64,000 nt of DNA from Opitutus sp. (GTDB taxonomy: Bacteria; Verrucomicrobiota; Verrucomicrobiia; Opitutales; Opitutaceae): NCBI GenBank assembly GCA_024998815.1, contig JACEUQ010000001.1:1116001-1180000 (forward strand), read 5' to 3'. The translations under genes and the position numbers were made by a program. The notes under the pieces were generated by a model, which was given only the letters and a program-made list of their open reading frames with translations, was not told the DNA's origin and searched no databases. Shown piece by piece: positions 1 through 64,000 of the stretch (the stretch's first letter is position 1; each line of letters opens with the position of its first letter).

Positions 1-233
1 GCGTCGCCGGTGATGCCTTCGGCGTCGGTGGCCCAGGTGCGCCAGCGGAGGTGCTGGGCGAGGGGGGATTTGTAGGCGTCGTCGAAAAGTTCGAGCTGGG
101 TTTCGCGGTCGTCGAAGATTTTGAGGAAGAACATCCAGCCGAGCTGGGCCAGGCGCTGGGCGTCGCCATCGACACCGGCGTCTTTGCGCATGATGTCCTG
201 GATGGTTTTGATGAGATTGGAGACGTTGGCCAT
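1..233 (-). CDS. hsdM: HsdM, type I restriction-modification methyltransferase subunit (N-terminal part, runs off window)
   Basis: The first 77 residues of a protein whose remainder lies beyond the left edge. The N-terminus (MANVSNLIKTIQDIMRKDAG, then AQRLAQLGWMFFLKIFDDRE) is the helical HsdM_N domain that precedes the adenine-N6 methyltransferase domain of type I systems. HsdM pairs with the specificity subunit HsdS to methylate the recognition site and with HsdR to restrict unmodified DNA. The ATG at 233 is the only sensible start, and the gene follows the DUF3800 gene by 113 bp on the same strand, downstream of hsdR. The catalytic motifs (FxGxG, NPPY) and hsdS are not in the window, so activity cannot be judged. 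Confidence 0.9.
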   Translation of the reverse strand, partial: MANVSNLIKTIQDIMRKDAGVDGDAQRLAQLGWMFFLKIFDDRETQLELFDDAYKSPLAQHLRWRTWATDAEGITGD

Positions 234-346
234 GGGTAGTGACTGCTTGACTAAGTGGGAGCGTAAGGGAAGAGTACAAACAAGTTGGACTGGAAATTTC
301 CGGTCGGCGCTAGGCTTCTGGGATTTCCCGGAGGCCTTTCGCATTT

Positions 347-1108
347 CTAGGGCAGATGCTTGATGCCCCAGCCCTCGATTTTGCCGGACGGACTGCGCCA
401 GAGCTTGGACTCGATGATGTCGAAGGCGCGGTTTGGCTGGGTGGGGCGCAGGTGTTTTAAGCCAACGGGGCGGGCCATGAGATCGGTGAGTTGCAGACCG
501 GAGGAATTGGCGGACTTTGGAACCATGGCTAAGGAAAAAGGCAGCGGGCGGTGAAGCGCGTTGGCCCCATCGCAGACGCGACGAAAAGCCAACTCGAGTT
601 CGCAGTCTTCCTTCCGGCCCCGGCATTCGACAATCACCGGGGTGGTTTTGCCGCCTTGGCCACGATCATCAAGTTCACGAAAGACGCGCTCGAGCCCGAC
701 TTCCATGGCGTAGTCGTAGGGGCCGATATGGGTGTGGTAGCTTGCAACCAGGGCTGGTTTGTCGATGACCACGGCGACGACCGTGGCGGGGAGCGCCACC
801 ATAAGATCGCTTAGCCGCGAGAGGAACCGCTCGCGAAGGGGTTTTTGCAGGAGAAAGAGAAAGTGGCCGTGGGGTTTGCGAATCTCATGCTCATGGAGGA
901 CAACCTCGTCGTGCCCCCAGAACTCGAATTTGAACCGCTGGAGGTCGGGGCAGACCTGTGCGAGGTAGTCGTCCTTGCGAATGATACAGAACAGGAGAAC
1001 GAAGACGGGGTATTGGGGGTCGATCTTGGTGAGTTCGTGGTCGCCACTTTCGTCCACATAAACGAGGTAGTCGCCGTAGGGAATAGGCGATGCCGCAGGG
1101 GTGTTCAT
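347..1108 (-). CDS. DUF3800 domain protein between hsdR and hsdM
   Basis: A protein of 253 residues. The N-terminus carries the VDESGDHE motif and the C-terminus an LTDLMARPV segment, the two acidic signatures of DUF3800, a family of predicted RNase H-like fold often seen near restriction and other defence genes. Its biochemical role is not established. The start is set at the ATG at 1108, one base after the hsdR stop (arrangement TAA-C-ATG); a longer reading from 1180 would overlap hsdR and adds low-complexity residues. The tight junction with hsdR shows translation from the same message, so a role tied to the restriction system, such as an accessory nuclease or regulator, is an inference. 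Confidence 0.82.
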   Translation of the reverse strand: MNTPAASPIPYGDYLVYVDESGDHELTKIDPQYPVFVLLFCIIRKDDYLAQVCPDLQRFKFEFWGHDEVVLHEHEIRKPHGHFLFLLQKPLRERFLSRLSDLMVALPATVVAVVIDKPALVASYHTHIGPYDYAMEVGLERVFRELDDRGQGGKTTPVIVECRGRKEDCELELAFRRVCDGANALHRPLPFSLAMVPKSANSSGLQLTDLMARPVGLKHLRPTQPNRAFDIIESKLWRSPSGKIEGWGIKHLP

Positions 1109-1109
1109 G

Positions 1110-3494
1110 TTAGGCCGCTTTCTGGTAGAGGGCGGTTTCGAGTTCGCGGATGGCCGCGAGGTAGGCGGGCTTGCCGCCAAAAAGGGTGACGATTTCGATC
1201 GGCGTGCCGAACTTGGAGAGCGGATCGACTTTGAGGATTTCGAGGGACTCCACGCTGGTGATGCCGCTATCGGCGTATTTCTGGAGGAGCGCGTCGAGGA
1301 CGGCGCGGGCCTTGTCGCCGTACTTGCCGAAGACGTTGCGCTTTTTTACCTGGGTGGCGCGTTCCTTCCGGGTGAGCGGCGGCTGGTCAAAGGCGACGTG
1401 GCAGACGAGGTCGAAGGCGTCGTAATCGCGGCCGACGGCGGCGGCGAGTTCGTCGAGGAAAACACCCTGGGTTGCGAGCTCTTCCAGGATGGCCTGCTTT
1501 TTGTCGGCGTCGCGCCAGATGGCGAGGAAGGCGTCGAGGGAGGCGTAGGTCTGGCGGAGGGTTTTGCGGGAGTAGTCGCGGAGGGACTCGGTGATCAGCT
1601 TGCCGTTGGCGTCGAGGTATTGGACGCGCTCGGTGGCGACGCGGACCTCGACATCATGGACGACGTAACGGGTGGGTTTGCCGCCGGTCGGGCCGGTGGT
1701 GCCGGTGAAGGGATCGGAGCCGAGGCCGGTGGAGGACGGGTCTTCGGCGCAGGTGTCGTCGAAGGGAGGCGGCGGGGTGTCGGCGGGCGGGACCACGGGA
1801 TCGTCGGCACCGGGTTCGTAGATTTGCACGGGATCACCATCGAAATCGGGATCGGCAAAGAGGGCGGTGGCCCGTTTGAAATCCATGATGGTGAAGAAGA
1901 GTTTTTGGTAGTCCTCGTTGATGCGGGTGCCTCGGCCGATGATCTGCTTGAACTCGGTCATCGAGGCGATGCGGCGGTCGAGGACGATCAGTTGGCAAGT
2001 CTGGGCATCGACGCCGGTGCTCATCAGGCGGGAGGTGCAGGCGATGACCGGGTAGGTGGACTCGGGGTCGATGAAGTTATCGAGCTGGGCCTTGCCCTCG
2101 TCATTGTCGCCGGTGATGCGCATGACGTATTTGGGGTTGGCGGCGGCGAGGTCGGGGTTGGCGTTGACCAGGGCTTGGCGCATGCGCTCGGCGTGGTCGA
2201 TGTTCTCGCAGAAAATGATGGTCTTGGCGTACCGGTTGGTGGCGCGGAGGAACTCGGTGACCTTGGCGGCGACCAGGGCGGTGCGTTTTTCCAGGATGAC
2301 GGTGCGGTCGAAGTCGCGGTCGTTGTACTCGCGGTCCTCAATGAGTTGGCCGTGTTTGTCGGTCTGGCCGGACTCGGGACGCCAGCCGTCGAGGTCTTTG
2401 TCGATGCCTATGCGGACCACTTTGTAGGGGGCGAGGAAGCCGTCGGCGATGCCCTGGCGCAGCGAGTAAGTGTAGATGGGCGCGCCGAAGTATTCGATGT
2501 TGGAGACGTCCTTGGTCTCCTTCGGCGTGGCGGTGAGGCCGATCTGGGTGGCCGAGGTGAAGTAATCCAAAACCTTGCGCCAAGCGGCATCATCGGCGGC
2601 GCTGCCACGGTGGCACTCGTCCACCACGATGAGGTCGAAAAAGTCGGGGGAGAATTGGGTGTAGATGTTCTGCTCCTCCTCGGTGCCGGTGACGGCTTGA
2701 TAGAGGCAGAGGTAGATCTCGAAGGCCTTGTCGACGGTGCGATTGGTGATCTTGGTCATCGCCTGACCGAACGGTTTGAAATCGTTGGTCTTGGTCTGGT
2801 CGGCGAGAATGTTGCGATCGACGAGGAAGAGGATGCGTTTCTTGGCCCCGGACTTCCACAGCCGCCAGATGATTTGGAAGGCGGTGTAGGTCTTGCCGGT
2901 GCCGGTGGCCATGACCAGCAGGATGCGTTTTTCGCCGCGAGCGATGGCGTCCACGGTGCGGTTAATGGCGACCAGTTGGTAGTAACGCAGGGACTTGCGG
3001 GAGCCGTCGTCGTAGTAGTCCTGGGTGGCGATGGCGGTCTGGTCGGCGGAGTAACCCTTGGCGGCGCGGTAGCGGGTCCAGAGTTGCTCGGGCGAAGGGA
3101 ACTGGTTGAGGGGGATTTCGCGGGTCACCGGGCCGCTGGTGACGGTGCGGTCGTGCTCCAGGAAGGCGTCGCCGTTGGAGCTGTAGGCGAAGGGGACATC
3201 GAGGGTTTCGGCGTAATCGAGGGCCTGCTGCATGCCCGCGCCGACGGTGTGGGTGTTGTCCTTGGCCTCGATGACGGCGAGCGGGAGGTTCGGTTTGTAG
3301 GAGAGGATGTAGTCGGCCTTCTTGGCCTCACCGCGTGAAACCAGTTTGCCGCGAACAATGACGCGGCCCTTGGTGAAATAGGCCTCCTCGCGGATTTGGG
3401 TCATCAGGTCCCAGCCGGCACCGGTGGGCGCAACCAGCGCCGGGGTGATGAACTTGGTCCGGATGTCCGTTTCCGTGAGGGCTTTTTTGTTCAT
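1110..3494 (-). CDS. hsdR: HsdR, type I restriction enzyme ATP-dependent motor/nuclease subunit
   Basis: A 794-residue HsdR of the EcoEI-like class. Residues 60-78 hold the PD-(D/E)xK nuclease core (D61, then E76-A-K78 in VIEAKDN). The superfamily 2 helicase follows, with Walker A MATGTGKT (about 195-202), DECH box (292-295), GLTATP, and the later QIIGRGTR motif VI. After an acidic, proline-rich linker, the last ~190 residues match the EcoEI-type C-terminal domain that docks on the methyltransferase. In the cell it translocates DNA using ATP and cleaves it when HsdM/HsdS meet unmethylated sites. It is first in a minus-strand operon with the DUF3800 gene and hsdM. All key motifs are intact, so the subunit looks functional. 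Confidence 0.95.
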
Positions 3495-3952
3495 GCGGCG
3501 GACGGGCGGGCGGATGGATTGATGTGGAGGGGCGTGGCGCGAGCCGGGGCGGAAGCGGCGGGGGACGGGGTGGTGGAAGACTTAGCGCGCGCCATGGATG
3601 CGGAGGTTTGTGAGTAGGGGGAGCGCGGTGAGCAACGCTGGGGTTGGGGGAAATGCGCGGGGGATTTACAGGTGAGGAATCGGTCGCCCCAACGAAACTT
3701 CATGACGCCACGCGGGCTGCTGCTTCGCTGAAGCGTGGTTGTGTCAGTTCTGTCGGGCACTACCCTATCGGCCAGAACTGTTGCAGGTGATGTCGCTGGC
3801 ATGAAAAGCAAGCGGCAGGATTTCGCCCCTTGCATATGGGCACCAAAAAAGTTGAGAGAGGGAACGTTAGTGTATTTCGGCTGGGTTGGAGAAAACCCCA
3901 AACAGTTCTCACTTTACCCCGTTTCCGTTCTCACTTTCTACGCATCTGGAGA
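3495..3952. other. Gap upstream of hsdR, no gene recognised
   Basis: About 460 bases between the hsdR start and the tRNA terminator. Open frames here lack any recognisable family or conserved composition and are probably chance. The segment should hold the hsdR promoter, but no convincing -35/-10 pair or operator stands out. Confidence 0.5.
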
Positions 3953-3990
3953 ACAAAAAAACCCCGCATCTCGAAGGAGAAACGGGGTTT
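3953..3990 (-). terminator. Rho-independent terminator after tRNA-Gln
   Basis: Read on the minus strand, an AAACCCCG / CGGGGTTT stem closes over a loop of about 16 bases and is followed by a run of seven T. It lies ten bases past the tRNA-Gln CCA end, so it should end the tRNA transcript before the restriction operon. Confidence 0.8.
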
Positions 3991-3999
3991 ATAAAAGAA

Positions 4000-4073
4000 T
4001 GGCTGCCCGACTAGGGATCGAACCTAGACTAAGCGAGTCAGAGTCGCTTGTGCTACCATTACACCATCGAGCA
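4000..4073 (-). tRNA. tRNA-Gln(CTG)
   Basis: Full cloverleaf on the minus strand. The acceptor TGCTCGA pairs with TCGGGCA (one G-T pair) and the anticodon stem AGCGA/TCGCT holds the loop CTCTGAC, giving anticodon CTG (codon CAG). The T loop has GGTTCGATCC and the 3' CCA is encoded. Confidence 0.93.
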
Positions 4074-4111
4074 GTAAGGAAAATCGTGCGGGGGCGGGAA
4101 CGCACCCAAGT

Positions 4112-4186
4112 TGGAGCCGGCGATGGGATTCGAACCCGCAACCGCCTGTTTACAAAACAGGTGCTCTACCATTGAGCTACGCCGGC
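4112..4186 (-). tRNA. tRNA-Thr(TGT)
   Basis: Cloverleaf on the minus strand. The acceptor GCCGGCG pairs with CGCCGGC, the D arm is of the TAGCTCAATGGTAGAGCA type, and the anticodon stem CCTGT/ACAGG holds anticodon TGT (codon ACA). The T arm is GCGGGTTCGAATCCC and CCA is encoded. It lies between tRNA-Lys and tRNA-Gln on the same strand. Confidence 0.95.
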
Positions 4187-4237
4187 AAAAGGAAAACCGA
4201 CACGACAAAGAGATTTAAAGAACAATGCCTGACAACT

Positions 4238-4272
4238 AAAACCGCCCTCGGCTTGCGCCTCGGGCGGAAAAT
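4238..4272 (-). terminator. Probable terminator after tRNA-Lys
   Basis: On the minus strand CCGCCCGAGGC faces GCCGAGGGCGG across a CGCAA loop, with two mismatches in the stem, followed by TTTTAG. It lies directly after tRNA-Lys, so that tRNA may be a separate transcript from Thr and Gln. Confidence 0.6.
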
Positions 4273-4273
4273 T

Positions 4274-4348
<75 letters not shown>

Positions 4349-4598
4349 TAAAAACGAAAGATCAGACACTCGAATTACCCAGCTGTTTGTCAACGACCTT
4401 TTTGTTTTTTTTAACGCCCCTGTTCGCACCCACCCCACCCGAGGAAACGAAGTCGCCCGAACGCGAAATCCCAAGGGCCCAGCGGCGTTTTTTCTTCAGG
4501 AAAAACCGCCTCCGCGCCATGCGCTGTTCGCCTCCACCTCAATCACCCAAAAAACGCATCATCGCCCCCACCCTGTCGCAGGGGCGCAACGACACCGC

Positions 4599-5144
4599 TC
4601 ATTCCAACCCGAGCGCTTGTCGCCCAGCCGGGGAGATCATCTGCGGGGTCCAAATCGGATCCCAGACGATGTGCACCTTGGCCGACTCGACCGTCGGCAG
4701 CGCCGCAATTTTCTGCCGCGCATCTTCCGCAATCACCGGCCCCATGCCGCAACCCGGCGCGGTCAGCGTCATCTTCACCTCCAGCACGTGTCCGCCCGTC
4801 GCAGTCGACTCCACGCTGAGATCATAAATGAGGCCCAGATCAACGATGTTCACGGGGATTTCCGGGTCGAAACAGGTCTTCATTGCCGCCCATACCGCCG
4901 CCTCACTGAACTCGCCGGTAGCCACCGCAGTCACCTCGCCGCCCAGCTTCGCCAAATCAAAGCCGCTGAGCGCGTCCGCATGCTCACGGTTGATGCGAAA
5001 AAGCCCCCGGTCGGTGCGCACCGTGACGCTCCCGCCCAACGTCTGCATGACGTGGGCGTGGGTGCCTTCAGCCAATGTCACGGCGTCACCGGCAGGAATC
5101 AGCGTGGCCGGAATGGCGCGAGTCAGAGTGTAGTCAGATTTCAT
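4599..5144 (-). CDS. sufT: SufT-type iron-sulfur cluster assembly protein (DUF59/MIP18 family)
   Basis: A 181-residue protein. The N-terminal ~85 residues form the extension typical of SufT-type proteins, and the C-terminal half is a DUF59 domain with FDPEIPVNIVDLGLIYDL and MTLTAPGCGMGP, including the conserved cysteine of the family. Relatives help mature or transfer Fe-S clusters to target proteins in the cytosol. No other suf gene is present in the window. It starts 18 bp after the end of sppA on the same strand, so the two are probably cotranscribed, although no functional link is known. The family call is firm; the exact step in cluster assembly is not. Confidence 0.87.
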   Translation of the reverse strand: MKSDYTLTRAIPATLIPAGDAVTLAEGTHAHVMQTLGGSVTVRTDRGLFRINREHADALSGFDLAKLGGEVTAVATGEFSEAAVWAAMKTCFDPEIPVNIVDLGLIYDLSVESTATGGHVLEVKMTLTAPGCGMGPVIAEDARQKIAALPTVESAKVHIVWDPIWTPQMISPAGRQALGLE

Positions 5145-5162
5145 AAGAATGGTTAAAATGGT

Positions 5163-6959
5163 TCAGCGGACGTTTATCTCCAGCGGCAAACGCGCGTAGA
5201 TCCCGCGCGGGTCATTGAACTGTCCCAACACCTTGGCCTCCGACTTCAGGCCCTCGATGACCTGCGAAATCAGGCCCCGATGGGAACTCTCCATCGGCCG
5301 CACGTTCTCCAGCCAACTCTGCAACATCTCAGGAAAAGTCAGCGACTGCGGAAACTCGGTGAGTTGATAATCCGCCTCCACCGCCGCAGCCTTTGCCGCG
5401 TATGCAATCGCGGCGTCGAGTCCGCCCAGTTCATCGACCAGGCCGAGCTTAAGCGCCTCGCGCCCCGACCACACCCGCCCGCCCGCGATGCGGCGGACCT
5501 CGGCCGGCTCAAGTTCGCGCCCCTCGGCTACCTTGCGGATGAACTCCCCGTAGATCCACTCCACCATGCCCTGAAAAACCGCCAGTTCACCTTCGGTTTT
5601 GGGCCGCGAAATGGTGAAAATATCCGCGTAGCGCCCGGTCTTCACGCTGTCCCACGTCACGCCCAACTGGTTCGCCATTTTTTGTACGTCAAAGTGGATA
5701 CCCACCACGCCAATCGACCCGGTTATGGTGGTCGGCTCGGCAAAGATCCGGTCGCCGTAAGCGGAAATCCAATACCCTCCCGAGGCTGCGTAACTGCCCA
5801 TGGAAACGATCACCGGCTTGTCCTCCGCCGCGAGCCGTAGCTCGCGCTGAATGTGCTCCGAAGCCGTGGCTGAACCGCCGGGGCTGTTCACGCGCAAAAC
5901 GATGGCCTTCACGTCGTCGTCCTGGCGCAGCGCACGCAGCTCGCGGGCAAAACGCGCCCCGCCGACCTCGTCCCCCTCACCTTCACCGTCGACGATGGCG
6001 CCTTCCGCATAAATAACCGCGACCTGATGCGCGGGGCTGGACTTGGGCGCCGGCAAAGAGCGGGCATAGTCCGTGAGCGTAACCTGTTTAAACGCATCAG
6101 CCGGATCGGTCACCCCAGTGGCTTTTTTGAGCTGCTCCAACACCTCGTCACGATAGGCCAGCCGGTCGACCAGATGCGCCTTTAGCGCGGACTCGGGCCG
6201 GATCACGCCCTCGGCATCGATTAACTCCTGCAACTTGGCCGCAGGCTGTTTGCGGTCGGCGGCGATATCCCCGCGCAGATCACCCCAGAGATCGCCAAGC
6301 AGTTTCTCCATCTGCTCGCGATTGGCCGGGCTGAGATCCTTGCGCACGAAGGGTTCGGCGTAGGATTTGTAATCGCCCACCTTGGTCACCTGCACGCCCA
6401 CCCCGAAACGCTCAAAGGCCCCTGCATAAAAAGTCGGTTCGCTGGCCAGACCGGGCACCACCAGCGAGCCATAAGGATCCAGCACCAAGTCGGTGGAGCC
6501 GGCCGCCAAATAGAGGTCGCGAGTGGTCGCGAAATCCAAGTAGGCAACCACCGGTTTACCCGAGGCCCGAAAGGTCGCCAATGCCGCACGCACCTCAGAC
6601 AACACCGCAAAACCCGTGCCGTAGCCGCTGGGCGAAAGGCTGCCGAGCATGACCACCCCGGCGATATGCGGGTCGGTGGCCGCCGCCTTCAATGCGCGGG
6701 TCACCGTGCGCAACTGGACCGACTGGGCTTTGTCGCTGGCAAACAGCGAGCCGAGCCCCGCGCCATCAAACTCGGGCGGGGCATCCGTGATGTTGGCGCC
6801 AAGATCGAACACCAGATAAGTGCCAGGGGCCACGGCGACGGCCTTTTCTTCAAACGCAGAGGCCAAAAACAGAATGCCGCACGACACCAGCAGAAGACCC
6901 GTGACCGCGAAGGCCAAGCCCGCCAGCGTGCCAAGGAAGGAGGCAAAGAAATTCTTCAT
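5163..6959 (-). CDS. sppA: Signal peptide peptidase SppA, 67K (long) type
   Basis: A membrane serine protease of 598 residues, the double-domain form. One N-terminal membrane segment (about residues 8-35, TLAGLAFAVTGLLLVSCGIL) anchors it, and two crotonase-like SppA domains follow. The general base is K198 in VGDYKSYAEPF and the nucleophile is S393 in SYAASGGYWIS, the same split catalytic dyad as in Escherichia coli SppA. The enzyme degrades signal peptides left in the membrane after secretion. It is upstream of sufT with an 18 bp gap. Its upstream side is a 484 bp gap holding a repeat element. Length and catalytic residues match the family, so it should be active. Confidence 0.94.
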   Translation of the reverse strand: MKNFFASFLGTLAGLAFAVTGLLLVSCGILFLASAFEEKAVAVAPGTYLVFDLGANITDAPPEFDGAGLGSLFASDKAQSVQLRTVTRALKAAATDPHIAGVVMLGSLSPSGYGTGFAVLSEVRAALATFRASGKPVVAYLDFATTRDLYLAAGSTDLVLDPYGSLVVPGLASEPTFYAGAFERFGVGVQVTKVGDYKSYAEPFVRKDLSPANREQMEKLLGDLWGDLRGDIAADRKQPAAKLQELIDAEGVIRPESALKAHLVDRLAYRDEVLEQLKKATGVTDPADAFKQVTLTDYARSLPAPKSSPAHQVAVIYAEGAIVDGEGEGDEVGGARFARELRALRQDDDVKAIVLRVNSPGGSATASEHIQRELRLAAEDKPVIVSMGSYAASGGYWISAYGDRIFAEPTTITGSIGVVGIHFDVQKMANQLGVTWDSVKTGRYADIFTISRPKTEGELAVFQGMVEWIYGEFIRKVAEGRELEPAEVRRIAGGRVWSGREALKLGLVDELGGLDAAIAYAAKAAAVEADYQLTEFPQSLTFPEMLQSWLENVRPMESSHRGLISQVIEGLKSEAKVLGQFNDPRGIYARLPLEINVR

Positions 6960-7443
6960 AAAAAAGCACCTTAACTAGCCGCTCGGGGCACTGCCAAAGC
7001 TTTTCGCGTCAGCCAGCTATATGAGGACGGGGCGCCGCCCAACTGGCGTGCGGCGCCCCGATTTCCCCCCACCCGAGTTGAGTGCATTATACTCAGTAGC
7101 ATTCAAGTTGAGGCGGCATTCTTGAACTCACGCTCACGGCCACACTCGTTGTGAACACACGCCTTGTGGCCTTGAGCGTGAGCTCAGGGTGTTTGCCCAA
7201 ACGCATCCACCCCAGGAACCGATTGAGTTAAGAGCATCGTGATCGCGAATGAGTATTCCCATGCATGCGATCAAGCGGGCATTCGCCCCCCCGCGCTACA
7301 GGGGATAAACACTTGCACTAGGGCTTATTAAAACCAGAAACAAAGGCACCGAAAGCACCCAGCCGTCAGGCCCCTGGGTTTATTGCAGTCATTAGCCCGC
7401 CCACCGTATCACCGCGTTGCCGCTCATTTAATCCGATCCAAAG
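6960..7443. other. Gene-free spacer between divergent genes
   Basis: No gene recognised. The stretch must hold the promoters of sppA (minus) and of the conserved gene at 7444 (plus). Its main visible structure is the family B inverted repeat at 7121-7188; a short GC palindrome (ggggcgccgcc / gcggcgcccc) lies at about 7029-7062. Confidence 0.6.
7121..7188. repeat. Family B inverted repeat
   Basis: Arms reading cttgaactcacgctcacggc and, inverted, gccttgagcgtgagctcagg, separated by a short centre. Close relatives lie at 12525-12560, 35064-35094, 60470-60540 and 61687-61713. It could fold as a long hairpin in RNA. Confidence 0.8.
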
Positions 7444-8931
7444 ATGCCCAACTCCACTGACAAGCCCACTCCCAGCCGCAAGGCGCTCAGGATCAATCTC
7501 GACGAACTCAAATACGGCACGTTCGCCGAAATCGGCGCAGGTCAGGAAGTCGCACGGGTGTTCTTCCAAGTGGGGGGAGCCGCCGGCACCATCGCCAAAT
7601 CGATGTCGGCCTACGACATGACGTTTAGCGACATGATCTACGGCAAGGCCCCGCGTTATGTCTCACATGAACGGCTCGAGCTGATGCTCAGCCATGAGTA
7701 CAAACTGCTCAACGAACGCCTGGGCGAAAAACGCGGCGCCACCACCACCTTCTTCGTGTTTGCCGACACCGTTGCCGCCCGCAATTTCCGCGGGACCAAC
7801 GAATGCCACGGCTGGATGGGCGTTCGCTTCCAGACCGAGCCCTTTGGCCCCCCCAGCGACATCATGATCCATGTGCGCATGTGGGATAAGGACAACCTGC
7901 TCCAACAACAGGCGCTGGGCATCGTCGGCACCAACCTCATTTACGGGGCATTTTACCTTCGAGATCAGCCCGAGGAGCTCATCAAGTCGCTGCTCGATTC
8001 AGTCGGAGCCGACCGCATCGAGGTGGACATGCTGCGTATGACCGGCCCCGCATTTGGCGACATTGATAACCGCCTCATGTCGCTGCACCTGGTGCGCCAT
8101 AAACTCACCAACGCGGTCATGTTTGGCAATGGCGGCCGGGTGCTCCAGCCCTCCGAGTTTCTCTACAAAAAGGCCGTGCTCGTGGAGCGCGGCAGTTTCC
8201 GGCCGGTCACCTTGGTCAACGCGGACATGCTCGCCTGCGCGTGTGCCCAATTCACGCAGGAGCCCAAGGTGCAAAACCAGGAGTTGGTCCTGCTCATGGA
8301 AATCACCATGAACAACCTGCTCGCCTCGGGCGAACTGGATGCCACCGACTTCCTTTCCCGCGTCGATTTACTCGGGGCCATCGGGTTCAATGTGCTCATC
8401 TCGGACTACTCCGAATACTACCGCCTCATCGCCTACTTCCGGCGCTACACCCAAGAGATGATCGGCGTGGCGCTTGGGGTCAGTTCACTGCAGGCGATCT
8501 TCAACGAGAAATACTACGAGGAACTCCCCGGCGGAATTCTGGAGAGTTTTGGCCGTCTGTTTAAAAACGGGGTGAAGCTCTACATCTACCCGATGAATCC
8601 GCACGCCTATGACTACCACCGCGCCGTAGAAAACAGCGGCGGTGCAGGCGTAAACGTGCCGGTGCCGATCGCGGCTACCGAAGACCTGATCACTGCGGAA
8701 AACATGCAAGTTGAGCCGCACCTGCGCCACCTTTACAGCCACTTGATCGAAAACCACTACATCGAAAGCATCAAAGGCTTCTCGCCGGCGATCATGAGCA
8801 TTTACTCCCGCGATGTCTTGCAACGCATCAGTCGCGGTGACGCCAGCTGGGAAAAAATGGTTCCGCGTCCCGTGGCGGACGCGATCAAGGAGCGCCGCCT
8901 GTTCGGTTACGTTCCACCGAAGTCGCCCTGA
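7444..8931 (+). CDS. Conserved protein of unknown function
   Basis: A 495-residue protein with no signal peptide or membrane segment, so probably cytosolic. The N-terminal block KALRINLDELKYGTFAEIG followed by AGQEVARVFFQVGGAAGT is highly conserved in a family found in several bacterial phyla. As I recall it, members have been labelled 'TonB-dependent receptor' or 'nicotinate-nucleotide adenylyltransferase' without support. Neither label fits: there is no barrel-like C-terminus, no signal and no nucleotidyltransferase motif (HxGH). No Walker or metal motif is evident. It stands alone, between repeat-bearing spacers, with ATG at 7444. Function unknown; the high conservation and length suggest an enzyme or scaffold. 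Confidence 0.75.
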   Translation: MPNSTDKPTPSRKALRINLDELKYGTFAEIGAGQEVARVFFQVGGAAGTIAKSMSAYDMTFSDMIYGKAPRYVSHERLELMLSHEYKLLNERLGEKRGATTTFFVFADTVAARNFRGTNECHGWMGVRFQTEPFGPPSDIMIHVRMWDKDNLLQQQALGIVGTNLIYGAFYLRDQPEELIKSLLDSVGADRIEVDMLRMTGPAFGDIDNRLMSLHLVRHKLTNAVMFGNGGRVLQPSEFLYKKAVLVERGSFRPVTLVNADMLACACAQFTQEPKVQNQELVLLMEITMNNLLASGELDATDFLSRVDLLGAIGFNVLISDYSEYYRLIAYFRRYTQEMIGVALGVSSLQAIFNEKYYEELPGGILESFGRLFKNGVKLYIYPMNPHAYDYHRAVENSGGAGVNVPVPIAATEDLITAENMQVEPHLRHLYSHLIENHYIESIKGFSPAIMSIYSRDVLQRISRGDASWEKMVPRPVADAIKERRLFGYVPPKSP

Positions 8932-8962
8932 GTGGCGTTAGCGGATTCCCGCCCCGGAAGTG

Positions 8963-9044
8963 TAGCCGCAAAAGATCGCAGAGAGCGCAAAGAGGCGTCG
9001 GGATCGAGATTGTCTTTGCGATCCCTGCGTTCTTTTGCGGCAAA
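8963..9044. repeat. Family G inverted repeat
   Basis: Left arm gtagccgcaaaagatcgcag with agcgcaaagag; right arm ctttgcgatccctgcgttct then tttgcggc, in inverted orientation with internal mismatches. A second copy is at 29058-29137. Confidence 0.7.
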
Positions 9045-9127
9045 AATCCGATTCCGCTATGGCTATAGATACACCCAGACCGGAATGGCGCTTAGTTAAG
9101 GGCGCTATCGTCCGTCCTGATTAGATC

Positions 9128-9207
9128 GCCCCTTCAGGGCTTGTGCACTTTACACCATGATTCCTAGGGCGTTGCCCTAGGCTGTGGTAGAGAGCCCCGT
9201 TGGGGCG
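9128..9207. repeat. Family K palindromic element
   Basis: GC-rich segment starting gccccttcagggc and ending agagccccgttggggc, around a central palindrome cctagggcgttgccctagg at 9163-9181. The design resembles the short palindromic repeats scattered in many bacterial genomes. Only one copy is seen in this window. Confidence 0.5.
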
Positions 9208-9244
9208 GTCGGGCCTAACTCAGTGCCATTCCACCCAGACCGCG

Positions 9245-10411
9245 TTATCGGCCCCCGATGGGCGCTTCATCCAGCGCCAGCTTCTCGGGATAAGTGACAC
9301 GCCCCCGCATCAGGGAGTCGTCGCCAAACGTCGCATGGCGCACGTCGGCCAGGCGCACCGCTTGCGCCACCACGTCCGGGCGTAACCCCGTGAACATGCC
9401 CTTGGCCTTTTCGTCGGCAAACAACACCGGCGCCCGGTAGGCGAACAGGTAGTCGAGTTGCCTCGAACGCAGCAGCTCACTGATTAACTGTGCGCCACCT
9501 TCGAAATAGACCCCCGCCACCTTTTGCTCGGTACAGCGGCGGCGAAAATCAGCGAAATTCACCCGCTGCGTCGGGGTATCCATCACCCAAACCTGCACGC
9601 CCAGATCCCGGAGTTTTCGCACGTAGCCCATGCCGCCGTGGGGCGTAGTCACAACGATGGTACGCGACCGGTACTCATCAGTATAAACGTGCGGCAGGTG
9701 GGCGTTGCTCACCGTGCGCAAAAGCCCATCGAAGACAAAACGCAGAGGGCACCAGATCGAACCATCGGGCGCGCGGGCCGTCAGGCGGGGATTGTCCTTC
9801 AAAACGGTCATCGCCCCAGCGGCGATGCCGGGAAAATACCGGCGCCAATGATGCACATCGGCCCGCGCCGCTTCACCGGTTATCCACTTCGATTCCCCCG
9901 ACCTGCAGGCGATCTTACCGTCGAGGGTGCTCGCCACCTTGGCCGCCAGCAACGGGCCGCCCGTCACAATCGTGTGGTTGAAAATCAAATTCAGGTCCGC
10001 GCACTCGGCAGCCATCACGCCGGTGAGCACCTCTACACCGGCCGCCCGAAGCAGCTCAAAGCCCTGCCCCGCATGGGCCGGGTTCGGATCGGTCGCGCCC
10101 ACCACTACGCGGCGAATTCCGGCAGCACGAATGGCGTCGCAACACGCCCCGGTGCGGCCGTGGGTCGAGCACGGCTCCAAGGTAACATACAAGGTTGCCC
10201 CCGGGGCCGGAGGTCGCCCCAGCGCGGCCAACGCCACGCGCTCGGCATGGGGGCCCCCGTCCTGCGCGTGAAACCCCTCGGCCACTACCTGGCCGTTCTC
10301 GACGATTACCGCGCCCACCAGCGGATTGGGATGCGTACAACCCCAGGCCTGCCGAGCCACGCTAAGCGCGCGGAGCATGAAAAACTCATCGAGATTAAGC
10401 GCGCTCATCAT
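9245..10411 (-). CDS. ribD: RibD, bifunctional riboflavin deaminase-reductase
   Basis: A 388-residue protein with both domains of RibD. The N-terminal cytidine-deaminase-like domain (about 1-150) has the zinc site H55-A-E57 and C81/C90 in PCSTHGRTGAC, the spacing of E. coli RibD. The C-terminal RibD_C reductase domain (about 155-370) begins PLLAAKVASTLDGKIA and has GESKWITG and YFEGGAQL. It carries out the deamination and reduction that turn the GTP cyclohydrolase II product into the ribityl-aminouracil precursor of riboflavin. The start is Met-Met at 10411 or 10408. It lies 54 bp behind the metallo-hydrolase gene. No FMN riboswitch fold was recognised upstream and no other rib gene is present. 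Confidence 0.94.
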   Translation of the reverse strand: MMSALNLDEFFMLRALSVARQAWGCTHPNPLVGAVIVENGQVVAEGFHAQDGGPHAERVALAALGRPPAPGATLYVTLEPCSTHGRTGACCDAIRAAGIRRVVVGATDPNPAHAGQGFELLRAAGVEVLTGVMAAECADLNLIFNHTIVTGGPLLAAKVASTLDGKIACRSGESKWITGEAARADVHHWRRYFPGIAAGAMTVLKDNPRLTARAPDGSIWCPLRFVFDGLLRTVSNAHLPHVYTDEYRSRTIVVTTPHGGMGYVRKLRDLGVQVWVMDTPTQRVNFADFRRRCTEQKVAGVYFEGGAQLISELLRSRQLDYLFAYRAPVLFADEKAKGMFTGLRPDVVAQAVRLADVRHATFGDDSLMRGRVTYPEKLALDEAPIGGR

Positions 10412-10465
10412 TGAACCAGGGAAGAAACGTCAGCCGCGGGTATTTTAAACTAATGCGGGCAAAAC

Positions 10466-11101
10466 TTAGCCGCGCACGTGCGGGTTGGTGCGTTTTTCGG
10501 TGCCCACGGTGGTGGCAGATCCGTGCCCCGGATACACCGCGGTCGCATCCGGCAACGTATAAATCTGCGTGCGAATGGAGTTGAGCAAAATTTCAAGCCC
10601 GCAGCCGGGGAAGTCGGTGCGCCCGATGCTGCCTGCAAACAGGGCATCGCCCACAAACGCCGCACCTTCTTTGGCGAAGTAAAACAGCACGTTGCCGGGG
10701 CAATGCCCGGGCACATGACGCACTTCGACGGTTCGCCCCAGTGCCTCAAAGCGGTCGCCTTGGGCGACCCAATGGTCGATCTGCAAGGGCTCTAATTTGA
10801 TGCGACCGCCCAAAAACGCCGACATCATTTGCGGCGTCTCAAACATCGCTTTATCGGCCAGGTGGCCGCGCGTCTTGGCGCCGCTAGCCCGCACCACTTT
10901 TGCGGCATCCTGCGTGTGGTCCCAGTGCCCATGGGTGAGCCAAAGCTCCACCAAGCGGCATTTTTCCTCGGCCAAAATAGGTTCAACCAAGTCCCAAATA
11001 TCACCAGGAGCATCGATCAAAACAGCCTCACCCCGGGCGGAGGCGGTCAGCAAAAAGGCGTTCGTCTCAATCGGACCAGAGGGCAACACATGCAGTTTCA
11101 T
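10466..11101 (-). CDS. MBL-fold metallo-hydrolase (glyoxalase II-like)
   Basis: A 211-residue beta-lactamase-fold hydrolase. It shows the HxHxDH metal motif (H57-G-H-W-D61-H62), a downstream HVPGHCPGN histidine, the bridging aspartate in VGDALFAGSIGRTD and the final histidine in YPGHG. This is the two-zinc site of the GloB/YcbL group, which hydrolyses thioesters such as S-lactoylglutathione. The substrate here is not known, and at about 210 residues it lacks the C-terminal substrate domain of classical GloB. The start is the ATG at 11101, which begins the conserved MKLHVLPSGP; an upstream extension to 11227 is not family-like. It is cotranscribed with ribD and divergent from leuB. Confidence 0.85.
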   Translation of the reverse strand: MKLHVLPSGPIETNAFLLTASARGEAVLIDAPGDIWDLVEPILAEEKCRLVELWLTHGHWDHTQDAAKVVRASGAKTRGHLADKAMFETPQMMSAFLGGRIKLEPLQIDHWVAQGDRFEALGRTVEVRHVPGHCPGNVLFYFAKEGAAFVGDALFAGSIGRTDFPGCGLEILLNSIRTQIYTLPDATAVYPGHGSATTVGTEKRTNPHVRG

Positions 11102-11267
11102 ATCCCGGCAAAAACAACCGGAATCCCCCCGGCCGCAATCCGATAAAACCTCGGACGACGCGGGCGGGTGCCGCCCTGTGCTCAAAAGCTTGGAAGCGCC
11201 CGCCAGCACTCGCCCCCACTTCCCCACTTGCCAGCGCCGCGTCGCCCTTGCTTAGTCGTCCCCCTTT

Positions 11268-12371
11268 ATGCCGACCCTTAAATTCGCCGTTCTTCCTGGA
11301 GACTACATCGGGCCCGAGGTCATGACCGAGGCCCTGCGCGTGCTCGACCACGTCGCCAAACAGGAAAACCTGACCCTTTCCTACCAAATCGCCGATGTCG
11401 GCGGCGCGGGTATCGACAACCACGGCAAGGCCTTGCCCGACTCCACCCTGGCGATCTGCCAACAGGCCGACGCCATCCTCTTCGGCTCGGTCGGCGGTCC
11501 GAAGTGGGAAAAACTCCCGCCCAAGGAACAGCCCGAGCGCGCCGCCCTCCTGCCCCTGCGCAAGGCCTTCAACCTGTTCGCCAACATCCGCCCCGGCCTG
11601 CTCTACTCCGACTTGACCGACGCCTCGCCGCTCAAGACCGAGCGCATCCCCAACGGCATCGACATCGTTTGCATCCGCGAGCTGACCGGCGGCATCTATT
11701 TCGGTCTGCCGAAGACCACCACGGTCCTCCCCAACGGTGAAGAGCAGGCCGTCGACACGATGGTTTACAAAACCTCCGAGATCGAGCGCATCGCCGAGGT
11801 CGCCGCCGTCACCGCCAAGGCCCGCGGGCGCAAGGTCTGCTCGGTGGACAAGGCCAACGTGCTGGAAACCTCTGTGCTGTGGCGCAAGGTGGTCACCGCC
11901 TATTTCGCCAAACACCACCCCGACATCGCTCTCAGCCACATGTACGTGGACAACGCCGCGATGCAGCTCGCCCGCGATCCGAACCAGTTCGACGTGCTGT
12001 TCACCGAAAACATGTTCGGCGACATCCTCTCCGACGAGATGGCGGTCATCTGCGGCTCGCTCGGCATGTTGTCCTCAGCATCGCTCGGGACGGGCAAAAA
12101 CTCGCTGGGCTTGCCCTACGGCCTGTTTGAACCCGCCGGTGGCACCGCGCCTGACATCGCAGGCAAAGGCATCGCCAACCCCTGCGCTCAGGTGCTCTCG
12201 GTTGCGCTGATGCTGCGTTACAGCTTCGGCCTCGACGCCATTGCGACCCGTATCGAAAAAGCCGTGCGCAAGACCGTCGCCACCGACGGCATTCGCACCG
12301 GCGACATCGCCTTCGGCAAGCCGGTCGTCGGCACCAAGGCGATGGCCGACGCCATCATCGCCAACCTCTGA
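11268..12371 (+). CDS. leuB: LeuB, 3-isopropylmalate dehydrogenase
   Basis: A 367-residue enzyme of the isocitrate/isopropylmalate dehydrogenase family. It oxidises and decarboxylates 3-isopropylmalate to 2-oxoisocaproate with NAD in leucine synthesis. Evident marks are the N-terminal [10 protein letters not shown], the arginine-rich substrate segment ANIRPGLL, the LTGGIYFG loop, and the family signature [15 protein letters not shown] with its metal-binding aspartates, then [16 protein letters not shown]. Length is standard. It is a single gene, divergent from the metallo-hydrolase, with the rest of the leu pathway elsewhere. A repeat-filled spacer follows. Confidence 0.96.
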
Positions 12372-12524
12372 GTTGGCGCATAAACTGCCGGCTGGCGCGT
12401 ATCGGGGTGGTCGCAGTTCCGACCACCAAGATCGGCCTGAACTGTGGTTTCGATCCACGCCCACTCCGTCGCCCGTTTCGTGAACACGCCGAGGGGGCGG
12501 AGTGGACTACGAGGTTTGCGGCAG

Positions 12525-12560
12525 CCTTGAGCTCACGCTCAAGGCCACACTCTTCGTGGC
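12525..12560. repeat. Family B half element
   Basis: Single arm reading cttgagctcacgctcaagg then ccacactcttcgtggc. It is itself a small palindrome (cttgag/ctcaag) and matches the left arm at 60470. Confidence 0.75.
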
Positions 12561-12587
12561 GTTTTAATTTAACATGTAGCCGATTGA

Positions 12588-12646
12588 AGTAGCGCGGACT
12601 TCCAGTCTGCTCCGAGAGAGAAGGCAGACTGGAAGTCTGCGCTACT
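12588..12646. repeat. Family A inverted repeat
   Basis: Arms gtagcgcggacttccagtct and, inverted, agactggaagtctgcgctac around a 10-base centre. It belongs to the family at 22085-22423, 35132-35256, 47530-47551, 49320-49408 and 52681-52802. Confidence 0.88.
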
Positions 12647-12674
12647 CCAAGCGCCCGCCGCTGCCACTAAAGCA

Positions 12675-13145
12675 CTAGCGCAGAGGAGCGAGATCGTCGT
12701 CCGTTTGCGCCAATTTCACGAAGGCCTTGTCGAGACCGCAGGCAGTTTCAAGAAACGCCCGCGCGTCCTCGAGGTTGCCCAACTGCGCCTCATAACAGGC
12801 GAGGTTGAAGTGCAGCATCGGCTCAAGCGGATGAAGACCGAGCCCGTGCATTAAAATCGTCCGTGCATCCAAAATCCCACTATGCCGGCGGGTGGCGTAG
12901 GCCCACTGGATCCAGTGCCCCGCTTCCTGCGGCTCACGGCCACACACGACGGCCCCGACGCGGGCCGCGTTTGCCCAATCGGCCCGCTCGGTGTGCACCG
13001 TCAGCGCCATGACCAACACCGGCGTCGCGTCGCGCTCAGGTTGGGTGATTTCGCCCAACGCTTCGGCCGCCTCGGTCTTCAAACCGAGGAGCAAATAACC
13101 CTCGGCATAGCCCAGTTGCCTGCGGGTGTGGATGGACAGCGTCAT
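12675..13145 (-). CDS. TPR-like protein of unknown function
   Basis: A 156-residue protein built of helical repeats. The final part (LHFNLACYEAQLGNLEDARAF, split across two helices, then LETACGLD) is a clear tetratricopeptide repeat; earlier repeats (YAEGYLLLGLKTEAAEALGEI) are looser. TPR proteins usually serve as protein-protein adaptors. The ATG at 13145 begins the conserved-looking part (MTLSIHTRRQLGYAEGY); a start at 13247 would add unrelated residues. No signal peptide. The genomic context (repeats on both sides, hrpB downstream on the same strand but 452 bp apart) gives no clue to partners. Confidence 0.65.
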   Translation of the reverse strand: MTLSIHTRRQLGYAEGYLLLGLKTEAAEALGEITQPERDATPVLVMALTVHTERADWANAARVGAVVCGREPQEAGHWIQWAYATRRHSGILDARTILMHGLGLHPLEPMLHFNLACYEAQLGNLEDARAFLETACGLDKAFVKLAQTDDDLAPLR

Positions 13146-13238
13146 GCGGCCGCTATCGGAACCGGACACCCGGCACCTGACAAGCTTCGGGCCCCGGCCT
13201 TTCGGATTGAAGGAGATCGGCGTAGCGAGGGCTCGACT

Positions 13239-13512
13239 CGTTCTCATTCGCTTAATCGCAATGCCTGTAAGGCATGGCCAAGATAGATTTAATCACCTCT
13301 AAATCAAGACCATGGGCGAGACGCCCATGCCACGTTACGAGCCGATGAAAGGGCGGGACGCCCAAGGCACTCGGCCCCGTCCGGACGTAGCATGGGCGTC
13401 CCGCCCATGGGATTGACGTGGCATGGGCGTCTCGCCCATGGGATTGCTGCTGTGTCGGTTATGGTACTTTTAGGAATGCCTTACAGGCATTGCGCTTAAT
13501 CGTTCTCGTTCG
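13239..13512. repeat. Long inverted repeat enclosing a family J element
   Basis: The outer arms read cgcttaatcgcaatgcctgt then aaggcat, and inverted atgccttacaggcattgcg then cttaatcg. They flank about 200 bases that contain the family J inverted repeat. Confidence 0.75.
13308..13445. repeat. Family J inverted repeat (gggcgagacgcccatgccac)
   Basis: Left arm catgggcgagacgcccatgc then cacg; right arm cgtggcatgggcgtctcgcc then catg. Within lies a second short pair (gggcgggacgccca / catgggcgtcccgcccatg). Related copies are at 14925-14987 inside hrpB and at 44061-44193. Confidence 0.85.
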
Positions 13513-13580
13513 TCAGGAGCTTGTAGCGGCAGATCGCCTTTGCGGGAGAACGATTAAGATAAAGAGGAAAGAGAAAGAGT
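13494..13580. repeat. Family D inverted repeat
   Basis: Left arm cgcttaatcgttctcgttcg; right arm cgattaagataaagaggaaa then gagaaag. It shares these words with the elements at 22182-22345 and 41994-42099. It overlaps the right outer arm of the neighbouring long repeat. Confidence 0.7.
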
Positions 13581-13597
13581 TGGGGCCGCGCCCCCCC

Positions 13598-16225
13598 TCA
13601 GCGCCACTCGTGGCGCGGGTAACGCCGCGAGAGTTCGGCTTTCACCTTCGGGTACATGTCGCGCCAAAAACTCGTCAGGTCGTCGGTGACCTGAATCGCG
13701 CGATGGTTGGGCGCGAGCACCTCAAACTTCACCGCCACCCGCCCGTGGGCGATGGTGAAGCGGCCATCGACGCCGAACAGTTCCTGAATCCGCGCGCTCA
13801 ATACCGGCGGGCCTTCCTTGTGGTAGGTCAGGCGCGCTTTGCGCCCGTTGCCCATCGTCAGTTTTTCCGGCAGGTAATCGTCGAGCACCGCGAGTTGCTC
13901 GGGGCGCAGCCAGTCGCGCAACGCCGGCATGACCGGCTTGTCCTTCAGCTCGCGCGCCCCGTAGCTGCCATAACACACCTGCTCGACCAACGTGGCGCGG
14001 TCGGCCTCGGTGATCGGCGTGACTTCCAGCTCGGGAAACCACTCGGCGAGGCGGTTCACCCGCACGATCCACTGGTCCACCGCCTCGTTCCACTCGGTGA
14101 GAATGATGTTACCCGCCAACACTTCGCGGGCCAGCAGCGCCGCCGCATCACTCGGCGGCGGTTCGTCGGCGGTGAGCTTCGACTCCAACACGAGGTCGCG
14201 AAAGCGCCGCTCACGCCGCGCGATCACCCGCCGCGCTGACTCATCATAGACCACGCCGACCGCGTCGCGGTAATCCGCCGGGAATAGCTCCTTGAGCCAC
14301 GCTTCCTCGATGGCGGTGCCGAGGGAGAGCAACACACTGACCTCGCCGCCGCGCCCCTCGACTTCGCTGATCTCGGCAGCCACCAGCAAGGCGGCCTTTT
14401 GCACCGCGCTTTCACGGGCGAGCATGCCGCGGCGGTTGTGCACCAAGTCGCAGCGCAGCGTGCCTGCATCGAGACGCTTGGCGAGCTGGTCGGAAAAGCC
14501 CGCCAGCACGCACTTGCGCACCGCCGTGCTGTCGAGGGCCGGCTCGCTCACGTCGAGGCCCTCCTTGGCGGCGATTTCCAAGAACTGTTTGAACAACGGC
14601 CCCACTTGGCGTGCGCCCTGGGCGTGGATGCCCAACCGCCGGCAGGCATCGACGGAGTAGCTGGCGTGTTCGGCGTAGCGCCACGCCCGCATCAGCAGGA
14701 AAAAGTCGCTCTCGGTTTCCTCGCCCAAAAGGTCGTCACGGGCTTCGTCGACATCCCGGGTTGCCCCACGCATCAGAAACGAGCGGCCCTGGGTCAGCGA
14801 GGCCATCAACGCCACCGTGCGCACGCAACCGCGCGCGTCCGCCTCCAGCAGCATGCGCGCATAACGCGGGTGCACCGGAAAGCGCAGCATGCGCCGGCCG
14901 GTCTCGGTGATCGACAGCGACGAAGTGGCATGGGCGTCCCGCCCATGGGCTTGGTCCGTGAATCGGGCGTCCCGCCCATGATTACGTCCGCCTACTCCTC
15001 CCCTTCCGAGCGCACCCAAATCAGCCAGCAACATCTCGGCGCGCTCGAGCGCCTTCGGCTCCGGCTTTTCCAGCCAGGGAAACGCCGCGATGTCGTCGAT
15101 GCCGCTGGCTTTGAGCGTCAGCACCACTTCGGACAGATCGAGGCGGCGCACCTCGGGCAACTCCTGCAACGCCCGCTGCGCATGCTCGCGCTCGGTCCAC
15201 AGGCGCACGCACACACCCGGCGCGGTGCGACCGGCACGACCGGCGCGTTGGTCGGCGCTGGCCTGGGAGACTTTTTCGATGAGCAGGGTGTTGATCCCGC
15301 GGTTGGGATCGAAGCGCGCGACGCGGGCCAGGCCGCAGTCGATCACCACGGTGACGCCGTCGATCGTCAGCGAGGTTTCCGCGACGTTGGTCGAGACGAT
15401 GATCTTGCGCTGCTCGTAGCGCGACACGGCGCGGTCCTGCTGCTCGGGCGGCAATTCGCCGTGCAGCGGGAAAATCACGAAGTCGCGCAGATCGCGCTGC
15501 ACCTGCAACGCCTGCAAGGTCCGGTTGATCTCGTAGGAGCCGGGCATGAACACCAAAAAGTCGCCCTCGGTTCGGTTGGCGATGCGGACGCACTCGCGGG
15601 CGGCCGCCTCCCACACTGGTTCTTGATCGAAGTTAACCGCCTTCGGCTGGTATTCGATGACCACCGGGAAACTGCGTCCTTGCGAAGTGAGTACGTCGCA
15701 CGGGGCGAGGTACGATTTTAACACCACGGCGTCGAGCGTCGCCGACATGACCACGATTTTCAGGTCGGGGCGGGTGGTTTGCTGGATCTGCAAAGCGCGC
15801 GCCAGCGAGATGTCACCGTACAGGTGCCGCTCGTGAAATTCGTCAAAAATGAGCGCCGAGATGCCCTTGAGCGTGGCGTCGAAGGACATCTGCCGCAGGA
15901 GAATTCCCTCGGTGACAAAGCGGATCTTGGTGCGCGCCGACACCCGCGATTCCAGGCGGATTTGGTAACCGACCTCTGCGCCGAGCTCGCAGCGCATCTC
16001 CTCGGCCACGCGTTTGGCCAACATGCGTGCGGCGAGCCGTCGCGGCTGGAGGACGACGACCTCGCCCTTTTCCAGAAACCCGTGGGCGTGGAGCATCTGT
16101 GGCAGCTGGGTGGATTTACCCGAGCCGGTGGGGGCCTGCACGATGATCCGGCCCTGCGCGCGCAGACTCGCCAGGAGGGCGGATTCGAGTTCGTAGATGG
16201 GAAGGTCGCGCGGAGAAACAGGCAT
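13598..16225 (-). CDS. hrpB: HrpB, DEAH-box ATP-dependent helicase
   Basis: An 875-residue RNA helicase-like protein of the HrpB branch. Motif I APTGSGKST (31-39), motif Ia LQPRRLAAR, motif II DEFH (128-131), motif III SATL and motif VI QRAGRAGR are all present, followed by the helicase-associated helical domain and the HrpB C-terminal domain ending near FWRDMYPKVKAELSRRYPRH. Its cellular role is poorly known. Unusually, residues about 413-433 (HGRDARFTDQAHGRDAHAT) are the translation of a family J palindromic repeat, sitting between LADLGALG and SITETGRRML where other HrpBs have a short loop. The frame is maintained. The gene is divergent from the esterase gene, 51 bp away. Confidence 0.93.
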   Translation of the reverse strand: MPVSPRDLPIYELESALLASLRAQGRIIVQAPTGSGKSTQLPQMLHAHGFLEKGEVVVLQPRRLAARMLAKRVAEEMRCELGAEVGYQIRLESRVSARTKIRFVTEGILLRQMSFDATLKGISALIFDEFHERHLYGDISLARALQIQQTTRPDLKIVVMSATLDAVVLKSYLAPCDVLTSQGRSFPVVIEYQPKAVNFDQEPVWEAAARECVRIANRTEGDFLVFMPGSYEINRTLQALQVQRDLRDFVIFPLHGELPPEQQDRAVSRYEQRKIIVSTNVAETSLTIDGVTVVIDCGLARVARFDPNRGINTLLIEKVSQASADQRAGRAGRTAPGVCVRLWTEREHAQRALQELPEVRRLDLSEVVLTLKASGIDDIAAFPWLEKPEPKALERAEMLLADLGALGRGGVGGRNHGRDARFTDQAHGRDAHATSSLSITETGRRMLRFPVHPRYARMLLEADARGCVRTVALMASLTQGRSFLMRGATRDVDEARDDLLGEETESDFFLLMRAWRYAEHASYSVDACRRLGIHAQGARQVGPLFKQFLEIAAKEGLDVSEPALDSTAVRKCVLAGFSDQLAKRLDAGTLRCDLVHNRRGMLARESAVQKAALLVAAEISEVEGRGGEVSVLLSLGTAIEEAWLKELFPADYRDAVGVVYDESARRVIARRERRFRDLVLESKLTADEPPPSDAAALLAREVLAGNIILTEWNEAVDQWIVRVNRLAEWFPELEVTPITEADRATLVEQVCYGSYGARELKDKPVMPALRDWLRPEQLAVLDDYLPEKLTMGNGRKARLTYHKEGPPVLSARIQELFGVDGRFTIAHGRVAVKFEVLAPNHRAIQVTDDLTSFWRDMYPKVKAELSRRYPRHEWR
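14925..14987. repeat. Family J repeat copy inside the hrpB reading frame
   Basis: A short copy (gtggcatgggcgtcccgccc then atggg, and later gggcgtcccgcccatgatta) of the element found between genes at 13308-13445 and 44061-44193. It adds about 21 codons to hrpB without a frameshift. Confidence 0.85.
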
Positions 16226-16276
16226 TTCGTTTAGATTCTTGTTTTCCGGCTACGCCCCCATGTCCAGCTTCGGCGC

Positions 16277-17158
16277 ATGTTGATTCGTACCCTGCTGGCC
16301 ACCGCCGGTCTTTTCTTGATCAACGCCCTCCCTATGCACGCCGCTCCCCTGCCCCTCTGGCCCTCCGCCGCTCCCGGTGCCCTCGGTGACAAACCGCAGG
16401 ACATCCCCACGCTCACCGCCTTCCTGCCGACCGCCGAAAAACGCAACGGCGCGACGATGTTGATCCTTCCCGGCGGCGGCTACGGCGCCTTGGCACCCCA
16501 CGAGGGCAAAGGCTACGCCGAGTGGTTGGTGGCCCAAGGCGTCACCTGTTACGTTTTGCAATACCGCCTCAGCTCCCACGGTTATCGCCACCCGGTCATG
16601 CTCAACGACGCCGCGCGCAGCCTGCGCACCGTACGCGCATGGGCACGCCGCGACGGACTCGATCCCACCCGCATCGGCATCATCGGTTCCTCGGCTGGAG
16701 GCCACCTCGCCTCGACCCTGCTCACCCACTTCGACGACGGCCAAGCCGACGCCACCGATCCGATCGAACGGGAAAGCTCCCGCCCCGATCTCGGCATTTT
16801 GTGTTACCCAGTGATCACCTTGGAGACCTACACGAACCAAGGATCTAAGAATAACCTGCTCGGTAAAAACCCACCCGCAGACCTCGTTAAATTTCTGTCC
16901 AACGAGCAGCAGGTCACCGCGCAAACCCCGCCTTGTTTTATCTGGCACACGGCCGAAGACCAAGCCGTGCCGGTGGAGAACTCGCTGCTGTTCGCCTCGG
17001 CACTCAGCCGAGCCAAGGTGCCCTTCGACCTGCACATCTACCAAAAAGGTAAACACGGCCTCGGCCTGCCGGCGCATGGCTCGGGCGCCCCGCCCTGGGA
17101 CACCGCTTGCCTCAATTGGTTCGGCCAGCGCGGGTTTTTGAGTGCACCCGCACGCTGA
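16277..17158 (+). CDS. Secreted alpha/beta hydrolase (esterase/lipase, carbohydrate-esterase-like)
   Basis: A 293-residue hydrolase with an N-terminal signal peptide (MLIRTLLATAGLFLINALPM, then HAAP), so exported. The nucleophile elbow is GSSAG in GIIGSSAGGHLAS, the acid is probably in TAEDQAVPVENS and the histidine in KGKHGLGLP. The oxyanion segment LPGGGYGALAPHEG is as in the BD-FAE/Abhydrolase_3 group, whose members include acetyl-xylan and feruloyl esterases. Deacetylation of plant polysaccharide is a reasonable inference, but the substrate cannot be read from the sequence. It starts 51 bp from hrpB on the opposite strand, sharing a promoter region. Length and catalytic triad are standard. 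Confidence 0.85.
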   Translation: MLIRTLLATAGLFLINALPMHAAPLPLWPSAAPGALGDKPQDIPTLTAFLPTAEKRNGATMLILPGGGYGALAPHEGKGYAEWLVAQGVTCYVLQYRLSSHGYRHPVMLNDAARSLRTVRAWARRDGLDPTRIGIIGSSAGGHLASTLLTHFDDGQADATDPIERESSRPDLGILCYPVITLETYTNQGSKNNLLGKNPPADLVKFLSNEQQVTAQTPPCFIWHTAEDQAVPVENSLLFASALSRAKVPFDLHIYQKGKHGLGLPAHGSGAPPWDTACLNWFGQRGFLSAPAR

Positions 17159-17228
17159 GTAAATCGGTTGGCCGGTCTGCACGGGCGGCATATGCCAGTT
17201 TACAGCGGGGACGCCTAAGCGTGAGTGG

Positions 17229-17318
17229 AAGGTAAGTAATACGGTGCTTTAGCCCGCAAGTTTGCGGGCATTTCTGGCTCGATCGCCGATGCGGGCTGAA
17301 GCACCGCACTACTTACGA
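17229..17318. repeat. Family C inverted repeat (gtgctttagcccgc)
   Basis: Left arm gtaagtaatacggtgcttta then gcccgc; right arm gcgggctgaagcaccgcact then acttac, inverted. A second copy is at 47435-47515. It lies downstream of the esterase gene and could act as a hairpin. Confidence 0.8.
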
Positions 17319-17445
17319 TCAGACACTTTAAATATTACTACCTACTAGTGCACCCCACACGGCGCACGGATGCCGTGAAACGCACGGCATCCGCGGTAGA
17401 ATATCACCCTATTCGCGATTTCCATCGGCGGTGAGAAGATGCGTC

Positions 17446-18522
17446 ATGTTCGGCACATTCAGACTCGCGCTCGCGTTATTGGTCGTCGATTTCCACCTCA
17501 CCGGACGCCATGTGATCGGCTGGTATTCGGTTTATGCTTTTTACACGTTGAGCGGTTTCTTGATGACGCTGGTCATCACCAAGAAATACACGCTGTCACC
17601 GGCCGGCCTAGCCGACTTTGCGACCAACCGCTTTTTACGCATCTACCCGCCCTACCTTGCCATGGTGGGTTGCGCGGTGGTCATGCTGCAGTTCCCCATC
17701 CTCAGCCAACGTGCCGATGCGCTTACCAAGGGTGATTTAGGCATGCCCGTCGGCGTCATGGACTGGTTTGAAAACATCTTCATTTGGGGTTGGCACATGC
17801 GGACGCCCAAACTGGTGCCCCAAGCGTGGACCATCTTCCGTGAACTGTTCTTCTGCGTGCTGATATTTTTCCCGTTCGCCCGTTACCGTTGGCTCACCCT
17901 GGGGTGGTTCGCTTCCGGAGTCGTGTATGCGCTCTCTCATGTCGTGCGCGGCGTGGGGTTGATGGAGGTCTACACCACGTTCCAGAATGCGGCGATCTGC
18001 TACGGTGCTGGCTGCTGCCTGTTCCATTTCCAAAAACAACTGCGTGGTTTCACCCGCCTGCGCATCCCATTGGTGTGCGTGCTGTTGGTTGCTCCCTTCG
18101 TATTCGAAGCCATCCGCCCCGCGCTTTTTAAAGACCACTCAGTGGTACCGCTCTACATCAATACGATTTTCTCCAGCTACCTGATTCTCGCCCTCGCCGG
18201 CCTGCGCAGCTCGCCTCGCTGGGTCGAGTGGGACCGCCGACTCGGCAACCTGTCCTACCCAATCTACCTGTGCCACTACCATGTTGCCGTGGTGGTTGCG
18301 GCCTGCCTGGGCTGGTCAGGGGCAAGCGACGACAGGCTCTTGTGGGCATCGTTTCTCCCCATCTTGGCCGTTTCGTGGATGATGAACCGGTATATCGAAC
18401 AAACCATCGGCTACGGCTATGATCAGCGCCGCCCGCTGTGGTCGAGCCGCTGGCCGCAGACCAAATCCAACAGCGCGACCGAACAGGCGGCCGCCAGCCA
18501 ACCGACCTCGGCATCGCCTTAA
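17446..18522 (+). CDS. Acyltransferase 3 family membrane protein (OafA/YrhL-like)
   Basis: An integral membrane protein of 358 residues with about ten hydrophobic helices. The N-terminus FRLALALLVVDFHLTG matches the family pattern R-x(6-8)-V-x-x-x-H of acyltransferase 3, with the catalytic histidine in helix 1, followed by YAFYTLSGFLMTLV and FLRIYPPYL. Relatives transfer acetyl or other acyl groups from the cytosol to sugars of polysaccharides or lipids at the outer face. The target is unknown. ATG at 17446 is preferred since GAGAAG precedes it by seven bases; a GTG at 17431 in the same frame is possible. No sugar-biosynthesis gene adjoins it. Confidence 0.87.
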   Translation: MFGTFRLALALLVVDFHLTGRHVIGWYSVYAFYTLSGFLMTLVITKKYTLSPAGLADFATNRFLRIYPPYLAMVGCAVVMLQFPILSQRADALTKGDLGMPVGVMDWFENIFIWGWHMRTPKLVPQAWTIFRELFFCVLIFFPFARYRWLTLGWFASGVVYALSHVVRGVGLMEVYTTFQNAAICYGAGCCLFHFQKQLRGFTRLRIPLVCVLLVAPFVFEAIRPALFKDHSVVPLYINTIFSSYLILALAGLRSSPRWVEWDRRLGNLSYPIYLCHYHVAVVVAACLGWSGASDDRLLWASFLPILAVSWMMNRYIEQTIGYGYDQRRPLWSSRWPQTKSNSATEQAAASQPTSASP

Positions 18523-18545
18523 CCTCTCAATCCGGCAGTTGAATT

Positions 18546-18683
18546 TAACCACGGATTGCACAGATAGCACGGATAGATAAACTTGCATACTATTCCCCGC
18601 TAGAATGCAACTCACCCCTGTGGTGTGCATGAGGATGCTATAACGCCTTGGTAATCTGTGCATTCCGTGCAATCTGTGGTTCA
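18546..18683. repeat. Family F inverted repeat (accacggattgcacagat)
   Basis: Left arm aaccacggattgcacagata then gcacgg; right arm aatctgtgcattccgtgcaa then tctgtggtt, inverted, with about 75 bases between. It is the only copy in this window. Confidence 0.75.
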
Positions 18684-18924
18684 AATACTTTTTCTCGGTT
18701 TAATCTGGAACGCCTGAGTGGGTCGGCGCGATCTTGCGCAATCTACTGGGCATCTTCTCGTTCGCTCATCCACTCGCTGCATTATTCAGTGCAACTTGCC
18801 CGATTATTTCGGGGGGGGGGGCGTCAAGTGTTATTCATCAGGTTCCTCGACGATTTAGGTAGGTAGCCTGAGGGCGACCAAGCATCGAGCTGGTTGTAAT
18901 CATTCGCGATCAAGAAGAGGCAAA

Positions 18925-19003
18925 TTGGCCAGGGACGGCCAAAACCCTACATTACCAACAAGACAAATGGATGGATTCTTTTGTGTTGGCCGTCCCCGGC
19001 CAA
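18925..19003. repeat. Family I inverted repeat (ttggccgtccccggccaa)
   Basis: Arms ttggccagggacggccaaaa and, inverted, ttggccgtccccggccaaaa, each partly palindromic, around a centre of about 40 bases that is AT-rich. Single copy here. Confidence 0.75.
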
Positions 19004-19248
19004 AAAATCGGCGAAGCGCTCATGGGGTGGGCACTTCCGTACCAGATTTAGCAAAGCAGAATTAGGGCCCAGAAGGGGTTAACGGATTGAGTCCGTGACC
19101 GTCGCTTTTACCCACCGGAAACCTCGATGAGGCAAAAAATTAAGAATAAATGTTTATGGTTCCTCAAGATGTGACGATTTAAGATCTACACCCCCTTGGC
19201 CAACGGTGCACAGTCGGCTACCTTTAATCTGGACCAGCCCTTTTTCAC

Positions 19249-21093
19249 GTGTCTACCCCAACCCTAATCACCCGACTCAAAACCTTCTGGGGGTTAGCGC
19301 GTCCTTTCTGGATAACCTCGGACGAGCGAAAGCATGCCTGGCTGCTCATGGGCATCGTTTTGTTGTCCTCCATCGCCCAAAACTGGATCGGCATCCGTCT
19401 CTCGTATTGGAATCGCTCCTTTTTCGACACGGTGCAACGCGGCGACTATGGCTACTTTGTCCACCTCGGCGGCGTGATGATAGGCCTCATATTCCTATCC
19501 ATAACATTCTGGCTTGTAGAGGACTACGTTTTCTCGTCGCTCAAAATCCGCTGGCGACGCTGGATGACATCGCGGCTGCTCGATCAATGGCTGGGAGACC
19601 GCGCCCACTACCTCGGCCAACTCGACTCAATCCACGGCGATAACCCCGACCAACGCATCAGCGAGGACATCCGCAACTTCGTTTTTACCTCCCTCGATCT
19701 GCTCATGCAGGCGATCTCAGCGGTGATCGGCTTCATAGCCTTTGTGGTCATCCTATGGAACCTCTCCGAGGGTCCTCCCACCCCGCTAGGCATTCCCCCT
19801 CCGGTGAATTTACCCGAGACACTCGCCTGGCTCACCCCGGCGTATGTCATTTTATGGCGGGCGTATGAAACCACCATGGCGTTCATCACCTCCATTCCGG
19901 GTCACCTGGTCTGGTTTTGCTTCCTGTATTCCTGGCTGGGCAGCTGGCTGGTAAATCGCGTGGGGCGGCCGATCATCGGCCTCGCCTACGAACAGGAAAA
20001 GCTGGAGGCCGATTTCCGCTTCGGCCTGGTCCGTCTGCGCGAAAACAGCGAGAGCACCGCACTCATTGAGGGCGAGCCGGCCGAACGCCGTACCCTCGGC
20101 GCAAGTTTTTCGCTGATCGTGGGCAACTTCAACGCCCGGCTCATCAAACAGGTTCACCTCAACGCCTTTAAGTCGGTTTACTTCCGCCTGTCCGACTCCG
20201 TCCCCCTAGTGCTGTCCGCCCCTCGGTTTTTCGCCGGCACGATCTCTCTGGGCCAACTCACGCAGTTAACCGGTGCGTTTGGACGCGTGCAGGGCTGCCT
20301 GAATTTTTTCATCAACAGCTACGAAACCATCGCCGGATGGTGGGCGGTCACCGAGCGACTCGACGGCTTTATGCGCGGCATCGAGCACTCCCATGAGCTG
20401 CGTGCCACCCAAAGCCGCATCTATTCCACCGGCAAGGTCGGCCATGAGTTGGTGGTAAAAAATCTAGCGCTGTTTCGGCCGGATGGAGAACCCCTGCTCG
20501 CCCCGGTGAACTTCACCCTCACCCCAGGCGATTCAGTCCTGATCACCGGCCCCTCGGGTTGCGGCAAAAGCACGCTCTTGCGCGCCCTCGCCGGCCTCTG
20601 GCCCTACGAGCAGGGCTTCGTCCACCTCCCGGCGCCGTTCCGCTGCATGGTTATGCCCCAGCGACCTTATCTGCCCATCGGTAAACTGCGCAACGTGGTC
20701 ACCTACCCCGAGCCACCTGAAAAATTTACCGACGAAGCCGTGCGCACCGCGCTGGCGTTGGCGCAAGTGCCCTCGCTGGCGGGGCGCCTCGACGAAAGTG
20801 CCCATTGGTCCCAGTTGCTCTCGGGCGGTGAGCAGCAACGCGTAGCGCTGGCGCGGATCTTCCTGCTCAAGCCCGACTGGCTCTTTCTTGATGAGTCTAC
20901 CTCCGCCATGGATGAAGCCGCCGAACACGCCTTTTATCTGAGCCTGCGCGCGACCCTGCCCGAGGTGACCTACTTGACGATCGCCCACCGTAGCACCCTG
21001 CGCGCGCTGCATGCCCGCCACTTCATCGTCGTCACCCAACAGGACAACAGCCACCACCTGACTGAATCGACGACCGGCATGGCCAATTGGTGA
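19249..21093 (+). CDS. SbmA/BacA-like ABC transporter, fused permease-ATPase
   Basis: A 614-residue half transporter. The N-terminal ~330 residues are an ABC_membrane_2 / SbmA-BacA type domain (WIGIRLSYWNRSFFDTVQRGDY, then NPDQRISEDIR, the EAA-like signature of this branch). The C-terminal nucleotide-binding domain has Walker A GPSGCGKST, signature LSGGEQQR and Walker B DWLFLDESTSAMDE. Homodimers of this type (YddA, BacA-like, peroxisomal ABCD) move peptides, cobalamin or acyl compounds; the substrate here is unknown. The start is GTG at 19249; no better upstream start exists. It stands alone, with no accessory gene next to it. Confidence 0.88.
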   Translation: MSTPTLITRLKTFWGLARPFWITSDERKHAWLLMGIVLLSSIAQNWIGIRLSYWNRSFFDTVQRGDYGYFVHLGGVMIGLIFLSITFWLVEDYVFSSLKIRWRRWMTSRLLDQWLGDRAHYLGQLDSIHGDNPDQRISEDIRNFVFTSLDLLMQAISAVIGFIAFVVILWNLSEGPPTPLGIPPPVNLPETLAWLTPAYVILWRAYETTMAFITSIPGHLVWFCFLYSWLGSWLVNRVGRPIIGLAYEQEKLEADFRFGLVRLRENSESTALIEGEPAERRTLGASFSLIVGNFNARLIKQVHLNAFKSVYFRLSDSVPLVLSAPRFFAGTISLGQLTQLTGAFGRVQGCLNFFINSYETIAGWWAVTERLDGFMRGIEHSHELRATQSRIYSTGKVGHELVVKNLALFRPDGEPLLAPVNFTLTPGDSVLITGPSGCGKSTLLRALAGLWPYEQGFVHLPAPFRCMVMPQRPYLPIGKLRNVVTYPEPPEKFTDEAVRTALALAQVPSLAGRLDESAHWSQLLSGGEQQRVALARIFLLKPDWLFLDESTSAMDEAAEHAFYLSLRATLPEVTYLTIAHRSTLRALHARHFIVVTQQDNSHHLTESTTGMANW

Positions 21094-21272
21094 GGCGGCT
21101 CAGGGTGGATACACGCGCACGCAGCGCACCCTTTCCAACTGATCAAATAACCAAAACCCGTTGATCAACAGGTGATCGGGTGACTACCCCATGTTCACCG
21201 GGGCGGCGCGGGCTAAATAACGTCGACGAAACCGTGGATTTTCTAAACGGTAGACCCGTTCTTATCCCCAGC

Positions 21273-22052
21273 ATGATGAAACCTCGATTACTCCTTGTGT
21301 TAGGATTACTCCTACTCAACGCAGTGCGCGCAGAGGAAACGGTCTCCCTGCTCAAGCCCGGTGAAGCCCTGACGTATAACGTCGGCTGGGGCCCTGTGAG
21401 CCATGCCGGTGAGATCAAAATCAGCGCCCAGTCCGAGGTGGTCGATGGCCAGTCGCAACTCCTAGTCCAAACCCAAACACGCACCCGCGGCGTCATCCGC
21501 AAGCTGCTCCGTTTTGACGGCACGGCACAGTCGCGCTTCGATGCCCTCAGCGGCCGCCTGCTGAGCGCCACCGCCGCCACGCTTTCGAAAAAGAAAAATA
21601 CCCAGGCGTCGATGACCCTCGACTACGCCAAACGTGAAATCGGCTACGTCGACTATCTCGAACCCAAACGTTCCTCCACGCTGCCGCTGCCCGAAGGCGC
21701 ACCGATGGACATGATCACCGCGCTGATCCAAAGCCGGGCCTGGGACCTCGAATTAGGCCAATCGCACGATGCGCTGGTGATGTTTGATAACGAGTTTTAC
21801 CCGCTGCGAATCACCGCCGAGCGCGAGGAAACCATCTCCACGGCGAATGGCCCGCGCAAGGCCCTCCTCCTGGTCCCCCGCATGGTCGGTAACCCCAAAG
21901 GCATGTTCCGCAAAGGCGGCCAGGTGCGCGTCTGGGTTTCCACCGACCGCGAACGCCTGCCCCTGCGCTTTGAAGTCAGCCTGAAAGTCGGCACCGCCTA
22001 CGCCACGCTCAGCGATTACCAGGCTCCGGCCGTCCTGTTGACGCGCCGCTGA
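21273..22052 (+). CDS. DUF3108 family exported protein
   Basis: A protein of about 259 residues with a signal peptide (MMKPRLLLVLGLLLLNAVRA). The mature part matches DUF3108: LKPGEALTYNVGWGPVSHAGE at the N-terminus, then LLRFDGTAQSRFDALSG, and a beta-rich body ending VWVSTDRERLPLRFEV. Proteins of this family are predicted periplasmic, LolA/LppX-like beta folds of undefined role. The ATG at 21273 (or 21276) directly starts the signal peptide, so a longer reading from 21180 is rejected. It follows the ABC exporter by about 180 bp on the same strand. A large nested repeat follows it. Confidence 0.8.
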   Translation: MMKPRLLLVLGLLLLNAVRAEETVSLLKPGEALTYNVGWGPVSHAGEIKISAQSEVVDGQSQLLVQTQTRTRGVIRKLLRFDGTAQSRFDALSGRLLSATAATLSKKKNTQASMTLDYAKREIGYVDYLEPKRSSTLPLPEGAPMDMITALIQSRAWDLELGQSHDALVMFDNEFYPLRITAEREETISTANGPRKALLLVPRMVGNPKGMFRKGGQVRVWVSTDRERLPLRFEVSLKVGTAYATLSDYQAPAVLLTRR

Positions 22053-22084
22053 GGCGTTTCTGCGTTCACCGGCAGCCGCCTTAA

Positions 22085-22423
22085 AGTAGCGCAGACTCAG
22101 ACATCCTGACGCCCCTACGAGGCGAGAGACTGGATGCGGAACGTAGGTGAGACCATCCCCGACGAATCCAGTAGGGGCTCCGTGTCTTTCTCTTTCCTCT
22201 TTATCTTAATCTTTCTCCCTCTGAATCCGTATTAGTCCGACAAATAAATTTCATAAAAACATGTAGACTATATGTTTATGTCGTTAACAACGATTAGCGC
22301 AAGACCCTGACGAAAGAGAAAGATTAAGAGGAACGAGAACGAGTCGATCCCCTCGACCACGCCTTTAAACGGAATACTGGCGTCACGAAGATTCCACTCA
22401 GGCGTCAGGAAGTCTGCGCTACG
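22085..22423. repeat. Family A inverted repeat with a family D element nested inside
   Basis: The outer arms (agtagcgcagactcagaca at 22084 and aggaagtctgcgctacg ending at 22423) are degenerate family A. Between them lies a full family D inverted repeat, left arm at 22182-22223 and right arm at 22310-22345. The whole fills most of the gap between the DUF3108 gene and mutS, in which no gene is seen. Confidence 0.72.
22182..22345. repeat. Family D inverted repeat (tctttctctttcctctttat)
   Basis: Pyrimidine-rich left arm tctttctctttcctctttat then cttaatctttctc; purine-rich right arm gacgaaagagaaagattaag then aggaacgagaacgag. Strand asymmetry is strong. Relatives at 13494-13580 and 41994-42099. 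Confidence 0.78.
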
Positions 22424-22439
22424 TCGGTCGCTGGGCCGC

Positions 22440-25016
22440 TCACAACAAGCTGAGCTGGTTGTCGTCTGCCGGGGCGACGGTGATCTTTTTCTTCGGCTTG
22501 GCCTTGGGCGCACTCGCCGCGCTGGCAGGCAACTCCACGCTGGAGTCGTCGCTTTCCAGCTTTTGCAAAATCACCTTGGCGCGATCGATGACGCTGATCG
22601 GCAGACCCGCCAGACGGGCCACTTGAATACCGTAGCTGCGGTCGGCCGCTCCAGGGATCACCCGGCGCACGAAGACGATCTCGTCGTTCCACTCCTTCAC
22701 CGCGACCGAAAAGTTGCGCAGGCGGGCGAGGTGTTTTTCGAGCTGGGTTAACTCCTGGTAATGGGTGGCGAACAGCGTGCGTGGGCCGCGTTCAGCGTCG
22801 CGGTGCAGGTGCTCAACCACCGCCCACGCGATGGACAAGCCGTCGTAGGTCGAGGTGCCGCGACCAATCTCGTCCAAAATAATCAGCGAGCGGTCGGTGG
22901 CGTTGTTGAGGATGTTGGCCGTCTCGTTCATCTCGACCATGAAGGTCGAATTGCCCCGAGCCAGGTCGTCGCTCGCGCCCACACGCGAAAAAATCCGGTC
23001 CACCAGCCCGACTCGGCAGCTCTTGGCGGGCACCCAGCAACCGACCTGAGCCAGAAGGGTGATGAGCGCGACTTGGCGGATGTAGGTCGATTTACCGGCC
23101 ATGTTCGGGCCCGTAATCAGCGCAAGCTGGGCGTCAGTGGAGGTGAGCAACGTGTCGTTAGGCACGAATGCGGTGGTGCCACGACCGGCGGCGACCGCAG
23201 GGTTTTTGAGCATCTGCTCGACCACCGGATGACGGCCTTCGTTGATCTCCAACGCATCGCCGTCATCGAGCACAGGCTGGCAATAATCCCACTCCCGGGC
23301 CAGCACCGCCCAACCGGCCAGCACGTCAAGTTCCGCCAAGGTGTCGGCGGTCTGAGCCAAGGCGATGGACTCGTCGAGCACCTTGGCCACCAAGTCGGCA
23401 AACAAAGATTGCTCGCGGGCGAGGGCGTTCTCCTCGGCGTGGAAAATCTCCTTTTCCTTGGCGCGTAAATCTTCCGTGACGTAACGCTCGCCATTCACCG
23501 TGGTCTGGCGGCGGATGTAATCGCCGGGAACCAGGTGCAGGTTGGCCTTGGTGATCTCGATGTAGTACCCAAAATTATTGGTGAACTTGATCTTTAAACT
23601 TCGGATTCCGGTGCGCTCCTGCTCGGCGCGTTCGAGGTCGGACAACCAGGTTTTGTTGTCGCTGGTGAGCGAACGCAGGCGATCAAGCTCAGCGTCGTGG
23701 CCAGCGCGAATGTAGTTACCATCCGCCAAATCTGCGGGCAATTCGTCGGCCAGAGCCACCGCCAACAGTTGTCCAAGCTCGGGCAGCTCCTGAATGAGCG
23801 CGCGCAGGGAAGCAAGTCGGGAGTCCGGCCCGAACGCGGCGAGGGTCGCGCGAATGGCGGGCAGTTGCGCAAGGGTATCGCGGATTCCGCCCAATTCGCG
23901 CGGGTTGCGCAGTCGGTTTTGCAGGCGGCCGAGAATGCGCGGGATGTCGCGGACTTGGCCGAGGCCTTCACGCAGTTCGCCCAGATGCATCGGGTCGCCC
24001 AAGAGTTCGCCGATCAGGGCGGAGCGGCGCTGGATCTCCGTCAAATCGAGGGTCGGGGCGGCGAGCCAACGCTCCAGCATACGGGCGCCGGCGGAGGTGC
24101 CGGTGCGGTTGATCGCGGCGAGCAAGGAGCCCTCGCGTGTGGCCCGGGCGGATTGGAAAACCTCCAAGTTGCGCAAGGTCGCCGGATCGAGCAGGAGCGT
24201 TCGGGCGCTGCGGTATTCCTGAAGCGAGCGCAGGTTCTCCGGTTTGGCGCAGAGGTTTTCCGTGGCGTAGTGGACCAACGCGCCGGCCGGCCCGAGTCCA
24301 GGGTGGTCGTGGGCGAGACCGAAGCCTTGCAAGTTGAGCACGCCCAGCGTCGCCATGACGGTGCGCACCCCCTCGGAGGTTTCAAAGTGGTAACCCGGCA
24401 AATCGGTGCACAGGCGCGGCTCGCAAAAGGCATGAAGAGCGTGAGTGGCGGTCTGGTCGTGCGGAGCGGTTTTCCAACGTTCGATTTCTCCCTCGATGAC
24501 GATCAACTCGGCTGGATCGAGTGCGGTTAGAACGGGCAGGAGGTTTTCGGGGCGGGAGTCAGTGGCGACCTTGAATTCACCCGTGGATAGGTCGAGCCAG
24601 GCGGCGTGCAGACCGGCTTTGTCCAAGGAAAGGGCGCACAGGTAGTGGTTGCGCTGGGCGTCGAGCTGGTTGGCGGCGAGGGTTGTGCCCGGCGAAAGGA
24701 TACGCGTGACGGCGCGTTTGACCAGTTTACCGGGTTTTGCGGGCTCGGCCTGGTCGCAGATCGCGATCTTTTTACCTGCGGCAAGCAGCTTGGAAATGTA
24801 GTTATCGGCCGCGTGGTGAGGGATGCCCGCCATGGGCGTTTCGCCGCGCTTGGTCAGGGTGAGCCCGCACAATTTGGAGGCGGTGGCGGCGTCATCGAAG
24901 AACATCTCATAGAAATCGCCCAGCCGGAACAGCAGGATCGTGTCGCGCGGAAGGCCGCGTTTCACCTCGAAGTATTGCTGCATCATCGGCGTGAGTTTCT
25001 CGGGAGCGGAAGACAT
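22440..25016 (-). CDS. mutS: MutS, DNA mismatch repair protein
   Basis: An 858-residue MutS of standard length. The mismatch-reading motif is F35-Y36-E37 in RLGDFYEMFF. Core, lever and clamp domains follow, then the ATPase with Walker A GPNMAGKST, the Walker B segment LIILDEIGRGTSTYDG and ATHYQEL. The C-terminal tail is short, with a Lys-rich segment PKAKPKKKI. MutS dimers scan for mismatches and recruit MutL. The start is ATG at 25016, which begins MSSAPEKLTPMMQQY; an upstream in-frame start at 25070 adds a non-conserved leader. mutL is not in the window. It is divergent from the liv operon. Confidence 0.96.
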   Translation of the reverse strand: MSSAPEKLTPMMQQYFEVKRGLPRDTILLFRLGDFYEMFFDDAATASKLCGLTLTKRGETPMAGIPHHAADNYISKLLAAGKKIAICDQAEPAKPGKLVKRAVTRILSPGTTLAANQLDAQRNHYLCALSLDKAGLHAAWLDLSTGEFKVATDSRPENLLPVLTALDPAELIVIEGEIERWKTAPHDQTATHALHAFCEPRLCTDLPGYHFETSEGVRTVMATLGVLNLQGFGLAHDHPGLGPAGALVHYATENLCAKPENLRSLQEYRSARTLLLDPATLRNLEVFQSARATREGSLLAAINRTGTSAGARMLERWLAAPTLDLTEIQRRSALIGELLGDPMHLGELREGLGQVRDIPRILGRLQNRLRNPRELGGIRDTLAQLPAIRATLAAFGPDSRLASLRALIQELPELGQLLAVALADELPADLADGNYIRAGHDAELDRLRSLTSDNKTWLSDLERAEQERTGIRSLKIKFTNNFGYYIEITKANLHLVPGDYIRRQTTVNGERYVTEDLRAKEKEIFHAEENALAREQSLFADLVAKVLDESIALAQTADTLAELDVLAGWAVLAREWDYCQPVLDDGDALEINEGRHPVVEQMLKNPAVAAGRGTTAFVPNDTLLTSTDAQLALITGPNMAGKSTYIRQVALITLLAQVGCWVPAKSCRVGLVDRIFSRVGASDDLARGNSTFMVEMNETANILNNATDRSLIILDEIGRGTSTYDGLSIAWAVVEHLHRDAERGPRTLFATHYQELTQLEKHLARLRNFSVAVKEWNDEIVFVRRVIPGAADRSYGIQVARLAGLPISVIDRAKVILQKLESDDSSVELPASAASAPKAKPKKKITVAPADDNQLSLL

Positions 25017-25227
25017 GGGGTGCGATGGGAACGGGGAACGCAGCGGAAGACACGAAAAAATCACAGGCAATTTTCACGCCCCTAAGCACAAGGAAAGGCG
25101 CCCACATCGGCTTGTCGGCATCCCGAAATGAGCCCTTCGGACTACTCCATAAAACCAGTGTTGAAACTAGGCCGTCCGACGAATTTCCTCTCGTGCGCAG
25201 CGCCATTTTAAATCAATTACTTAACTT

Positions 25228-26364
25228 ATGATCTCCCGTTTTCGCCAGATCGCGGTCTTCAGCCTGTTAGCCCTCCTTTCCAGCGTTCTCCACGCCGCCG
25301 AAGCCGACCCGATCAAGATCGGTGAAATCACGTCACTCACCGGCAAAGAGGCCGCCTACGGCCAGTCCGCTCATAAAGGTACTCTGCTCGCCATTGAAGA
25401 ACTCAACGCCGCCGACGGCGTTCTCGGCCGCCAGCTCAAACTGATCACCGAGGACAACCAAACAAAGGCCGGCGAGTCTGCTACTGCCGCGAGAAAACTG
25501 ATCTCCCGCGACAAAGTCGTGGCGCTGCTAGGAGAGGTAGCCTCCAGCCGTTCGCTGGAAATCGCACCCATCGCCCAAAGTTCCAAGATCCCGATGGTCT
25601 CGCCCGCCTCGACCAACCCGAAAGTAACGGCCGTGGGCACTTACATTTTTCGCCTCTGCTTCATAGACCCGTTCCAAGGACCGGTGATGGCAAAGTTTGC
25701 CCACGAAGACCTCGGTTTGCGCCGCGTCGCCGTGCTGACCTCCGTCTCCTCAGCCTACAGCGTGGGCCTATCCAAGTTCTTCAAAGAACGATTTCTTTCC
25801 GAGGGCGGGGAAATCGCCATCGAGCAAAAGTACTCCGAGGGAGACAAAGACTTCCGCTCTCAGCTCACCGCGATCAAGGCCACCGGAGTGGGCGGCATCT
25901 TTATCCCCGGCTACTACAGCGAAGTGGCATTGATCGCCAAACAGGCCCGCGAGCTCGGCATCACCGCTGTGCTATTCGGTGGCGACGGCTGGGATGCCCC
26001 CCAACTGATGCAAATCGGCGGTGCTGCACTGGAAGGTTGCTACTACTCGACGCATTATTCACCCGAAGACACGTCGCCCGCCGTCCAGAATTTTGTCAAA
26101 AACTACAAAGCCCGATTCAACGACGAAACACCCGACGCCATAGCCGCGCTCGGCTATGACTCCGCCCTTGTGCTTGCCGATGCAATAAAACGCGCGGGCA
26201 GCACCGAGCCTGATGCGGTGCGAGGGGCACTCGCCGCCACACGTAATTTCATGGGCGTGACTGGCAACACCAGCATCGATGCTGATCGCAACGCCGCCAA
26301 ACCCGCCGTGGTCTTGGCGATCAAGTATGGGCGGATTAACTTTTTCAAATCCGTGGTGCCTTGA
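25228..26364 (+). CDS. livK: Branched-chain amino acid type ABC transporter, substrate-binding protein
   Basis: A 378-residue periplasmic-binding protein of the LivK/Peripla_BP_6 family with a signal peptide (MISRFRQIAVFSLLALLSSV, then LHAAEA). The mature start DPIKIGEITSLTGKEAAYGQ and the internal YGQSAHKGTLLAIEELNA and SPASTNPKVT are typical of the fold. Members bind leucine/isoleucine/valine, but others bind amides, urea or aromatic acids, so the ligand is open. It is first of a four-gene operon; its TGA overlaps the ATG of the first permease. The gap of about 210 bp to mutS should hold the promoter. Confidence 0.9.
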   Translation: MISRFRQIAVFSLLALLSSVLHAAEADPIKIGEITSLTGKEAAYGQSAHKGTLLAIEELNAADGVLGRQLKLITEDNQTKAGESATAARKLISRDKVVALLGEVASSRSLEIAPIAQSSKIPMVSPASTNPKVTAVGTYIFRLCFIDPFQGPVMAKFAHEDLGLRRVAVLTSVSSAYSVGLSKFFKERFLSEGGEIAIEQKYSEGDKDFRSQLTAIKATGVGGIFIPGYYSEVALIAKQARELGITAVLFGGDGWDAPQLMQIGGAALEGCYYSTHYSPEDTSPAVQNFVKNYKARFNDETPDAIAALGYDSALVLADAIKRAGSTEPDAVRGALAATRNFMGVTGNTSIDADRNAAKPAVVLAIKYGRINFFKSVVP

Positions 26365-27257
26365 TGGAGTTTGCCCAACAGCTCCTCAACGCGCTTTCCT
26401 TGGGCGCAATCTACGCCCTAATCGCGCTCGGTTTCACGATGGTTTACGGCGTGCTGCGCTTCATTAACTTCGCGCACTCCGACGTCTTTATGATCGGTGC
26501 GGTGGTTGGCAGCCTGTTGGGCAACCACCTGCCGATGGGAACGTGGTGGGGCGGGCTCGCCTGCCTGCTGGCGGCCATGGCTGTGTGCGCCCTGCTGGGC
26601 GTGGTCATCGAGCGCGTCGCTTATCGCCCCCTGCGAGACGCCCCGCGGCTCAACGTCCTGATCACCTCCATCGGCGTGTCCCTGCTGATCGAATACCTAT
26701 TTCAAAACGAACACGTTTTCGGTGCCGCCCCCCGCCCCTTCCCGCCCGTATTCCCCTCTGTGCTCTGGCAGTGGCAAGGGCTGTCGATCTCAAGCAACCA
26801 GCTAATCGTCATCGGCGTTGCCCTTGTGCTCGTGGTGGCGCTGGAGCTCATTGTGTACCGCACCCGGATTGGCACCGCCATGCGGGCTATCTCGCTCAAT
26901 CCGCGCGCCGCCCAGCTCGTCGGCATCAACCCTGACGTCGTGGTCGCCTTCACCTTTGCGCTCGGCTCGGCCTTGGCCGGGGCTGGCGGGGTGCTCTACG
27001 CACTCAACTACCAATCGGTCGAGCCGCTCATGGGCGTGATGCCCGGCCTGAAGGCCTTCGTCGCTGCGGTGCTGGGCGGCATCGGCAGCATTCCCGGCGC
27101 GGCGCTTGGCGGACTTCTGATTGGTGGAATCGAGACGTTCATCGGCGGCAGCCAATTCTCCACCTACAAGGACGCCATCGCCTTCGCGCTGCTCATCCTG
27201 ATTTTACTCTTTCGTCCGACCGGCCTGCTGGGCCGCCGCATCCCCGAAAAAGTATGA
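26364..27257 (+). CDS. livH: Branched-chain amino acid type ABC transporter permease (LivH)
   Basis: A 297-residue inner-membrane permease with about eight helices. The N-terminus QQLLNALSLGAIYALIALGF and MVYGVLRFINFAHSDVFM are diagnostic for LivH, and the coupling helix region MRAISLNPRAAQLVGINPD is intact. It forms the translocation pore with LivM. Translation starts at an ATG overlapping the livK stop (TGATG) and ends in an ATGA overlap with livM, so the three are translationally coupled. Confidence 0.93.
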   Translation: MEFAQQLLNALSLGAIYALIALGFTMVYGVLRFINFAHSDVFMIGAVVGSLLGNHLPMGTWWGGLACLLAAMAVCALLGVVIERVAYRPLRDAPRLNVLITSIGVSLLIEYLFQNEHVFGAAPRPFPPVFPSVLWQWQGLSISSNQLIVIGVALVLVVALELIVYRTRIGTAMRAISLNPRAAQLVGINPDVVVAFTFALGSALAGAGGVLYALNYQSVEPLMGVMPGLKAFVAAVLGGIGSIPGAALGGLLIGGIETFIGGSQFSTYKDAIAFALLILILLFRPTGLLGRRIPEKV

Positions 27258-28204
27258 CCCCGCGCCGTTTCGGCCCACCGTGGCCCCACCTGCTTCTCGG
27301 CGGCGCACTGCTAGCCGCCTTCCTGCTCACGCGCTGGGTGACCGATCCCTACGCCAACGACGTGCTCACGACTATTGGCATCAACGTCATCCTCGCCGTC
27401 TCGCTCAACCTGGTTAACGGCTACACCGGCCAATTTTCGCTCGGCCACGCGGGCTTCATGTCAGTTGGCGCGTACCTCTCGGCGGCGATCACGCTGTTGC
27501 TCGGCCCCAGCATCCTCGGCGAAGACGGCGGCACTCCCTGGGCGCAAAACGCGCTGTTTTTCGGCGGCCTGCTGGTCGGTGGACTCAGCGCCGCAGCAGC
27601 CGGCTTGCTCGTGGGCATTCCCTCGCTGCGGCTGCGGGGCGACTACCTCGCGATTGTCACCCTCGGCTTCGGCGAAATCATCCGGGTGATTTTCCAAAAC
27701 ATCGAGCCCCTCGGAGGCGCGCTCGGCCTTAACGGTATCCCCAATTACACCACGGTAGGCTGGACCTTCGCCATCGCCGCCCTAACCGTTTTTGTCGTCG
27801 GGTGCTTGATCAACTCGACCTACGGACGCGGTTTTATCGCCACGCACGACGACGAAATCGCCGCCGAAGCCATGGGCCTGAACACCACCCGCTACAAGGT
27901 AGTAGCCTTTGTCGTGGGCGCGTTTTTCGCCGGTCTGGCCGGAGGGCTCTACGGCCACTTCAAGATGAGCATCACCGCCGCCAGCTTCGATTTCACCCGA
28001 AGCATTGAGATCGTGGTCATGGTGATCCTCGGCGGCATGGGTAACACCCTCGGCGTGATCCTCGCGGCAATCCTACTCACGCTCCTGCCCGAAGTGCTAT
28101 GCCCCATCGCCGAGTTCCGCATGATTCTCTACGCACTGCTGTTGATCGTGCTGATGCTCCTGCGTCCCCAAGGCCTGTTCAACTTCCGCCGCAGCCACCG
28201 CTGA
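27254..28204 (+). CDS. livM: Branched-chain amino acid type ABC transporter permease (LivM)
   Basis: A 316-residue permease, partner of LivH. Typical parts are NVILAVSLNLVNGYTGQFSL then GHAGFMSVGAY, the LRLRGDYLAIVTLGFGEI segment and the coupling loop AAEAMGLNTTRYKV. The C-terminus ends in LRPQGLFNFRR as in other LivM proteins. It overlaps livH by four bases at the start and the livG start by one base at the end. Confidence 0.93.
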   Translation: MTPRRFGPPWPHLLLGGALLAAFLLTRWVTDPYANDVLTTIGINVILAVSLNLVNGYTGQFSLGHAGFMSVGAYLSAAITLLLGPSILGEDGGTPWAQNALFFGGLLVGGLSAAAAGLLVGIPSLRLRGDYLAIVTLGFGEIIRVIFQNIEPLGGALGLNGIPNYTTVGWTFAIAALTVFVVGCLINSTYGRGFIATHDDEIAAEAMGLNTTRYKVVAFVVGAFFAGLAGGLYGHFKMSITAASFDFTRSIEIVVMVILGGMGNTLGVILAAILLTLLPEVLCPIAEFRMILYALLLIVLMLLRPQGLFNFRRSHR

Positions 28205-28992
28205 TGCCTCCGCTTCTTCACCTCGACCAAGCCACGCTGCGATTCGGCGGACTCACCGCCGTCAACGCAGTCGATCTGAGCCTGCCCGTCGGCCAGCTTC
28301 ACGGCATCATCGGCCCCAACGGCGCCGGCAAAACCACTCTTTTTAACCTCATCACGGGTGTTTACGCGCCGTCATCGGGTGCCTTGAGTTTCAACGGTAA
28401 AAATCTCGCCGGCCTAAGGCCCGACCAGATCACCGCCTTGGGAATCGCGCGCACATTTCAAAACATCCGGCTCTTCCGGCAGCTGAGCGTCTTCGACAAC
28501 GTGCGCGTCGCCTGCAACCTGCACCGCGCCAGTTCGCCGCTGCACACGCTCATTCGCGGAGCGGCATTTCGCGCTGACGAAGCGGCCATCGCCGCCCGTG
28601 TCGATGAACTGCTCGCGCTCTTCAACCTGGAGCGCTTCCGCGACAAACCCGCCACCGCCCTTCCCTACGGCGAACAACGCCGGCTGGAGATCGTTCGCGC
28701 ACTCGCCACCCGCCCCCGCCTGCTGCTGCTCGACGAACCCGCCGCAGGCATGAACCCGTCGGAAAAGGTCGAACTGGTCCGGCTCATCAAAGAAGTCCAC
28801 CACCGCTTCGACCTCACCATTTTACTGGTTGAACACTCCATGCGGGTCGTGATGACGCTGTGCGAGCGGATCACGGTGCTGGATTACGGGGTGAAAATCG
28901 CCGAAGGCGCGCCGGGCGAAATCCAAAAAGACCGCAAGGTGATCGAAGCCTATCTGGGCGAAGATCACACCAACAACTCGGCCCACCACTAA
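28204..28992 (+). CDS. livG: Branched-chain amino acid type ABC transporter ATPase (LivG)
   Basis: A 262-residue ABC ATPase. Walker A GPNGAGKTT, the Q-loop region ARTFQNIRLF (characteristic of LivG), the signature ALPYGEQRRLEIVRAL, Walker B LLLLDEPAAGMNP and the switch histidine in LVEHSM are all present, and the C-terminus has the LivG-type extension VIEAYLGED. It starts at the ATG at 28204 inside the livM stop; a longer reading from 28099 overlaps livM. The usual partner LivF is not downstream: a repeat-filled spacer and an ftsK-type gene follow. Either LivF is elsewhere or LivG works as a homodimer (inference). Confidence 0.93.
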   Translation: MPPLLHLDQATLRFGGLTAVNAVDLSLPVGQLHGIIGPNGAGKTTLFNLITGVYAPSSGALSFNGKNLAGLRPDQITALGIARTFQNIRLFRQLSVFDNVRVACNLHRASSPLHTLIRGAAFRADEAAIAARVDELLALFNLERFRDKPATALPYGEQRRLEIVRALATRPRLLLLDEPAAGMNPSEKVELVRLIKEVHHRFDLTILLVEHSMRVVMTLCERITVLDYGVKIAEGAPGEIQKDRKVIEAYLGEDHTNNSAHH

Positions 28993-29057
28993 TAGGCAGT
29001 AACCTTCGAGTTGTCTCTTTCTGCCGGCCCTTAAAAACCAGAAAACACTTCGATCCT

Positions 29058-29137
29058 TTTAGCCGCGAAAGAACGCATAGAACGCATAGAAATACGGATC
29101 CTATTCTTTGCGATCCTTGCGTTCTTTTTCGGCTAAA
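29058..29137. repeat. Family G inverted repeat
   Basis: Left arm tttagccgcgaaagaacgca; right arm gcgatccttgcgttcttttt then cggctaaa. It matches the element at 8963-9044 in design and wording and lies between livG and the ftsK-type gene, which are separated by 282 bases without a gene. Confidence 0.75.
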
Positions 29138-29274
29138 CTGCCTTGGCTTCATCTGTCTCCCTAAATTTTATCCACCACGAAGCCCCGCGTTCGTCCCGGA
29201 TACGTTCATCCCGCTAATTTTCCCGCGCCGATATTGCATCGTCCGCGCTGAGCGCTTGTCCTGTTCGATCCTCC

Positions 29275-31065
29275 ATGTCGGCACCTTTGAATCCCCCGCA
29301 GCCCCCCGCCAACGACGACACCTTTGTCGCCGATCAAGCCCTGCTCGGCCGCCTGCAGGAGGAACTCGCCGCCCGCCGCGAGGAACGCATCACCCTGCAG
29401 GCCCGCCACCGCGACCGCCTCGAGGATGCCCTCGACCACCTCGATTCTCTCCGTAAAAACACCCGCGATCGTCAGTCGGAAATCGCCGCCATCGGCCAAC
29501 CAGCCGAGGTCTCCGCAGACGACGAATCCGGTGAGGTTGCCCGCGCCAAAGCCGACGCCAAGGAGCAGGCTGAACTGGCCGAAGCCGCCCGCCTCGCCGC
29601 TGCCGCCCCCTTTGCCCCCGAGGACCTCGCCGCCTACCGCCTGCCCTCCCTCGATTTACTCCGCTCCGCCTCCGCAACCGAACATGAGCTGGTGCCGCCT
29701 GAGGAGGTCGCAGCCAACCGCCAAATTCTCCAGACCACCCTCGATAGCTTCGCCGTCGATGCGTTTGTCTATGATTCCATCGTCGGCCCGCGGGTCACCC
29801 AATTCCGGGTAAAACCAGGCTTCGGGGTGCGCGTTGAGGCGATTGCCAGCCTTGAAAAAAACCTCGCCCTGGCCCTGTCCGCCAACGCCGTGCGCATCCA
29901 GGCGCCGATTCCGGGCGAAAGTTTTGTCGGCATCGAAACCCCCAATCGCCACGCCGTCCCGCTCGCCCTGCGCAGCGCCTTCGAATCGGCCGCCTGGCGC
30001 GACACCACGGCCGACCTGCCCATTGTCCTGGGCGTCGATATCACGGGCAGCCATGTGATTTGCGACCTCGCCAAAGCCCCCCATGCCCTCATCGCCGGCG
30101 CCACCGGTTCGGGCAAATCGGTTTGTATCAGTAACATCATCCTTTCGCTGCTGTATCGCTTCCGGCCCGACGAACTGGAGCTCGTGCTCATCGACCCAAA
30201 AATCGTCGAATTCGCCATTTACCGCGATCTGCCGCACCTGATTCACCCCGTGGTCACCGACCCGAAGCAAGCCTGCCAAGCGCTCAAGTGGCTGGTTCGC
30301 GAAATGGAGCAGCGTTACCAGACGCTCGCCGAGAAAAACGTGCGCAACCTCGCCGGCTACAACGCCAAGGCCGAAGCCGAGGGTTTTGCCAAACTCCCCT
30401 ACATTGTCCTCATCATCGACGAGCTCGCCGACCTCATGATGACGGCCGCCCAAGAGGTCGAAACGCCCGTCGCGCGCCTCGCCCAGATGGCGCGTGCCGT
30501 CGGCATGCACACGATCCTCGCCACCCAGCGCCCCTCGGTGAACGTGATCACGGGTGTCATCAAAGCCAACTTCCCCACCCGCGTCGCCTTCCAGGTCGCC
30601 TCGCAAATCGACAGCCGCACGATCCTCGACGGCAAAGGCGCCGAGGCGCTCCAGGGGCGTGGCGACATGCTTTACAGCCCGCCCGGTCTCGGGCGGCTCC
30701 AACGCCTCCAGGCGCCCTTCGTTGACGACGCCGAGGTCGAGCACGTCGTGGCCGCACTCAAATCCCAGTTGCAACCGCGTTATCGCGTCGAACTGCGCGC
30801 CGAGGATGCGCCCGGCGGCGGCGAAGACGTCCTCGGTGATTCGGAAACCAACGCGGGACTCGACCCGCTTATTAAGGAGGCGCTTGAAATCATTTCGGCC
30901 CACGGACGTGCCAGCACCAGTTACCTGCAACGCCGCCTGCGCATCGGTTACAACCGTGCCGCGTGCCTCATCGAGGAGATGGAAAAACGCCGCTTTATCG
31001 GCCCTCAAATCGGTAACAACCCGCGCGAGATTTACGTCAAACCCGGCGACCTGCACGTCGACTAA
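29275..31065 (+). CDS. Soluble FtsK/SpoIIIE-type DNA translocase, no membrane domain
   Basis: A 596-residue FtsK-family motor. The N-terminal ~135 residues are not the four-helix membrane domain of cell-division FtsK but a charged, Ala/Glu-rich probable coiled coil (LQEELAARREERITLQARH and the following DRLEDALDHLDSLRK). Then come the alpha domain (VTQFRVKPGFGVRVEAIASL), the beta RecA-like motor with Walker A GATGSGKS (275-282) and Walker B IVLIIDELADLM, and the C-terminal gamma winged helix (about 525-580) that normally reads polar KOPS motifs. It leads a tight four-gene operon. A second, membrane-bound FtsK probably exists elsewhere in the genome (inference). A chromosome-segregation or DNA-pumping role is likely; membrane anchoring is not. 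Confidence 0.87.
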   Translation: MSAPLNPPQPPANDDTFVADQALLGRLQEELAARREERITLQARHRDRLEDALDHLDSLRKNTRDRQSEIAAIGQPAEVSADDESGEVARAKADAKEQAELAEAARLAAAAPFAPEDLAAYRLPSLDLLRSASATEHELVPPEEVAANRQILQTTLDSFAVDAFVYDSIVGPRVTQFRVKPGFGVRVEAIASLEKNLALALSANAVRIQAPIPGESFVGIETPNRHAVPLALRSAFESAAWRDTTADLPIVLGVDITGSHVICDLAKAPHALIAGATGSGKSVCISNIILSLLYRFRPDELELVLIDPKIVEFAIYRDLPHLIHPVVTDPKQACQALKWLVREMEQRYQTLAEKNVRNLAGYNAKAEAEGFAKLPYIVLIIDELADLMMTAAQEVETPVARLAQMARAVGMHTILATQRPSVNVITGVIKANFPTRVAFQVASQIDSRTILDGKGAEALQGRGDMLYSPPGLGRLQRLQAPFVDDAEVEHVVAALKSQLQPRYRVELRAEDAPGGGEDVLGDSETNAGLDPLIKEALEIISAHGRASTSYLQRRLRIGYNRAACLIEEMEKRRFIGPQIGNNPREIYVKPGDLHVD

Positions 31066-31103
31066 AACGCTGCGTCGCTCCCCTCCCATTCCACAGCCCT
31101 CCC

Positions 31104-32636
31104 GTGTCCGCCGCTGAACCTCTTTCCCCCGACGCCCTGCTTGCCCGTATCCGGCAAGACGGCGTGCGCCGCACCGCCCAAGCGCTGCGAAAGCCCCCGC
31201 TGCCCTCCTCGCTGCTGCAAGCCCTCGCCGATCTGCCCGTGGACGAGGCTCCCGAGGCCCGCGCGTTCGTTGCCGCCTACCCACTCGCGCCCAGCCACCT
31301 GCTCGAAGCCCTCGCGGCCCAGTCGCCCTCGACCACCGTCCTCGCGTTGCTCGCCTCCAACCCGCGCACCCCGCCCCACCTGCTGATTGAAATTGCCGCG
31401 CACCCCGATGCCGAGGTTCGCGCCCAAGCGGCGATTCATCCGCAGCTGCCCGCCCGCGAACTGCTCACCCTGGCCGACGACCCCGACGCCCGCGTGCGCC
31501 GCGCCCTGGCCACCAACTCCGGCCTGCGCCTGCCGCAGCAGGCCCTTCTGGTTTGCGATGCCGATCCTGCCGTGCGCGTCGCCCTCGGCGGCCAGTCCGG
31601 ACTCGCCACACCGGCCGCGCTGGCCCTCGCCATCGACGATAGCGCGCTGGTGCGCCTTCACACCGCCGCCACCGCCCCCGCCGACGACGAGATGCTGTGC
31701 GGCTGGGCCACGACCGATGAAGAGGACCTGCAACTCGCCTTGCTCCAACGCCGGAGTTTGCCCAAAGCCGCCGAACGCCTGCTCCTGCAATCGCCCCACG
31801 CCTCCGTGCGCCGCGCGGTTCGCGACCGCGTGCAACCCGACGAAATCGATCTGCTGAATCTGGCCACAACTGGCGACGCCGAGGAGCGCGGCTGGGTTGC
31901 CGCACGCCGGAACCTTCCGCGCGCCGTGCAGCGTCTCCTGGCTCAAGATGCGGATCCGGCGGTGCGCACCGCACTCGCCACCAACTCCCACCTCGATCCC
32001 GCCATTGGCGTTTACTTCATTGATCTCGGTGACGAGCCGGCGTGCGTCGCATTAGCAGGCAACCCCGCGCTCGCCCATGAACAGGTGCAAGCGCTCGCGG
32101 CCACCCGTTACCCGGCGGTTCTCGCCGCCCTGGCCTACCGCGAAAACCTCGACCCAGGGCTGGCCCGCGTGCTGGTGACCTGCAGCCCGGTTTTCCGCCG
32201 CCACTGGGCGATCCAAGACCGCGCACTTCCCGGCCTCGATGCCGCCACGGCGCGAGAGCTCCTGGCCGACCCGTTGCCCGCGATTCGTCGCCTCGCGGTG
32301 AGCGGCCACGCCTGGCGCCGCGCCGACCTCTACGACCTGGTGCGCGACCCCGTTGCCTCCGTACGCCTCGCGGTCGTCCAACACCCCAACGCCCCCGACG
32401 AGCTCATTGCCGACGCCCGCGCCGATGTCGCCCCCGAGGTAGCCGCCGCCGCCAGCGCTGTTCAAAGTGCTCGTCTACGTCCGCCCCAACCCGCCACCAT
32501 CGCACCGATCAACGTCCCCTCGCCCGCTTCAGCACCACGCCCCGAACCCACTGTCGTCGCCCCCACCCTTTCACCACCGCAAGCCACTCCGGCGGCGGGC
32601 AACCTGCTCAATAAACTCGCCCGCCTCTTTCGTTAA
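31104..32636 (+). CDS. LRV/HEAT-like solenoid repeat protein
   Basis: A 510-residue protein made almost wholly of degenerate repeats of about 24 residues, e.g. HPDAEVRAQAAIHPQLPARE, DPDARVRRALATNSGLRLP, DADPAVRTALATNSHLDPAI. The D-P-x-x-x-V-R-x-A-L/V-A-x-N pattern is that of leucine-rich-repeat-variant (LRV) or HEAT-like solenoids. After about residue 450 a Pro/Ala-rich linker leads to a short basic helix (NLLNKLARLFR). No signal peptide or N-terminal Cys cluster. The start is GTG at 31104, 38 bp after the FtsK-type gene. A scaffold or DNA/protein clamp working with the translocase is an inference from operon position only. Confidence 0.75.
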   Translation: MSAAEPLSPDALLARIRQDGVRRTAQALRKPPLPSSLLQALADLPVDEAPEARAFVAAYPLAPSHLLEALAAQSPSTTVLALLASNPRTPPHLLIEIAAHPDAEVRAQAAIHPQLPARELLTLADDPDARVRRALATNSGLRLPQQALLVCDADPAVRVALGGQSGLATPAALALAIDDSALVRLHTAATAPADDEMLCGWATTDEEDLQLALLQRRSLPKAAERLLLQSPHASVRRAVRDRVQPDEIDLLNLATTGDAEERGWVAARRNLPRAVQRLLAQDADPAVRTALATNSHLDPAIGVYFIDLGDEPACVALAGNPALAHEQVQALAATRYPAVLAALAYRENLDPGLARVLVTCSPVFRRHWAIQDRALPGLDAATARELLADPLPAIRRLAVSGHAWRRADLYDLVRDPVASVRLAVVQHPNAPDELIADARADVAPEVAAAASAVQSARLRPPQPATIAPINVPSPASAPRPEPTVVAPTLSPPQATPAAGNLLNKLARLFR

Positions 32637-32660
32637 TTAACCTGCGATCCCTTTACCGTC

Positions 32661-33038
32661 ATGGCCAAGAAACCCACCCTCACCGCCCTCACCTTTCGTG
32701 ATCTCGTCCTCGTTGCGGACGCCGAAACCCTGCGCCAGGCGCTCGACGCCCGCGTCCGCATCGACGCCCTCATCGCCGAGCGCCATGCCGCCTATGAACG
32801 CATCTCCGCACTCGAAACCCAAATCGAGGAGGTCATCGGCGAGCCGGGCGTTTTCCCGTTCCCGCCCCCGCCCCTGCCCGTAGCGGGGCTTGACCCCAAG
32901 TCGGAAACGCTGACCCGCGCCGCCGGTGTCGCCAAAAAGAGCACACCGCGCGAAACAACGGCACCTGCGACCAACCCCGCCGACACGGAAGCAGCCGGCG
33001 CTGAACCGACCGCGACCGACGACGCTACGGACGCCTAA
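32661..33038 (+). CDS. Small coiled-coil protein, paralogue of the next gene
   Basis: A 125-residue protein not matched to any family I know. Residues 10-60 are a predicted helical coiled coil (RIDALIAERHAAYERISALE, then TQIEEVIGEPG), followed by a YPF-like FPFPPPPLP strand and a disordered Thr/Ala/Asp-rich tail. Its middle part aligns with the next gene product, sharing the L-x-x-ER...RI-x-A-x-E...I-x-G...PF pattern. It lies 24 bp after the solenoid gene and 8 bp before its paralogue, so it belongs to the same operon. Confidence 0.6.
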   Translation: MAKKPTLTALTFRDLVLVADAETLRQALDARVRIDALIAERHAAYERISALETQIEEVIGEPGVFPFPPPPLPVAGLDPKSETLTRAAGVAKKSTPRETTAPATNPADTEAAGAEPTATDDATDA

Positions 33039-33046
33039 GCCCGTCG

Positions 33047-33469
33047 ATGCGCAGGGACCAACAAATCAAGGTCAACGAGATGCTCCTCGAACGAGAGGAG
33101 CTCTTCCTGCGTATCCATGCTGCGGAGAAAGAGGTCATGCGGATTATGGGTGGCGATTACCCGTTCACGACCGTCGAACTCCTCTCCAACCGCCGCACCA
33201 AACGCAAAACCGTCCCCGCTCGTGCCGCGACTGCGAATGCGCCAGCGCCCGCTGATGCGAGCGAACGCGCGACGATTACCCTGCGCCGGCTAGAACCCGG
33301 TGAGGCCCGCTACCGGGTAACGTACCGGCAATTCGCCCAAGTGGTGGTCGAGGAACACGGAGATTTCGAGGCCGTGCGCACCCTATTGGCCTGCCAAAGC
33401 AGCCAGCTCCAGGTGCAAAAACTAGAAACGCTGCGCGCGGACGGCAGCGTCGGCGTGAACCTTGACTGA
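33047..33469 (+). CDS. Small coiled-coil protein with a C-terminal alpha/beta domain
   Basis: A 140-residue protein of no recognised family. Residues 8-45 (NEMLLEREELFLRIHAAEKE and VMRIMGGDYPFTT) resemble the preceding gene's coiled coil. A basic, Ala/Pro-rich hinge (NRRTKRKTVPARAATANAPA) follows, then a C-terminal part of about 60 residues (ITLRRLEPGEARYRVTYRQF and AQVVVEEHGDFEAVRTLL) that looks like a small globular domain absent from its paralogue. It is last in the operon begun by the FtsK-type gene. Role unknown. Confidence 0.6.
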   Translation: MRRDQQIKVNEMLLEREELFLRIHAAEKEVMRIMGGDYPFTTVELLSNRRTKRKTVPARAATANAPAPADASERATITLRRLEPGEARYRVTYRQFAQVVVEEHGDFEAVRTLLACQSSQLQVQKLETLRADGSVGVNLD

Positions 33470-33587
33470 GCCGCCCTCCGGTCGGAAAGCGCCTTACGTC
33501 CGGTAGCGCGCCCCATGTGCTCCATTGCAGACCAGCAAAGACAACAGCAGACTTGCCCGACGGCGCGAAACCAACACAGTCCGCCTC

Positions 33588-33815
33588 ATGAGCGCTCTTC
33601 TTGACCGAATCACCGTCGAGCCCGGCAAATGCGGTGGAAGGCCCTGTATCCGCGGCTACCGGCTGCGGGTGAAGGATGTCTTGGAACTACTCGCTCACGG
33701 CGCGAGTTGGGCGGAGATTTTGACCGATTACCCGTTCCTTGAGGAAGATGACCTGCGAGCGTGCCTAGCGTTTGCTGCCGCGCAAAACGACCACGTTTTG
33801 CTGCGCGCCTCGTGA
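33588..33815 (+). CDS. DUF433 antitoxin
   Basis: A 75-residue protein of the DUF433 family: LLDRITVEPGKCGGRPCIRG then YRLRVKDVLELLAHGAS and ILTDYPFLEEDDLRACLAFA, the full winged-helix pattern. These proteins are usually the antitoxin partners of a DUF5615 PIN-like nuclease toxin, overlapping its start. Here ATG at 33588 is preferred over an upstream start. The overlapping toxin gene is broken (see the following pseudogene), so this antitoxin appears to be an orphan. Confidence 0.87.
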   Translation: MSALLDRITVEPGKCGGRPCIRGYRLRVKDVLELLAHGASWAEILTDYPFLEEDDLRACLAFAAAQNDHVLLRAS

Positions 33816-34012
33816 GTCGCTTCCTCATCGATAACCAGTTGCCAGCCGCGCTTGCGCACTGGCTGCGGGCGCAAGGCCACCAAGCCCAGCACGTGTAGGA
33901 GCCCAACCTCGGTCAGTCGCCCGACTCGCTGATTTGGCATGAGGACGCATTCAGTATCACCGGATATGCGCAAACGGCCCCGGACAAAAATCCCCCTTGT
34001 CGCCCCCGCTGA
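33812..34012 (+). pseudogene. Decayed DUF5615 (PIN-like) toxin gene
   Basis: From a GTG overlapping the DUF433 stop, the frame reads SRFLIDNQLPAALAHWLRAQ then GHQAQHV, the typical DUF5615 start, and hits TAG at 33896-33898. Reading continues in the same frame as EPNLGQSPDSLIW, then jumps to HEDAFSI, where intact proteins have about 14 more residues before the KDEDF active-site segment. A nonsense codon plus an internal deletion make it non-functional. It runs to about 60 bases before the trxB start. Confidence 0.8.
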
Positions 34013-34071
34013 TTTCACCCTTGGTTGTCAGCTTATTTTCCCTGCTCAGCGCCTTTCCCCGCTTTAAACTC

Positions 34072-35019
34072 ATGTCCTCCCCCGTCGAAAACGTCGTCAT
34101 TGTCGGCACCGGTTGCGCCGGTCTCACCGCCGCCATCTACACCGCCCGCTCCAGCCTCAACCCGCTGGTCATCGAGGGCCCGTTACCCGGCGGCCAGCTC
34201 ACCACCACGAGCGAAGTGGAAAACTTCCCCGGTTTCCCGCACGGGGTGGACGGTTTTCAGCTCACCCAAAACATGCGCGAGCAGGCCACCCGTTTCGGCA
34301 CGCGTTTCGAGCAGGCGCTGGTCAACGCAGTCGATTTCACGGTGAACCCGCGCAAGCTCATCCTTGAGGGCGGCCGCGTCGTGTTGGCCAAGTCCGTGAT
34401 CATCGCCACCGGCGCCTCACCGCGCATGACCGGAATTCCCGGCGAAAAAGAGCTCTACGGCGGCAAGGGTGTGACGACATGCGCGACCTGCGACGGTGCG
34501 TTTTACCGCAACATGGAAGTGGCCGTGCTGGGTGGCGGCGACAGTGCCGCCGAGGAGGCGCTGTTCCTGACCCGTTTTGCCAGCAAAGTTTACTTGGTTC
34601 ACCGCCGCGACAGCCTACGTGCATCCAAGATTATGGCTGACCGTGCCGTCGCCCATCCCAAGATCCAGATGGTTTGGGACAGCGTGCCGACCGAAGTTTT
34701 AGGCGTGGCCGCGGGCTCCGTCAGCGGACTGAAAGTGAAAAACATCAAGACCGGCCTCGAGTCGGTGCTGCCGATTAAAGGTGTGTTTGTGGCCATCGGC
34801 CACGTGCCCAACACCGGCCCGTTTACCCCGGCGATCACGGTCGACGAAGGCGGTTATTTTAAGCCCGCCGTCGGTTCGCAAGTGCAGACCAACGTGGCCG
34901 GCGTCTACGTGGCGGGCGACTGTTCCGACCACGTTTATCGCCAAGCGATCACCGCAGCCGGCATGGGCTGCCAAGCGGCAATCGAAGCCGAGCGCTGGTT
35001 GGCCGAGCACGGCGGTTGA
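34072..35019 (+). CDS. trxB: TrxB, thioredoxin-disulfide reductase
   Basis: A 315-residue flavoprotein. The FAD-binding motif [10 protein letters not shown] lies near residue 12, the redox centre C137-A-T-C140 is in [13 protein letters not shown], the NADPH motif [10 protein letters not shown] with [11 protein letters not shown] follows, and the FAD end motif is [10 protein letters not shown]. It uses NADPH to keep thioredoxin reduced in the cytosol. The first FAD motif has Cys in place of the common Pro (GSGPAG in many species). The ATG at 34072 starts [12 protein letters not shown]; an in-frame start at 33997 gives a non-conserved leader. No thioredoxin gene adjoins it. Confidence 0.95.
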
Positions 35020-35063
35020 GCCACGCCTCCTGACGGGCACCGACCGTTGGCCCAAAAGTGCCC

Positions 35064-35094
35064 TCCTTGAGCTCACGCTCAAGGCCACACTCGG
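35064..35094. repeat. Family B half element
   Basis: Reads tccttgagctcacgctcaag then gccacactcg, matching the left arm at 60470 and the arm at 12525. It lies just after trxB. Confidence 0.75.
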
Positions 35095-35131
35095 GAGGGC
35101 CGCGACCCAGCGGTAAAGTGCATGTCCGGAA

Positions 35132-35256
35132 AGTAGCGCAGACTTCCAGTCTGCTCTGGGGTTGCTGGACAGGGATTACGCGTAAAAGCAGACGCGGCGT
35201 CCACATTGGTTAACAATGACTTGCCGATTCAAGCAGACTGGAAGTCTGCGCTACTT
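35132..35256. repeat. Family A inverted repeat with a long centre
   Basis: Left arm agtagcgcagacttccagtc then tgctc; right arm agcagactggaagtctgcgc then tactt. The centre of about 75 bases differs from that of the other copies. Confidence 0.88.
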
Positions 35257-35353
35257 TGCGGAGGTGCGTCGTCCCCCCCCTTTTTCACACGCTTTTCCTG
35301 TGTTTTAGGACTTATGCGCTAAATTAACCGCGCTTTGTGTCGATAAGACACGC

Positions 35354-36577
35354 GTGGCTGGATTCGTTCATCGTTCATCGCTACCGACAACGCCTTCTAG
35401 ACAGGGTGATTTTGTGGAGCCAGAGAGCGGCAAACTCGCCTTGGTCCTAGCTGGTGGAGGCGCGCGCGCGGCCTATCAAGTCGGCTTCCTCCGGCAGATG
35501 TCTCGGCATTTCCCCGAGCTCAATTTCCCGGTTTTAACCGGCGTGTCGGCCGGCGCGATCAATGCCGCCCACCTCGCCAACACCGCGGATGACTTTCCCG
35601 TGGCGATGGAAAAACTCGTCAACTTGTGGGAGGGCCTGACCATTGATCAGGTTTTCCGCACCGACCTGCCGGCGATCGCCTCGATCATGTCGAAATGGGC
35701 GCTGCGCCTCGTTTCCGGCGGCATGTACCTGTCGCCCCCCGCCCGCGGAATGGTGGACAACACCCCGCTGCGCCGCTTTTTGGAAAAGGCCCTCGGTTCG
35801 ACTGACGGACATCTGCCGGGCGTGGAGGAAAACATCCGCACTGGCCGGTTGAGCGCACTCGGCCTGACCACCACCAACTACACCAACGGCGAATCCAACA
35901 CGTGGATTCAGGGCTCCAACTTGAGCGATTGGGAGCGTCCCGGCCGCCGTAGCATCCAGGACCGAATCTCCATCGATCACATCATGGCGTCGAGCGCCCT
36001 GCCTCTGTTTTTCCCGGCCGGCCAGATCGGCAACGACTGGCACGGCGACGGCGGCGTGCGCCTGACCTCGCCCCTCTCACCCGCGATGCATTTGGGCGCC
36101 AACCGGATGATCGCCATTTCAACCCAATATACCGGATTCCACCGCCCGAGTGCCCTCAGCCAGTCGCCCCACGAATACCCGTCTCCGGCCACCCTCATTG
36201 GCCTGATGCTGGACTCCGTTTTTTTGGACATGCTCGACTACGACGCGCTCAACACCCGCCGCGTCAACGCCCTGCTCGAAGCCCACTCGCATCCGCAGGA
36301 CACCGGCCTGCACCCGGTGCAACTGCTGCTCGTCCGTCCGTCCGTAGACCTCACGGTACTCGCCAACGAGTACGAATCGCGGCTGCCGCGCACCTTCCGC
36401 TTCGCGACCCGCGGTCTGGGTACCCGTGAAGCCCGCCGTTCGGACATGCTCGCCACCCTGCTTTTCGAACACGGCTACATCCGCCGCATGATCGCCATCG
36501 GTGAAAGCGATTGCACCAAACGCCTCGACGAAATCGCCGCCTTCCTCGCCCTCACCCCCGCTCGGATTAACCACTAA
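35354..36577 (+). CDS. Patatin-like phospholipase
   Basis: A protein of up to 407 residues. The patatin core is clear: oxyanion loop GGGARAAYQVGFL, nucleophile elbow GVSAGAIN (G-x-S-x-G) and the catalytic Asp in DGGVRLTSPL, which gives the Ser-Asp dyad of the family. Such enzymes release fatty acids from membrane or storage lipids. No signal peptide is evident. The start is uncertain: GTG at 35354, or a GTG nearer the core (about 35414, before EPESGKLALVL). The beta-oxidation genes follow about 250 bp downstream on the same strand; use of the freed acids by them is an inference. Confidence 0.87.
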   Translation: MAGFVHRSSLPTTPSRQGDFVEPESGKLALVLAGGGARAAYQVGFLRQMSRHFPELNFPVLTGVSAGAINAAHLANTADDFPVAMEKLVNLWEGLTIDQVFRTDLPAIASIMSKWALRLVSGGMYLSPPARGMVDNTPLRRFLEKALGSTDGHLPGVEENIRTGRLSALGLTTTNYTNGESNTWIQGSNLSDWERPGRRSIQDRISIDHIMASSALPLFFPAGQIGNDWHGDGGVRLTSPLSPAMHLGANRMIAISTQYTGFHRPSALSQSPHEYPSPATLIGLMLDSVFLDMLDYDALNTRRVNALLEAHSHPQDTGLHPVQLLLVRPSVDLTVLANEYESRLPRTFRFATRGLGTREARRSDMLATLLFEHGYIRRMIAIGESDCTKRLDEIAAFLALTPARINH

Positions 36578-36611
36578 GCGGCACGACTGCCCCCCACCAC
36601 CGATCCCGTTT

Positions 36612-36642
36612 AACCACTGATGAGCACTCATAAACCCTCATC
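36612..36642. repeat. Family H half element
   Basis: Reads ttaaccactgatgagcactc then ataaaccct, similar to the left arm of the full element at 39621-39730. It lies in the 249-base gap before the CoA-ligase gene, in which no gene is seen. Confidence 0.5.
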
Positions 36643-36826
36643 CAATCCCAACCGGCCTTACTCCGTGCCCTCCGTGTCGGCGCTCCGGCTCGGCTCGGTG
36701 ATATCCTCCTAAATTTCGCCTCTGTTTCCGCCCACCTTCCTCGCGCTTACCCCAACACTGGCCAAGGTTTAACCCCCTCAGCAACGTTCTCTTATCCCCT
36801 CAGTAACGTTCTCTTAACACCTCCCC

Positions 36827-38317
36827 ATGTCCGCATTCTCCAATAAGGACTCCTGGCAGCACTTGGATCGGGAAAAAACCCAAGCCGCCCAAGGTCAACG
36901 CCTCCACCGTTACCTGCGCGACTGCGTGCTGCCCTTCTCGGTGCAGTACCAACGCGTTTTTAAAGAACACGGGCTCACCGCCGACGACATCCGCAGCGTC
37001 GCCGACCTGCAAAAGATCCCCTTCACCTCGAAGGAAGACCTGTTGCCCACGACCGAAAACCCGCGGCGCACGCTGGACTTCGTGCTCAAGCCTGACCCCA
37101 AGGTTCTGGCCCGCCGCCCGTCCACGATCCTGCGCGCGTTGCTCAAAGGCCGCGACCGGGTGAAGGCCGAACTGGACCGCGAATGGCGGCCTATTTTTAT
37201 GACCAGCACCACCGGGCGCTCCACCGAGCCGGTGCCGTTTTTGTACACCCAGTACGACATCGCCAAAATGGGCCTGGGCAGCGGACGCATCGTCGAAATC
37301 GGCAACGTCCAACCTGACGAGCGCATGGTGAACATGTTCCCGTTCGCCCCACACCTGGCGTTTTGGTACATGTATTATGCGGGCATCGATCGGAACGTGT
37401 TTTCGTTGTCCACCGGTGGCGGCCGGGTGATGGGAACCGAGGGCAACATCCGCGCCATCCTGAAGCTCAAACCCCAGGTGATCGTCGGCATGCCGACGTT
37501 CCTTTACCACGTGTTGCAACAAGCCGTGGAGCAGAAGACCCAGCTCCCCGGTATCCGACTTTTGGTGCTCGGCGGCGACAAAGTCCCGGCCGGCACCCGC
37601 CGCAAACTCGGGCAGTTGTGTGCCCAGGTCGGCTCGCCCGACGTGAAGGTCATGGCCACGTACGGCTTCACCGAAGCCAAATTCGCCTGGACGGAATGCC
37701 CGATCACCCCCGGCACCCCGCCACCCGGCTACCACCTGTACGCCGACCAAGGAATTGTGGAAATCATCGACCCGGAGACGGGCAAAGTTTTGCCCGACGG
37801 CCAGGGTGGCGAGATCGTGTGGACCCCGCTCGACCAACGCGGAACTGTCGTGTTGCGCTACCGCACCGGCGACCGCTGCGAACACGGCACCACGTGGGAA
37901 CCGTGCCCGTGCTGCGGCCGCCGCCTTCCGCGCCTAGTGGGCAATATTTCGCGTGTTTCCGACGTCCACGCCCTGCGCTTTCAGAAAATCAAGGGTACCA
38001 TCGTCGACTTCAACGAACTGGAACGCGCCCTCGACGACCTGCCCGGCCTGGGTGCGTGGCAAATCGAACTTCGCAAGGCCCATGACGACTTCCTCGATCT
38101 CGACGAAATCAACGTCCACGTCACCGCCACCACGGCGGCCGACGAAGATCACCTGCACCACACCGTGCGCGAGCTGTTACACGCGCACTTCGAAATCAGC
38201 CCGAACAAAATCCTCACCCACACCGCCGAGGAGATGCGCACCTTGCAAAAGGTGGGCGTCGCCCTGAAGGAACAAAAGGTCGTGGACAACCGCCCGAAAA
38301 CGGAAGCCCGCACATGA
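36827..38317 (+). CDS. PaaK-like AMP-forming CoA ligase
   Basis: A 496-residue member of the phenylacetate-CoA ligase / coenzyme F390 synthetase branch of adenylate-forming enzymes. The P-loop-like segment TSTTGRSTEPVPFLYT, the YGFTEAKFAW motif and the hinge region YRTGDRCEH are visible, and the C-terminal lid domain follows (about 385-490). A CPCCGRRLP segment is reminiscent of the Cys-rich site present in many PaaK-family proteins. The substrate is probably a fatty or aryl acid. It is coupled to the thiolase gene by an ATGA overlap, and a FadB-type and an acyl-CoA dehydrogenase gene follow, so activation of an acid for beta-oxidation is the natural reading. Confidence 0.83.
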   Translation: MSAFSNKDSWQHLDREKTQAAQGQRLHRYLRDCVLPFSVQYQRVFKEHGLTADDIRSVADLQKIPFTSKEDLLPTTENPRRTLDFVLKPDPKVLARRPSTILRALLKGRDRVKAELDREWRPIFMTSTTGRSTEPVPFLYTQYDIAKMGLGSGRIVEIGNVQPDERMVNMFPFAPHLAFWYMYYAGIDRNVFSLSTGGGRVMGTEGNIRAILKLKPQVIVGMPTFLYHVLQQAVEQKTQLPGIRLLVLGGDKVPAGTRRKLGQLCAQVGSPDVKVMATYGFTEAKFAWTECPITPGTPPPGYHLYADQGIVEIIDPETGKVLPDGQGGEIVWTPLDQRGTVVLRYRTGDRCEHGTTWEPCPCCGRRLPRLVGNISRVSDVHALRFQKIKGTIVDFNELERALDDLPGLGAWQIELRKAHDDFLDLDEINVHVTATTAADEDHLHHTVRELLHAHFEISPNKILTHTAEEMRTLQKVGVALKEQKVVDNRPKTEART

Positions 38318-39606
38318 AAACACCCCTCTACATTGTCGCCGGAGCCCGCACCCCGTTCTGCAAAATGGGCACCGAGTTGGCCTCCTCCGACGCGGTCGAA
38401 CTCGGCCGCACCGCCGTCGCCGCCGTGCTCGCCAAAACCGGCATCGACCCCGCGCTCATCAACGAGGTCATCTTCGGCTGTGTCGGCCAACCCCTGGACG
38501 CGGCGAATGTTTCCCGCGTCATCGCCCTGCGCGCCGGCATTCCCTCGCAGGTCACCGCCATCACCGTGCACCGCAACTGCGCCTCGGGTTTCGAGGCGAT
38601 CACCCAAGCAGCCGAGAAAATCGCCGCCGGCCGGGGTGACATTTTTCTAGTGGGTGGCGCAGAAAGCATGAGCAATTACCCGCTTATTTATAACGCAAGC
38701 GCGGTGCGCAAATTCTCCGTCCTTTCCCGCGCCAAATCGCTGCCGCAAAAACTCGCCGCCTTCCTGCGTTTCCGCCCCGCCGATTTTTCCCCGCAGATCA
38801 GTCTTATGCTCGGCCTCACCGATCCCGTGTGCGGCCTCAACATGGGCCAGACCGCCGAACTGCTCGCCCGCGATTGGCGCCTGAGCCGCGAGCAGCAGGA
38901 TCAGTTCGCCCTGCGTTCCCACCTCAACGCAGGAGCCGCCCGCGACCGCCACGTCGCCGAAATCACGCCCGTTTACCCACGCAACTGCCGTGCGCCCACC
39001 CCCGCCGCCATCACCCAGGACAACGGCGTGCGCGCCGCCCAGACGATTGAAGCCCTGCAAAAGCTGCGTCCGCTCTTTGACCGCCTCGGCGGCACCGTGA
39101 CGGCCGGCAACGCCTCCCAAGTCACCGACGGCGCCTGCGCGCTACTGGTGATGAGTGAGGCAGGTCTCAAACGCACCGGCCTGACGCCCATCGGCCGGTT
39201 GATCGACTACGCCTACGCTGGCTGCGAACCCGCGCGTATGGGCTTGGGCCCGTTGTACGCCATCGCCAAAGCCGAAGAACGCAGCGGCCTGACTATGGCT
39301 GACGCCGACCTGATCGAAATCAACGAGGCCTTCGCCGCGCAGGTTCTCGCCTGCCAAGCCGGGGCCAAATCCGCCGACTATGCCCGCGCGCACCTCGGTC
39401 GCACCACCGCGCTGGGCGAGATCCCCGACGCCAAACTCAACGTCAACGGCGGCGGCATCGCGTTGGGCCATCCGGTGGGTTCGACCGGTGCGCGCCTGGT
39501 GCTGACGTCGCTCCTGGAACTGCAACGCCGCAAAGCCCGCCGAGCGCTGGTTTCGTTGTGCATCGGCGGCGGCCAAGGCGGCGCGCTCTGGCTCGAAGCC
39601 GCCTAA
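38314..39606 (+). CDS. Acetyl-CoA acyltransferase (thiolase, FadA/FadI type)
   Basis: A 430-residue thiolase. The acyl-accepting cysteine is C89 in [10 protein letters not shown], the general-base histidine lies in [16 protein letters not shown], and the second cysteine in CIGGGQGGA. The segment [13 protein letters not shown] belongs to the cap typical of trifunctional-type thiolases. It cleaves 3-ketoacyl-CoA with CoA to acetyl-CoA and a shortened acyl-CoA, the last step of beta-oxidation. It overlaps the ligase gene by four bases and precedes the FadB-type gene by about 150 bp holding a family H repeat. The length and lack of a signal peptide fit a cytosolic enzyme. Confidence 0.93.
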
Positions 39607-39620
39607 ATACTGAACGGAAT

Positions 39621-39730
39621 TTTTAACCACTAATGACCACTCATTTTCACTAATAGGGAAATACGCCGAATCAAACTGCCGAAAATTTCCGACCTCCGGA
39701 TTAGTGCCCCTTAGTGGCCATTAGTGGTTA
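39621..39730. repeat. Family H inverted repeat (taaccactaatgaccactca)
   Basis: Left arm ttaaccactaatgaccactc then attttcactaat; right arm attagtgccccttagtggcc then attagtggtta, inverted with mismatches. It lies between the thiolase and FadB-type genes. Confidence 0.75.
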
Positions 39731-39758
39731 CCCCCTCCCCGCCCCAACCCACCCCGCC

Positions 39759-41861
39759 ATGAATATTACCCGCCAAATCGATGCCGACGGCGTTTGCACC
39801 CTGCTGTTCGACCGCGCTGGTTCGTCGGCCAACGTTTTTGACCGCGCCACGCTCGAAGAACTCGACGGCCACCTCGCCGCCTTGGAAAGCCACGCGGGGT
39901 TGCGCGGGGTCATCCTCGCCAGCGCCAAGGACAAAATCTTCATCGCCGGCGCCGACCTCCACGAGTTCGTGACCAACCCCGACCCCAAAATTTTGGGCGA
40001 CATCGTCGATCTCGGCCACCGCGTCTTTAACCGCCTTAATCACCTCACCGTGCCCTCGGTCGCGGCCATCCATGGCATCTGCCTGGGCGGCGGCTGCGAA
40101 CTCGCGCTGGCCTGCGACTGGCGCGTCGGCTCCGACGGCAAAGAAACCAAAATCGGCCTGCCCGAAACACAACTCGGCATCCTGCCAGCATGGGGCGGTT
40201 CGGTGCGCCTGCCCGCGCTCATCGGTTTGCCCGCGGCGTTGGGCCTGATTCTCACCGGCCGCCAACTCGCCGGCGTTCCCGCCAAAAAACTCGGTGTGAT
40301 CGACGAACTTGCTCACCCCGAATACCTGCGCGAAGCCGCCCGCAAGCAGCTCGCCCAGGGCAAACGCCCCGCACCCGCCTTCCGCGCTGCCCATCTGCCG
40401 ATCGCCCGCCACCTCATCGCGTCCAAAGCCCGCCGCGACGTTTTGGCCAAAACCCACGGCCACTACCCCGCCCCGCTCAAAGCGATCGAGGTCTGCACCG
40501 CCGCCCTCGGACTCGCCGCCGACGCCGGTTTTGATCTGGAAAAAGAGGCGTTCCTCGCCCTCATCCGCACCCCAGCGTGTCGTAGCCTGCTAAGCATTTT
40601 CTTCCTGCAAGAACGCGCCAAAAAACTGCCCTGCCCGCTCCCCGCCGAACCCCTGCCGGTGCGCCGTGTCGCGGTGGTGGGCGCCGGCGTCATGGGCGCG
40701 GGCATCGCGCAATGGGCCAGTGCGCGCGGCCTGCCCGTTATCCTCAAAGATGTCGCCCCCGACGCCCTCGCCCGCGGCCTGCGAACCATCGAAACGCTGT
40801 TCACCGAAGCCGCCAAAAAACGCGTCTTCACCCCGGCCGAAGCCGCCGCCGGCATGAACCGCGTTACCCCGGTCTGCACCAGCGTGCCGCTGACCGGCGT
40901 GGATCTGGTGATGGAGGCGGCGCTCGAAAAACTCGAAGCCAAGCAGGCGATTTTCCGCGATCTGGAAAAGCACGCCCGCCCCGACACGGTGCTGGCCACC
41001 AACACCTCGGCGTTGTCCATCGACGCGATCGCTGCGCCGCTGGAACACCCCGAGCGCGTGGTGGGAATCCACTTTTTCAACCCAGTTAACCGCATGCAAC
41101 TCGTCGAGTTGGTCCGAGGTCCGCGCACCTCGGCGGCCACGCTCGCCACCGCGCTGCAGTTCACCAAGGCGATCGGCAAGCTGCCGGTAATCGTCAACGA
41201 CTCGCCCGGCTTTTTGGTTAACCGCATCTTGATGCCTTACCTGGTCGAGTCGGTGCGATTGTTCCGCGAAGGCCACGCCCCCTCCAAAATCGACCGGCTG
41301 ATGCTCGCCTTCGGCATGCCAATGGGCCCGCTGCGTTTGGCCGACGAGGTCGGTTTGGACGTGGCCCAACACGTGGCGCAGGACCTCGCCAAACGCCTCA
41401 AAAACCCCATGCCGACCGACGACACGCTGCCGCAGATGATTGCGAAAGGCTGGCTCGGTAAAAAGTCCGGCTGCGGGTTTTATACGCACCCCAAAACCAA
41501 GGGAGCCAAGTCGGGTGCAAACCCCGGTCTGAGCACCTTGTTTATCCCCACAGCCGACTGCCGACGCTCCACCGACGAAGAGATCGTCGACCGCCTGGTG
41601 TTGATCATGATCAACGAAGCCGCGCGCTGTTTGGCGGAAGGCGTGGTGGCGGCCCCGGAAGACGTCGATTTCGGCATGATTTTGGGCACCGGTTGGGCGC
41701 CGTTCCGCGGCGGCCCGCTGCGGCACGCCGACACCGTTGGCACCACCGAAGTGGTGGCGCGGCTAGACAGTTTGGCCAAGGACGTGGCGCCACATTTCGC
41801 CCCCTGCGACCACCTGCGAGCGCTGGCGAAGGCCGGCAAGGGGTTTTACCCCAAGAGCTGA
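39759..41861 (+). CDS. FadB/FadJ-type enoyl-CoA hydratase / 3-hydroxyacyl-CoA dehydrogenase
   Basis: A 700-residue fusion. Residues 1-190 form the crotonase domain (GADLHEFV oxyanion segment, GICLGGGCELALACD, and the catalytic Glu in GLPETQLGILPAWGG). The NAD-binding domain begins near residue 301 (VAVVGAGVMGAGIAQW), with IHFFNPVNRMQLVELV and NDSPGFLVNRIL, then two 3HCDH C-terminal domains. It hydrates enoyl-CoA and oxidises the resulting 3-hydroxyacyl-CoA, and is expected to pair with the upstream thiolase as the alpha chain of the trifunctional complex. ATG at 39759 starts the conserved MNITRQIDADGVCTLLF; the upstream extension from 39714 is repeat sequence. Confidence 0.93.
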   Translation: MNITRQIDADGVCTLLFDRAGSSANVFDRATLEELDGHLAALESHAGLRGVILASAKDKIFIAGADLHEFVTNPDPKILGDIVDLGHRVFNRLNHLTVPSVAAIHGICLGGGCELALACDWRVGSDGKETKIGLPETQLGILPAWGGSVRLPALIGLPAALGLILTGRQLAGVPAKKLGVIDELAHPEYLREAARKQLAQGKRPAPAFRAAHLPIARHLIASKARRDVLAKTHGHYPAPLKAIEVCTAALGLAADAGFDLEKEAFLALIRTPACRSLLSIFFLQERAKKLPCPLPAEPLPVRRVAVVGAGVMGAGIAQWASARGLPVILKDVAPDALARGLRTIETLFTEAAKKRVFTPAEAAAGMNRVTPVCTSVPLTGVDLVMEAALEKLEAKQAIFRDLEKHARPDTVLATNTSALSIDAIAAPLEHPERVVGIHFFNPVNRMQLVELVRGPRTSAATLATALQFTKAIGKLPVIVNDSPGFLVNRILMPYLVESVRLFREGHAPSKIDRLMLAFGMPMGPLRLADEVGLDVAQHVAQDLAKRLKNPMPTDDTLPQMIAKGWLGKKSGCGFYTHPKTKGAKSGANPGLSTLFIPTADCRRSTDEEIVDRLVLIMINEAARCLAEGVVAAPEDVDFGMILGTGWAPFRGGPLRHADTVGTTEVVARLDSLAKDVAPHFAPCDHLRALAKAGKGFYPKS

Positions 41862-41869
41862 GGACCGGT

Positions 41870-41970
41870 GGCCAATGACCAATTCCCAATGTCCAATGCC
41901 CAATGTCCAACCGGGGCCCAACCCCTGCGCCAATTGAACGGTCAACGTTGAATGTTGGATGTTGAACGTT
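41870..41970. repeat. Family E simple repeats (caatgtccaatg / gttgaatgttgg)
   Basis: Runs of near-repeats of 7-10 bases (ccaatgaccaattcccaatg, then ccaatgcccaatgtccaa, and gttgaatgttggatgttga). The other strand would translate as IGHWSLVIG-like peptides. The fuller cluster is at 44892-45026. Confidence 0.65.
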
Positions 41971-41993
41971 CGCCGCCGCTCCGAAACTCCGCC

Positions 41994-42099
41994 CTCTTTC
42001 TCTTTCTTCTTAATCTTAATCTTTCTCTTTCGCCCCTCCTTTACCGACTCAGACCAAGCCCCTGACGAACGATTAGGATAAAGAGTAACGAGAAAGATT
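41994..42099. repeat. Family D inverted repeat
   Basis: Left arm ctctttctctttcttcttaa then tcttaatctttctc; right arm gaacgattaggataaagagt then aacgagaaagattta. It ends 20 bases before the acyl-CoA dehydrogenase start, so it lies in that gene's leader. Confidence 0.78.
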
Positions 42100-42118
42100 T
42101 AATACCCCAAAAACCCCA

Positions 42119-44005
42119 ATGAACCCCACCGACGACACCCCTAGCAATATCGACACCTCAAAGATGACGCAGGGCCAACGTGAGGCCCTCGAAATGACAG
42201 AGTCGGCCCGTAGCGAATCCACCTACCGCAGCTACGTCGGCGACTTGTTCATGGGCCGCTTTTCCCTCGAACACATTTACCCCTTCCCGCTGCAATCCGC
42301 CGCCGATGCCACCGCCGGCCGCCCGTTCCTCAGCGAACTCGAGCATATCTTAAAAAAGGAGGTCGACGCGGACCGCATCGACACTGAGGGAGAAATCCCC
42401 GACGCCCTGATCAAACGCCTCGGCAGTCTCGGCGCTTTTGGCATCAAAATCCCCAAGGAATACGGCGGCCTGGGCCTGTCCCAACTCAACTACTCCAAGG
42501 CGGCCGTGCTGCTGGGCAGCGTTGATGGTAACCTCACCGCGCTGCTCTCCGCCCACCAATCCATCGGCGTGCCTCAGCCGCTCAAAATGTTCGGCACCCC
42601 CGAGCAGAAAAAAAAGTACCTCCCGCGCGTGGCTCGGGGCGAGATTTCCGCCTTCGCGCTGACCGAAAACGGCGTCGGCTCCGACCCCGCGCGAATGGAA
42701 ACCCGCGCCGAACCCACCCCCGACGGCAAAGACTTCATCATTAACGGCGAAAAGCTCTGGTGCACCAACGGCGTCAAAGCCGGCGTGATCATCGTCATGG
42801 CGCGCACGCCCGACAAGGTGGTTAACGGCAAACCGCGTACCCAAATCACCGCCTTCTTGGTCGAGATGAACGAGCCGGGCGTTGAGGTGGTGACGCGCTG
42901 CCGCTTCATGGGCCTGCGCGCGCTTTACAACGGCGTGGTCCGCTTCACCAACGTGCGCATCTCGCGCGACGCGATCGTCGGCGGCGAGGGTCGCGGCCTC
43001 AAGGTCGCCCTCACCACGCTCAACACCGGCCGCCTCACGATTCCGGCCGGTTGCGTGGGTTTTATGAAACGCTGCCTCGGTTATTCGCGCGAATGGGCAG
43101 CCAGCCGCATCCAGTGGGGCGCGGCGGTGGGCCAACACGAGGCGATCGCCAGCAAACTCGCCCGCATGGCCGCCAACACCTTCGCCAACGAGGCCATGGT
43201 CATGCTCACCTCGGCGCTGGTCGACCGCGACAAGGCCGACATCCGCCTGGAGGCCGCGATGTGCAAACTCTGGGGCTCGGAAGCGGCCTGGCAGGCGGTC
43301 GACGACACCATGCAAATCCGCGGCGGGCGCGGCTACGAAACCGCGTCCTCGCTCAAAAACCGCGGCGAAGAGCCCGTGCCGGTGGAGCGCATGATGCGCG
43401 ACAGCCGCATCAACCTGATTTTCGAAGGCTCCACGGAAATCATGCATCTGTTTTTGGCCCGCGAAGCGCTCGACCCGCACCTCAAGGTGGCGGGCACCGT
43501 GCTCGATTCGCGCCAACCGCTGGGCAAACGTGCGGCGGCGGCGGTCAAAGCCGGTGCGTTTTACGCGCTCTGGTACCCGAAGTTATTTCTCCCCAGCGGC
43601 GGCGTGCCCTCCGACCTGACGCCCGCCTGTAAACCAGCGCTCGCCTATGTGTCACGCACCTGCCGCCGACTCGGGCGCACACTTTTCCACGCAATGGCGC
43701 TCAACGGCCCGAAACTGGAAAAACGGCAGGTGTTGCTGGCGCGCATTGTGGACATCGGCACGGAGCTCTTTGCGATCTCGGCAACCGCGCTGTATGCGGA
43801 TGCATTGATCAAACAAGGCGCCCCAGGCCATAACCGCGAGGATGTGGAGAACCTGATGAAGACCTTCACGACGCAGTCGCAGCGGCGGATCGGTCTGGCG
43901 TTTGCCGGTATCGGCAAAAACCACGACCACGGCGACTACGCTCTGGCGCAGAAGATCCTCGACCCGGCCCACCACACCCAGTTGCGCGAAGGGATCGTTG
44001 GATAA
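42119..44005 (+). CDS. Acyl-CoA dehydrogenase, long (VLCAD-like) form
   Basis: A 628-residue flavoenzyme. The acyl-CoA dehydrogenase core covers about 65-450: FGIKIPKEYGGLGLSQLNY, the FAD-side signature FALTENGVGSDPARMET, INGEKLWCTNG, and the C-terminal signature QIRGGRGYETAS, with the final FEGSTEIMHL. The additional ~170 residues after the core are the extension found in very-long-chain dehydrogenases. It carries out the first oxidation step of beta-oxidation on probably long-chain acyl-CoA. It follows the FadB-type gene by 257 bp of repeats. All four beta-oxidation genes lie on the same strand, though the repeats may divide the transcript. Confidence 0.92.
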   Translation: MNPTDDTPSNIDTSKMTQGQREALEMTESARSESTYRSYVGDLFMGRFSLEHIYPFPLQSAADATAGRPFLSELEHILKKEVDADRIDTEGEIPDALIKRLGSLGAFGIKIPKEYGGLGLSQLNYSKAAVLLGSVDGNLTALLSAHQSIGVPQPLKMFGTPEQKKKYLPRVARGEISAFALTENGVGSDPARMETRAEPTPDGKDFIINGEKLWCTNGVKAGVIIVMARTPDKVVNGKPRTQITAFLVEMNEPGVEVVTRCRFMGLRALYNGVVRFTNVRISRDAIVGGEGRGLKVALTTLNTGRLTIPAGCVGFMKRCLGYSREWAASRIQWGAAVGQHEAIASKLARMAANTFANEAMVMLTSALVDRDKADIRLEAAMCKLWGSEAAWQAVDDTMQIRGGRGYETASSLKNRGEEPVPVERMMRDSRINLIFEGSTEIMHLFLAREALDPHLKVAGTVLDSRQPLGKRAAAAVKAGAFYALWYPKLFLPSGGVPSDLTPACKPALAYVSRTCRRLGRTLFHAMALNGPKLEKRQVLLARIVDIGTELFAISATALYADALIKQGAPGHNREDVENLMKTFTTQSQRRIGLAFAGIGKNHDHGDYALAQKILDPAHHTQLREGIVG

Positions 44006-44551
44006 CGATGCCGTTGATACCACCTCGACGACCGAGGCATAGAACCGAACCGTTTTTTACCGCTAATGGGCGAGACGCCCATGCCACGCCAAGCCCACGG
44101 GCGGGACGCCCGTGCCACGTCGGATGAGTCTGAGCGCCTTGGGCGTCCCGCCCCGTTTTTGGTTCGCAACGTGGCATGGGCGTCTCGCCCATAAGTTTGA
44201 CTTAAAAGTGGTTATGCCTGCGCGCCCCATGCCTTGCAGACATTGCGGTTAAGCCAGATCGATCCGACCTTCGTGTCATTTCGTGGGTTTCATGGGCACA
44301 TCTCTGCCGCTTAATTCACGAACCGCTGCGCGGGGCAAAATTTCGCTTGCTCACGCCGTGGGGTTTATAGAACTTGGCCGCCTGCGTTAGTGTCGCTCCG
44401 TCGGTTACGGGGTGGCACCACGACTGGTCTGGCATTCCGCCAGATTAGAACGGTGACGCCGGCAAACGCCGTGGTGCAAACCATGACGGGCGCGGGTGGC
44501 ACGGAACCCTCACCGGTTCCCTACAGTTGTGTAACTTATTCAAATAAAACC
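44006..44551. other. Spacer with a family J repeat and the rpsO leader
   Basis: No gene is recognised in these 546 bases. The first half holds a family J inverted repeat (44061-44193) and atgccttgcagacattgcgg at 44230, a variant of the outer repeat near 13473. The second half, about 44320-44551, is the rpsO upstream region and probably holds its promoter and leader (ttgctc at 44350 with tttata at 44363 is a weak candidate). Confidence 0.55.
44061..44193. repeat. Family J inverted repeat
   Basis: Left arm taatgggcgagacgcccatg then ccacgc; right arm acgtggcatgggcgtctcgc then ccat. It contains an inner pair (gggcgggacgcccgtgccacg... / ...cttgggcgtcccgcccc). It lies downstream of the acyl-CoA dehydrogenase gene. 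Confidence 0.83.
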
Positions 44552-44815
44552 ATGTCCACCGTCGTTAAGCCCGAAATCATCTCCGCCTACAAAATTCACG
44601 ATACCGATACCGGTTCGTCCGAAGTTCAGGTTGCCCTGCTGACTGCTCGCATCAATCACTTGACCGAGCACCTGCGCACGCACCGCAAGGATTTCCACAG
44701 CCGCCGCGGCCTGTTGCAGATGGCCTCCCGCCGTCGCAAGCTGCTCGACTACTTGAAGCGCCACAATCTGCCCAAGTACAACGAGTTGCTCCAGCGCCTG
44801 AGCCTCCGCAAGTAA
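44552..44815 (+). CDS. rpsO: 30S ribosomal protein S15
   Basis: An 87-residue S15: [20 protein letters not shown], then [20 protein letters not shown] and [20 protein letters not shown], the full conserved set. It binds the 16S rRNA central domain early in 30S assembly. ATG at 44552 is chosen since the family starts a few residues before this motif; reading from 44390 would add 54 unrelated residues. It is followed by a strong terminator and then pnp, the same order as in E. coli. Confidence 0.97.
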
Positions 44816-44830
44816 TTGCCCCCTTCAGTC

Positions 44831-44868
44831 AAAGGGCGACCCTTAACCGGGTCGCCCTTTGTTTTTTT
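44831..44868 (+). terminator. Rho-independent terminator after rpsO
   Basis: Perfect stem aaagggcgaccc / gggtcgcccttt with a six-base loop, then gttttttt. It begins 15 bases after the rpsO stop and should limit readthrough into pnp. Confidence 0.95.
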
Positions 44869-44891
44869 AGACAATCCGCTGAAGCCTGACC

Positions 44892-45026
44892 AACGTTCAA
44901 CATCCAACATTGAACGTCCAACATCCAAAAAGCCTGCAGCGTTGAACGTTAGAAGTTAGTCATTGGACATTGAACATTGGTCATTGGTCCTTGGTCATTG
45001 GCCCTTGGTCATTGGCCATTGGTCCT
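44892..45026. repeat. Family E simple-repeat cluster between rpsO and pnp
   Basis: A chain of slightly varied units such as caacgttcaacatccaacat, tgaacgttagaagttagtca and ttggtcattggtccttggtc. The plus frame would translate as IGHWSLVIGPWSLAIGP but is repeat, not gene. It takes most of the space between the rpsO terminator and the pnp start. Confidence 0.8.
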
Positions 45027-45120
45027 TTCCCTCCCGCCCCCTCCCCTTTCAGCCGAACCTGCCGCGTGTCGCAGGCCGGCTTTTCTATCCGCGACGCGCA
45101 ACCGAAGTACGAAATAACAC

Positions 45121-47331
45121 ATGTCCCTGAAGCAGAAACACTCCGTCACGATCGCCGAACTCGGCATCACCTTCTCCACCGGCACTTACGCCGCCCTCGC
45201 CAATGGCGCGGTCAACGTCTCCGTGGGTGAAACCAACGTCTTTGTCACCGCCTGCGTCGCGCAGTCGATGAAGCCCGGCCAGGACTTCTTCCCCCTCACC
45301 GTCGATTACCGCGAAAAGTACGCCGCTGCCGGCCGCTTTCCTGGCGGTTACTTCAAACGCGAGGGCCGTCCTTCCGAAAAGGAAATCCTCACCTCGCGCC
45401 TCTGCGACCGTCCTTGCCGCCCCCTCTTCCCCGAGGGTTTCCTCAATGAGGTCCAGATCATCGGCCAGCTCATGTCTGCCGACCAGTTGAACGAGGCCGA
45501 CATCCCCATGGTCAACGGCGCCTCCGCCGCTCTCGCCATCTCCGACATTCCCTGGAACGGGCCGATCGCCGCCGTGCGCGTCGCCGAAATCGACGGCGTG
45601 TTTGTCGCCAACCCGACCATCGAACAGATGTTCCAGTCCTCCCTCGACCTCATCTACGTGGGTAACGAGAAGGACATGCTCATGATCGAGGGTTCCGCCG
45701 ACCAGATCCCCGAGGCCCGCTTCATTGAGGCCCTCGAATTCGGTCACAACGCCATCCAGCCGATCATCCGCGGTATCCGCGAACTCGTTGCCCTCGTCGG
45801 CAAGCCCAAGGCTCACTTCGCCTTGGTTGGCGCCAGCGCCGAGGCCCGCGCCATCATCGAGCGCGTGGTGTCCACCGAGCGCATCGTCGCCGCCATCTTC
45901 GGTCACGAAAAAGCCGTCCGCTCGGCCAACGTCAAAGGCCTCAAGGCCGAAGCCCACGCCGCGCTCTCCCTCGAACTCGGCGCCGGGCGTTTCAGCGACG
46001 TGGACCTGAACGTCGTCTTCGAAGACCTCCAGTACAAAGCCTACCGCAAGGCTGTGCTCGAGCGCGGCGTGCGCGCCGATGGCCGTGATGCCAAGAGCCT
46101 GCGCCCCCTGCACTCCGAGGTCGGTATTCTCCCCCGCGTGCACGGTTCCGCTGCGTTCAAGCGTGGCGACACCCAGAGCATCGTCCTGACGACCCTCGGG
46201 CCGACCAAGGAAGCCCAAGACCTCGATGCCCTCACCGGCGGCGTGAAGTCCAAGAGCTTTATCCTTCATTATAACTTCCCTCCCTTCTCCGTGGGTGAGA
46301 CCGGCCGCTTCGGCTCCCCCGGTCGCCGCGAAGTCGGCCACGGTGCCCTCGCCGAGCGTTCTCTCGTGCCGGTGCTGCCGCCCGAGGACGTGTTCCCCTA
46401 CTCCATCCGCGTGGTCTCCGAGATCATGGCCTCCAACGGCTCGACTTCGATGGCTTCTATCTGCGGCGGCTGCTTGTCGCTGATGGACGCCGGCGTTCCC
46501 CTGATCGCCCCCGTGGCCGGCATTTCCTGCGGTCTGATGACCGAGATCGACGCCTCCGGCACGATCACCAAGTGGTCCACCATCACCGACATCCTCGGTG
46601 AGGAAGACCATTTCGGCGACATGGACTTCAAGCTCGCCGGCACCACCAAGGGCATCACCGGCTTCCAGCTCGACCTGAAGATCAACGGCCTGCCCTTCGA
46701 GATCGCCAAGGTTGCGATTCACCAGGCCCGCGAAGCCCGCGTCGAAATCCTGCGCAACATGCTCAGCGCCATCCCGGCCCCGCGCAAAGAGCTCAGCAAC
46801 TTCGCCCCCCGCATCCAGACGATCCAGATCGATCCCGAGAAGATCGGCCTGCTGATCGGGCCCGGCGGCAAAACCATCCGCCGCATCGTGGAAACCACGG
46901 GCGCGCAGATCGACATCTCCGACGACGATTCGGGCAAGGTGTTCATCTATTCGAACAACGCCGAGTCCTCCAACCGTGCACTCAAGGAAATCGACAGCCT
47001 CTGCGGCGGCGGTTCCGGCGGTGGCGGTGGTGGTGGCGGCGGCGCCCCGATCGAGAACGGCAAGATCTACACCGGCCGCGTGACCGGCGTGAAAGAGTTC
47101 GGCGCGTTCGTCGAGTGCCTGCCCGGTAAAGAAGGCCTTTGCCACATCAGCGAGCTGGCCGACTTCCGCGTGCGCCGCACCGAAGACGTGGTCAAGATGG
47201 GCGACAGCATCACGGTGAAGTGCATCGGCATCGACGAGAAGTCGGGCAAGGTACGCCTGAGCCGCAAAGCCGCCCTCAAGGACCTTGAAGGCCAAGCCCC
47301 AGTCGCCGAAGACGCGCCGGTGGTCGCCTAA
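45121..47331 (+). CDS. pnp: Polyribonucleotide nucleotidyltransferase (PNPase)
   Basis: A 736-residue PNPase: two RNase PH-like domains with a helical domain between (residues 1-550; [20 protein letters not shown] in the first, [20 protein letters not shown] and [11 protein letters not shown] in the second), then a KH domain ([13 protein letters not shown]) and an S1 domain ([20 protein letters not shown]). It degrades RNA from the 3' end by phosphorolysis, normally as a trimer with RNase E. Between KH and S1 there is a Gly-rich stretch ([13 protein letters not shown]) where other PNPases have a few ordinary residues. rpsO lies directly upstream. Confidence 0.97.
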
Positions 47332-47350
47332 ACGGTTAACCGCCTCTGCG

Positions 47351-47384
47351 AAGCCGGCCCACTCATGGTGGGCCGGCTTTTTTG
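47351..47384 (+). terminator. Rho-independent terminator after pnp
   Basis: Stem agccggcccac / gtgggccggct with a four-base loop, then tttttt. It starts 19 bases past the pnp stop. Confidence 0.95.
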
Positions 47385-47434
47385 TGCATCACAACCGAGC
47401 CTTTGGGTGAAAATCGCCACTCGTAGCGCTCTGA

Positions 47435-47515
47435 GGTAGTGCGGTGCTTTAGCCCGCTGGTTTGAATGGATGTATCGTTCAATCGCCGATGCGTGCTAAA
47501 GCACCGCACCACTTT
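47435..47515. repeat. Family C inverted repeat
   Basis: Left arm gtagtgcggtgctttagccc then gctg; right arm tgcgtgctaaagcaccgcac then cact. It matches 17229-17318, with a different centre that still shares atcgccgatgcg. Confidence 0.82.
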
Positions 47516-47529
47516 CGGTTTAATCCGGA

Positions 47530-47551
47530 GCAGACTGGAAGTCTGCGCTAC
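47530..47551. repeat. Family A half element at the birA 3' end
   Basis: A single right arm, gcagactggaagtctgcgct then ac, without its partner. It lies four bases beyond the birA stop codon. Confidence 0.8.
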
Positions 47552-47554
47552 TTT

Positions 47555-48313
47555 TTAACGCACTTCGCGCATGCGATGAATGTGGTGCGCCGGAACCCGC
47601 GCTTCTGCCCCATGCGCACTGCACAGCCGCACCGCTCCCTGCGTATCGATTCCACGGAAAAAACCGCCGGTGACCGACAACGCCACCCCGCCAGCCGGCT
47701 CCAAAACCACCTGCCGCGCTTCACCCCAGCAGCGGTCCAACACCGGGGCCAAGCCCGCCAAGCGGCGCCGCGCAAACATCCGCTGCGCCAGCCGAATCGC
47801 CCTTAACAAAGCAGCAACGAGTTCAGCCGGTTCCGGCACGGCCCCCACGCCCAGATAATCCGCCAAGCGCCCCGCCACGCCCTGCAACGTGGGATCACTC
47901 ACCCAGGGACGATTGGTGACATTGAGCCCCACGCCGACCAACAGCGTGCGCGGCCCACCCTGCTCCACCAAAATTCCGCCCACTTTGGCCCAGCCCACCA
48001 TCAGGTCGTTGGGCCAACGCAAACGCACGTCGGTCACCCCGACCCGCCGCAGCGTCACACACAGCGCCCAGCCCACCGCGAGGGCAAAACCCCGCGACGC
48101 GAGGGCATCGCCGTCGTAGGGCAACACGGCGGTCAAATACAGCCCGCCTGGATCGGAAACAAAGGTGCGCTCCGCTTGGCCGCGTCCGGCGGTTTGTTCC
48201 TCGGCCCAGACCGCTGACCACGCGGATAACTCCCGCGCCAGCGACTGGGTTGACCCCACTGTTGCGTGGTGAGTGACCGACCAAACCGGACAGAGAGAGG
48301 ACTTCGGCTGCAT
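47555..48313 (-). CDS. birA: Biotin-[acetyl-CoA-carboxylase] ligase, catalytic domain only
   Basis: A 252-residue biotin protein ligase. The adenylation loop is TAGRGQAERTFVSDPGGLYL, followed by RWPNDLMVGWAKVGGILVE and VGVGLNVTN, then the small C-terminal domain. There is no N-terminal helix-turn-helix, so unlike E. coli BirA it should not act as a repressor. It attaches biotin to the lysine of carrier proteins, of which one (the 1.3S-like protein) is encoded just upstream on the same strand. A terminator separates it from that operon, so expression is probably independent. Some residues of the GRGRxGR motif differ (GRGQAER). Confidence 0.92.
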   Translation of the reverse strand: MQPKSSLCPVWSVTHHATVGSTQSLARELSAWSAVWAEEQTAGRGQAERTFVSDPGGLYLTAVLPYDGDALASRGFALAVGWALCVTLRRVGVTDVRLRWPNDLMVGWAKVGGILVEQGGPRTLLVGVGLNVTNRPWVSDPTLQGVAGRLADYLGVGAVPEPAELVAALLRAIRLAQRMFARRRLAGLAPVLDRCWGEARQVVLEPAGGVALSVTGGFFRGIDTQGAVRLCSAHGAEARVPAHHIHRMREVR

Positions 48314-48323
48314 TTAAGGAGCC

Positions 48324-48357
48324 AAAAAAAAACCGGCCGCGATTGCGAGGCCGGCTT
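48324..48357 (-). terminator. Rho-independent terminator ending the transcarboxylase operon
   Basis: On the minus strand AAGCCGGCC / GCGGCCGGTT closes a short loop and is followed by eight T. It lies six bases past the stop of the OadG-like gene and ahead of birA. Confidence 0.85.
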
Positions 48358-48362
48358 TGGCT

Positions 48363-48827
48363 TTAGCGGATTTGGTGGGAGGCAAAGATCTGCCGCCGAC
48401 CTTCGTGGGCCCAATCGTGGCCGGCCACCGGTACGATGGCGTGGATGCGATAGGCGTCACGCAGGGTTAACTGCACGGCTGCGGCGATCACGGCGACCAG
48501 CTCGGGCGGCAGGTCGGTGATGGGCGCTGGCGCCGGGGCTACGGGGGCAATCGGGGCGGGAACTGCTGGCGCAGGAGCGGCCACCGGGACGACCGGTGCC
48601 GCAGGCTGCACCTTGGCTGCGGCTGCCGTGGCTGCGGCCGAGGCCGCGGCTACGATCGCCGCCCGCTTGAAATAAACCCCTAACACCGCGATCGCCGCCC
48701 AAGTAAGGCCCAGGGCGATGAACACGAATGCCAGTCCGTCTAACTGGAAGACGACCGAATCACCGAATCGTAGGGTGGCCGAAATCGTCTTCTGTTCGGC
48801 GACTTCGGCGAGGAGGAGGGAGTACAT
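48363..48827 (-). CDS. OadG-like small membrane subunit of a biotin-dependent decarboxylase
   Basis: A 154-residue protein with one membrane helix (LAFVFIALGLTWAAIAVLGV, then YFKRAA), a long Ala/Pro linker (PAAPVVPVAAPAPAVPAPIA) and a C-terminal part ITDLPPELVAVIAAAVQLTL, the layout of the OadG/MmdD gamma/delta subunits of sodium-pumping decarboxylases. In those enzymes this chain ties the carboxyltransferase to the membrane beta subunit. No beta subunit (OadB/MmdB) gene is in the window, so whether a sodium pump is formed here is open. It is the last gene of the operon, 47 bp after the biotin carrier. Family assignment is good; role is uncertain. Confidence 0.8.
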   Translation of the reverse strand: MYSLLLAEVAEQKTISATLRFGDSVVFQLDGLAFVFIALGLTWAAIAVLGVYFKRAAIVAAASAAATAAAAKVQPAAPVVPVAAPAPAVPAPIAPVAPAPAPITDLPPELVAVIAAAVQLTLRDAYRIHAIVPVAGHDWAHEGRRQIFASHQIR

Positions 48828-48874
48828 GATGAGTGGTGGATTAAGGCTTCACACAAAGGAGTGAATCAGCCGAC

Positions 48875-49261
48875 TCACTCCAAGGTAACCAATGCGGCGC
48901 CTTCCTCGACCCCATCGCCAGCGTTCACCAAAATGGCGGACACTTTACCGGCCTTGGGCGCATACACGAAGGTGTTCATCTTCATCGCTTCCAAGGTCAC
49001 CAGCTGGGTGCCCTCGGTTACGGTCTGGCCGACTTGGACGTCGACCGAAACCACCTTGCCCGAGAGCGGGCTCGGCACCGAACCCGCCCCGCCGGCAGCC
49101 GGTGCAGCGGCAGCGGGACGCGCGGCGGCCACCGGGGCTGACACCGACGCTGAGGTGATCACCGGTGCCGAATAAACGGGCACGGCGGATACGGGTGCAT
49201 CGAGCATCTCAACGGAGACCTCGAAGGTTTTTCCATCCACGGTTACGCGGAGCTTTTTCAT
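48875..49261 (-). CDS. Biotin carboxyl carrier protein, transcarboxylase 1.3S type
   Basis: A 128-residue carrier. The N-terminus MKKLRVTVDGKTFEVSVEML, a flexible Ala/Pro linker (about 30-58) and the biotinyl domain with EAMKMNT (biotinylated lysine K94) match the 1.3S subunit of Propionibacterium transcarboxylase in length and order; MmdC and OadA tails are related. It carries the CO2 unit on biotin between the 12S and 5S sites. It lies 178 bp after the 12S-like gene (space filled by family A repeats) and 47 bp before the OadG-like gene. birA downstream can modify it. Confidence 0.9.
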   Translation of the reverse strand: MKKLRVTVDGKTFEVSVEMLDAPVSAVPVYSAPVITSASVSAPVAAARPAAAAPAAGGAGSVPSPLSGKVVSVDVQVGQTVTEGTQLVTLEAMKMNTFVYAPKAGKVSAILVNAGDGVEEGAALVTLE

Positions 49262-49319
49262 AAATTAGGTAAGTAAAAAATCAGGTTAGGGTCGTATTTT
49301 GGCGGATGCGTGGCGGAAA

Positions 49320-49408
49320 AGTAGCGCAGACTTCCAGTCTGCTCGGAGTAAATAAGCAGACTGGAAGTCTGCGCTACTCACAATCAGCAGGCTGGAAGCC
49401 TGCGCTAC
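49320..49408. repeat. Family A element with an extra arm, inside the operon
   Basis: One left arm (gtagcgcagacttccagtct then gctc, 49321-49344), one right arm (49354-49377) and a further variant right arm gcaggctggaagcctgcgct (49386-49408). It fills most of the spacer between the 12S-like and 1.3S-like genes. Confidence 0.88.
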
Positions 49409-49439
49409 GCCGGTACGCGAGCGGATATAGTTTAACCAT

Positions 49440-50993
49440 TTAGAGCGGGATGTTGCCGTGCTTCTTAGGCGGACGAGTCTCACGCTTCGACAAGGTATTA
49501 CGCAGGGCCATGCCGACAACGGCACGGGTCTGGGCGGGCTCGATCACGTCGGTGATCATGCCTTTGCGCGCGGCGGCGAACGGCGAGGAGAACTTGGCAC
49601 GGTACTCGGCGGCGAGTTCGGCCTCCTTGGCCTTCGGGTCGGCGGCGGCGGCGATCTCACGCTTGAACAGCACCTTGACGGCACCATCGGCACCCATGAC
49701 GGCGATTTCGGCCGTGGGCCAAGCATAGACGGCATCGGCACGCATGTCGCTGCTGCACATGGCGAGGTACGCACCACCGTAGGCTTTGCGCATGATCACC
49801 GTGATCTTCGGCACAGTGGCGGAGGCGTAAGCGAACAGCATCTTGGCACCGTGACGAATGATACCGCCGCGCTCCTGGGCCAGACCGGGCATGAAACCGG
49901 GGATGTCCACCAAGGTGACCAACGGAATACTGTAAACGTTGCAGGTACGGATGAAGCGCGCGGCTTTGTCGGAGGAGTCGATGTCGAGCGTACCGGCTTT
50001 GACGCAGGGCTGGTTGGCGACGATGCCGCAAACGATGCCGTGGATGCGGGCGAACCCGATCACGATGTTCTTGGCCCAATCGCGCTGCACTTCGAGGAAA
50101 TCGCCGTCGTCGACCAGGCGATTGATGACCGTCAAGACGTCGAACGGCGCTTTGGAATCGGCCGGAACCAGCTCGTTAAACACCAGATCGGGGGAGAGTT
50201 CGAGCTCGGCGGTGACCTTGTGCAGGGGATCGCCAGCGTTGTTGTTGGGCAAAAAGGAGAGCAACTTACGCGACAGCTCCAGGGCGTGCGCATCGGTCTC
50301 GGCGACAAAGTGAATGTTGCCGTTGACCGAGGCGTGCACGGCAGCGCTGCCGACCTCGTCCATGGTGACGGTCTGGCCGGTGGCGGACTTGATCACATCC
50401 GGGCCGCAAATAAACATCTGGGCGTTGGTCTTCGTCATGATGATGAAGTCCGTGAGCGCAGGGCTGTAGGCGGCACCACCAGCGCACGGGCCGGCAATGA
50501 TCGAGATCTGGGGCACCAAGCCGGAAGCGAGCACGTTGTGGAAAAACACCTGGCCATAACCGGAGAGCGAATCATCGCCTTCCTGAATACGTGCGCCACC
50601 CGAGTCGTTGATGCCAAGGATGGGCATACCGACCTTCATTGCGTAATCCATCAGGTCGCAGATTTTCTTGGCGTGAATACGCCCAAGCGAACCACCGCAA
50701 ACGGTGAAGTCCTGGCTGAAGGCGGCCACCGGGCGGCCGGCCACATAGCCCACACCGGTAATGACGCCGTCACCGGGGAAGGACTTATCCTCCAGGCCGA
50801 AGTCGTGACAGTCGTGATCAACGTGCATGCCCCACTCCATAAAAGTGTTGGCATCGAAGAGCGCGAGCAGGCGCTCGCGAGCGCCCATCAGCCCCTTGGC
50901 GTGGCGGGCTTCGAGTTTGTCGAGTCCGCCCGCTTCGTTGGCGATGCGGCGCTTTTCAGCGAGTTGGGTGAGGAAATGGGGAGCAATGGCCAT
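49440..50993 (-). CDS. Acyl-CoA carboxyltransferase, transcarboxylase 12S / MmdA type
   Basis: A 517-residue carboxyltransferase of the propionyl-CoA carboxylase beta / MmdA / 12S family. Two crotonase-like halves carry the oxyanion segments IAGPCAGGAAYSPALTDFI and PGFMPGLAQERGGIIRHGAK. The close of the protein, RPPKKHGNIPL, matches that of the propionibacterial 12S chain (RPAKKHGNFPC). It moves the carboxyl group from methylmalonyl-CoA to the biotin of the 1.3S chain. ATG at 50993 begins MAIAPHFLTQLAEKRRI; the upstream reading to 51122 overlaps the epimerase gene. Next to the 5S- and 1.3S-like genes this favours transcarboxylase over a sole decarboxylase, though MmdA is a close alternative. 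Confidence 0.9.
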   Translation of the reverse strand: MAIAPHFLTQLAEKRRIANEAGGLDKLEARHAKGLMGARERLLALFDANTFMEWGMHVDHDCHDFGLEDKSFPGDGVITGVGYVAGRPVAAFSQDFTVCGGSLGRIHAKKICDLMDYAMKVGMPILGINDSGGARIQEGDDSLSGYGQVFFHNVLASGLVPQISIIAGPCAGGAAYSPALTDFIIMTKTNAQMFICGPDVIKSATGQTVTMDEVGSAAVHASVNGNIHFVAETDAHALELSRKLLSFLPNNNAGDPLHKVTAELELSPDLVFNELVPADSKAPFDVLTVINRLVDDGDFLEVQRDWAKNIVIGFARIHGIVCGIVANQPCVKAGTLDIDSSDKAARFIRTCNVYSIPLVTLVDIPGFMPGLAQERGGIIRHGAKMLFAYASATVPKITVIMRKAYGGAYLAMCSSDMRADAVYAWPTAEIAVMGADGAVKVLFKREIAAAADPKAKEAELAAEYRAKFSSPFAAARKGMITDVIEPAQTRAVVGMALRNTLSKRETRPPKKHGNIPL

Positions 50994-51015
50994 GGTCGTG
51001 TTTCTCCAAAAAAGG

Positions 51016-51438
51016 TTAGTGAGCGGCTTCGGCGCCGGGCTTAACGGCGCAGAACTCGGTGAGCACTCCGCGGGTGGACTTGGGGTGCAGGAAGGCGACC
51101 AGTTTGCCCGCTGCGCCTTCAAAAGGTTCGGCGTGGATCAGGCGCACGCCGGTGTCGGCGGCCTGCTTGAGCTGGGCGGCGATGTCATCGGTGCGGAAGG
51201 CGATGTGGTGAATGCCCTCGCCTTTTTCCGCGATGAACTTGGCGATCGGGCTCTCGGGCGAGGTCGGCTCCAGCAACTCAATGTGCACGCCACCCGCGTC
51301 AAAAAACGCGGTGCGCACGCGCTGGGAGGCGACTTCCTCGCGACCTAAGCAGGTCAGGCCGAAGGATTTTTCGTAGAGCGGAATCGCTTCGTCGAGCGAA
51401 CGGACTGCGATGCCGAGATGGTCGATGGATTGGATCAT
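51016..51438 (-). CDS. mce: Methylmalonyl-CoA epimerase
   Basis: A 140-residue glyoxalase-fold (VOC) protein. The metal ligands expected are in IDHLGIAV (His), GVHIELLEP, GIHHIAFR (His) and LTEFCAV (Glu). The KGEGIHHIAFRTDDI segment is characteristic for methylmalonyl-CoA epimerases. It interconverts the (R)- and (S)-forms, needed since the mutase makes R and the 12S chain uses S. ATG at 51438 starts MIQSIDHLGIAV. It lies 22 bp before the 12S-like gene and 94 bp after meaB on the same strand. Confidence 0.93.
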   Translation of the reverse strand: MIQSIDHLGIAVRSLDEAIPLYEKSFGLTCLGREEVASQRVRTAFFDAGGVHIELLEPTSPESPIAKFIAEKGEGIHHIAFRTDDIAAQLKQAADTGVRLIHAEPFEGAAGKLVAFLHPKSTRGVLTEFCAVKPGAEAAH

Positions 51439-51532
51439 GGGAGGGAAAATGTTGAGTGGCGGCACTACTTTAACGAAATCACGGAAATTGACTGCGCGCA
51501 TCTTGTCCTGCTGTGCGCATGCAGGGATTTTT

Positions 51533-52639
51533 TTACGCGCTAAAGCCGGCGGCGGCCAACAAACGCCGGGCTCCCTCCGGCGCGGGCAACTCGCCCGAAC
51601 GCACTTGGGCATCGATCTCGGCGTGCAGGGGAAGGTGGCCGATTTTCTGCTCATAAGCCTCGCGCAGTCCCTCGGTAATCAGGGACTCGAGCCAGGCCTG
51701 CGCCTGGTCACGACGGCGGGCTTTAAAATCACCATAAGCACGGGCTTGGTTAAAAAACGCCTCCACGGTGGACCAGGTTTCGGCGATGCCTGCGCCCGTC
51801 ATCGCTGAGCACGTTAAAACCTGCGGCTGCCACTGTCCGTCGGGCACTGCCAAGTAGTGCAGCGCCCGGCCGAACTCCATGCGCGCGGCCTCGGCGCGCG
51901 TCAGGTTGTCGCCGTCGGCTTTGTTCACCACGAGGATGTCGGCCAGCTCGATGATGCCTTTTTTGATACCCTGCAATTCGTCGCCCGCGCCGGCGATCAT
52001 CAGCACCATAAAACAGTCGACCATGCCGCGCACCAGCACCTCGCTCTGCCCCACCCCGACCGTCTCCACAATCACCACATCGAAGCCGGCCGCCTCACAC
52101 AGCACGATTGATTCACGCGTGCGGCGGGCAACCCCTCCAAGCTCACATTCGCTGGGCGAGGGGCGGATAAACGCAGTTGCACACCGCGAGAGTTTTTCCA
52201 TGCGCGTCTTGTCGCCCAAAATACTGCCATGGGTGATCGGACTGCTGGGGTCGACGGAGAGCACCGCCAAGCGTAAGCCCGACTCGCATAAGCGCACGCC
52301 GAGCGCATCAATAAACGTGCTTTTTCCCGCGCCCGGTGCACCGGTGATTCCGACCCGCATCGCCCCGCCCGCCAAGGGCGTCAGTATCTTCAAAAGCTCG
52401 TCGGCCAACACGCGGTGGGCGGCTGCATGGCTCTCGATGAGCGTGATGCCGCGCGCCAACGCCCCGCGGTCGCCCGCACGAATCGCGGCGGCCAACACCT
52501 CCGGCTTATCCACGGGGCGGCGGCGAAGCGGGGTGGACAGCGGCGCGGGCATGACCTGGCCGGCTACGACATGCGTCGTAAATTCCCGGCCGGCATCAGG
52601 CGGCACCCAATCAGGGCGGCAATCTTGTGGGTTCATCAC
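51533..52639 (-). CDS. meaB: MeaB/ArgK-type GTPase, methylmalonyl-CoA mutase chaperone
   Basis: A 368-residue G3E-family P-loop GTPase. Walker A is GAPGAGKST (100-108), followed by SVDPSSP, the VETVGVGQSE switch region, and the NKADGDN base-specificity motif. C-terminal helices form the dimer arm. MeaB gates loading of adenosylcobalamin into the mutase and protects it from inactivation. The first codon is Met at 52639 or 52636. It follows mutB by 209 bp containing a family A array, and precedes the epimerase gene. Confidence 0.94.
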   Translation of the reverse strand: MMNPQDCRPDWVPPDAGREFTTHVVAGQVMPAPLSTPLRRRPVDKPEVLAAAIRAGDRGALARGITLIESHAAAHRVLADELLKILTPLAGGAMRVGITGAPGAGKSTFIDALGVRLCESGLRLAVLSVDPSSPITHGSILGDKTRMEKLSRCATAFIRPSPSECELGGVARRTRESIVLCEAAGFDVVIVETVGVGQSEVLVRGMVDCFMVLMIAGAGDELQGIKKGIIELADILVVNKADGDNLTRAEAARMEFGRALHYLAVPDGQWQPQVLTCSAMTGAGIAETWSTVEAFFNQARAYGDFKARRRDQAQAWLESLITEGLREAYEQKIGHLPLHAEIDAQVRSGELPAPEGARRLLAAAGFSA

Positions 52640-52680
52640 AACGCTTAAGCGGTTTTTAAGGGTGAGCCGTAGCCGAAAAA

Positions 52681-52802
52681 GTAGCGCAGACTTCCAGTCT
52701 GCTCCGAAAAAAAACCAGCAGGCTGGAAGCCTGCGCTACGTCAGAACAGCAGGCTGGAAGCCTGCGCTACGTCAGAACAGCAGGCTGGAAGCCTGCGCTA
52801 CT
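52681..52802. repeat. Family A array: one left arm and three tandem right arms
   Basis: A left arm (gtagcgcagacttccagtct then gctcc) is followed by three right arms starting at 52717, 52748 and 52779, each agcaggctggaagcctgcgc then tac, with a 31-base period and gtcagaac joining them. It lies between mutB and meaB, inside the operon. Confidence 0.9.
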
Positions 52803-52848
52803 TTTTCGCTACTTCAGGCAAATATCGGCATGGATGATTTCCGTCCGC

Positions 52849-55029
52849 TTAGACCTCCAACTGCGCGGTCAGCTTTTCCAGTACGATGGTGGCCGAACGC
52901 GGTACGGGCGTACCCGGGCCGAACACGGCAGCCGCACCGTTGGCGTAAAGGAACGCGTAGTCCTGCGCCGGAATCACGCCACCGGTCACCACCATAATGT
53001 CGTCGCGACCCAGCGCCTTCAGCTCGGCGATCAACTGGGGCAGCAGGGTCTTGTGACCACCGGCAAGCGAACTCATGGCGACGACATGCACGTCGTTTTC
53101 AACCGCATCCCGTGCGGCCTCGGCAGGTGTCTGGAACAGCGGCCCGATATCCACGTCGAAACCCATGTCGGCCATGGCGGTGGCCACCACCTTGGCACCC
53201 CGGTCGTGGCCGTCCTGGCCCAGCTTGGCGACGAGGATACGTGGGCGACGGCCTTCGCGAGCGGCGAAGTCATCGGCCAACTCGCGCACCTTCGTGACCT
53301 CGGACTGGCCCTCGGAATAAGCGCGGTTGTACACGCCCGAGCAGGTGCGGATCTGCGCCTGATAACGGCCATAAACCGCCTCCAGCGCGTCGGAGATTTC
53401 GCCCAACGTGGCGCGGGCCTGAGCGGCCTCGATGCTCAGGGCGAGCAGGTTGCCTTCGCCGGACTTGGCGGCGGCGGTGAGCGCGGCCAGGCAGCGAGCC
53501 ACGGCGGCGCTGTCGCGCTTGGCCTTGAGCTCCTCCAGCTGCTTGATCTGAGCGATGCGCACAACGGAGTTGTCCACCTCCAGAATCTCCATCGGAGCTT
53601 CCTGTTCGAGGCGGTGTTTGTTGACGCCCACAATCGTCTCCTGGCCGGAGTCGATCATCGCCTGACGGCGGGCGGCGGCTTCCTCGATGCGCAGCTTGGG
53701 CAAGCCCGTCTCGATGGCCTTGGCCATGCCGCCGAGTTTTTCAACTTCCTCGATGTGCGCCCAAGCCTTTTCGACGAGATCGGCGGTGAGCTTTTCGACG
53801 TAGTAGCTGCCGCCCCACGGATCGACCACGTTGCAGATGCCCGACTCGGCCTGCAGAAACAGCTGGGTGTTACGGGCGATGCGTGCCGAGAAATCAGTGG
53901 GCAACGCAATGGCTTCGTCGAGCGAGTTGGTGTGCAAACTCTGGGTGTGGCCCAAGGTGGCTGCCATGGCCTCGACGCAGGTGCGGGCGATGTTGTTGAA
54001 CGGATCCTGCTCGGTGAGCGACCAACCCGAGGTCTGCGAATGCGTGCGCAGCGCCATGGACTTGGCGTTCTTGGGGTTGAACTGCTTGACCATCTTGGCC
54101 CAGAGCAGACGACCGGCGCGCATCTTGGCGACCTCCATGAACAGGTTTTTACCCTGCGCCCAGAAGAACGAAAGGCGCGGCGCAAAGGCGTCGATGTCGA
54201 TGCCGGCCTTGATGCCGGTACGCAGGTATTCGAGACCGTCGGCCAGGGTGTAGGCCAACTCCAGGTCGGCGGTGGCGCCGGCCTCCTGCATGTGATAACC
54301 CGAGATCGAAATGGAGTTGAACTTGGGCATCTTCTTCGAGGTGAACTCGAAGATGTCGGCGATGATCCGCATCGAGGGCAGCGGCGGATAGATGTAGGTG
54401 TTGCGCACCATGTATTCCTTCAAGATGTCGTTCTGGATCGTGCCCGCGAGCTGCTCCAGTTTCACGCCCTGTTCGAGCGCGGCGACGATGTAGAAGGCCA
54501 GCACGGGAAGAACCGCGCCGTTCATCGTCATGGACACGCTGATACGATCGAGCGGGATGCCGGCGAAGAGCGCCTGCATGTCGACCACCGAGTCGACGGC
54601 GACACCGGCCTTGCCGACGTCACCAACGACGCGCGGGTGATCGCTGTCGTAGCCACGGTGGGTGGCCAAGTCGAAGGCGACCGACAAGCCCATCTGGCCG
54701 GCGGCGAGATTGCGCTTGTAGAAGGCGTTGGACTCGGTGGCGGTGGAGAAGCCCGCGTACTGGCGGATCGTCCAGGGTTTGAGCACATACATGGTCGCGT
54801 AGGGACCACGCAGGTACGGGGCGATGCCGGCGGTGAAACCGAGGTGGTCAACGGCGCGCAAATCGCCGGGGCCGTAAACCGGCTTGAGCGGGATCTGCTC
54901 GATGGTTTTCCAGTCGGCGAGCGCCTTGGCGCCGGCCGCCGTGCTGGCAGCGCTCGCCCATTCGGCGGCAGTGCGAACAGCGGGCGCGGCGGGATCGAAA
55001 GCAAGTTTTGTGTAATCAGGGAAGTTCAT
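52849..55029 (-). CDS. mutB: Methylmalonyl-CoA mutase, large (alpha, catalytic) subunit
   Basis: A 726-residue B12-dependent mutase. The substrate barrel (about 1-560) has the conserved [20 protein letters not shown] and [20 protein letters not shown]. The C-terminal cobalamin domain carries the lower-ligand motif D-x-H-x-x-G in [12 protein letters not shown], then [14 protein letters not shown]. With adenosylcobalamin it converts succinyl-CoA and (R)-methylmalonyl-CoA in either direction. It follows the small-subunit gene by 30 bp. All active-site motifs are in place. Confidence 0.97.
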
Positions 55030-55059
55030 GGCGTGTGTATGGGTCGGTCGGTCGATCGC

Positions 55060-57060
55060 TCAGAGGCCGAGTTTGTCGATGAAACCGGCGAGGACTTTCG
55101 CGCAGTTGGCTCGCACGTGGATGAATTCATCGACACCGGCTTCGGTGAATTTTTTCTGTAACTCGGGCGTGGCGGGCATGCCTGCGAGCACAACCAGCGG
55201 CGGATTCACAGAGGTTTTTAATAACTGAACGGTGGCCGGAACCAGTGCCGGGTAGGTGTCGTCGGTCGAGCACAGCACGACCACACGGGCACCCGAGTCG
55301 AGTGCGGCCTGCGCTGCGGCTTCGGGGGTTTCGGAGCTCTTGCCCGAGACGGCCTCAAAGCCGCCTGCGGCGAAGAAGCCGGCCGAGAACTCGGCGCGGG
55401 GCGCGTGCTGTTTGCGCGGGCCAAAGGTGGCCAAAAACACCTGCGGGCGCACACCGGTTGCGGTGAGGGCGGCCTCGGTGCGGCGGCGCAGTGCCTCGAA
55501 GGCCTCGGCGCGGCGGCGCGGGACAAGGCGCTTAACCGTGATCGAACCCTCTACGGCGACGGCCGGGGCTTTTTTGCAGCACCCGCAGGTGCCCGAGGCG
55601 CAGGCCTCGGCGGCGGGCAACTTCTCGCGCAGGTTCGGGTGCAAGTTGGTGCCGATGATGGCATCGCGCCGCGTCTCGACGGCGTTCATCTTCTCAGTGG
55701 CGGTCTTCTCGACGAGCGACTGCGGATAACCGGCGGTGAGCGCGGCGGCCAGGCCGCCTTTGCCCTCGATATCCTGGAACAGCGCCCAGGCCTTGGCGGC
55801 GAGCTCGTTGGTGAGCGTTTCCACATAGTAGGAGCCGCCGGCCGGATCGACCACGCGACCGAGGTGGCACTCTTCGTCGAGGATGATCTGGATGTTGCGA
55901 GCCAGACGGCGCGAGAAGTCGTCGCCGGGGCGAATGACTTCGTCGAAGGTACCGACCTGCAAGCCAGCGCAACCGCCCACGATGCCAGCGAAGGCCTCGG
56001 TGGTGGTGCGCAGGAGATTGGCGTGCTGGTCGAGCACGGTTTTGTTCCAGCGCGTGGTGCGACCATGGCAGACGAGGCGCTGGGCGGCGGCGGCACCACC
56101 GGCAGCCTCGACAGCGCGTGCCCACAGCAGGCGAGCGGCGCGCAGCTTGGCAATTTCCATGAACAGGTTGGAACCGAGCGCGTAGGTGAACAAGAAGCGC
56201 GGCGCGGCCTGGTCGGCGGTGAGCCCGCGTGCATTCAGCGCACGCAAGTATTCAACGCCACTGGCCAAACCGAAGGCGAGCTCCTGCACCGCATTGGCAC
56301 CGGCCTCAGCCCAGAGTGCGGCATTGACGCCAACGGTGCGCAACGCGAGCCCGTCGGTGCGGACCTTGAGTTCGAGCTGAGCCATCTCGTCGTAGGCTTT
56401 TTCTAGCGAGACAGGCAAGGTGCCAGCGTTGACCAGTTCGCCGAGGGGATCAGCTAAAATGGCGCCGTGCAGATCGGTCGCGGGCCGCCCCTGAATTTTT
56501 AGCCAAGCTGTGAGCAACGCGGTCACCGCACCTGCGGCGACACCCGCGTGCGCAAACACCGGCACGGCAGACAAGTCCACCCCGCGCAGAGCACGATCGA
56601 CGTCGTTGACACTCGTCAGCGCCAGACCGCGCTCGGTAGGCAGGCCCGCTTTGACCGGATCGAGACCGAGGCGCACGGCGGGTTGCAGCGGCAGGCTGAC
56701 GGCGTTTTGCCCACATTTAAGATCGCTGAGAAGCGCGGCGTTAAACGCAGTCGCATCCGTGCCATCCGCTTCCTGGCAAATGGACCAGCCCTGGGCGCGT
56801 TGACCAAGCGGGTCGCTACCGCGGGTGTAGGGCGGCAAACCCGGCCAGCTCTCGGGCAGCGTGGCGGTGTCTTCGCGAGTGTAGATCGGGCGCAGGTCGA
56901 TGCCTTCGTAGGTGCGCGTGATCAGTTTTTTCTCAAACGGCGCCCCGTCGAGAGACTCCTCGGCGGCCTTGCGCCAATCGGCGGGAGTGGCGGCCGCGAA
57001 ATCGGCGAATAACGAGGTGGGCTTGGTGGTGATTGGGCTAGCGGTGGCGGTGGTACTCAT
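55060..57060 (-). CDS. mutA: Methylmalonyl-CoA mutase, small (beta) subunit
   Basis: A 666-residue partner of MutB from the start at 57060 (a start at 57075 is possible). It has the mutase barrel but the C-terminal domain lacks the D-x-H-x-x-G cobalamin ligand (FLATFGPRKQHAPRAEFSAG instead), so it is the non-catalytic chain as in propionibacteria. An odd feature is the linker between barrel and C-terminal domain, which has four close cysteines (ACASGTCGCCKKAP, near 55573-55604). It lies 19 bp after the 5S-like gene and 30 bp before mutB, so all are likely one transcript. Confidence 0.94.
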   Translation of the reverse strand: MSTTATASPITTKPTSLFADFAAATPADWRKAAEESLDGAPFEKKLITRTYEGIDLRPIYTREDTATLPESWPGLPPYTRGSDPLGQRAQGWSICQEADGTDATAFNAALLSDLKCGQNAVSLPLQPAVRLGLDPVKAGLPTERGLALTSVNDVDRALRGVDLSAVPVFAHAGVAAGAVTALLTAWLKIQGRPATDLHGAILADPLGELVNAGTLPVSLEKAYDEMAQLELKVRTDGLALRTVGVNAALWAEAGANAVQELAFGLASGVEYLRALNARGLTADQAAPRFLFTYALGSNLFMEIAKLRAARLLWARAVEAAGGAAAAQRLVCHGRTTRWNKTVLDQHANLLRTTTEAFAGIVGGCAGLQVGTFDEVIRPGDDFSRRLARNIQIILDEECHLGRVVDPAGGSYYVETLTNELAAKAWALFQDIEGKGGLAAALTAGYPQSLVEKTATEKMNAVETRRDAIIGTNLHPNLREKLPAAEACASGTCGCCKKAPAVAVEGSITVKRLVPRRRAEAFEALRRRTEAALTATGVRPQVFLATFGPRKQHAPRAEFSAGFFAAGGFEAVSGKSSETPEAAAQAALDSGARVVVLCSTDDTYPALVPATVQLLKTSVNPPLVVLAGMPATPELQKKFTEAGVDEFIHVRANCAKVLAGFIDKLGL

Positions 57061-57079
57061 GGCGATGCGGAACAAGGAC

Positions 57080-58609
57080 TCAGTTCAAGATTTCAACCGT
57101 GGCGTCGTAACGGCGCTCATTCACGGTGAGGGAGTAACGCGCGGTTTTGCCGGCTGGGACAGCGAAGGGCGGCTTAGACCCGGCGGCGGCGGGCGCGCTC
57201 ACGGCAGCGGCCGGTTTGGCGGCGGCCGGAGCTGCCGAGGTGACCGCCACCGGCGCAGTGGCGGCGGCAGCGGGCTTGGGCTTATAGAACGCCTCGGTCT
57301 CACGCGGGAACATCGCGAACAACACCGCGTTTTCGTCGGTGGGGGCGAGGCCCTTGGCGGTGAGTTCCTCGCGAAGCTTGGGCATGCGCGGGGCGAGCAG
57401 ATCGGCAGGACGGCAGGTTACCGTGTCCTGGCCGGATTGTTTGCGGGCGAGGGCCAGCACTTCGGGGCTGACGACGCCCGGAGGACGGCCGTATTTGCCC
57501 AAGGCGATGTCGATGGAGGCCTGGGCGAGGTTCTTCCAACGGCCGAACTTAACGTTGAGCATGGCTTGCGTGCCCACGATCTGCGAGGTGGGCGTGACCA
57601 GCGGAATCCAACCGAGCGCCTCACGCACGACCGGAATCTCGGCCATCACCTCGTTAAAACGATCAGTCATCTTCATCTCGACGAGCTGGGTGCGGAAGTT
57701 GCTCAACATGCCGCCGGGCACCTGGTAACAGAGCGCATCGCTGTCGACGCGGTCGTTGGCGGGGCTCATGAACTTGGACAGTTCGCCGGCGACGCCCTCG
57801 AAGTATTGGCGCAGCTCGAAGAGCACCCGGGGGCTGTACAAGCAGGCGCGGGGGTGGCCGGCCAAAGCGGCCTGCATACGCACGGTGTCGGGCTGACCGG
57901 TACCGTTGGCAAAAGGCGTGATCGAGGTGTCCACCGAGTCCGCGCCGGCATCGATCGCCGCCATATAGGAGGCGAGCGCCAAACCGGCAGTCTCGTGACT
58001 GTGGACGACCACCGGGATGTTGTGGCGGGACTTGATGGCTTTAACCAAATCGTAGGCGATACGCGGGCTCAGCAGACCAGCCATGTCTTTGATGCAGATG
58101 GAGTCGCATTCCATCGCAACGAGTTCGTCGGCCAGCGCCGTCAGGTTGTCGGGGGTGTGTACCGGGCTGGTGGTGTAACAGATGGCGCCCTGCGCGTGTT
58201 TGCCGGCGGCCTTCACGGTGCGCACGGCGGTGAGCAGGTTACGAGAATCGTTGAGGGCGTCAAAAACCCGGAAAATGTCCATGCCGTGCTTGGCCGAGCA
58301 GCGCACGAAAGCCTCGACCACGTCGTCTGGGAAGCTGGTGTATTGCACGATGTTTTGACCGCGCAGCAGCATGCTATGCGGGGTGCGCGGCGCGGCAGCC
58401 TTAAGCGCGTCGAGGCGGTCGAAGGGGTTCTCGTTAAGATAACGCAGGCACGAATCAATCGTGGCCCCACCCCAGGTTTCCAGAGCGCCGAAGCCTAGGC
58501 CGTCGAGCGTGGGCGCGACGGGCAACATCTGAGCAGTGGTCATGCGCGTGGCGGCGAGGGACTGGTGTCCGTCGCGCAGCACGGTGTTGTTAAATACGAT
58601 AGGTTTCAT
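57080..58609 (-). CDS. Pyruvate/oxaloacetate carboxyltransferase, transcarboxylase 5S type
   Basis: A 509-residue protein. The TIM-barrel carboxyltransferase domain begins VLRDGHQSLAATRM (metal ligand D13) and has the carbamylated lysine K174 in CIKDMAG and metal histidines H203/H205 in VVHSHETAG, then the PGGMLSNFRTQL segment of the PYC/OADA conserved domain. It ends in an Ala/Pro linker and YSLTVNERRYDATVEILN without a biotin lysine, as the 5S chain of propionibacterial transcarboxylase does. It transfers CO2 from carboxybiotin to pyruvate, making oxaloacetate. Alternatives are OadA or PycB, which usually carry the biotinyl domain. It is the first gene of the operon; the 243 bp gap to surE should contain divergent promoters. 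Confidence 0.9.
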   Translation of the reverse strand: MKPIVFNNTVLRDGHQSLAATRMTTAQMLPVAPTLDGLGFGALETWGGATIDSCLRYLNENPFDRLDALKAAAPRTPHSMLLRGQNIVQYTSFPDDVVEAFVRCSAKHGMDIFRVFDALNDSRNLLTAVRTVKAAGKHAQGAICYTTSPVHTPDNLTALADELVAMECDSICIKDMAGLLSPRIAYDLVKAIKSRHNIPVVVHSHETAGLALASYMAAIDAGADSVDTSITPFANGTGQPDTVRMQAALAGHPRACLYSPRVLFELRQYFEGVAGELSKFMSPANDRVDSDALCYQVPGGMLSNFRTQLVEMKMTDRFNEVMAEIPVVREALGWIPLVTPTSQIVGTQAMLNVKFGRWKNLAQASIDIALGKYGRPPGVVSPEVLALARKQSGQDTVTCRPADLLAPRMPKLREELTAKGLAPTDENAVLFAMFPRETEAFYKPKPAAAATAPVAVTSAAPAAAKPAAAVSAPAAAGSKPPFAVPAGKTARYSLTVNERRYDATVEILN

Positions 58610-58852
58610 GAGAGAAATTGACCTGAAGTTCGTGTAGCGGTGACTGGGTATTTAGCGGGGTGTGAGCCCACCAAAATCCAGCCGCGAAGAACCTAGTCGG
58701 TTTCCGCCCCGCCCTCTCCGTGCATTTTGTTGAGCGCTGCGCATCACTTGGCGCGAAGGCCTTGGAAAATGTGTAAAAACGCACAAAAAGCGCAGGATTT
58801 ACGCTGAAATGAGGTTTGCCTCGGTGCGGCGCTCGGCCAGCCCTAATGCCCT

Positions 58853-59641
58853 ATGAATCTGTTGGTCACCAACGACGACGGCATCGACAGCCCCTTCCTC
58901 CACGCCCTCACCCACGCGCTGCGCGCCGAAGGCCACACACTCTACGTCGCCGCGCCCAAAACAGAGCAAAGCTGGATCGGTTGCGCCAAGTCCCGCCTGC
59001 GCCCCGTTGCTTCCGCCTTGTCGTCGCGCGACCTCGGCTGCCACGCCTGGACGATCGACGGCACGCCCAGCGATTGCGTCAGCATCGCGCTGGCGCACCT
59101 GCTACCCAGCGAAGTGAAAATCGACGCGGTGGTCGCGGGCATCAACATCGGCCGCAACGCCTCCCTCGGCTTTATTCTGGCCAGCGGCACGATTGCCGGA
59201 GCCTGGGAAGGGGCGGTGCACGGGTTGCCTGCAATCGCCTTTTCCCAAGACCTCACGTCCGCCCAGTTTGAGGCCCTGCGCGCGTCGGGCCACCACGTCA
59301 GCGCCGAGTTACAACACACCCTCGACGCCTCGGCCCGCCACGCCGCCCGACTCGTTCCCGAACTGGTGGCCGCCACGCCCGCACGCCGCTTTATCGTCCA
59401 CAACGTCAACTTCCCCACCCCGTGCACTGCGACGACTCCGCTACGCCGCACCGTGCCCGCCCGGGTGATCGTGCCGGGCTTGTTTGGCCCGGCCGACGAC
59501 GACGGCACCCACCGCTTTATTTTCAAACTAGGCGAAGATATCTCGCCGGCCGGGCCCCTCACCGACCGCGCCGCGATCGAGAGCGGTTTGATTAGCCATA
59601 CGGTGCTCGACTACTCGGCACTAGGGGAAGACCCCAGGTGA
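58853..59641 (+). CDS. surE: SurE, 5'/3'-nucleotidase
   Basis: A 262-residue SurE. The metal site begins with NDDGIDSP at residues 7-14, then the conserved Ser/Asn segments GTPSDCVSIAL, VAGINIGRNASLGF and SGTIAGAWEGAVHGLPAIAF follow. The enzyme dephosphorylates nucleoside monophosphates and is linked to stationary-phase survival. ATG at 58853 starts MNLLVTNDDGIDSP, as expected. Divergent from the transcarboxylase operon; the DUF2959 gene follows closely on the same strand. Confidence 0.94.
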   Translation: MNLLVTNDDGIDSPFLHALTHALRAEGHTLYVAAPKTEQSWIGCAKSRLRPVASALSSRDLGCHAWTIDGTPSDCVSIALAHLLPSEVKIDAVVAGINIGRNASLGFILASGTIAGAWEGAVHGLPAIAFSQDLTSAQFEALRASGHHVSAELQHTLDASARHAARLVPELVAATPARRFIVHNVNFPTPCTATTPLRRTVPARVIVPGLFGPADDDGTHRFIFKLGEDISPAGPLTDRAAIESGLISHTVLDYSALGEDPR

Positions 59642-59693
59642 AATGAAGGTGGCGCCGGTTGACGCAAGTGCCCGAGGGATTTCGTTACTGGAG

Positions 59694-60371
59694 ATGAAAA
59701 CCCCTATTACCCCAATCACCGCTCCGCTTGCAGCCGGACTACTGGTCTTCTCGTTGTTAGGCTCGTTACCCTTTAGTGGCTGTCGTAGCACGCCAGCCAA
59801 GAGCAACCAGGCCGAGATTAATAAAGCGGCATCCATGACCCAGCTCCGTGACGATTTACGCGCCACCCGAGCCTCGCTCAACCGCACCACCGAGGCCCTG
59901 AACCGCATCCAAGCCGCCCCCAACGCACTTGGCGAATACAACAATTATTCTAAGGAGCTGAATGTCTTGCAGAAGCATTCGGCCAATTCGCTCATCAACG
60001 CAAATAACGTGCGCGAGACCGGCGCTACCTTTTTCTCCTACTGGGAACAGGAAACCCAATCCATCCAGGTCGCCGAAGTGCGTGAAATCGCCGATCAGCG
60101 CCGCACCTCGGTGCAATCGTCTTTTAACGCCCTGAGCACCCCCTTGGCAGCCGCACGCACGCGTTTAACCGAGGTCACCACCATGCTCACCGACCTACGC
60201 AAGGCGCTCTCCCTCGACCTCACGGCGGCAGGCATCTCATCACTGCGCAAACAGACCGAAAAGGCTACGGCTCAGTCGGCGGAACTCGCCACCTCGCTCG
60301 ATAGCCTCGCCACCGAAGTCGACAAAATCGCCAACGCGCTACCCCGCCCGGCGCCCGCTGCGGCCAAGTAG
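59694..60371 (+). CDS. DUF2959 family putative lipoprotein
   Basis: A protein of 225 residues. The N-terminus has a hydrophobic segment (PLAAGLLVFSLLGSLPFSGC) ending in a lipobox-like FSGC, so lipidation at C30 is plausible. The rest is helical and matches DUF2959: NYSKELNVLQKHSANSLINA, FSYWEQETQSIQVAEVREIA and a long C-terminal coiled coil. Function is unknown. ATG at 59694 leads directly into the signal; an ATG at 59643, one base after the surE stop, would add 17 residues. It probably shares the surE transcript. Confidence 0.78.
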   Translation: MKTPITPITAPLAAGLLVFSLLGSLPFSGCRSTPAKSNQAEINKAASMTQLRDDLRATRASLNRTTEALNRIQAAPNALGEYNNYSKELNVLQKHSANSLINANNVRETGATFFSYWEQETQSIQVAEVREIADQRRTSVQSSFNALSTPLAAARTRLTEVTTMLTDLRKALSLDLTAAGISSLRKQTEKATAQSAELATSLDSLATEVDKIANALPRPAPAAAK

Positions 60372-60692
60372 GCGGGCCCACCCTGTTCGCATCCCGCGTC
60401 CAGTCCCTGAGCGCACGCTCAGGGCCATGGAGTTTGGCCTCTGACTAGTCGAACGCAGATCAGCCGAATCCTTGAGCTCACGCTCAAGGCCACACTCTTC
60501 GCGAACACACTCCTTGTGGCCTTGAGCGTGAGCTCAAGGAGGGCGGGCCCCAATGGCCCGTTGGACCTGGGGTGCTTCCGCTCAACCCGTTCGCGGCCCT
60601 GAACCGAGAATGAGCCCAATAGACTGACCGTCTCACACAATCCCCTTTGCGTCCGGCCGACTTTGCGTTTCTTTGAGCGGCCCTTCGCAACC
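60372..60692. other. Gene-free spacer dominated by family B repeats
   Basis: Between the DUF2959 gene and the ABC ATPase gene. No gene is seen. It contains a degenerate family B arm (60405-60426) and a full family B inverted repeat (60470-60540); the last ~100 bases should hold the ATPase promoter. Confidence 0.65.
60470..60540. repeat. Family B inverted repeat, best-kept copy
   Basis: Left arm ccttgagctcacgctcaagg then ccacactc; right arm cttgtggccttgagcgtgag then ctcaagg. The arms are near-perfect inverted copies with about 15 bases between. Confidence 0.88.
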
Positions 60693-61673
60693 ATGATCGC
60701 AGTCCGTAATCTCACCCGCGTTTTCCGCACCTACAAAAAACAGCCCGGATTCTGGGGTGGCGTTAAAGGCCTGCTCAAGCGCCAGTACGAAGAGACGGCT
60801 GCCGCCCGCGACATCAGTTTCGACATCGAGGAAGGCGAGTTCGTGGGCTTTATCGGCCCCAACGGCGCGGGTAAAACCACGACGTTAAAAATGCTCTCCG
60901 GCCTGATTTATCCGACCAGTGGCACGGCACGCGTCGCCGGCTTCGACCCCACCAAACGCGAGAACGCCTACCGCCGGCTCTTTGCGTTGGTTCTGGGCCA
61001 GAAAAACCAACTCTGGTGGGATCTGCCCGCGCAGGAATCGTTTCTGCTCCTGCGGCACATCTACGGCATCCCGGCCCAGCAATACCAGACCACCCTCGAT
61101 GAGCTGGTCGATCTGCTCGACGTACGGGCCAAGCTCAACGTCATGGTGCGCGAGCTTTCTCTGGGCGAACGCATGAAAATGGAGCTCATCGCCGCCCTAC
61201 TCCACCGCCCTCGAGTCCTGTTTCTCGACGAACCCACGATTGGGCTAGATGTGATTTCCCAAAAAGCCGTGCGCTCGTTCCTGCGCGACTACAACCGCAA
61301 GTACAAGGTGACGATCCTGCTCACCAGCCACTACATGGCGGACATCAAAGAGCTCTGCGAACGCGTGATCGTTATCCACAAAGGAGCGAAGATCTACGAC
61401 GGTGCGCTTAAGCAGCTCGAATCGACCTCCGGAACGCGCAAAAAAATCATCACCTTTCTACCCGAGCCCGGCCCGGCGTTCCCAGCCAACTGGCAGTCCA
61501 GTCACGGTGAAACCTCCTATGACAGTACCGCCGGTAAGTTCACCGTACGCGTGCCCAGTGAAAACCTCGTCGCCGTGGCCCAGGAAATCCTCACAGCCGG
61601 TCCCGTGGCGGACATCTCCATTGAAGACGTGCCGCTCGAAGACGTGATCGCCGAGCTGTTCAAAGCCCAGTAA
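60693..61673 (+). CDS. ABC-2 type transporter ATP-binding protein
   Basis: A 326-residue ABC ATPase. Walker A GPNGAGKTT, the signature LSLGERMKMELIAAL, Walker B VLFLDEPTIGLDV and the switch His in LLTSHYM are all visible, with a C-terminal ~80-residue regulatory-type domain (KIITFLPEPGPAF onward). The N-terminal insertion KKQPGFWGGVKGLLKRQYEE is typical for the DrrA/YhaQ-like branch, whose partners are ABC-2 permeases of unknown substrate. No permease gene follows; rmuC is next. ATG at 60693 starts MIAVRNLTRVF. Confidence 0.88.
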   Translation: MIAVRNLTRVFRTYKKQPGFWGGVKGLLKRQYEETAAARDISFDIEEGEFVGFIGPNGAGKTTTLKMLSGLIYPTSGTARVAGFDPTKRENAYRRLFALVLGQKNQLWWDLPAQESFLLLRHIYGIPAQQYQTTLDELVDLLDVRAKLNVMVRELSLGERMKMELIAALLHRPRVLFLDEPTIGLDVISQKAVRSFLRDYNRKYKVTILLTSHYMADIKELCERVIVIHKGAKIYDGALKQLESTSGTRKKIITFLPEPGPAFPANWQSSHGETSYDSTAGKFTVRVPSENLVAVAQEILTAGPVADISIEDVPLEDVIAELFKAQ

Positions 61674-61686
61674 ACTCGCCTCCGGA

Positions 61687-61713
61687 TGTGGCCTTGAGCG
61701 TGAGCTCAAGGTT
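61687..61713. repeat. Family B half element
   Basis: Right-arm type, tgtggccttgagcgtgagct then caagg, 14 bases after the ABC ATPase stop. Confidence 0.75.
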
Positions 61714-61842
61714 TTAATCACGCCGCACCTTGCACGCGAATGAGTCTAAACGCCCCCACCCCGTAAACGCTCATCCCCAGCCCACCGCACCGGGCTCAGG
61801 CCGTTCCTTGACGACTCCGCTCTGCCCCGCACGCTCGGCCGC

Positions 61843-63159
61843 GTGACTGAGTCCCTACTGATTACCTTCCTCGGCGCCATCCTCGGCGCCTCGGCCGCTT
61901 GGCTTTTCCTAAAAACCCAACTCGGCGAACGCCTGCGCTCCCGCGAGACCGAACTCGCCCGGCTTTCAGCCGCCCTCAGCGCCACCGAAACCGAACGCTC
62001 CAAGCTCCAAGCTCTTAGCTCCCAACTTGACTCCACGCTCGCAGCCGAGCGCGCCGCCACAGTCGAAAAACTCGCCGCCGGCGAACAACGCCTCGCCGAA
62101 CGTGACGCCCTCGCCGCCCGTTACCTTGCCGACGCCGAAAAACTCCGCGCCACCCTGCAAACCGAGTTCCAAGCCGTCGCCGCCAAAATCCTTGAAGAAA
62201 AAACCGCCCGCTTCACCGATCACAATAAAACCCAGGTCGAATCCCTACTTCATCCCCTGCGCCAACAACTCACCGATTTTCGCCAGCGCGTGGACACCGT
62301 TTACAAAACCGAGAGCGACGACCGCGCCGCTCTCAAGGCCCAGATCGAACAACTGCGCCAACTCAACACCCACATCACCGCCGAGGCCCATGCCCTCACC
62401 ACCGCCTTAAAAGGCCAGTCGCAGGCCCGCGGCGCTTGGGGCGAACTCATCCTCGAGCGCCTGCTCACCTCAGCAGGCCTGATTAACGGCCAGGATTACC
62501 TAACCCAGGAATCCCTCACCACCGACGACGGCCGCCGCCTGCGTCCCGATGTGATCCTTCGCCTGCCCGATGCCCGCCACCTGATAATCGACTCGAAAGT
62601 CTCCCTCATCGCTTACGAGCGCGCGGTTAACGCCCCCGACGACTCAGTCCGCCTCGCCGCCACCACCGAGCACGCGCGCGCCGTGCGCACCCATGTCGAC
62701 CAGCTCAGCGCCAAACGTTACGAGGACACCGGCAAACTGATTACCCCCGATTACGTGCTCATGTTTGTCCCGCTCGAACCCGCCTTCACCCTCGCGCTCG
62801 AAACCGATCTGGCGCTCTACGAATGGGCCTTCGATCGCCGCGTCATCCTCTGCACCGCACCCACGTTATTGGTCACCCTGAAAACCGTGGCCACCTTGTG
62901 GAAACAAGATCGGCAGACGAAAAACGTGCAAGCCATCGCCGATCGTGGCGGCGCGCTCTACGACAAATTCGCCGGACTGTTTGACGACCTCGAAACCATC
63001 GGATTGCAGCTTGGTAAAACGCGCGAAAGTTACGACGCCGCCATGAACAAACTCAAAACCGGCAAGGGCAACCTGCTCGCCCAAGTCGAAGACCTCAAAA
63101 AACTCGGAGCCAAGGCAAAAAAAAGCCTGCCCGCCCCCACCCTCGAAGAACTCACATGA
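61843..63159 (+). CDS. rmuC: RmuC-family DNA recombination protein
   Basis: A 438-residue protein. An N-terminal membrane helix (LLITFLGAILGASAAWLFLK) is followed by a coiled coil (about 25-160) and the RmuC nuclease-like domain (about 190-400) with ARGAWGELILERLLTSAGLI, RLRPDVILRLPDARHLIIDS and KVSLIAYERA. It is thought to limit inversions at short repeats, although its activity is not well defined. GTG at 61843 is the start used. It overlaps the next gene by four bases (ATGA). A role in keeping inverted repeats stable is of interest in this repeat-rich genome. Confidence 0.91.
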   Translation: MTESLLITFLGAILGASAAWLFLKTQLGERLRSRETELARLSAALSATETERSKLQALSSQLDSTLAAERAATVEKLAAGEQRLAERDALAARYLADAEKLRATLQTEFQAVAAKILEEKTARFTDHNKTQVESLLHPLRQQLTDFRQRVDTVYKTESDDRAALKAQIEQLRQLNTHITAEAHALTTALKGQSQARGAWGELILERLLTSAGLINGQDYLTQESLTTDDGRRLRPDVILRLPDARHLIIDSKVSLIAYERAVNAPDDSVRLAATTEHARAVRTHVDQLSAKRYEDTGKLITPDYVLMFVPLEPAFTLALETDLALYEWAFDRRVILCTAPTLLVTLKTVATLWKQDRQTKNVQAIADRGGALYDKFAGLFDDLETIGLQLGKTRESYDAAMNKLKTGKGNLLAQVEDLKKLGAKAKKSLPAPTLEELT

Positions 63160-63503
63160 ACCTCCACGGCAACTGGCGCCCCGTGCGCGCCGAACTCGAC
63201 GGCCAAGAAGCCCCCGCCATGGCGCTTGATCGCATGGAACTCATTATCACCGAGCAAAGCTACGTGGTGCGCTTTGCCGACGAAGTCCACGACCGCGGCG
63301 TGTGGAGCGTCACCGAATCCACCCTGACGCTGACCTGCCAACACGGCGCGAACGACGGCAGACAGATTCCCGCAATTTACCAACTTGCCGGCGAACGCCT
63401 ACGGGTCTGTTACGGACTCGATAACAACGTGCCCGTCGAATTCAAAACCAGCGCCAACAGCCAACGCTACCTGGTGACCTATCGACGCCTGTCGGGTACT
63501 TAA
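63156..63503 (+). CDS. TIGR03067-like small beta-barrel protein
   Basis: A 115-residue protein with the pattern LHGNWRPVRAELDGQEAP, then LIITEQSYVVRFADEV and IPAIYQLAGERLRVCYGLDN, which matches the TIGR03067 domain (lipocalin-like, common in Planctomycetes and Verrucomicrobiota), without the usual signal peptide. Function is unknown. It is translationally coupled to rmuC by an ATGA overlap. Confidence 0.7.
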   Translation: MNLHGNWRPVRAELDGQEAPAMALDRMELIITEQSYVVRFADEVHDRGVWSVTESTLTLTCQHGANDGRQIPAIYQLAGERLRVCYGLDNNVPVEFKTSANSQRYLVTYRRLSGT

Positions 63504-63686
63504 CCACTTTATAAACAAGGACATTAGGTCGAAAAGCAAACCGACGAAGGACACCCAATAGTTCCTCATTCCGTTGTTGCTAAAGGGTTTCAACCTAAAT
63601 CCGGCAATAGAAAGTGCGGCCGGCGGGCGTTGCCCGTCGGATAGATGAGGGTGGAGAGTGCTGCGGCAGGCTGAACGGAAGCGCGA

Positions 63687-64000
63687 TCAGCTTGGGGCGG
63701 TGGCCATAGGCGGTTCAGGGCCGAGTACAGGGAAGTTTTCCTGTAAAATCCTCGCTACGATTTGCCCCCAGCGCTGGGCGACACTCCATTGCTCCGCATT
63801 ATGAAGGATACCATGTAACCATCTGGCCAGCTTTGTGATGAGTTCACTCAGGCGAGGTGCCTCGGCATGGCTCAAGCGCACGTCCAGGCGGCGTTGACCG
63901 GAGTGTTCGCTCTGCCGGGTCGCTCCGCAGAGCAGACGGGGACGTGTACTCACCGCCTCGTGGTGCTGACCGGGTTGAAGCAGGCGGTGATAGAGCGTCC
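63687..64000 (-). CDS. C-terminal part of a probable transposase (runs off window)
   Basis: An open frame that enters from the right edge and ends at TGA 63687-63689, giving 103 residues: TLYHRLLQPGQHHEAVSTRP, then SEHSGQRRLDVRLSHAEAPR and LSELITKLARWLHGILHNAE. The layout (a H-x-G-x-R-x-x-L-x-V/L-R-L-S segment, then a Trp-rich helix) recalls the ends of DDE transposases such as IS1380/IS4-like ones. The catalytic part is out of view, so the class is a guess, and a non-transposase origin cannot be excluded. Confidence 0.4.
   Translation of the reverse strand, partial: TLYHRLLQPGQHHEAVSTRPRLLCGATRQSEHSGQRRLDVRLSHAEAPRLSELITKLARWLHGILHNAEQWSVAQRWGQIVARILQENFPVLGPEPPMATAPS

Follow-up and report, generated by a model that had tools for sequence, protein, structure and literature searches.

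In the hrpB helicase gene of an Opitutus sp. genome (GCA_024998815.1), a short DNA palindrome, here called family J, has been inserted without breaking the reading frame. The enzyme that probably moves this palindrome, a REP-associated tyrosine transposase (RAYT) with J on both sides, is itself encoded in the reading frame of another intact gene, an arrangement that recurs inside many conserved genes of other bacteria. The initial annotation had described a family J element, otherwise found between genes, as translated in a HrpB loop, and this observation is confirmed by our analysis. Its interpretation, that the segment resembles the in-frame palindromic elements of Rickettsia and that family J is or was mobile and is tolerated in proteins, is supported as regards insertion, mobility and presence in proteins, but it did not extend to the larger point that the transposase is also nested in frame in a host gene.

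The family J palindrome in hrpB

We analysed a window of 64,000 nucleotides (contig JACEUQ010000001.1, positions 1,116,001 to 1,180,000), to which the positions given below refer. The hrpB frame occupies 13598-16225 on the minus strand and encodes 875 residues with DEAD, Helicase_C, HA2_C and HrpB_C matches. It contains DLGALGRGGVGGRNHGRDARFTDQAHGRDAHATSSLSITETG, and the segment HGRDARFTDQAHGRDAHAT is encoded by two copies of the palindrome in the same orientation: a complete copy, CATGGGCGTCCCGCCCATG, at 14929-14947 (+) with its GTGG tag immediately before it (14925-14928), and a second, partly decayed copy at 14963-14980 (+). The segment lies between the helicase core and the C-terminal part: the best solved HrpB structure (6eud) aligns to residues 7-408 of our protein and again from residue 557. 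Further J copies form an intergenic cluster just downstream of the hrpB stop (13311-13440), in both orientations, and a second cluster at 44065-44193. These matches are not due to chance, since the window holds seven J-like sites at up to two mismatches against a mean of 0.13 in shuffled sequence, and the 17-base core has 37 forward and 40 reverse hits in the genome against none for the reversed control. The window also harbours other repeats: a second palindrome family with the classic GTAG tag (AGTAGCGCAGACTTCCAGTCTGCT), in inverted pairs and short tandems at 12581-12653, 35120-35267, 49320-49415 and 52674-52808, and short repeats of the TTGGTCATTGG / CTAATGACCACT type at 44956-45039 and 39624-39730.

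It had been specified in advance that conservation of the segment in HrpB of distant species, without the palindrome, would mark it as a normal loop. To establish whether this is the case we compared HrpB across 37 genomes, of which 29 matched, the own genome included. Of the 28 others, the site was readable in 25, and none of these has the HGRDA segment; conservation of this kind was thus not seen. Note that we retained hits with more than 40% identity or more than 600 aligned residues; the three genomes without a readable site are G001 (masked), G007 (truncated) and G006, where only a paralogue was found and removed by this cut-off. In a sister genome, G012, whose HrpB is 98% identical (94.9% with the gap counted), the site reads DLGALGGRHRSLTETG, so that the insert comprises 26 residues, or about 78 bp (14924-15001 on the minus strand, with exact ends ambiguous by a few bases). 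Of nine same-genus genomes with a readable site, G012 included, eight have a short loop such as the GGRHRSL of the sister and one, G004, has a longer, different one. At the DNA level, G017, a genome of another genus, has at the same place an inverted pair of a different REP with GTGG tags on the outside (CACGGGCTTCCAGCCCGTG), and G004 has a third palindrome that starts GGTAGGG and ends CCCTACC, so this HrpB junction has been hit about three times. The loop of G014 ends in KDAHAT and may be a remnant.

Family J is a REP. It is a short hairpin repeated in the genome and, oriented by its loop, it carries GTGG at the foot of the hairpin in 56 and GTAG in 4 of 73 cores, with another tetranucleotide in the remaining 13. 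A strict pattern finds 47 distinct sites in the own genome, many of them in clusters (36 forward and 38 reverse hits, since many sites match on both strands), 9 in the congener G008, 1 in G005 and none in the other ten of 12 congeners, the sister included. In the own genome J also lies in frame in unrelated proteins with Pfam matches: an HrpA-like helicase, a DsbH/DUF255 protein (locus L102, 1380-4079, minus strand) with four tandem J-containing units about 93 nt apart, PdxA, a histidine phosphatase, CheA and, near their ends, a few others; empty sites were examined only for HrpB and for the isochorismate synthase-like gene described below. The absence of stop codons from J is not special, given that 54% of shuffled sequences likewise lack stops in all six frames, and a design of J for reading through is therefore not supported.

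A J-flanked RAYT in another host frame

We next asked which enzyme might mobilise J. Of five Y1_Tnp hits in the genome, only one, L013 (G000:C2:275256-278417, G000 being the own genome), has J copies on both sides. It sits in the middle of a single open frame of 823 residues whose C-terminal part is Chorismate_bind and whose two ends align with isochorismate synthase-like proteins of relatives (we refer to the gene as MenF-like, by similarity). Most relatives have frames of about 470-540 residues. In the sister G012 the same enzyme is 97% and 95% identical on the two sides, there is no insert, and none of its four matches is a RAYT. In G017 the same linker holds another RAYT, 56% identical, flanked by the REP family that also sits in that genome's HrpB; thus two genera show the same pair of targets with different elements. 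A 26-nt perfect inverted repeat in the window, TCCTTGAGCTCACGCTCAAGGCCACA (60469-60540), has a similar counterpart beside the MenF-like gene, near 2860-3010 of L013. Note that G008 carries its nine strict J sites although no RAYT appears among its listed matches, a list that is not exhaustive.

In-frame RAYTs in other genomes

To establish whether this arrangement is more widespread, we searched 80 genomes of the family and 288 of the phylum with the RAYT alignment and obtained hits in 57 (E 1e-12, other Y1 groups included) and 95 (E 1e-25) genomes, respectively. Among the hits listed, open frames fall into one group near 200-300 residues and another from about 450 to 2175. From these lists we selected by hand 59 hits with frames of about 440 residues or more; we also took 14 RAYT hits of long and short frame, likewise selected by hand, from the earlier search that covered G012 and G008, and 20 of the short-frame hits, and added the best 80 of 527 relatives from named genomes. 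Frames exceed 400 residues in 65 cases of the first set, unclear ones included, and 420 residues in 46 of 81 RAYT ORFs at the 80 loci of named genomes; the latter is not an unbiased rate, as the seed alignment already held nested RAYTs. More generally, nested cases were identified by long open frames, which favours in-frame insertions, and out-of-frame insertions were sought only weakly: 3 of 73 free or unclear RAYTs have a spanning ORF in another frame, none host-like by eye.

Pfam searches of 81 frames place host domains around the transposase in LeuRS, ValRS (two sites), AlaRS (two sites), PriA, CarB, MetH, IspG (GcpE), XseA, HypF, Sua5, DnaE, mevalonate-diphosphate decarboxylase, a creatininase-like protein, B12 radical SAM proteins, glycosyltransferases, a DinG-like helicase, an MqnA-like protein, HsdR and Eco57I/MmeI-type restriction-modification enzymes. 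Several of these hosts are essential, although essentiality was not examined here. Counting a family with two stretches as split by the transposase, 44 of 81 frames have a Pfam match on each side, some of them resting on stretches below threshold. In the other 37, one side rests on similarity or visual inspection (for example MenF, FabZ and adenosine deaminase), the RAYT is at an end (as in the FumC-like L163 and the TatD fusion L164), or the case is unclear; one frame, L170, had no family at all. Named records with nested cases include, by title, Planctomycetota, Armatimonadetes, Hydrogenedentota, Chloroflexi, Bacteroidota and Gallionellaceae, whereas all eight acidobacterial RAYTs in the set are free-standing. 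Many loci are MAG contigs, but records without a MAG label include Rubritalea marina DSM 17716 (MetH, 1528 residues), Pontiella sulfatireligans F21(T) (radical SAM protein), Pontiellaceae bacterium B12227 and Chloroflexales bacterium ZM16-3. One host-embedded RAYT, L251, is cut by a stop, and in L187 (2773-5590) two RAYT ORFs lie side by side in different frames at the end of a longer frame.

Several features point to a mobile, intact unit. Hairpins with arms of at least 7 are found on both flanks in 81 of 89 nested cases but in only 8 of 58 control windows of the same genes, and the two flanks share a match of at least 14 nt in 69 of 89 cases against 1 of 58 controls (of the clear nested rows, those with too-short flanks were left out, and 58 had room for a control). 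The HUH motif and the catalytic Tyr are invariant in an alignment, A1, and are kept in 101 of 102 long-frame and 62 of 64 short-frame RAYTs. Here, we only considered RAYTs covering at least 150 of 194 model columns, so that the AlaRS cases L117, L136 and L137 enter neither these counts nor the tree; the 102 include nine unclear long frames and one duplicate (L291, identical to L149). pN/pS is 0.16-0.30 in 11 of 11 RAYT pairs, and dN/dS is 0.09-0.19 in the six pairs where it is finite, consistent with purifying selection. An ATG within 40 codons upstream is present in 26 of 102 long-frame compared to 46 of 64 short-frame RAYTs, so most nested ones seem to depend on host translation; independent initiation is not general but not excluded for those 26. 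In a structural model of a FabZ-RAYT case, the RAYT part is confidently predicted as a domain whose best PDB match is the REP-bound RAYT 4er8, whereas the FabZ part is poor, so that the model is not informative on the fusion as a whole.

On a FastTree tree of 165 RAYTs (the only tree method used), nested and free states need at least 23 changes (156 rows, with the nine unclear frames set apart), fewer than in shuffles (41-58) but far from a single origin. Host labels, which we assigned from Pfam and by eye, need 26 changes against 57-65 in shuffles (75 rows, 22 hosts). RAYTs thus often stay with a host gene, yet LeuRS (at least 4 changes), MenF (3) and one restriction-enzyme site (4) look to have been entered more than once, and some RAYTs seem to have moved between hosts (MqnA inside the CarB group, HypF inside the radical SAM group). 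Five LeuRS insertions fall at residues 479-494 of an empty homologue. Among 29 genomes searched around one of these, G359, 28 have LeuRS and only G359 itself has the RAYT, with no other LeuRS there at E 1e-40.

Interpretation and alternative explanations

The explanation we favour, at a probability of roughly 0.8, is that the HrpB segment is a REP dimer that was inserted into hrpB and reads through as a 26-residue addition to a linker, and that J is most likely mobilised in trans by the one J-flanked RAYT found in this genome. Sitting with its flanking REPs in the frame of the MenF-like gene, this RAYT would be made as part of that protein, as one case of a wider lifestyle in which REP-flanked RAYTs lodge in frame in conserved proteins. 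Our data demonstrate the anatomy, the continuous frames, the host domains around the RAYT, matching REPs at both flanks, conserved catalytic residues, purifying selection, empty sites in relatives (HrpB, MenF-like, LeuRS) and repeated use of one site by distant RAYTs. In contrast, we infer that the RAYT acts while fused to the host protein, that it moves J in trans, that the host protein still works, and that a conserved gene serves as a refuge because most damage to the element would also break the host gene; expression, activity and transposition data were lacking, and cleavage of single-stranded J was not assayed. Published work shows that a RAYT binds and cuts single-stranded REPs next to the tag and that, in one system, a GTGG tag shifts cutting to CC or CA (PMC8266576). 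In the view proposed here, such single-strand transposition would put REPs, REP pairs or the whole REP-RAYT-REP unit into genes, where copies would survive only if they keep the frame and lie in tolerant loops; once in an essential gene, the element would be shielded.

A bolder reading, which we consider somewhat more likely than not, is that there is a class of transposons that live as domains inside working proteins: the transposase would be translated mainly as part of the host protein, use conserved genes as expression platform and refuge, land repeatedly in the same tolerant loops, and scatter its REPs, some of them in frame, through the rest of the proteome. This would give REPs, whose spread has been hard to watch, a transposase whose expression is tied to host genes, and show that a mobile enzyme of about 190 residues can enter enzymes such as LeuRS, FabZ or MetH and be kept. 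That bears on how mobile elements avoid killing their hosts, on how protein domains are gained, and on annotation, since long Y1 proteins have been set aside as fusions or errors, while repeated insertion at one loop gives natural maps of insertion-tolerant sites.

REPs inside genes have been reported before. Di Nocera et al. 2013 (PMC3733652) describe GTAG-tagged REPs within genes, more than half of the inserts being dimers or groups that encode 20-30 residues, with most intragenic GTAG repeats in the verrucomicrobium Opitutus terrae, RNA helicases included, and REPs flanking RAYT genes (REPtrons). The HrpB insert adds to these, although the tag here is mainly GTGG, and what we saw described there are REPs rather than whole RAYT genes inside host frames. 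By motif alone, our RAYTs would belong to TnpA-REP subclass 2.4 or 2.7 (PMC6006769), with which they share NHVH, WQ and Y(I)xxNP motifs, a length near 194-213, GT[AG]G tags and REPs at both ends. That 2018 survey reports REPs inserted inside tnpA-REP genes without disrupting them, but discarded a few unexpectedly long proteins, whereas here the transposase gene itself lies inside a host reading frame. In the open-licence literature we searched, which leaves out subscription papers and preprints, we saw no report of RAYTs nested in frame in host genes, nor any paper with the encoded peptide words. Rickettsia palindromic elements are likewise inserted in frame into unrelated genes (PMC10969869, PMC3733652), but J is not one of them: the R. 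conorii elements are described as CGTC-ended and CGTC repeats as not associated with transposase genes (PMC3733652), whereas J has a GTGG tag and a J-flanked RAYT. Inteins and IStrons are also mobile elements living in conserved genes at low cost; here we saw neither an intein family in the 81 frames scanned nor an intron match in 16 nested loci, and tolerance would have to be at the level of the folded protein.

There are a number of alternative scenarios, all of which we consider unlikely. First, the nested element might be removed before it matters, by RNA splicing, protein splicing or ribosome bypassing. The insertions do lie inside conserved enzymes, and IStrons are a precedent for an IS made harmless by a group I intron (PMC4227781). 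However, 16 nested loci gave no Rfam match at gathering score, no intein family was found at E 1e-5 in the 81 frames scanned, and the frame runs on through both junctions, which splicing would not require. Bypassing was not tested. Second, the nested frames might be assembly chimeras, annotation errors or decaying host genes, as suggested by the many MAG contigs, the nine unclear frames, the stop in L251 and the exclusion of long TnpA-Y1 proteins as fusions or annotation errors by the 2018 survey. Against this, the own genome is in 3 contigs at 99.93% completeness, nested cases occur in the records without a MAG label, different genomes share sites, pN/pS is low in RAYT and host, and G359 has no other LeuRS hit. 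Third, the RAYTs might have been domesticated as functional domains of their hosts. Same-host RAYTs often cluster on the tree and are under purifying selection, but presence is patchy in close relatives (1 of 28 for LeuRS; absent from the 97% identical MenF-like gene), there are over two dozen kinds of host, and one site can show several entries. Finally, that the HrpB segment is an ordinary variable linker with an incidental palindrome match can be all but dismissed: other genomes (for example G004, G015, G016, G019 and G022) do have extra residues at this loop without a J palindrome, but the own genome has the exact J palindrome with its tag, the site is empty in the close sister and same-genus relatives, and G017 and G004 carry recognisable palindromes of other families at the same place.
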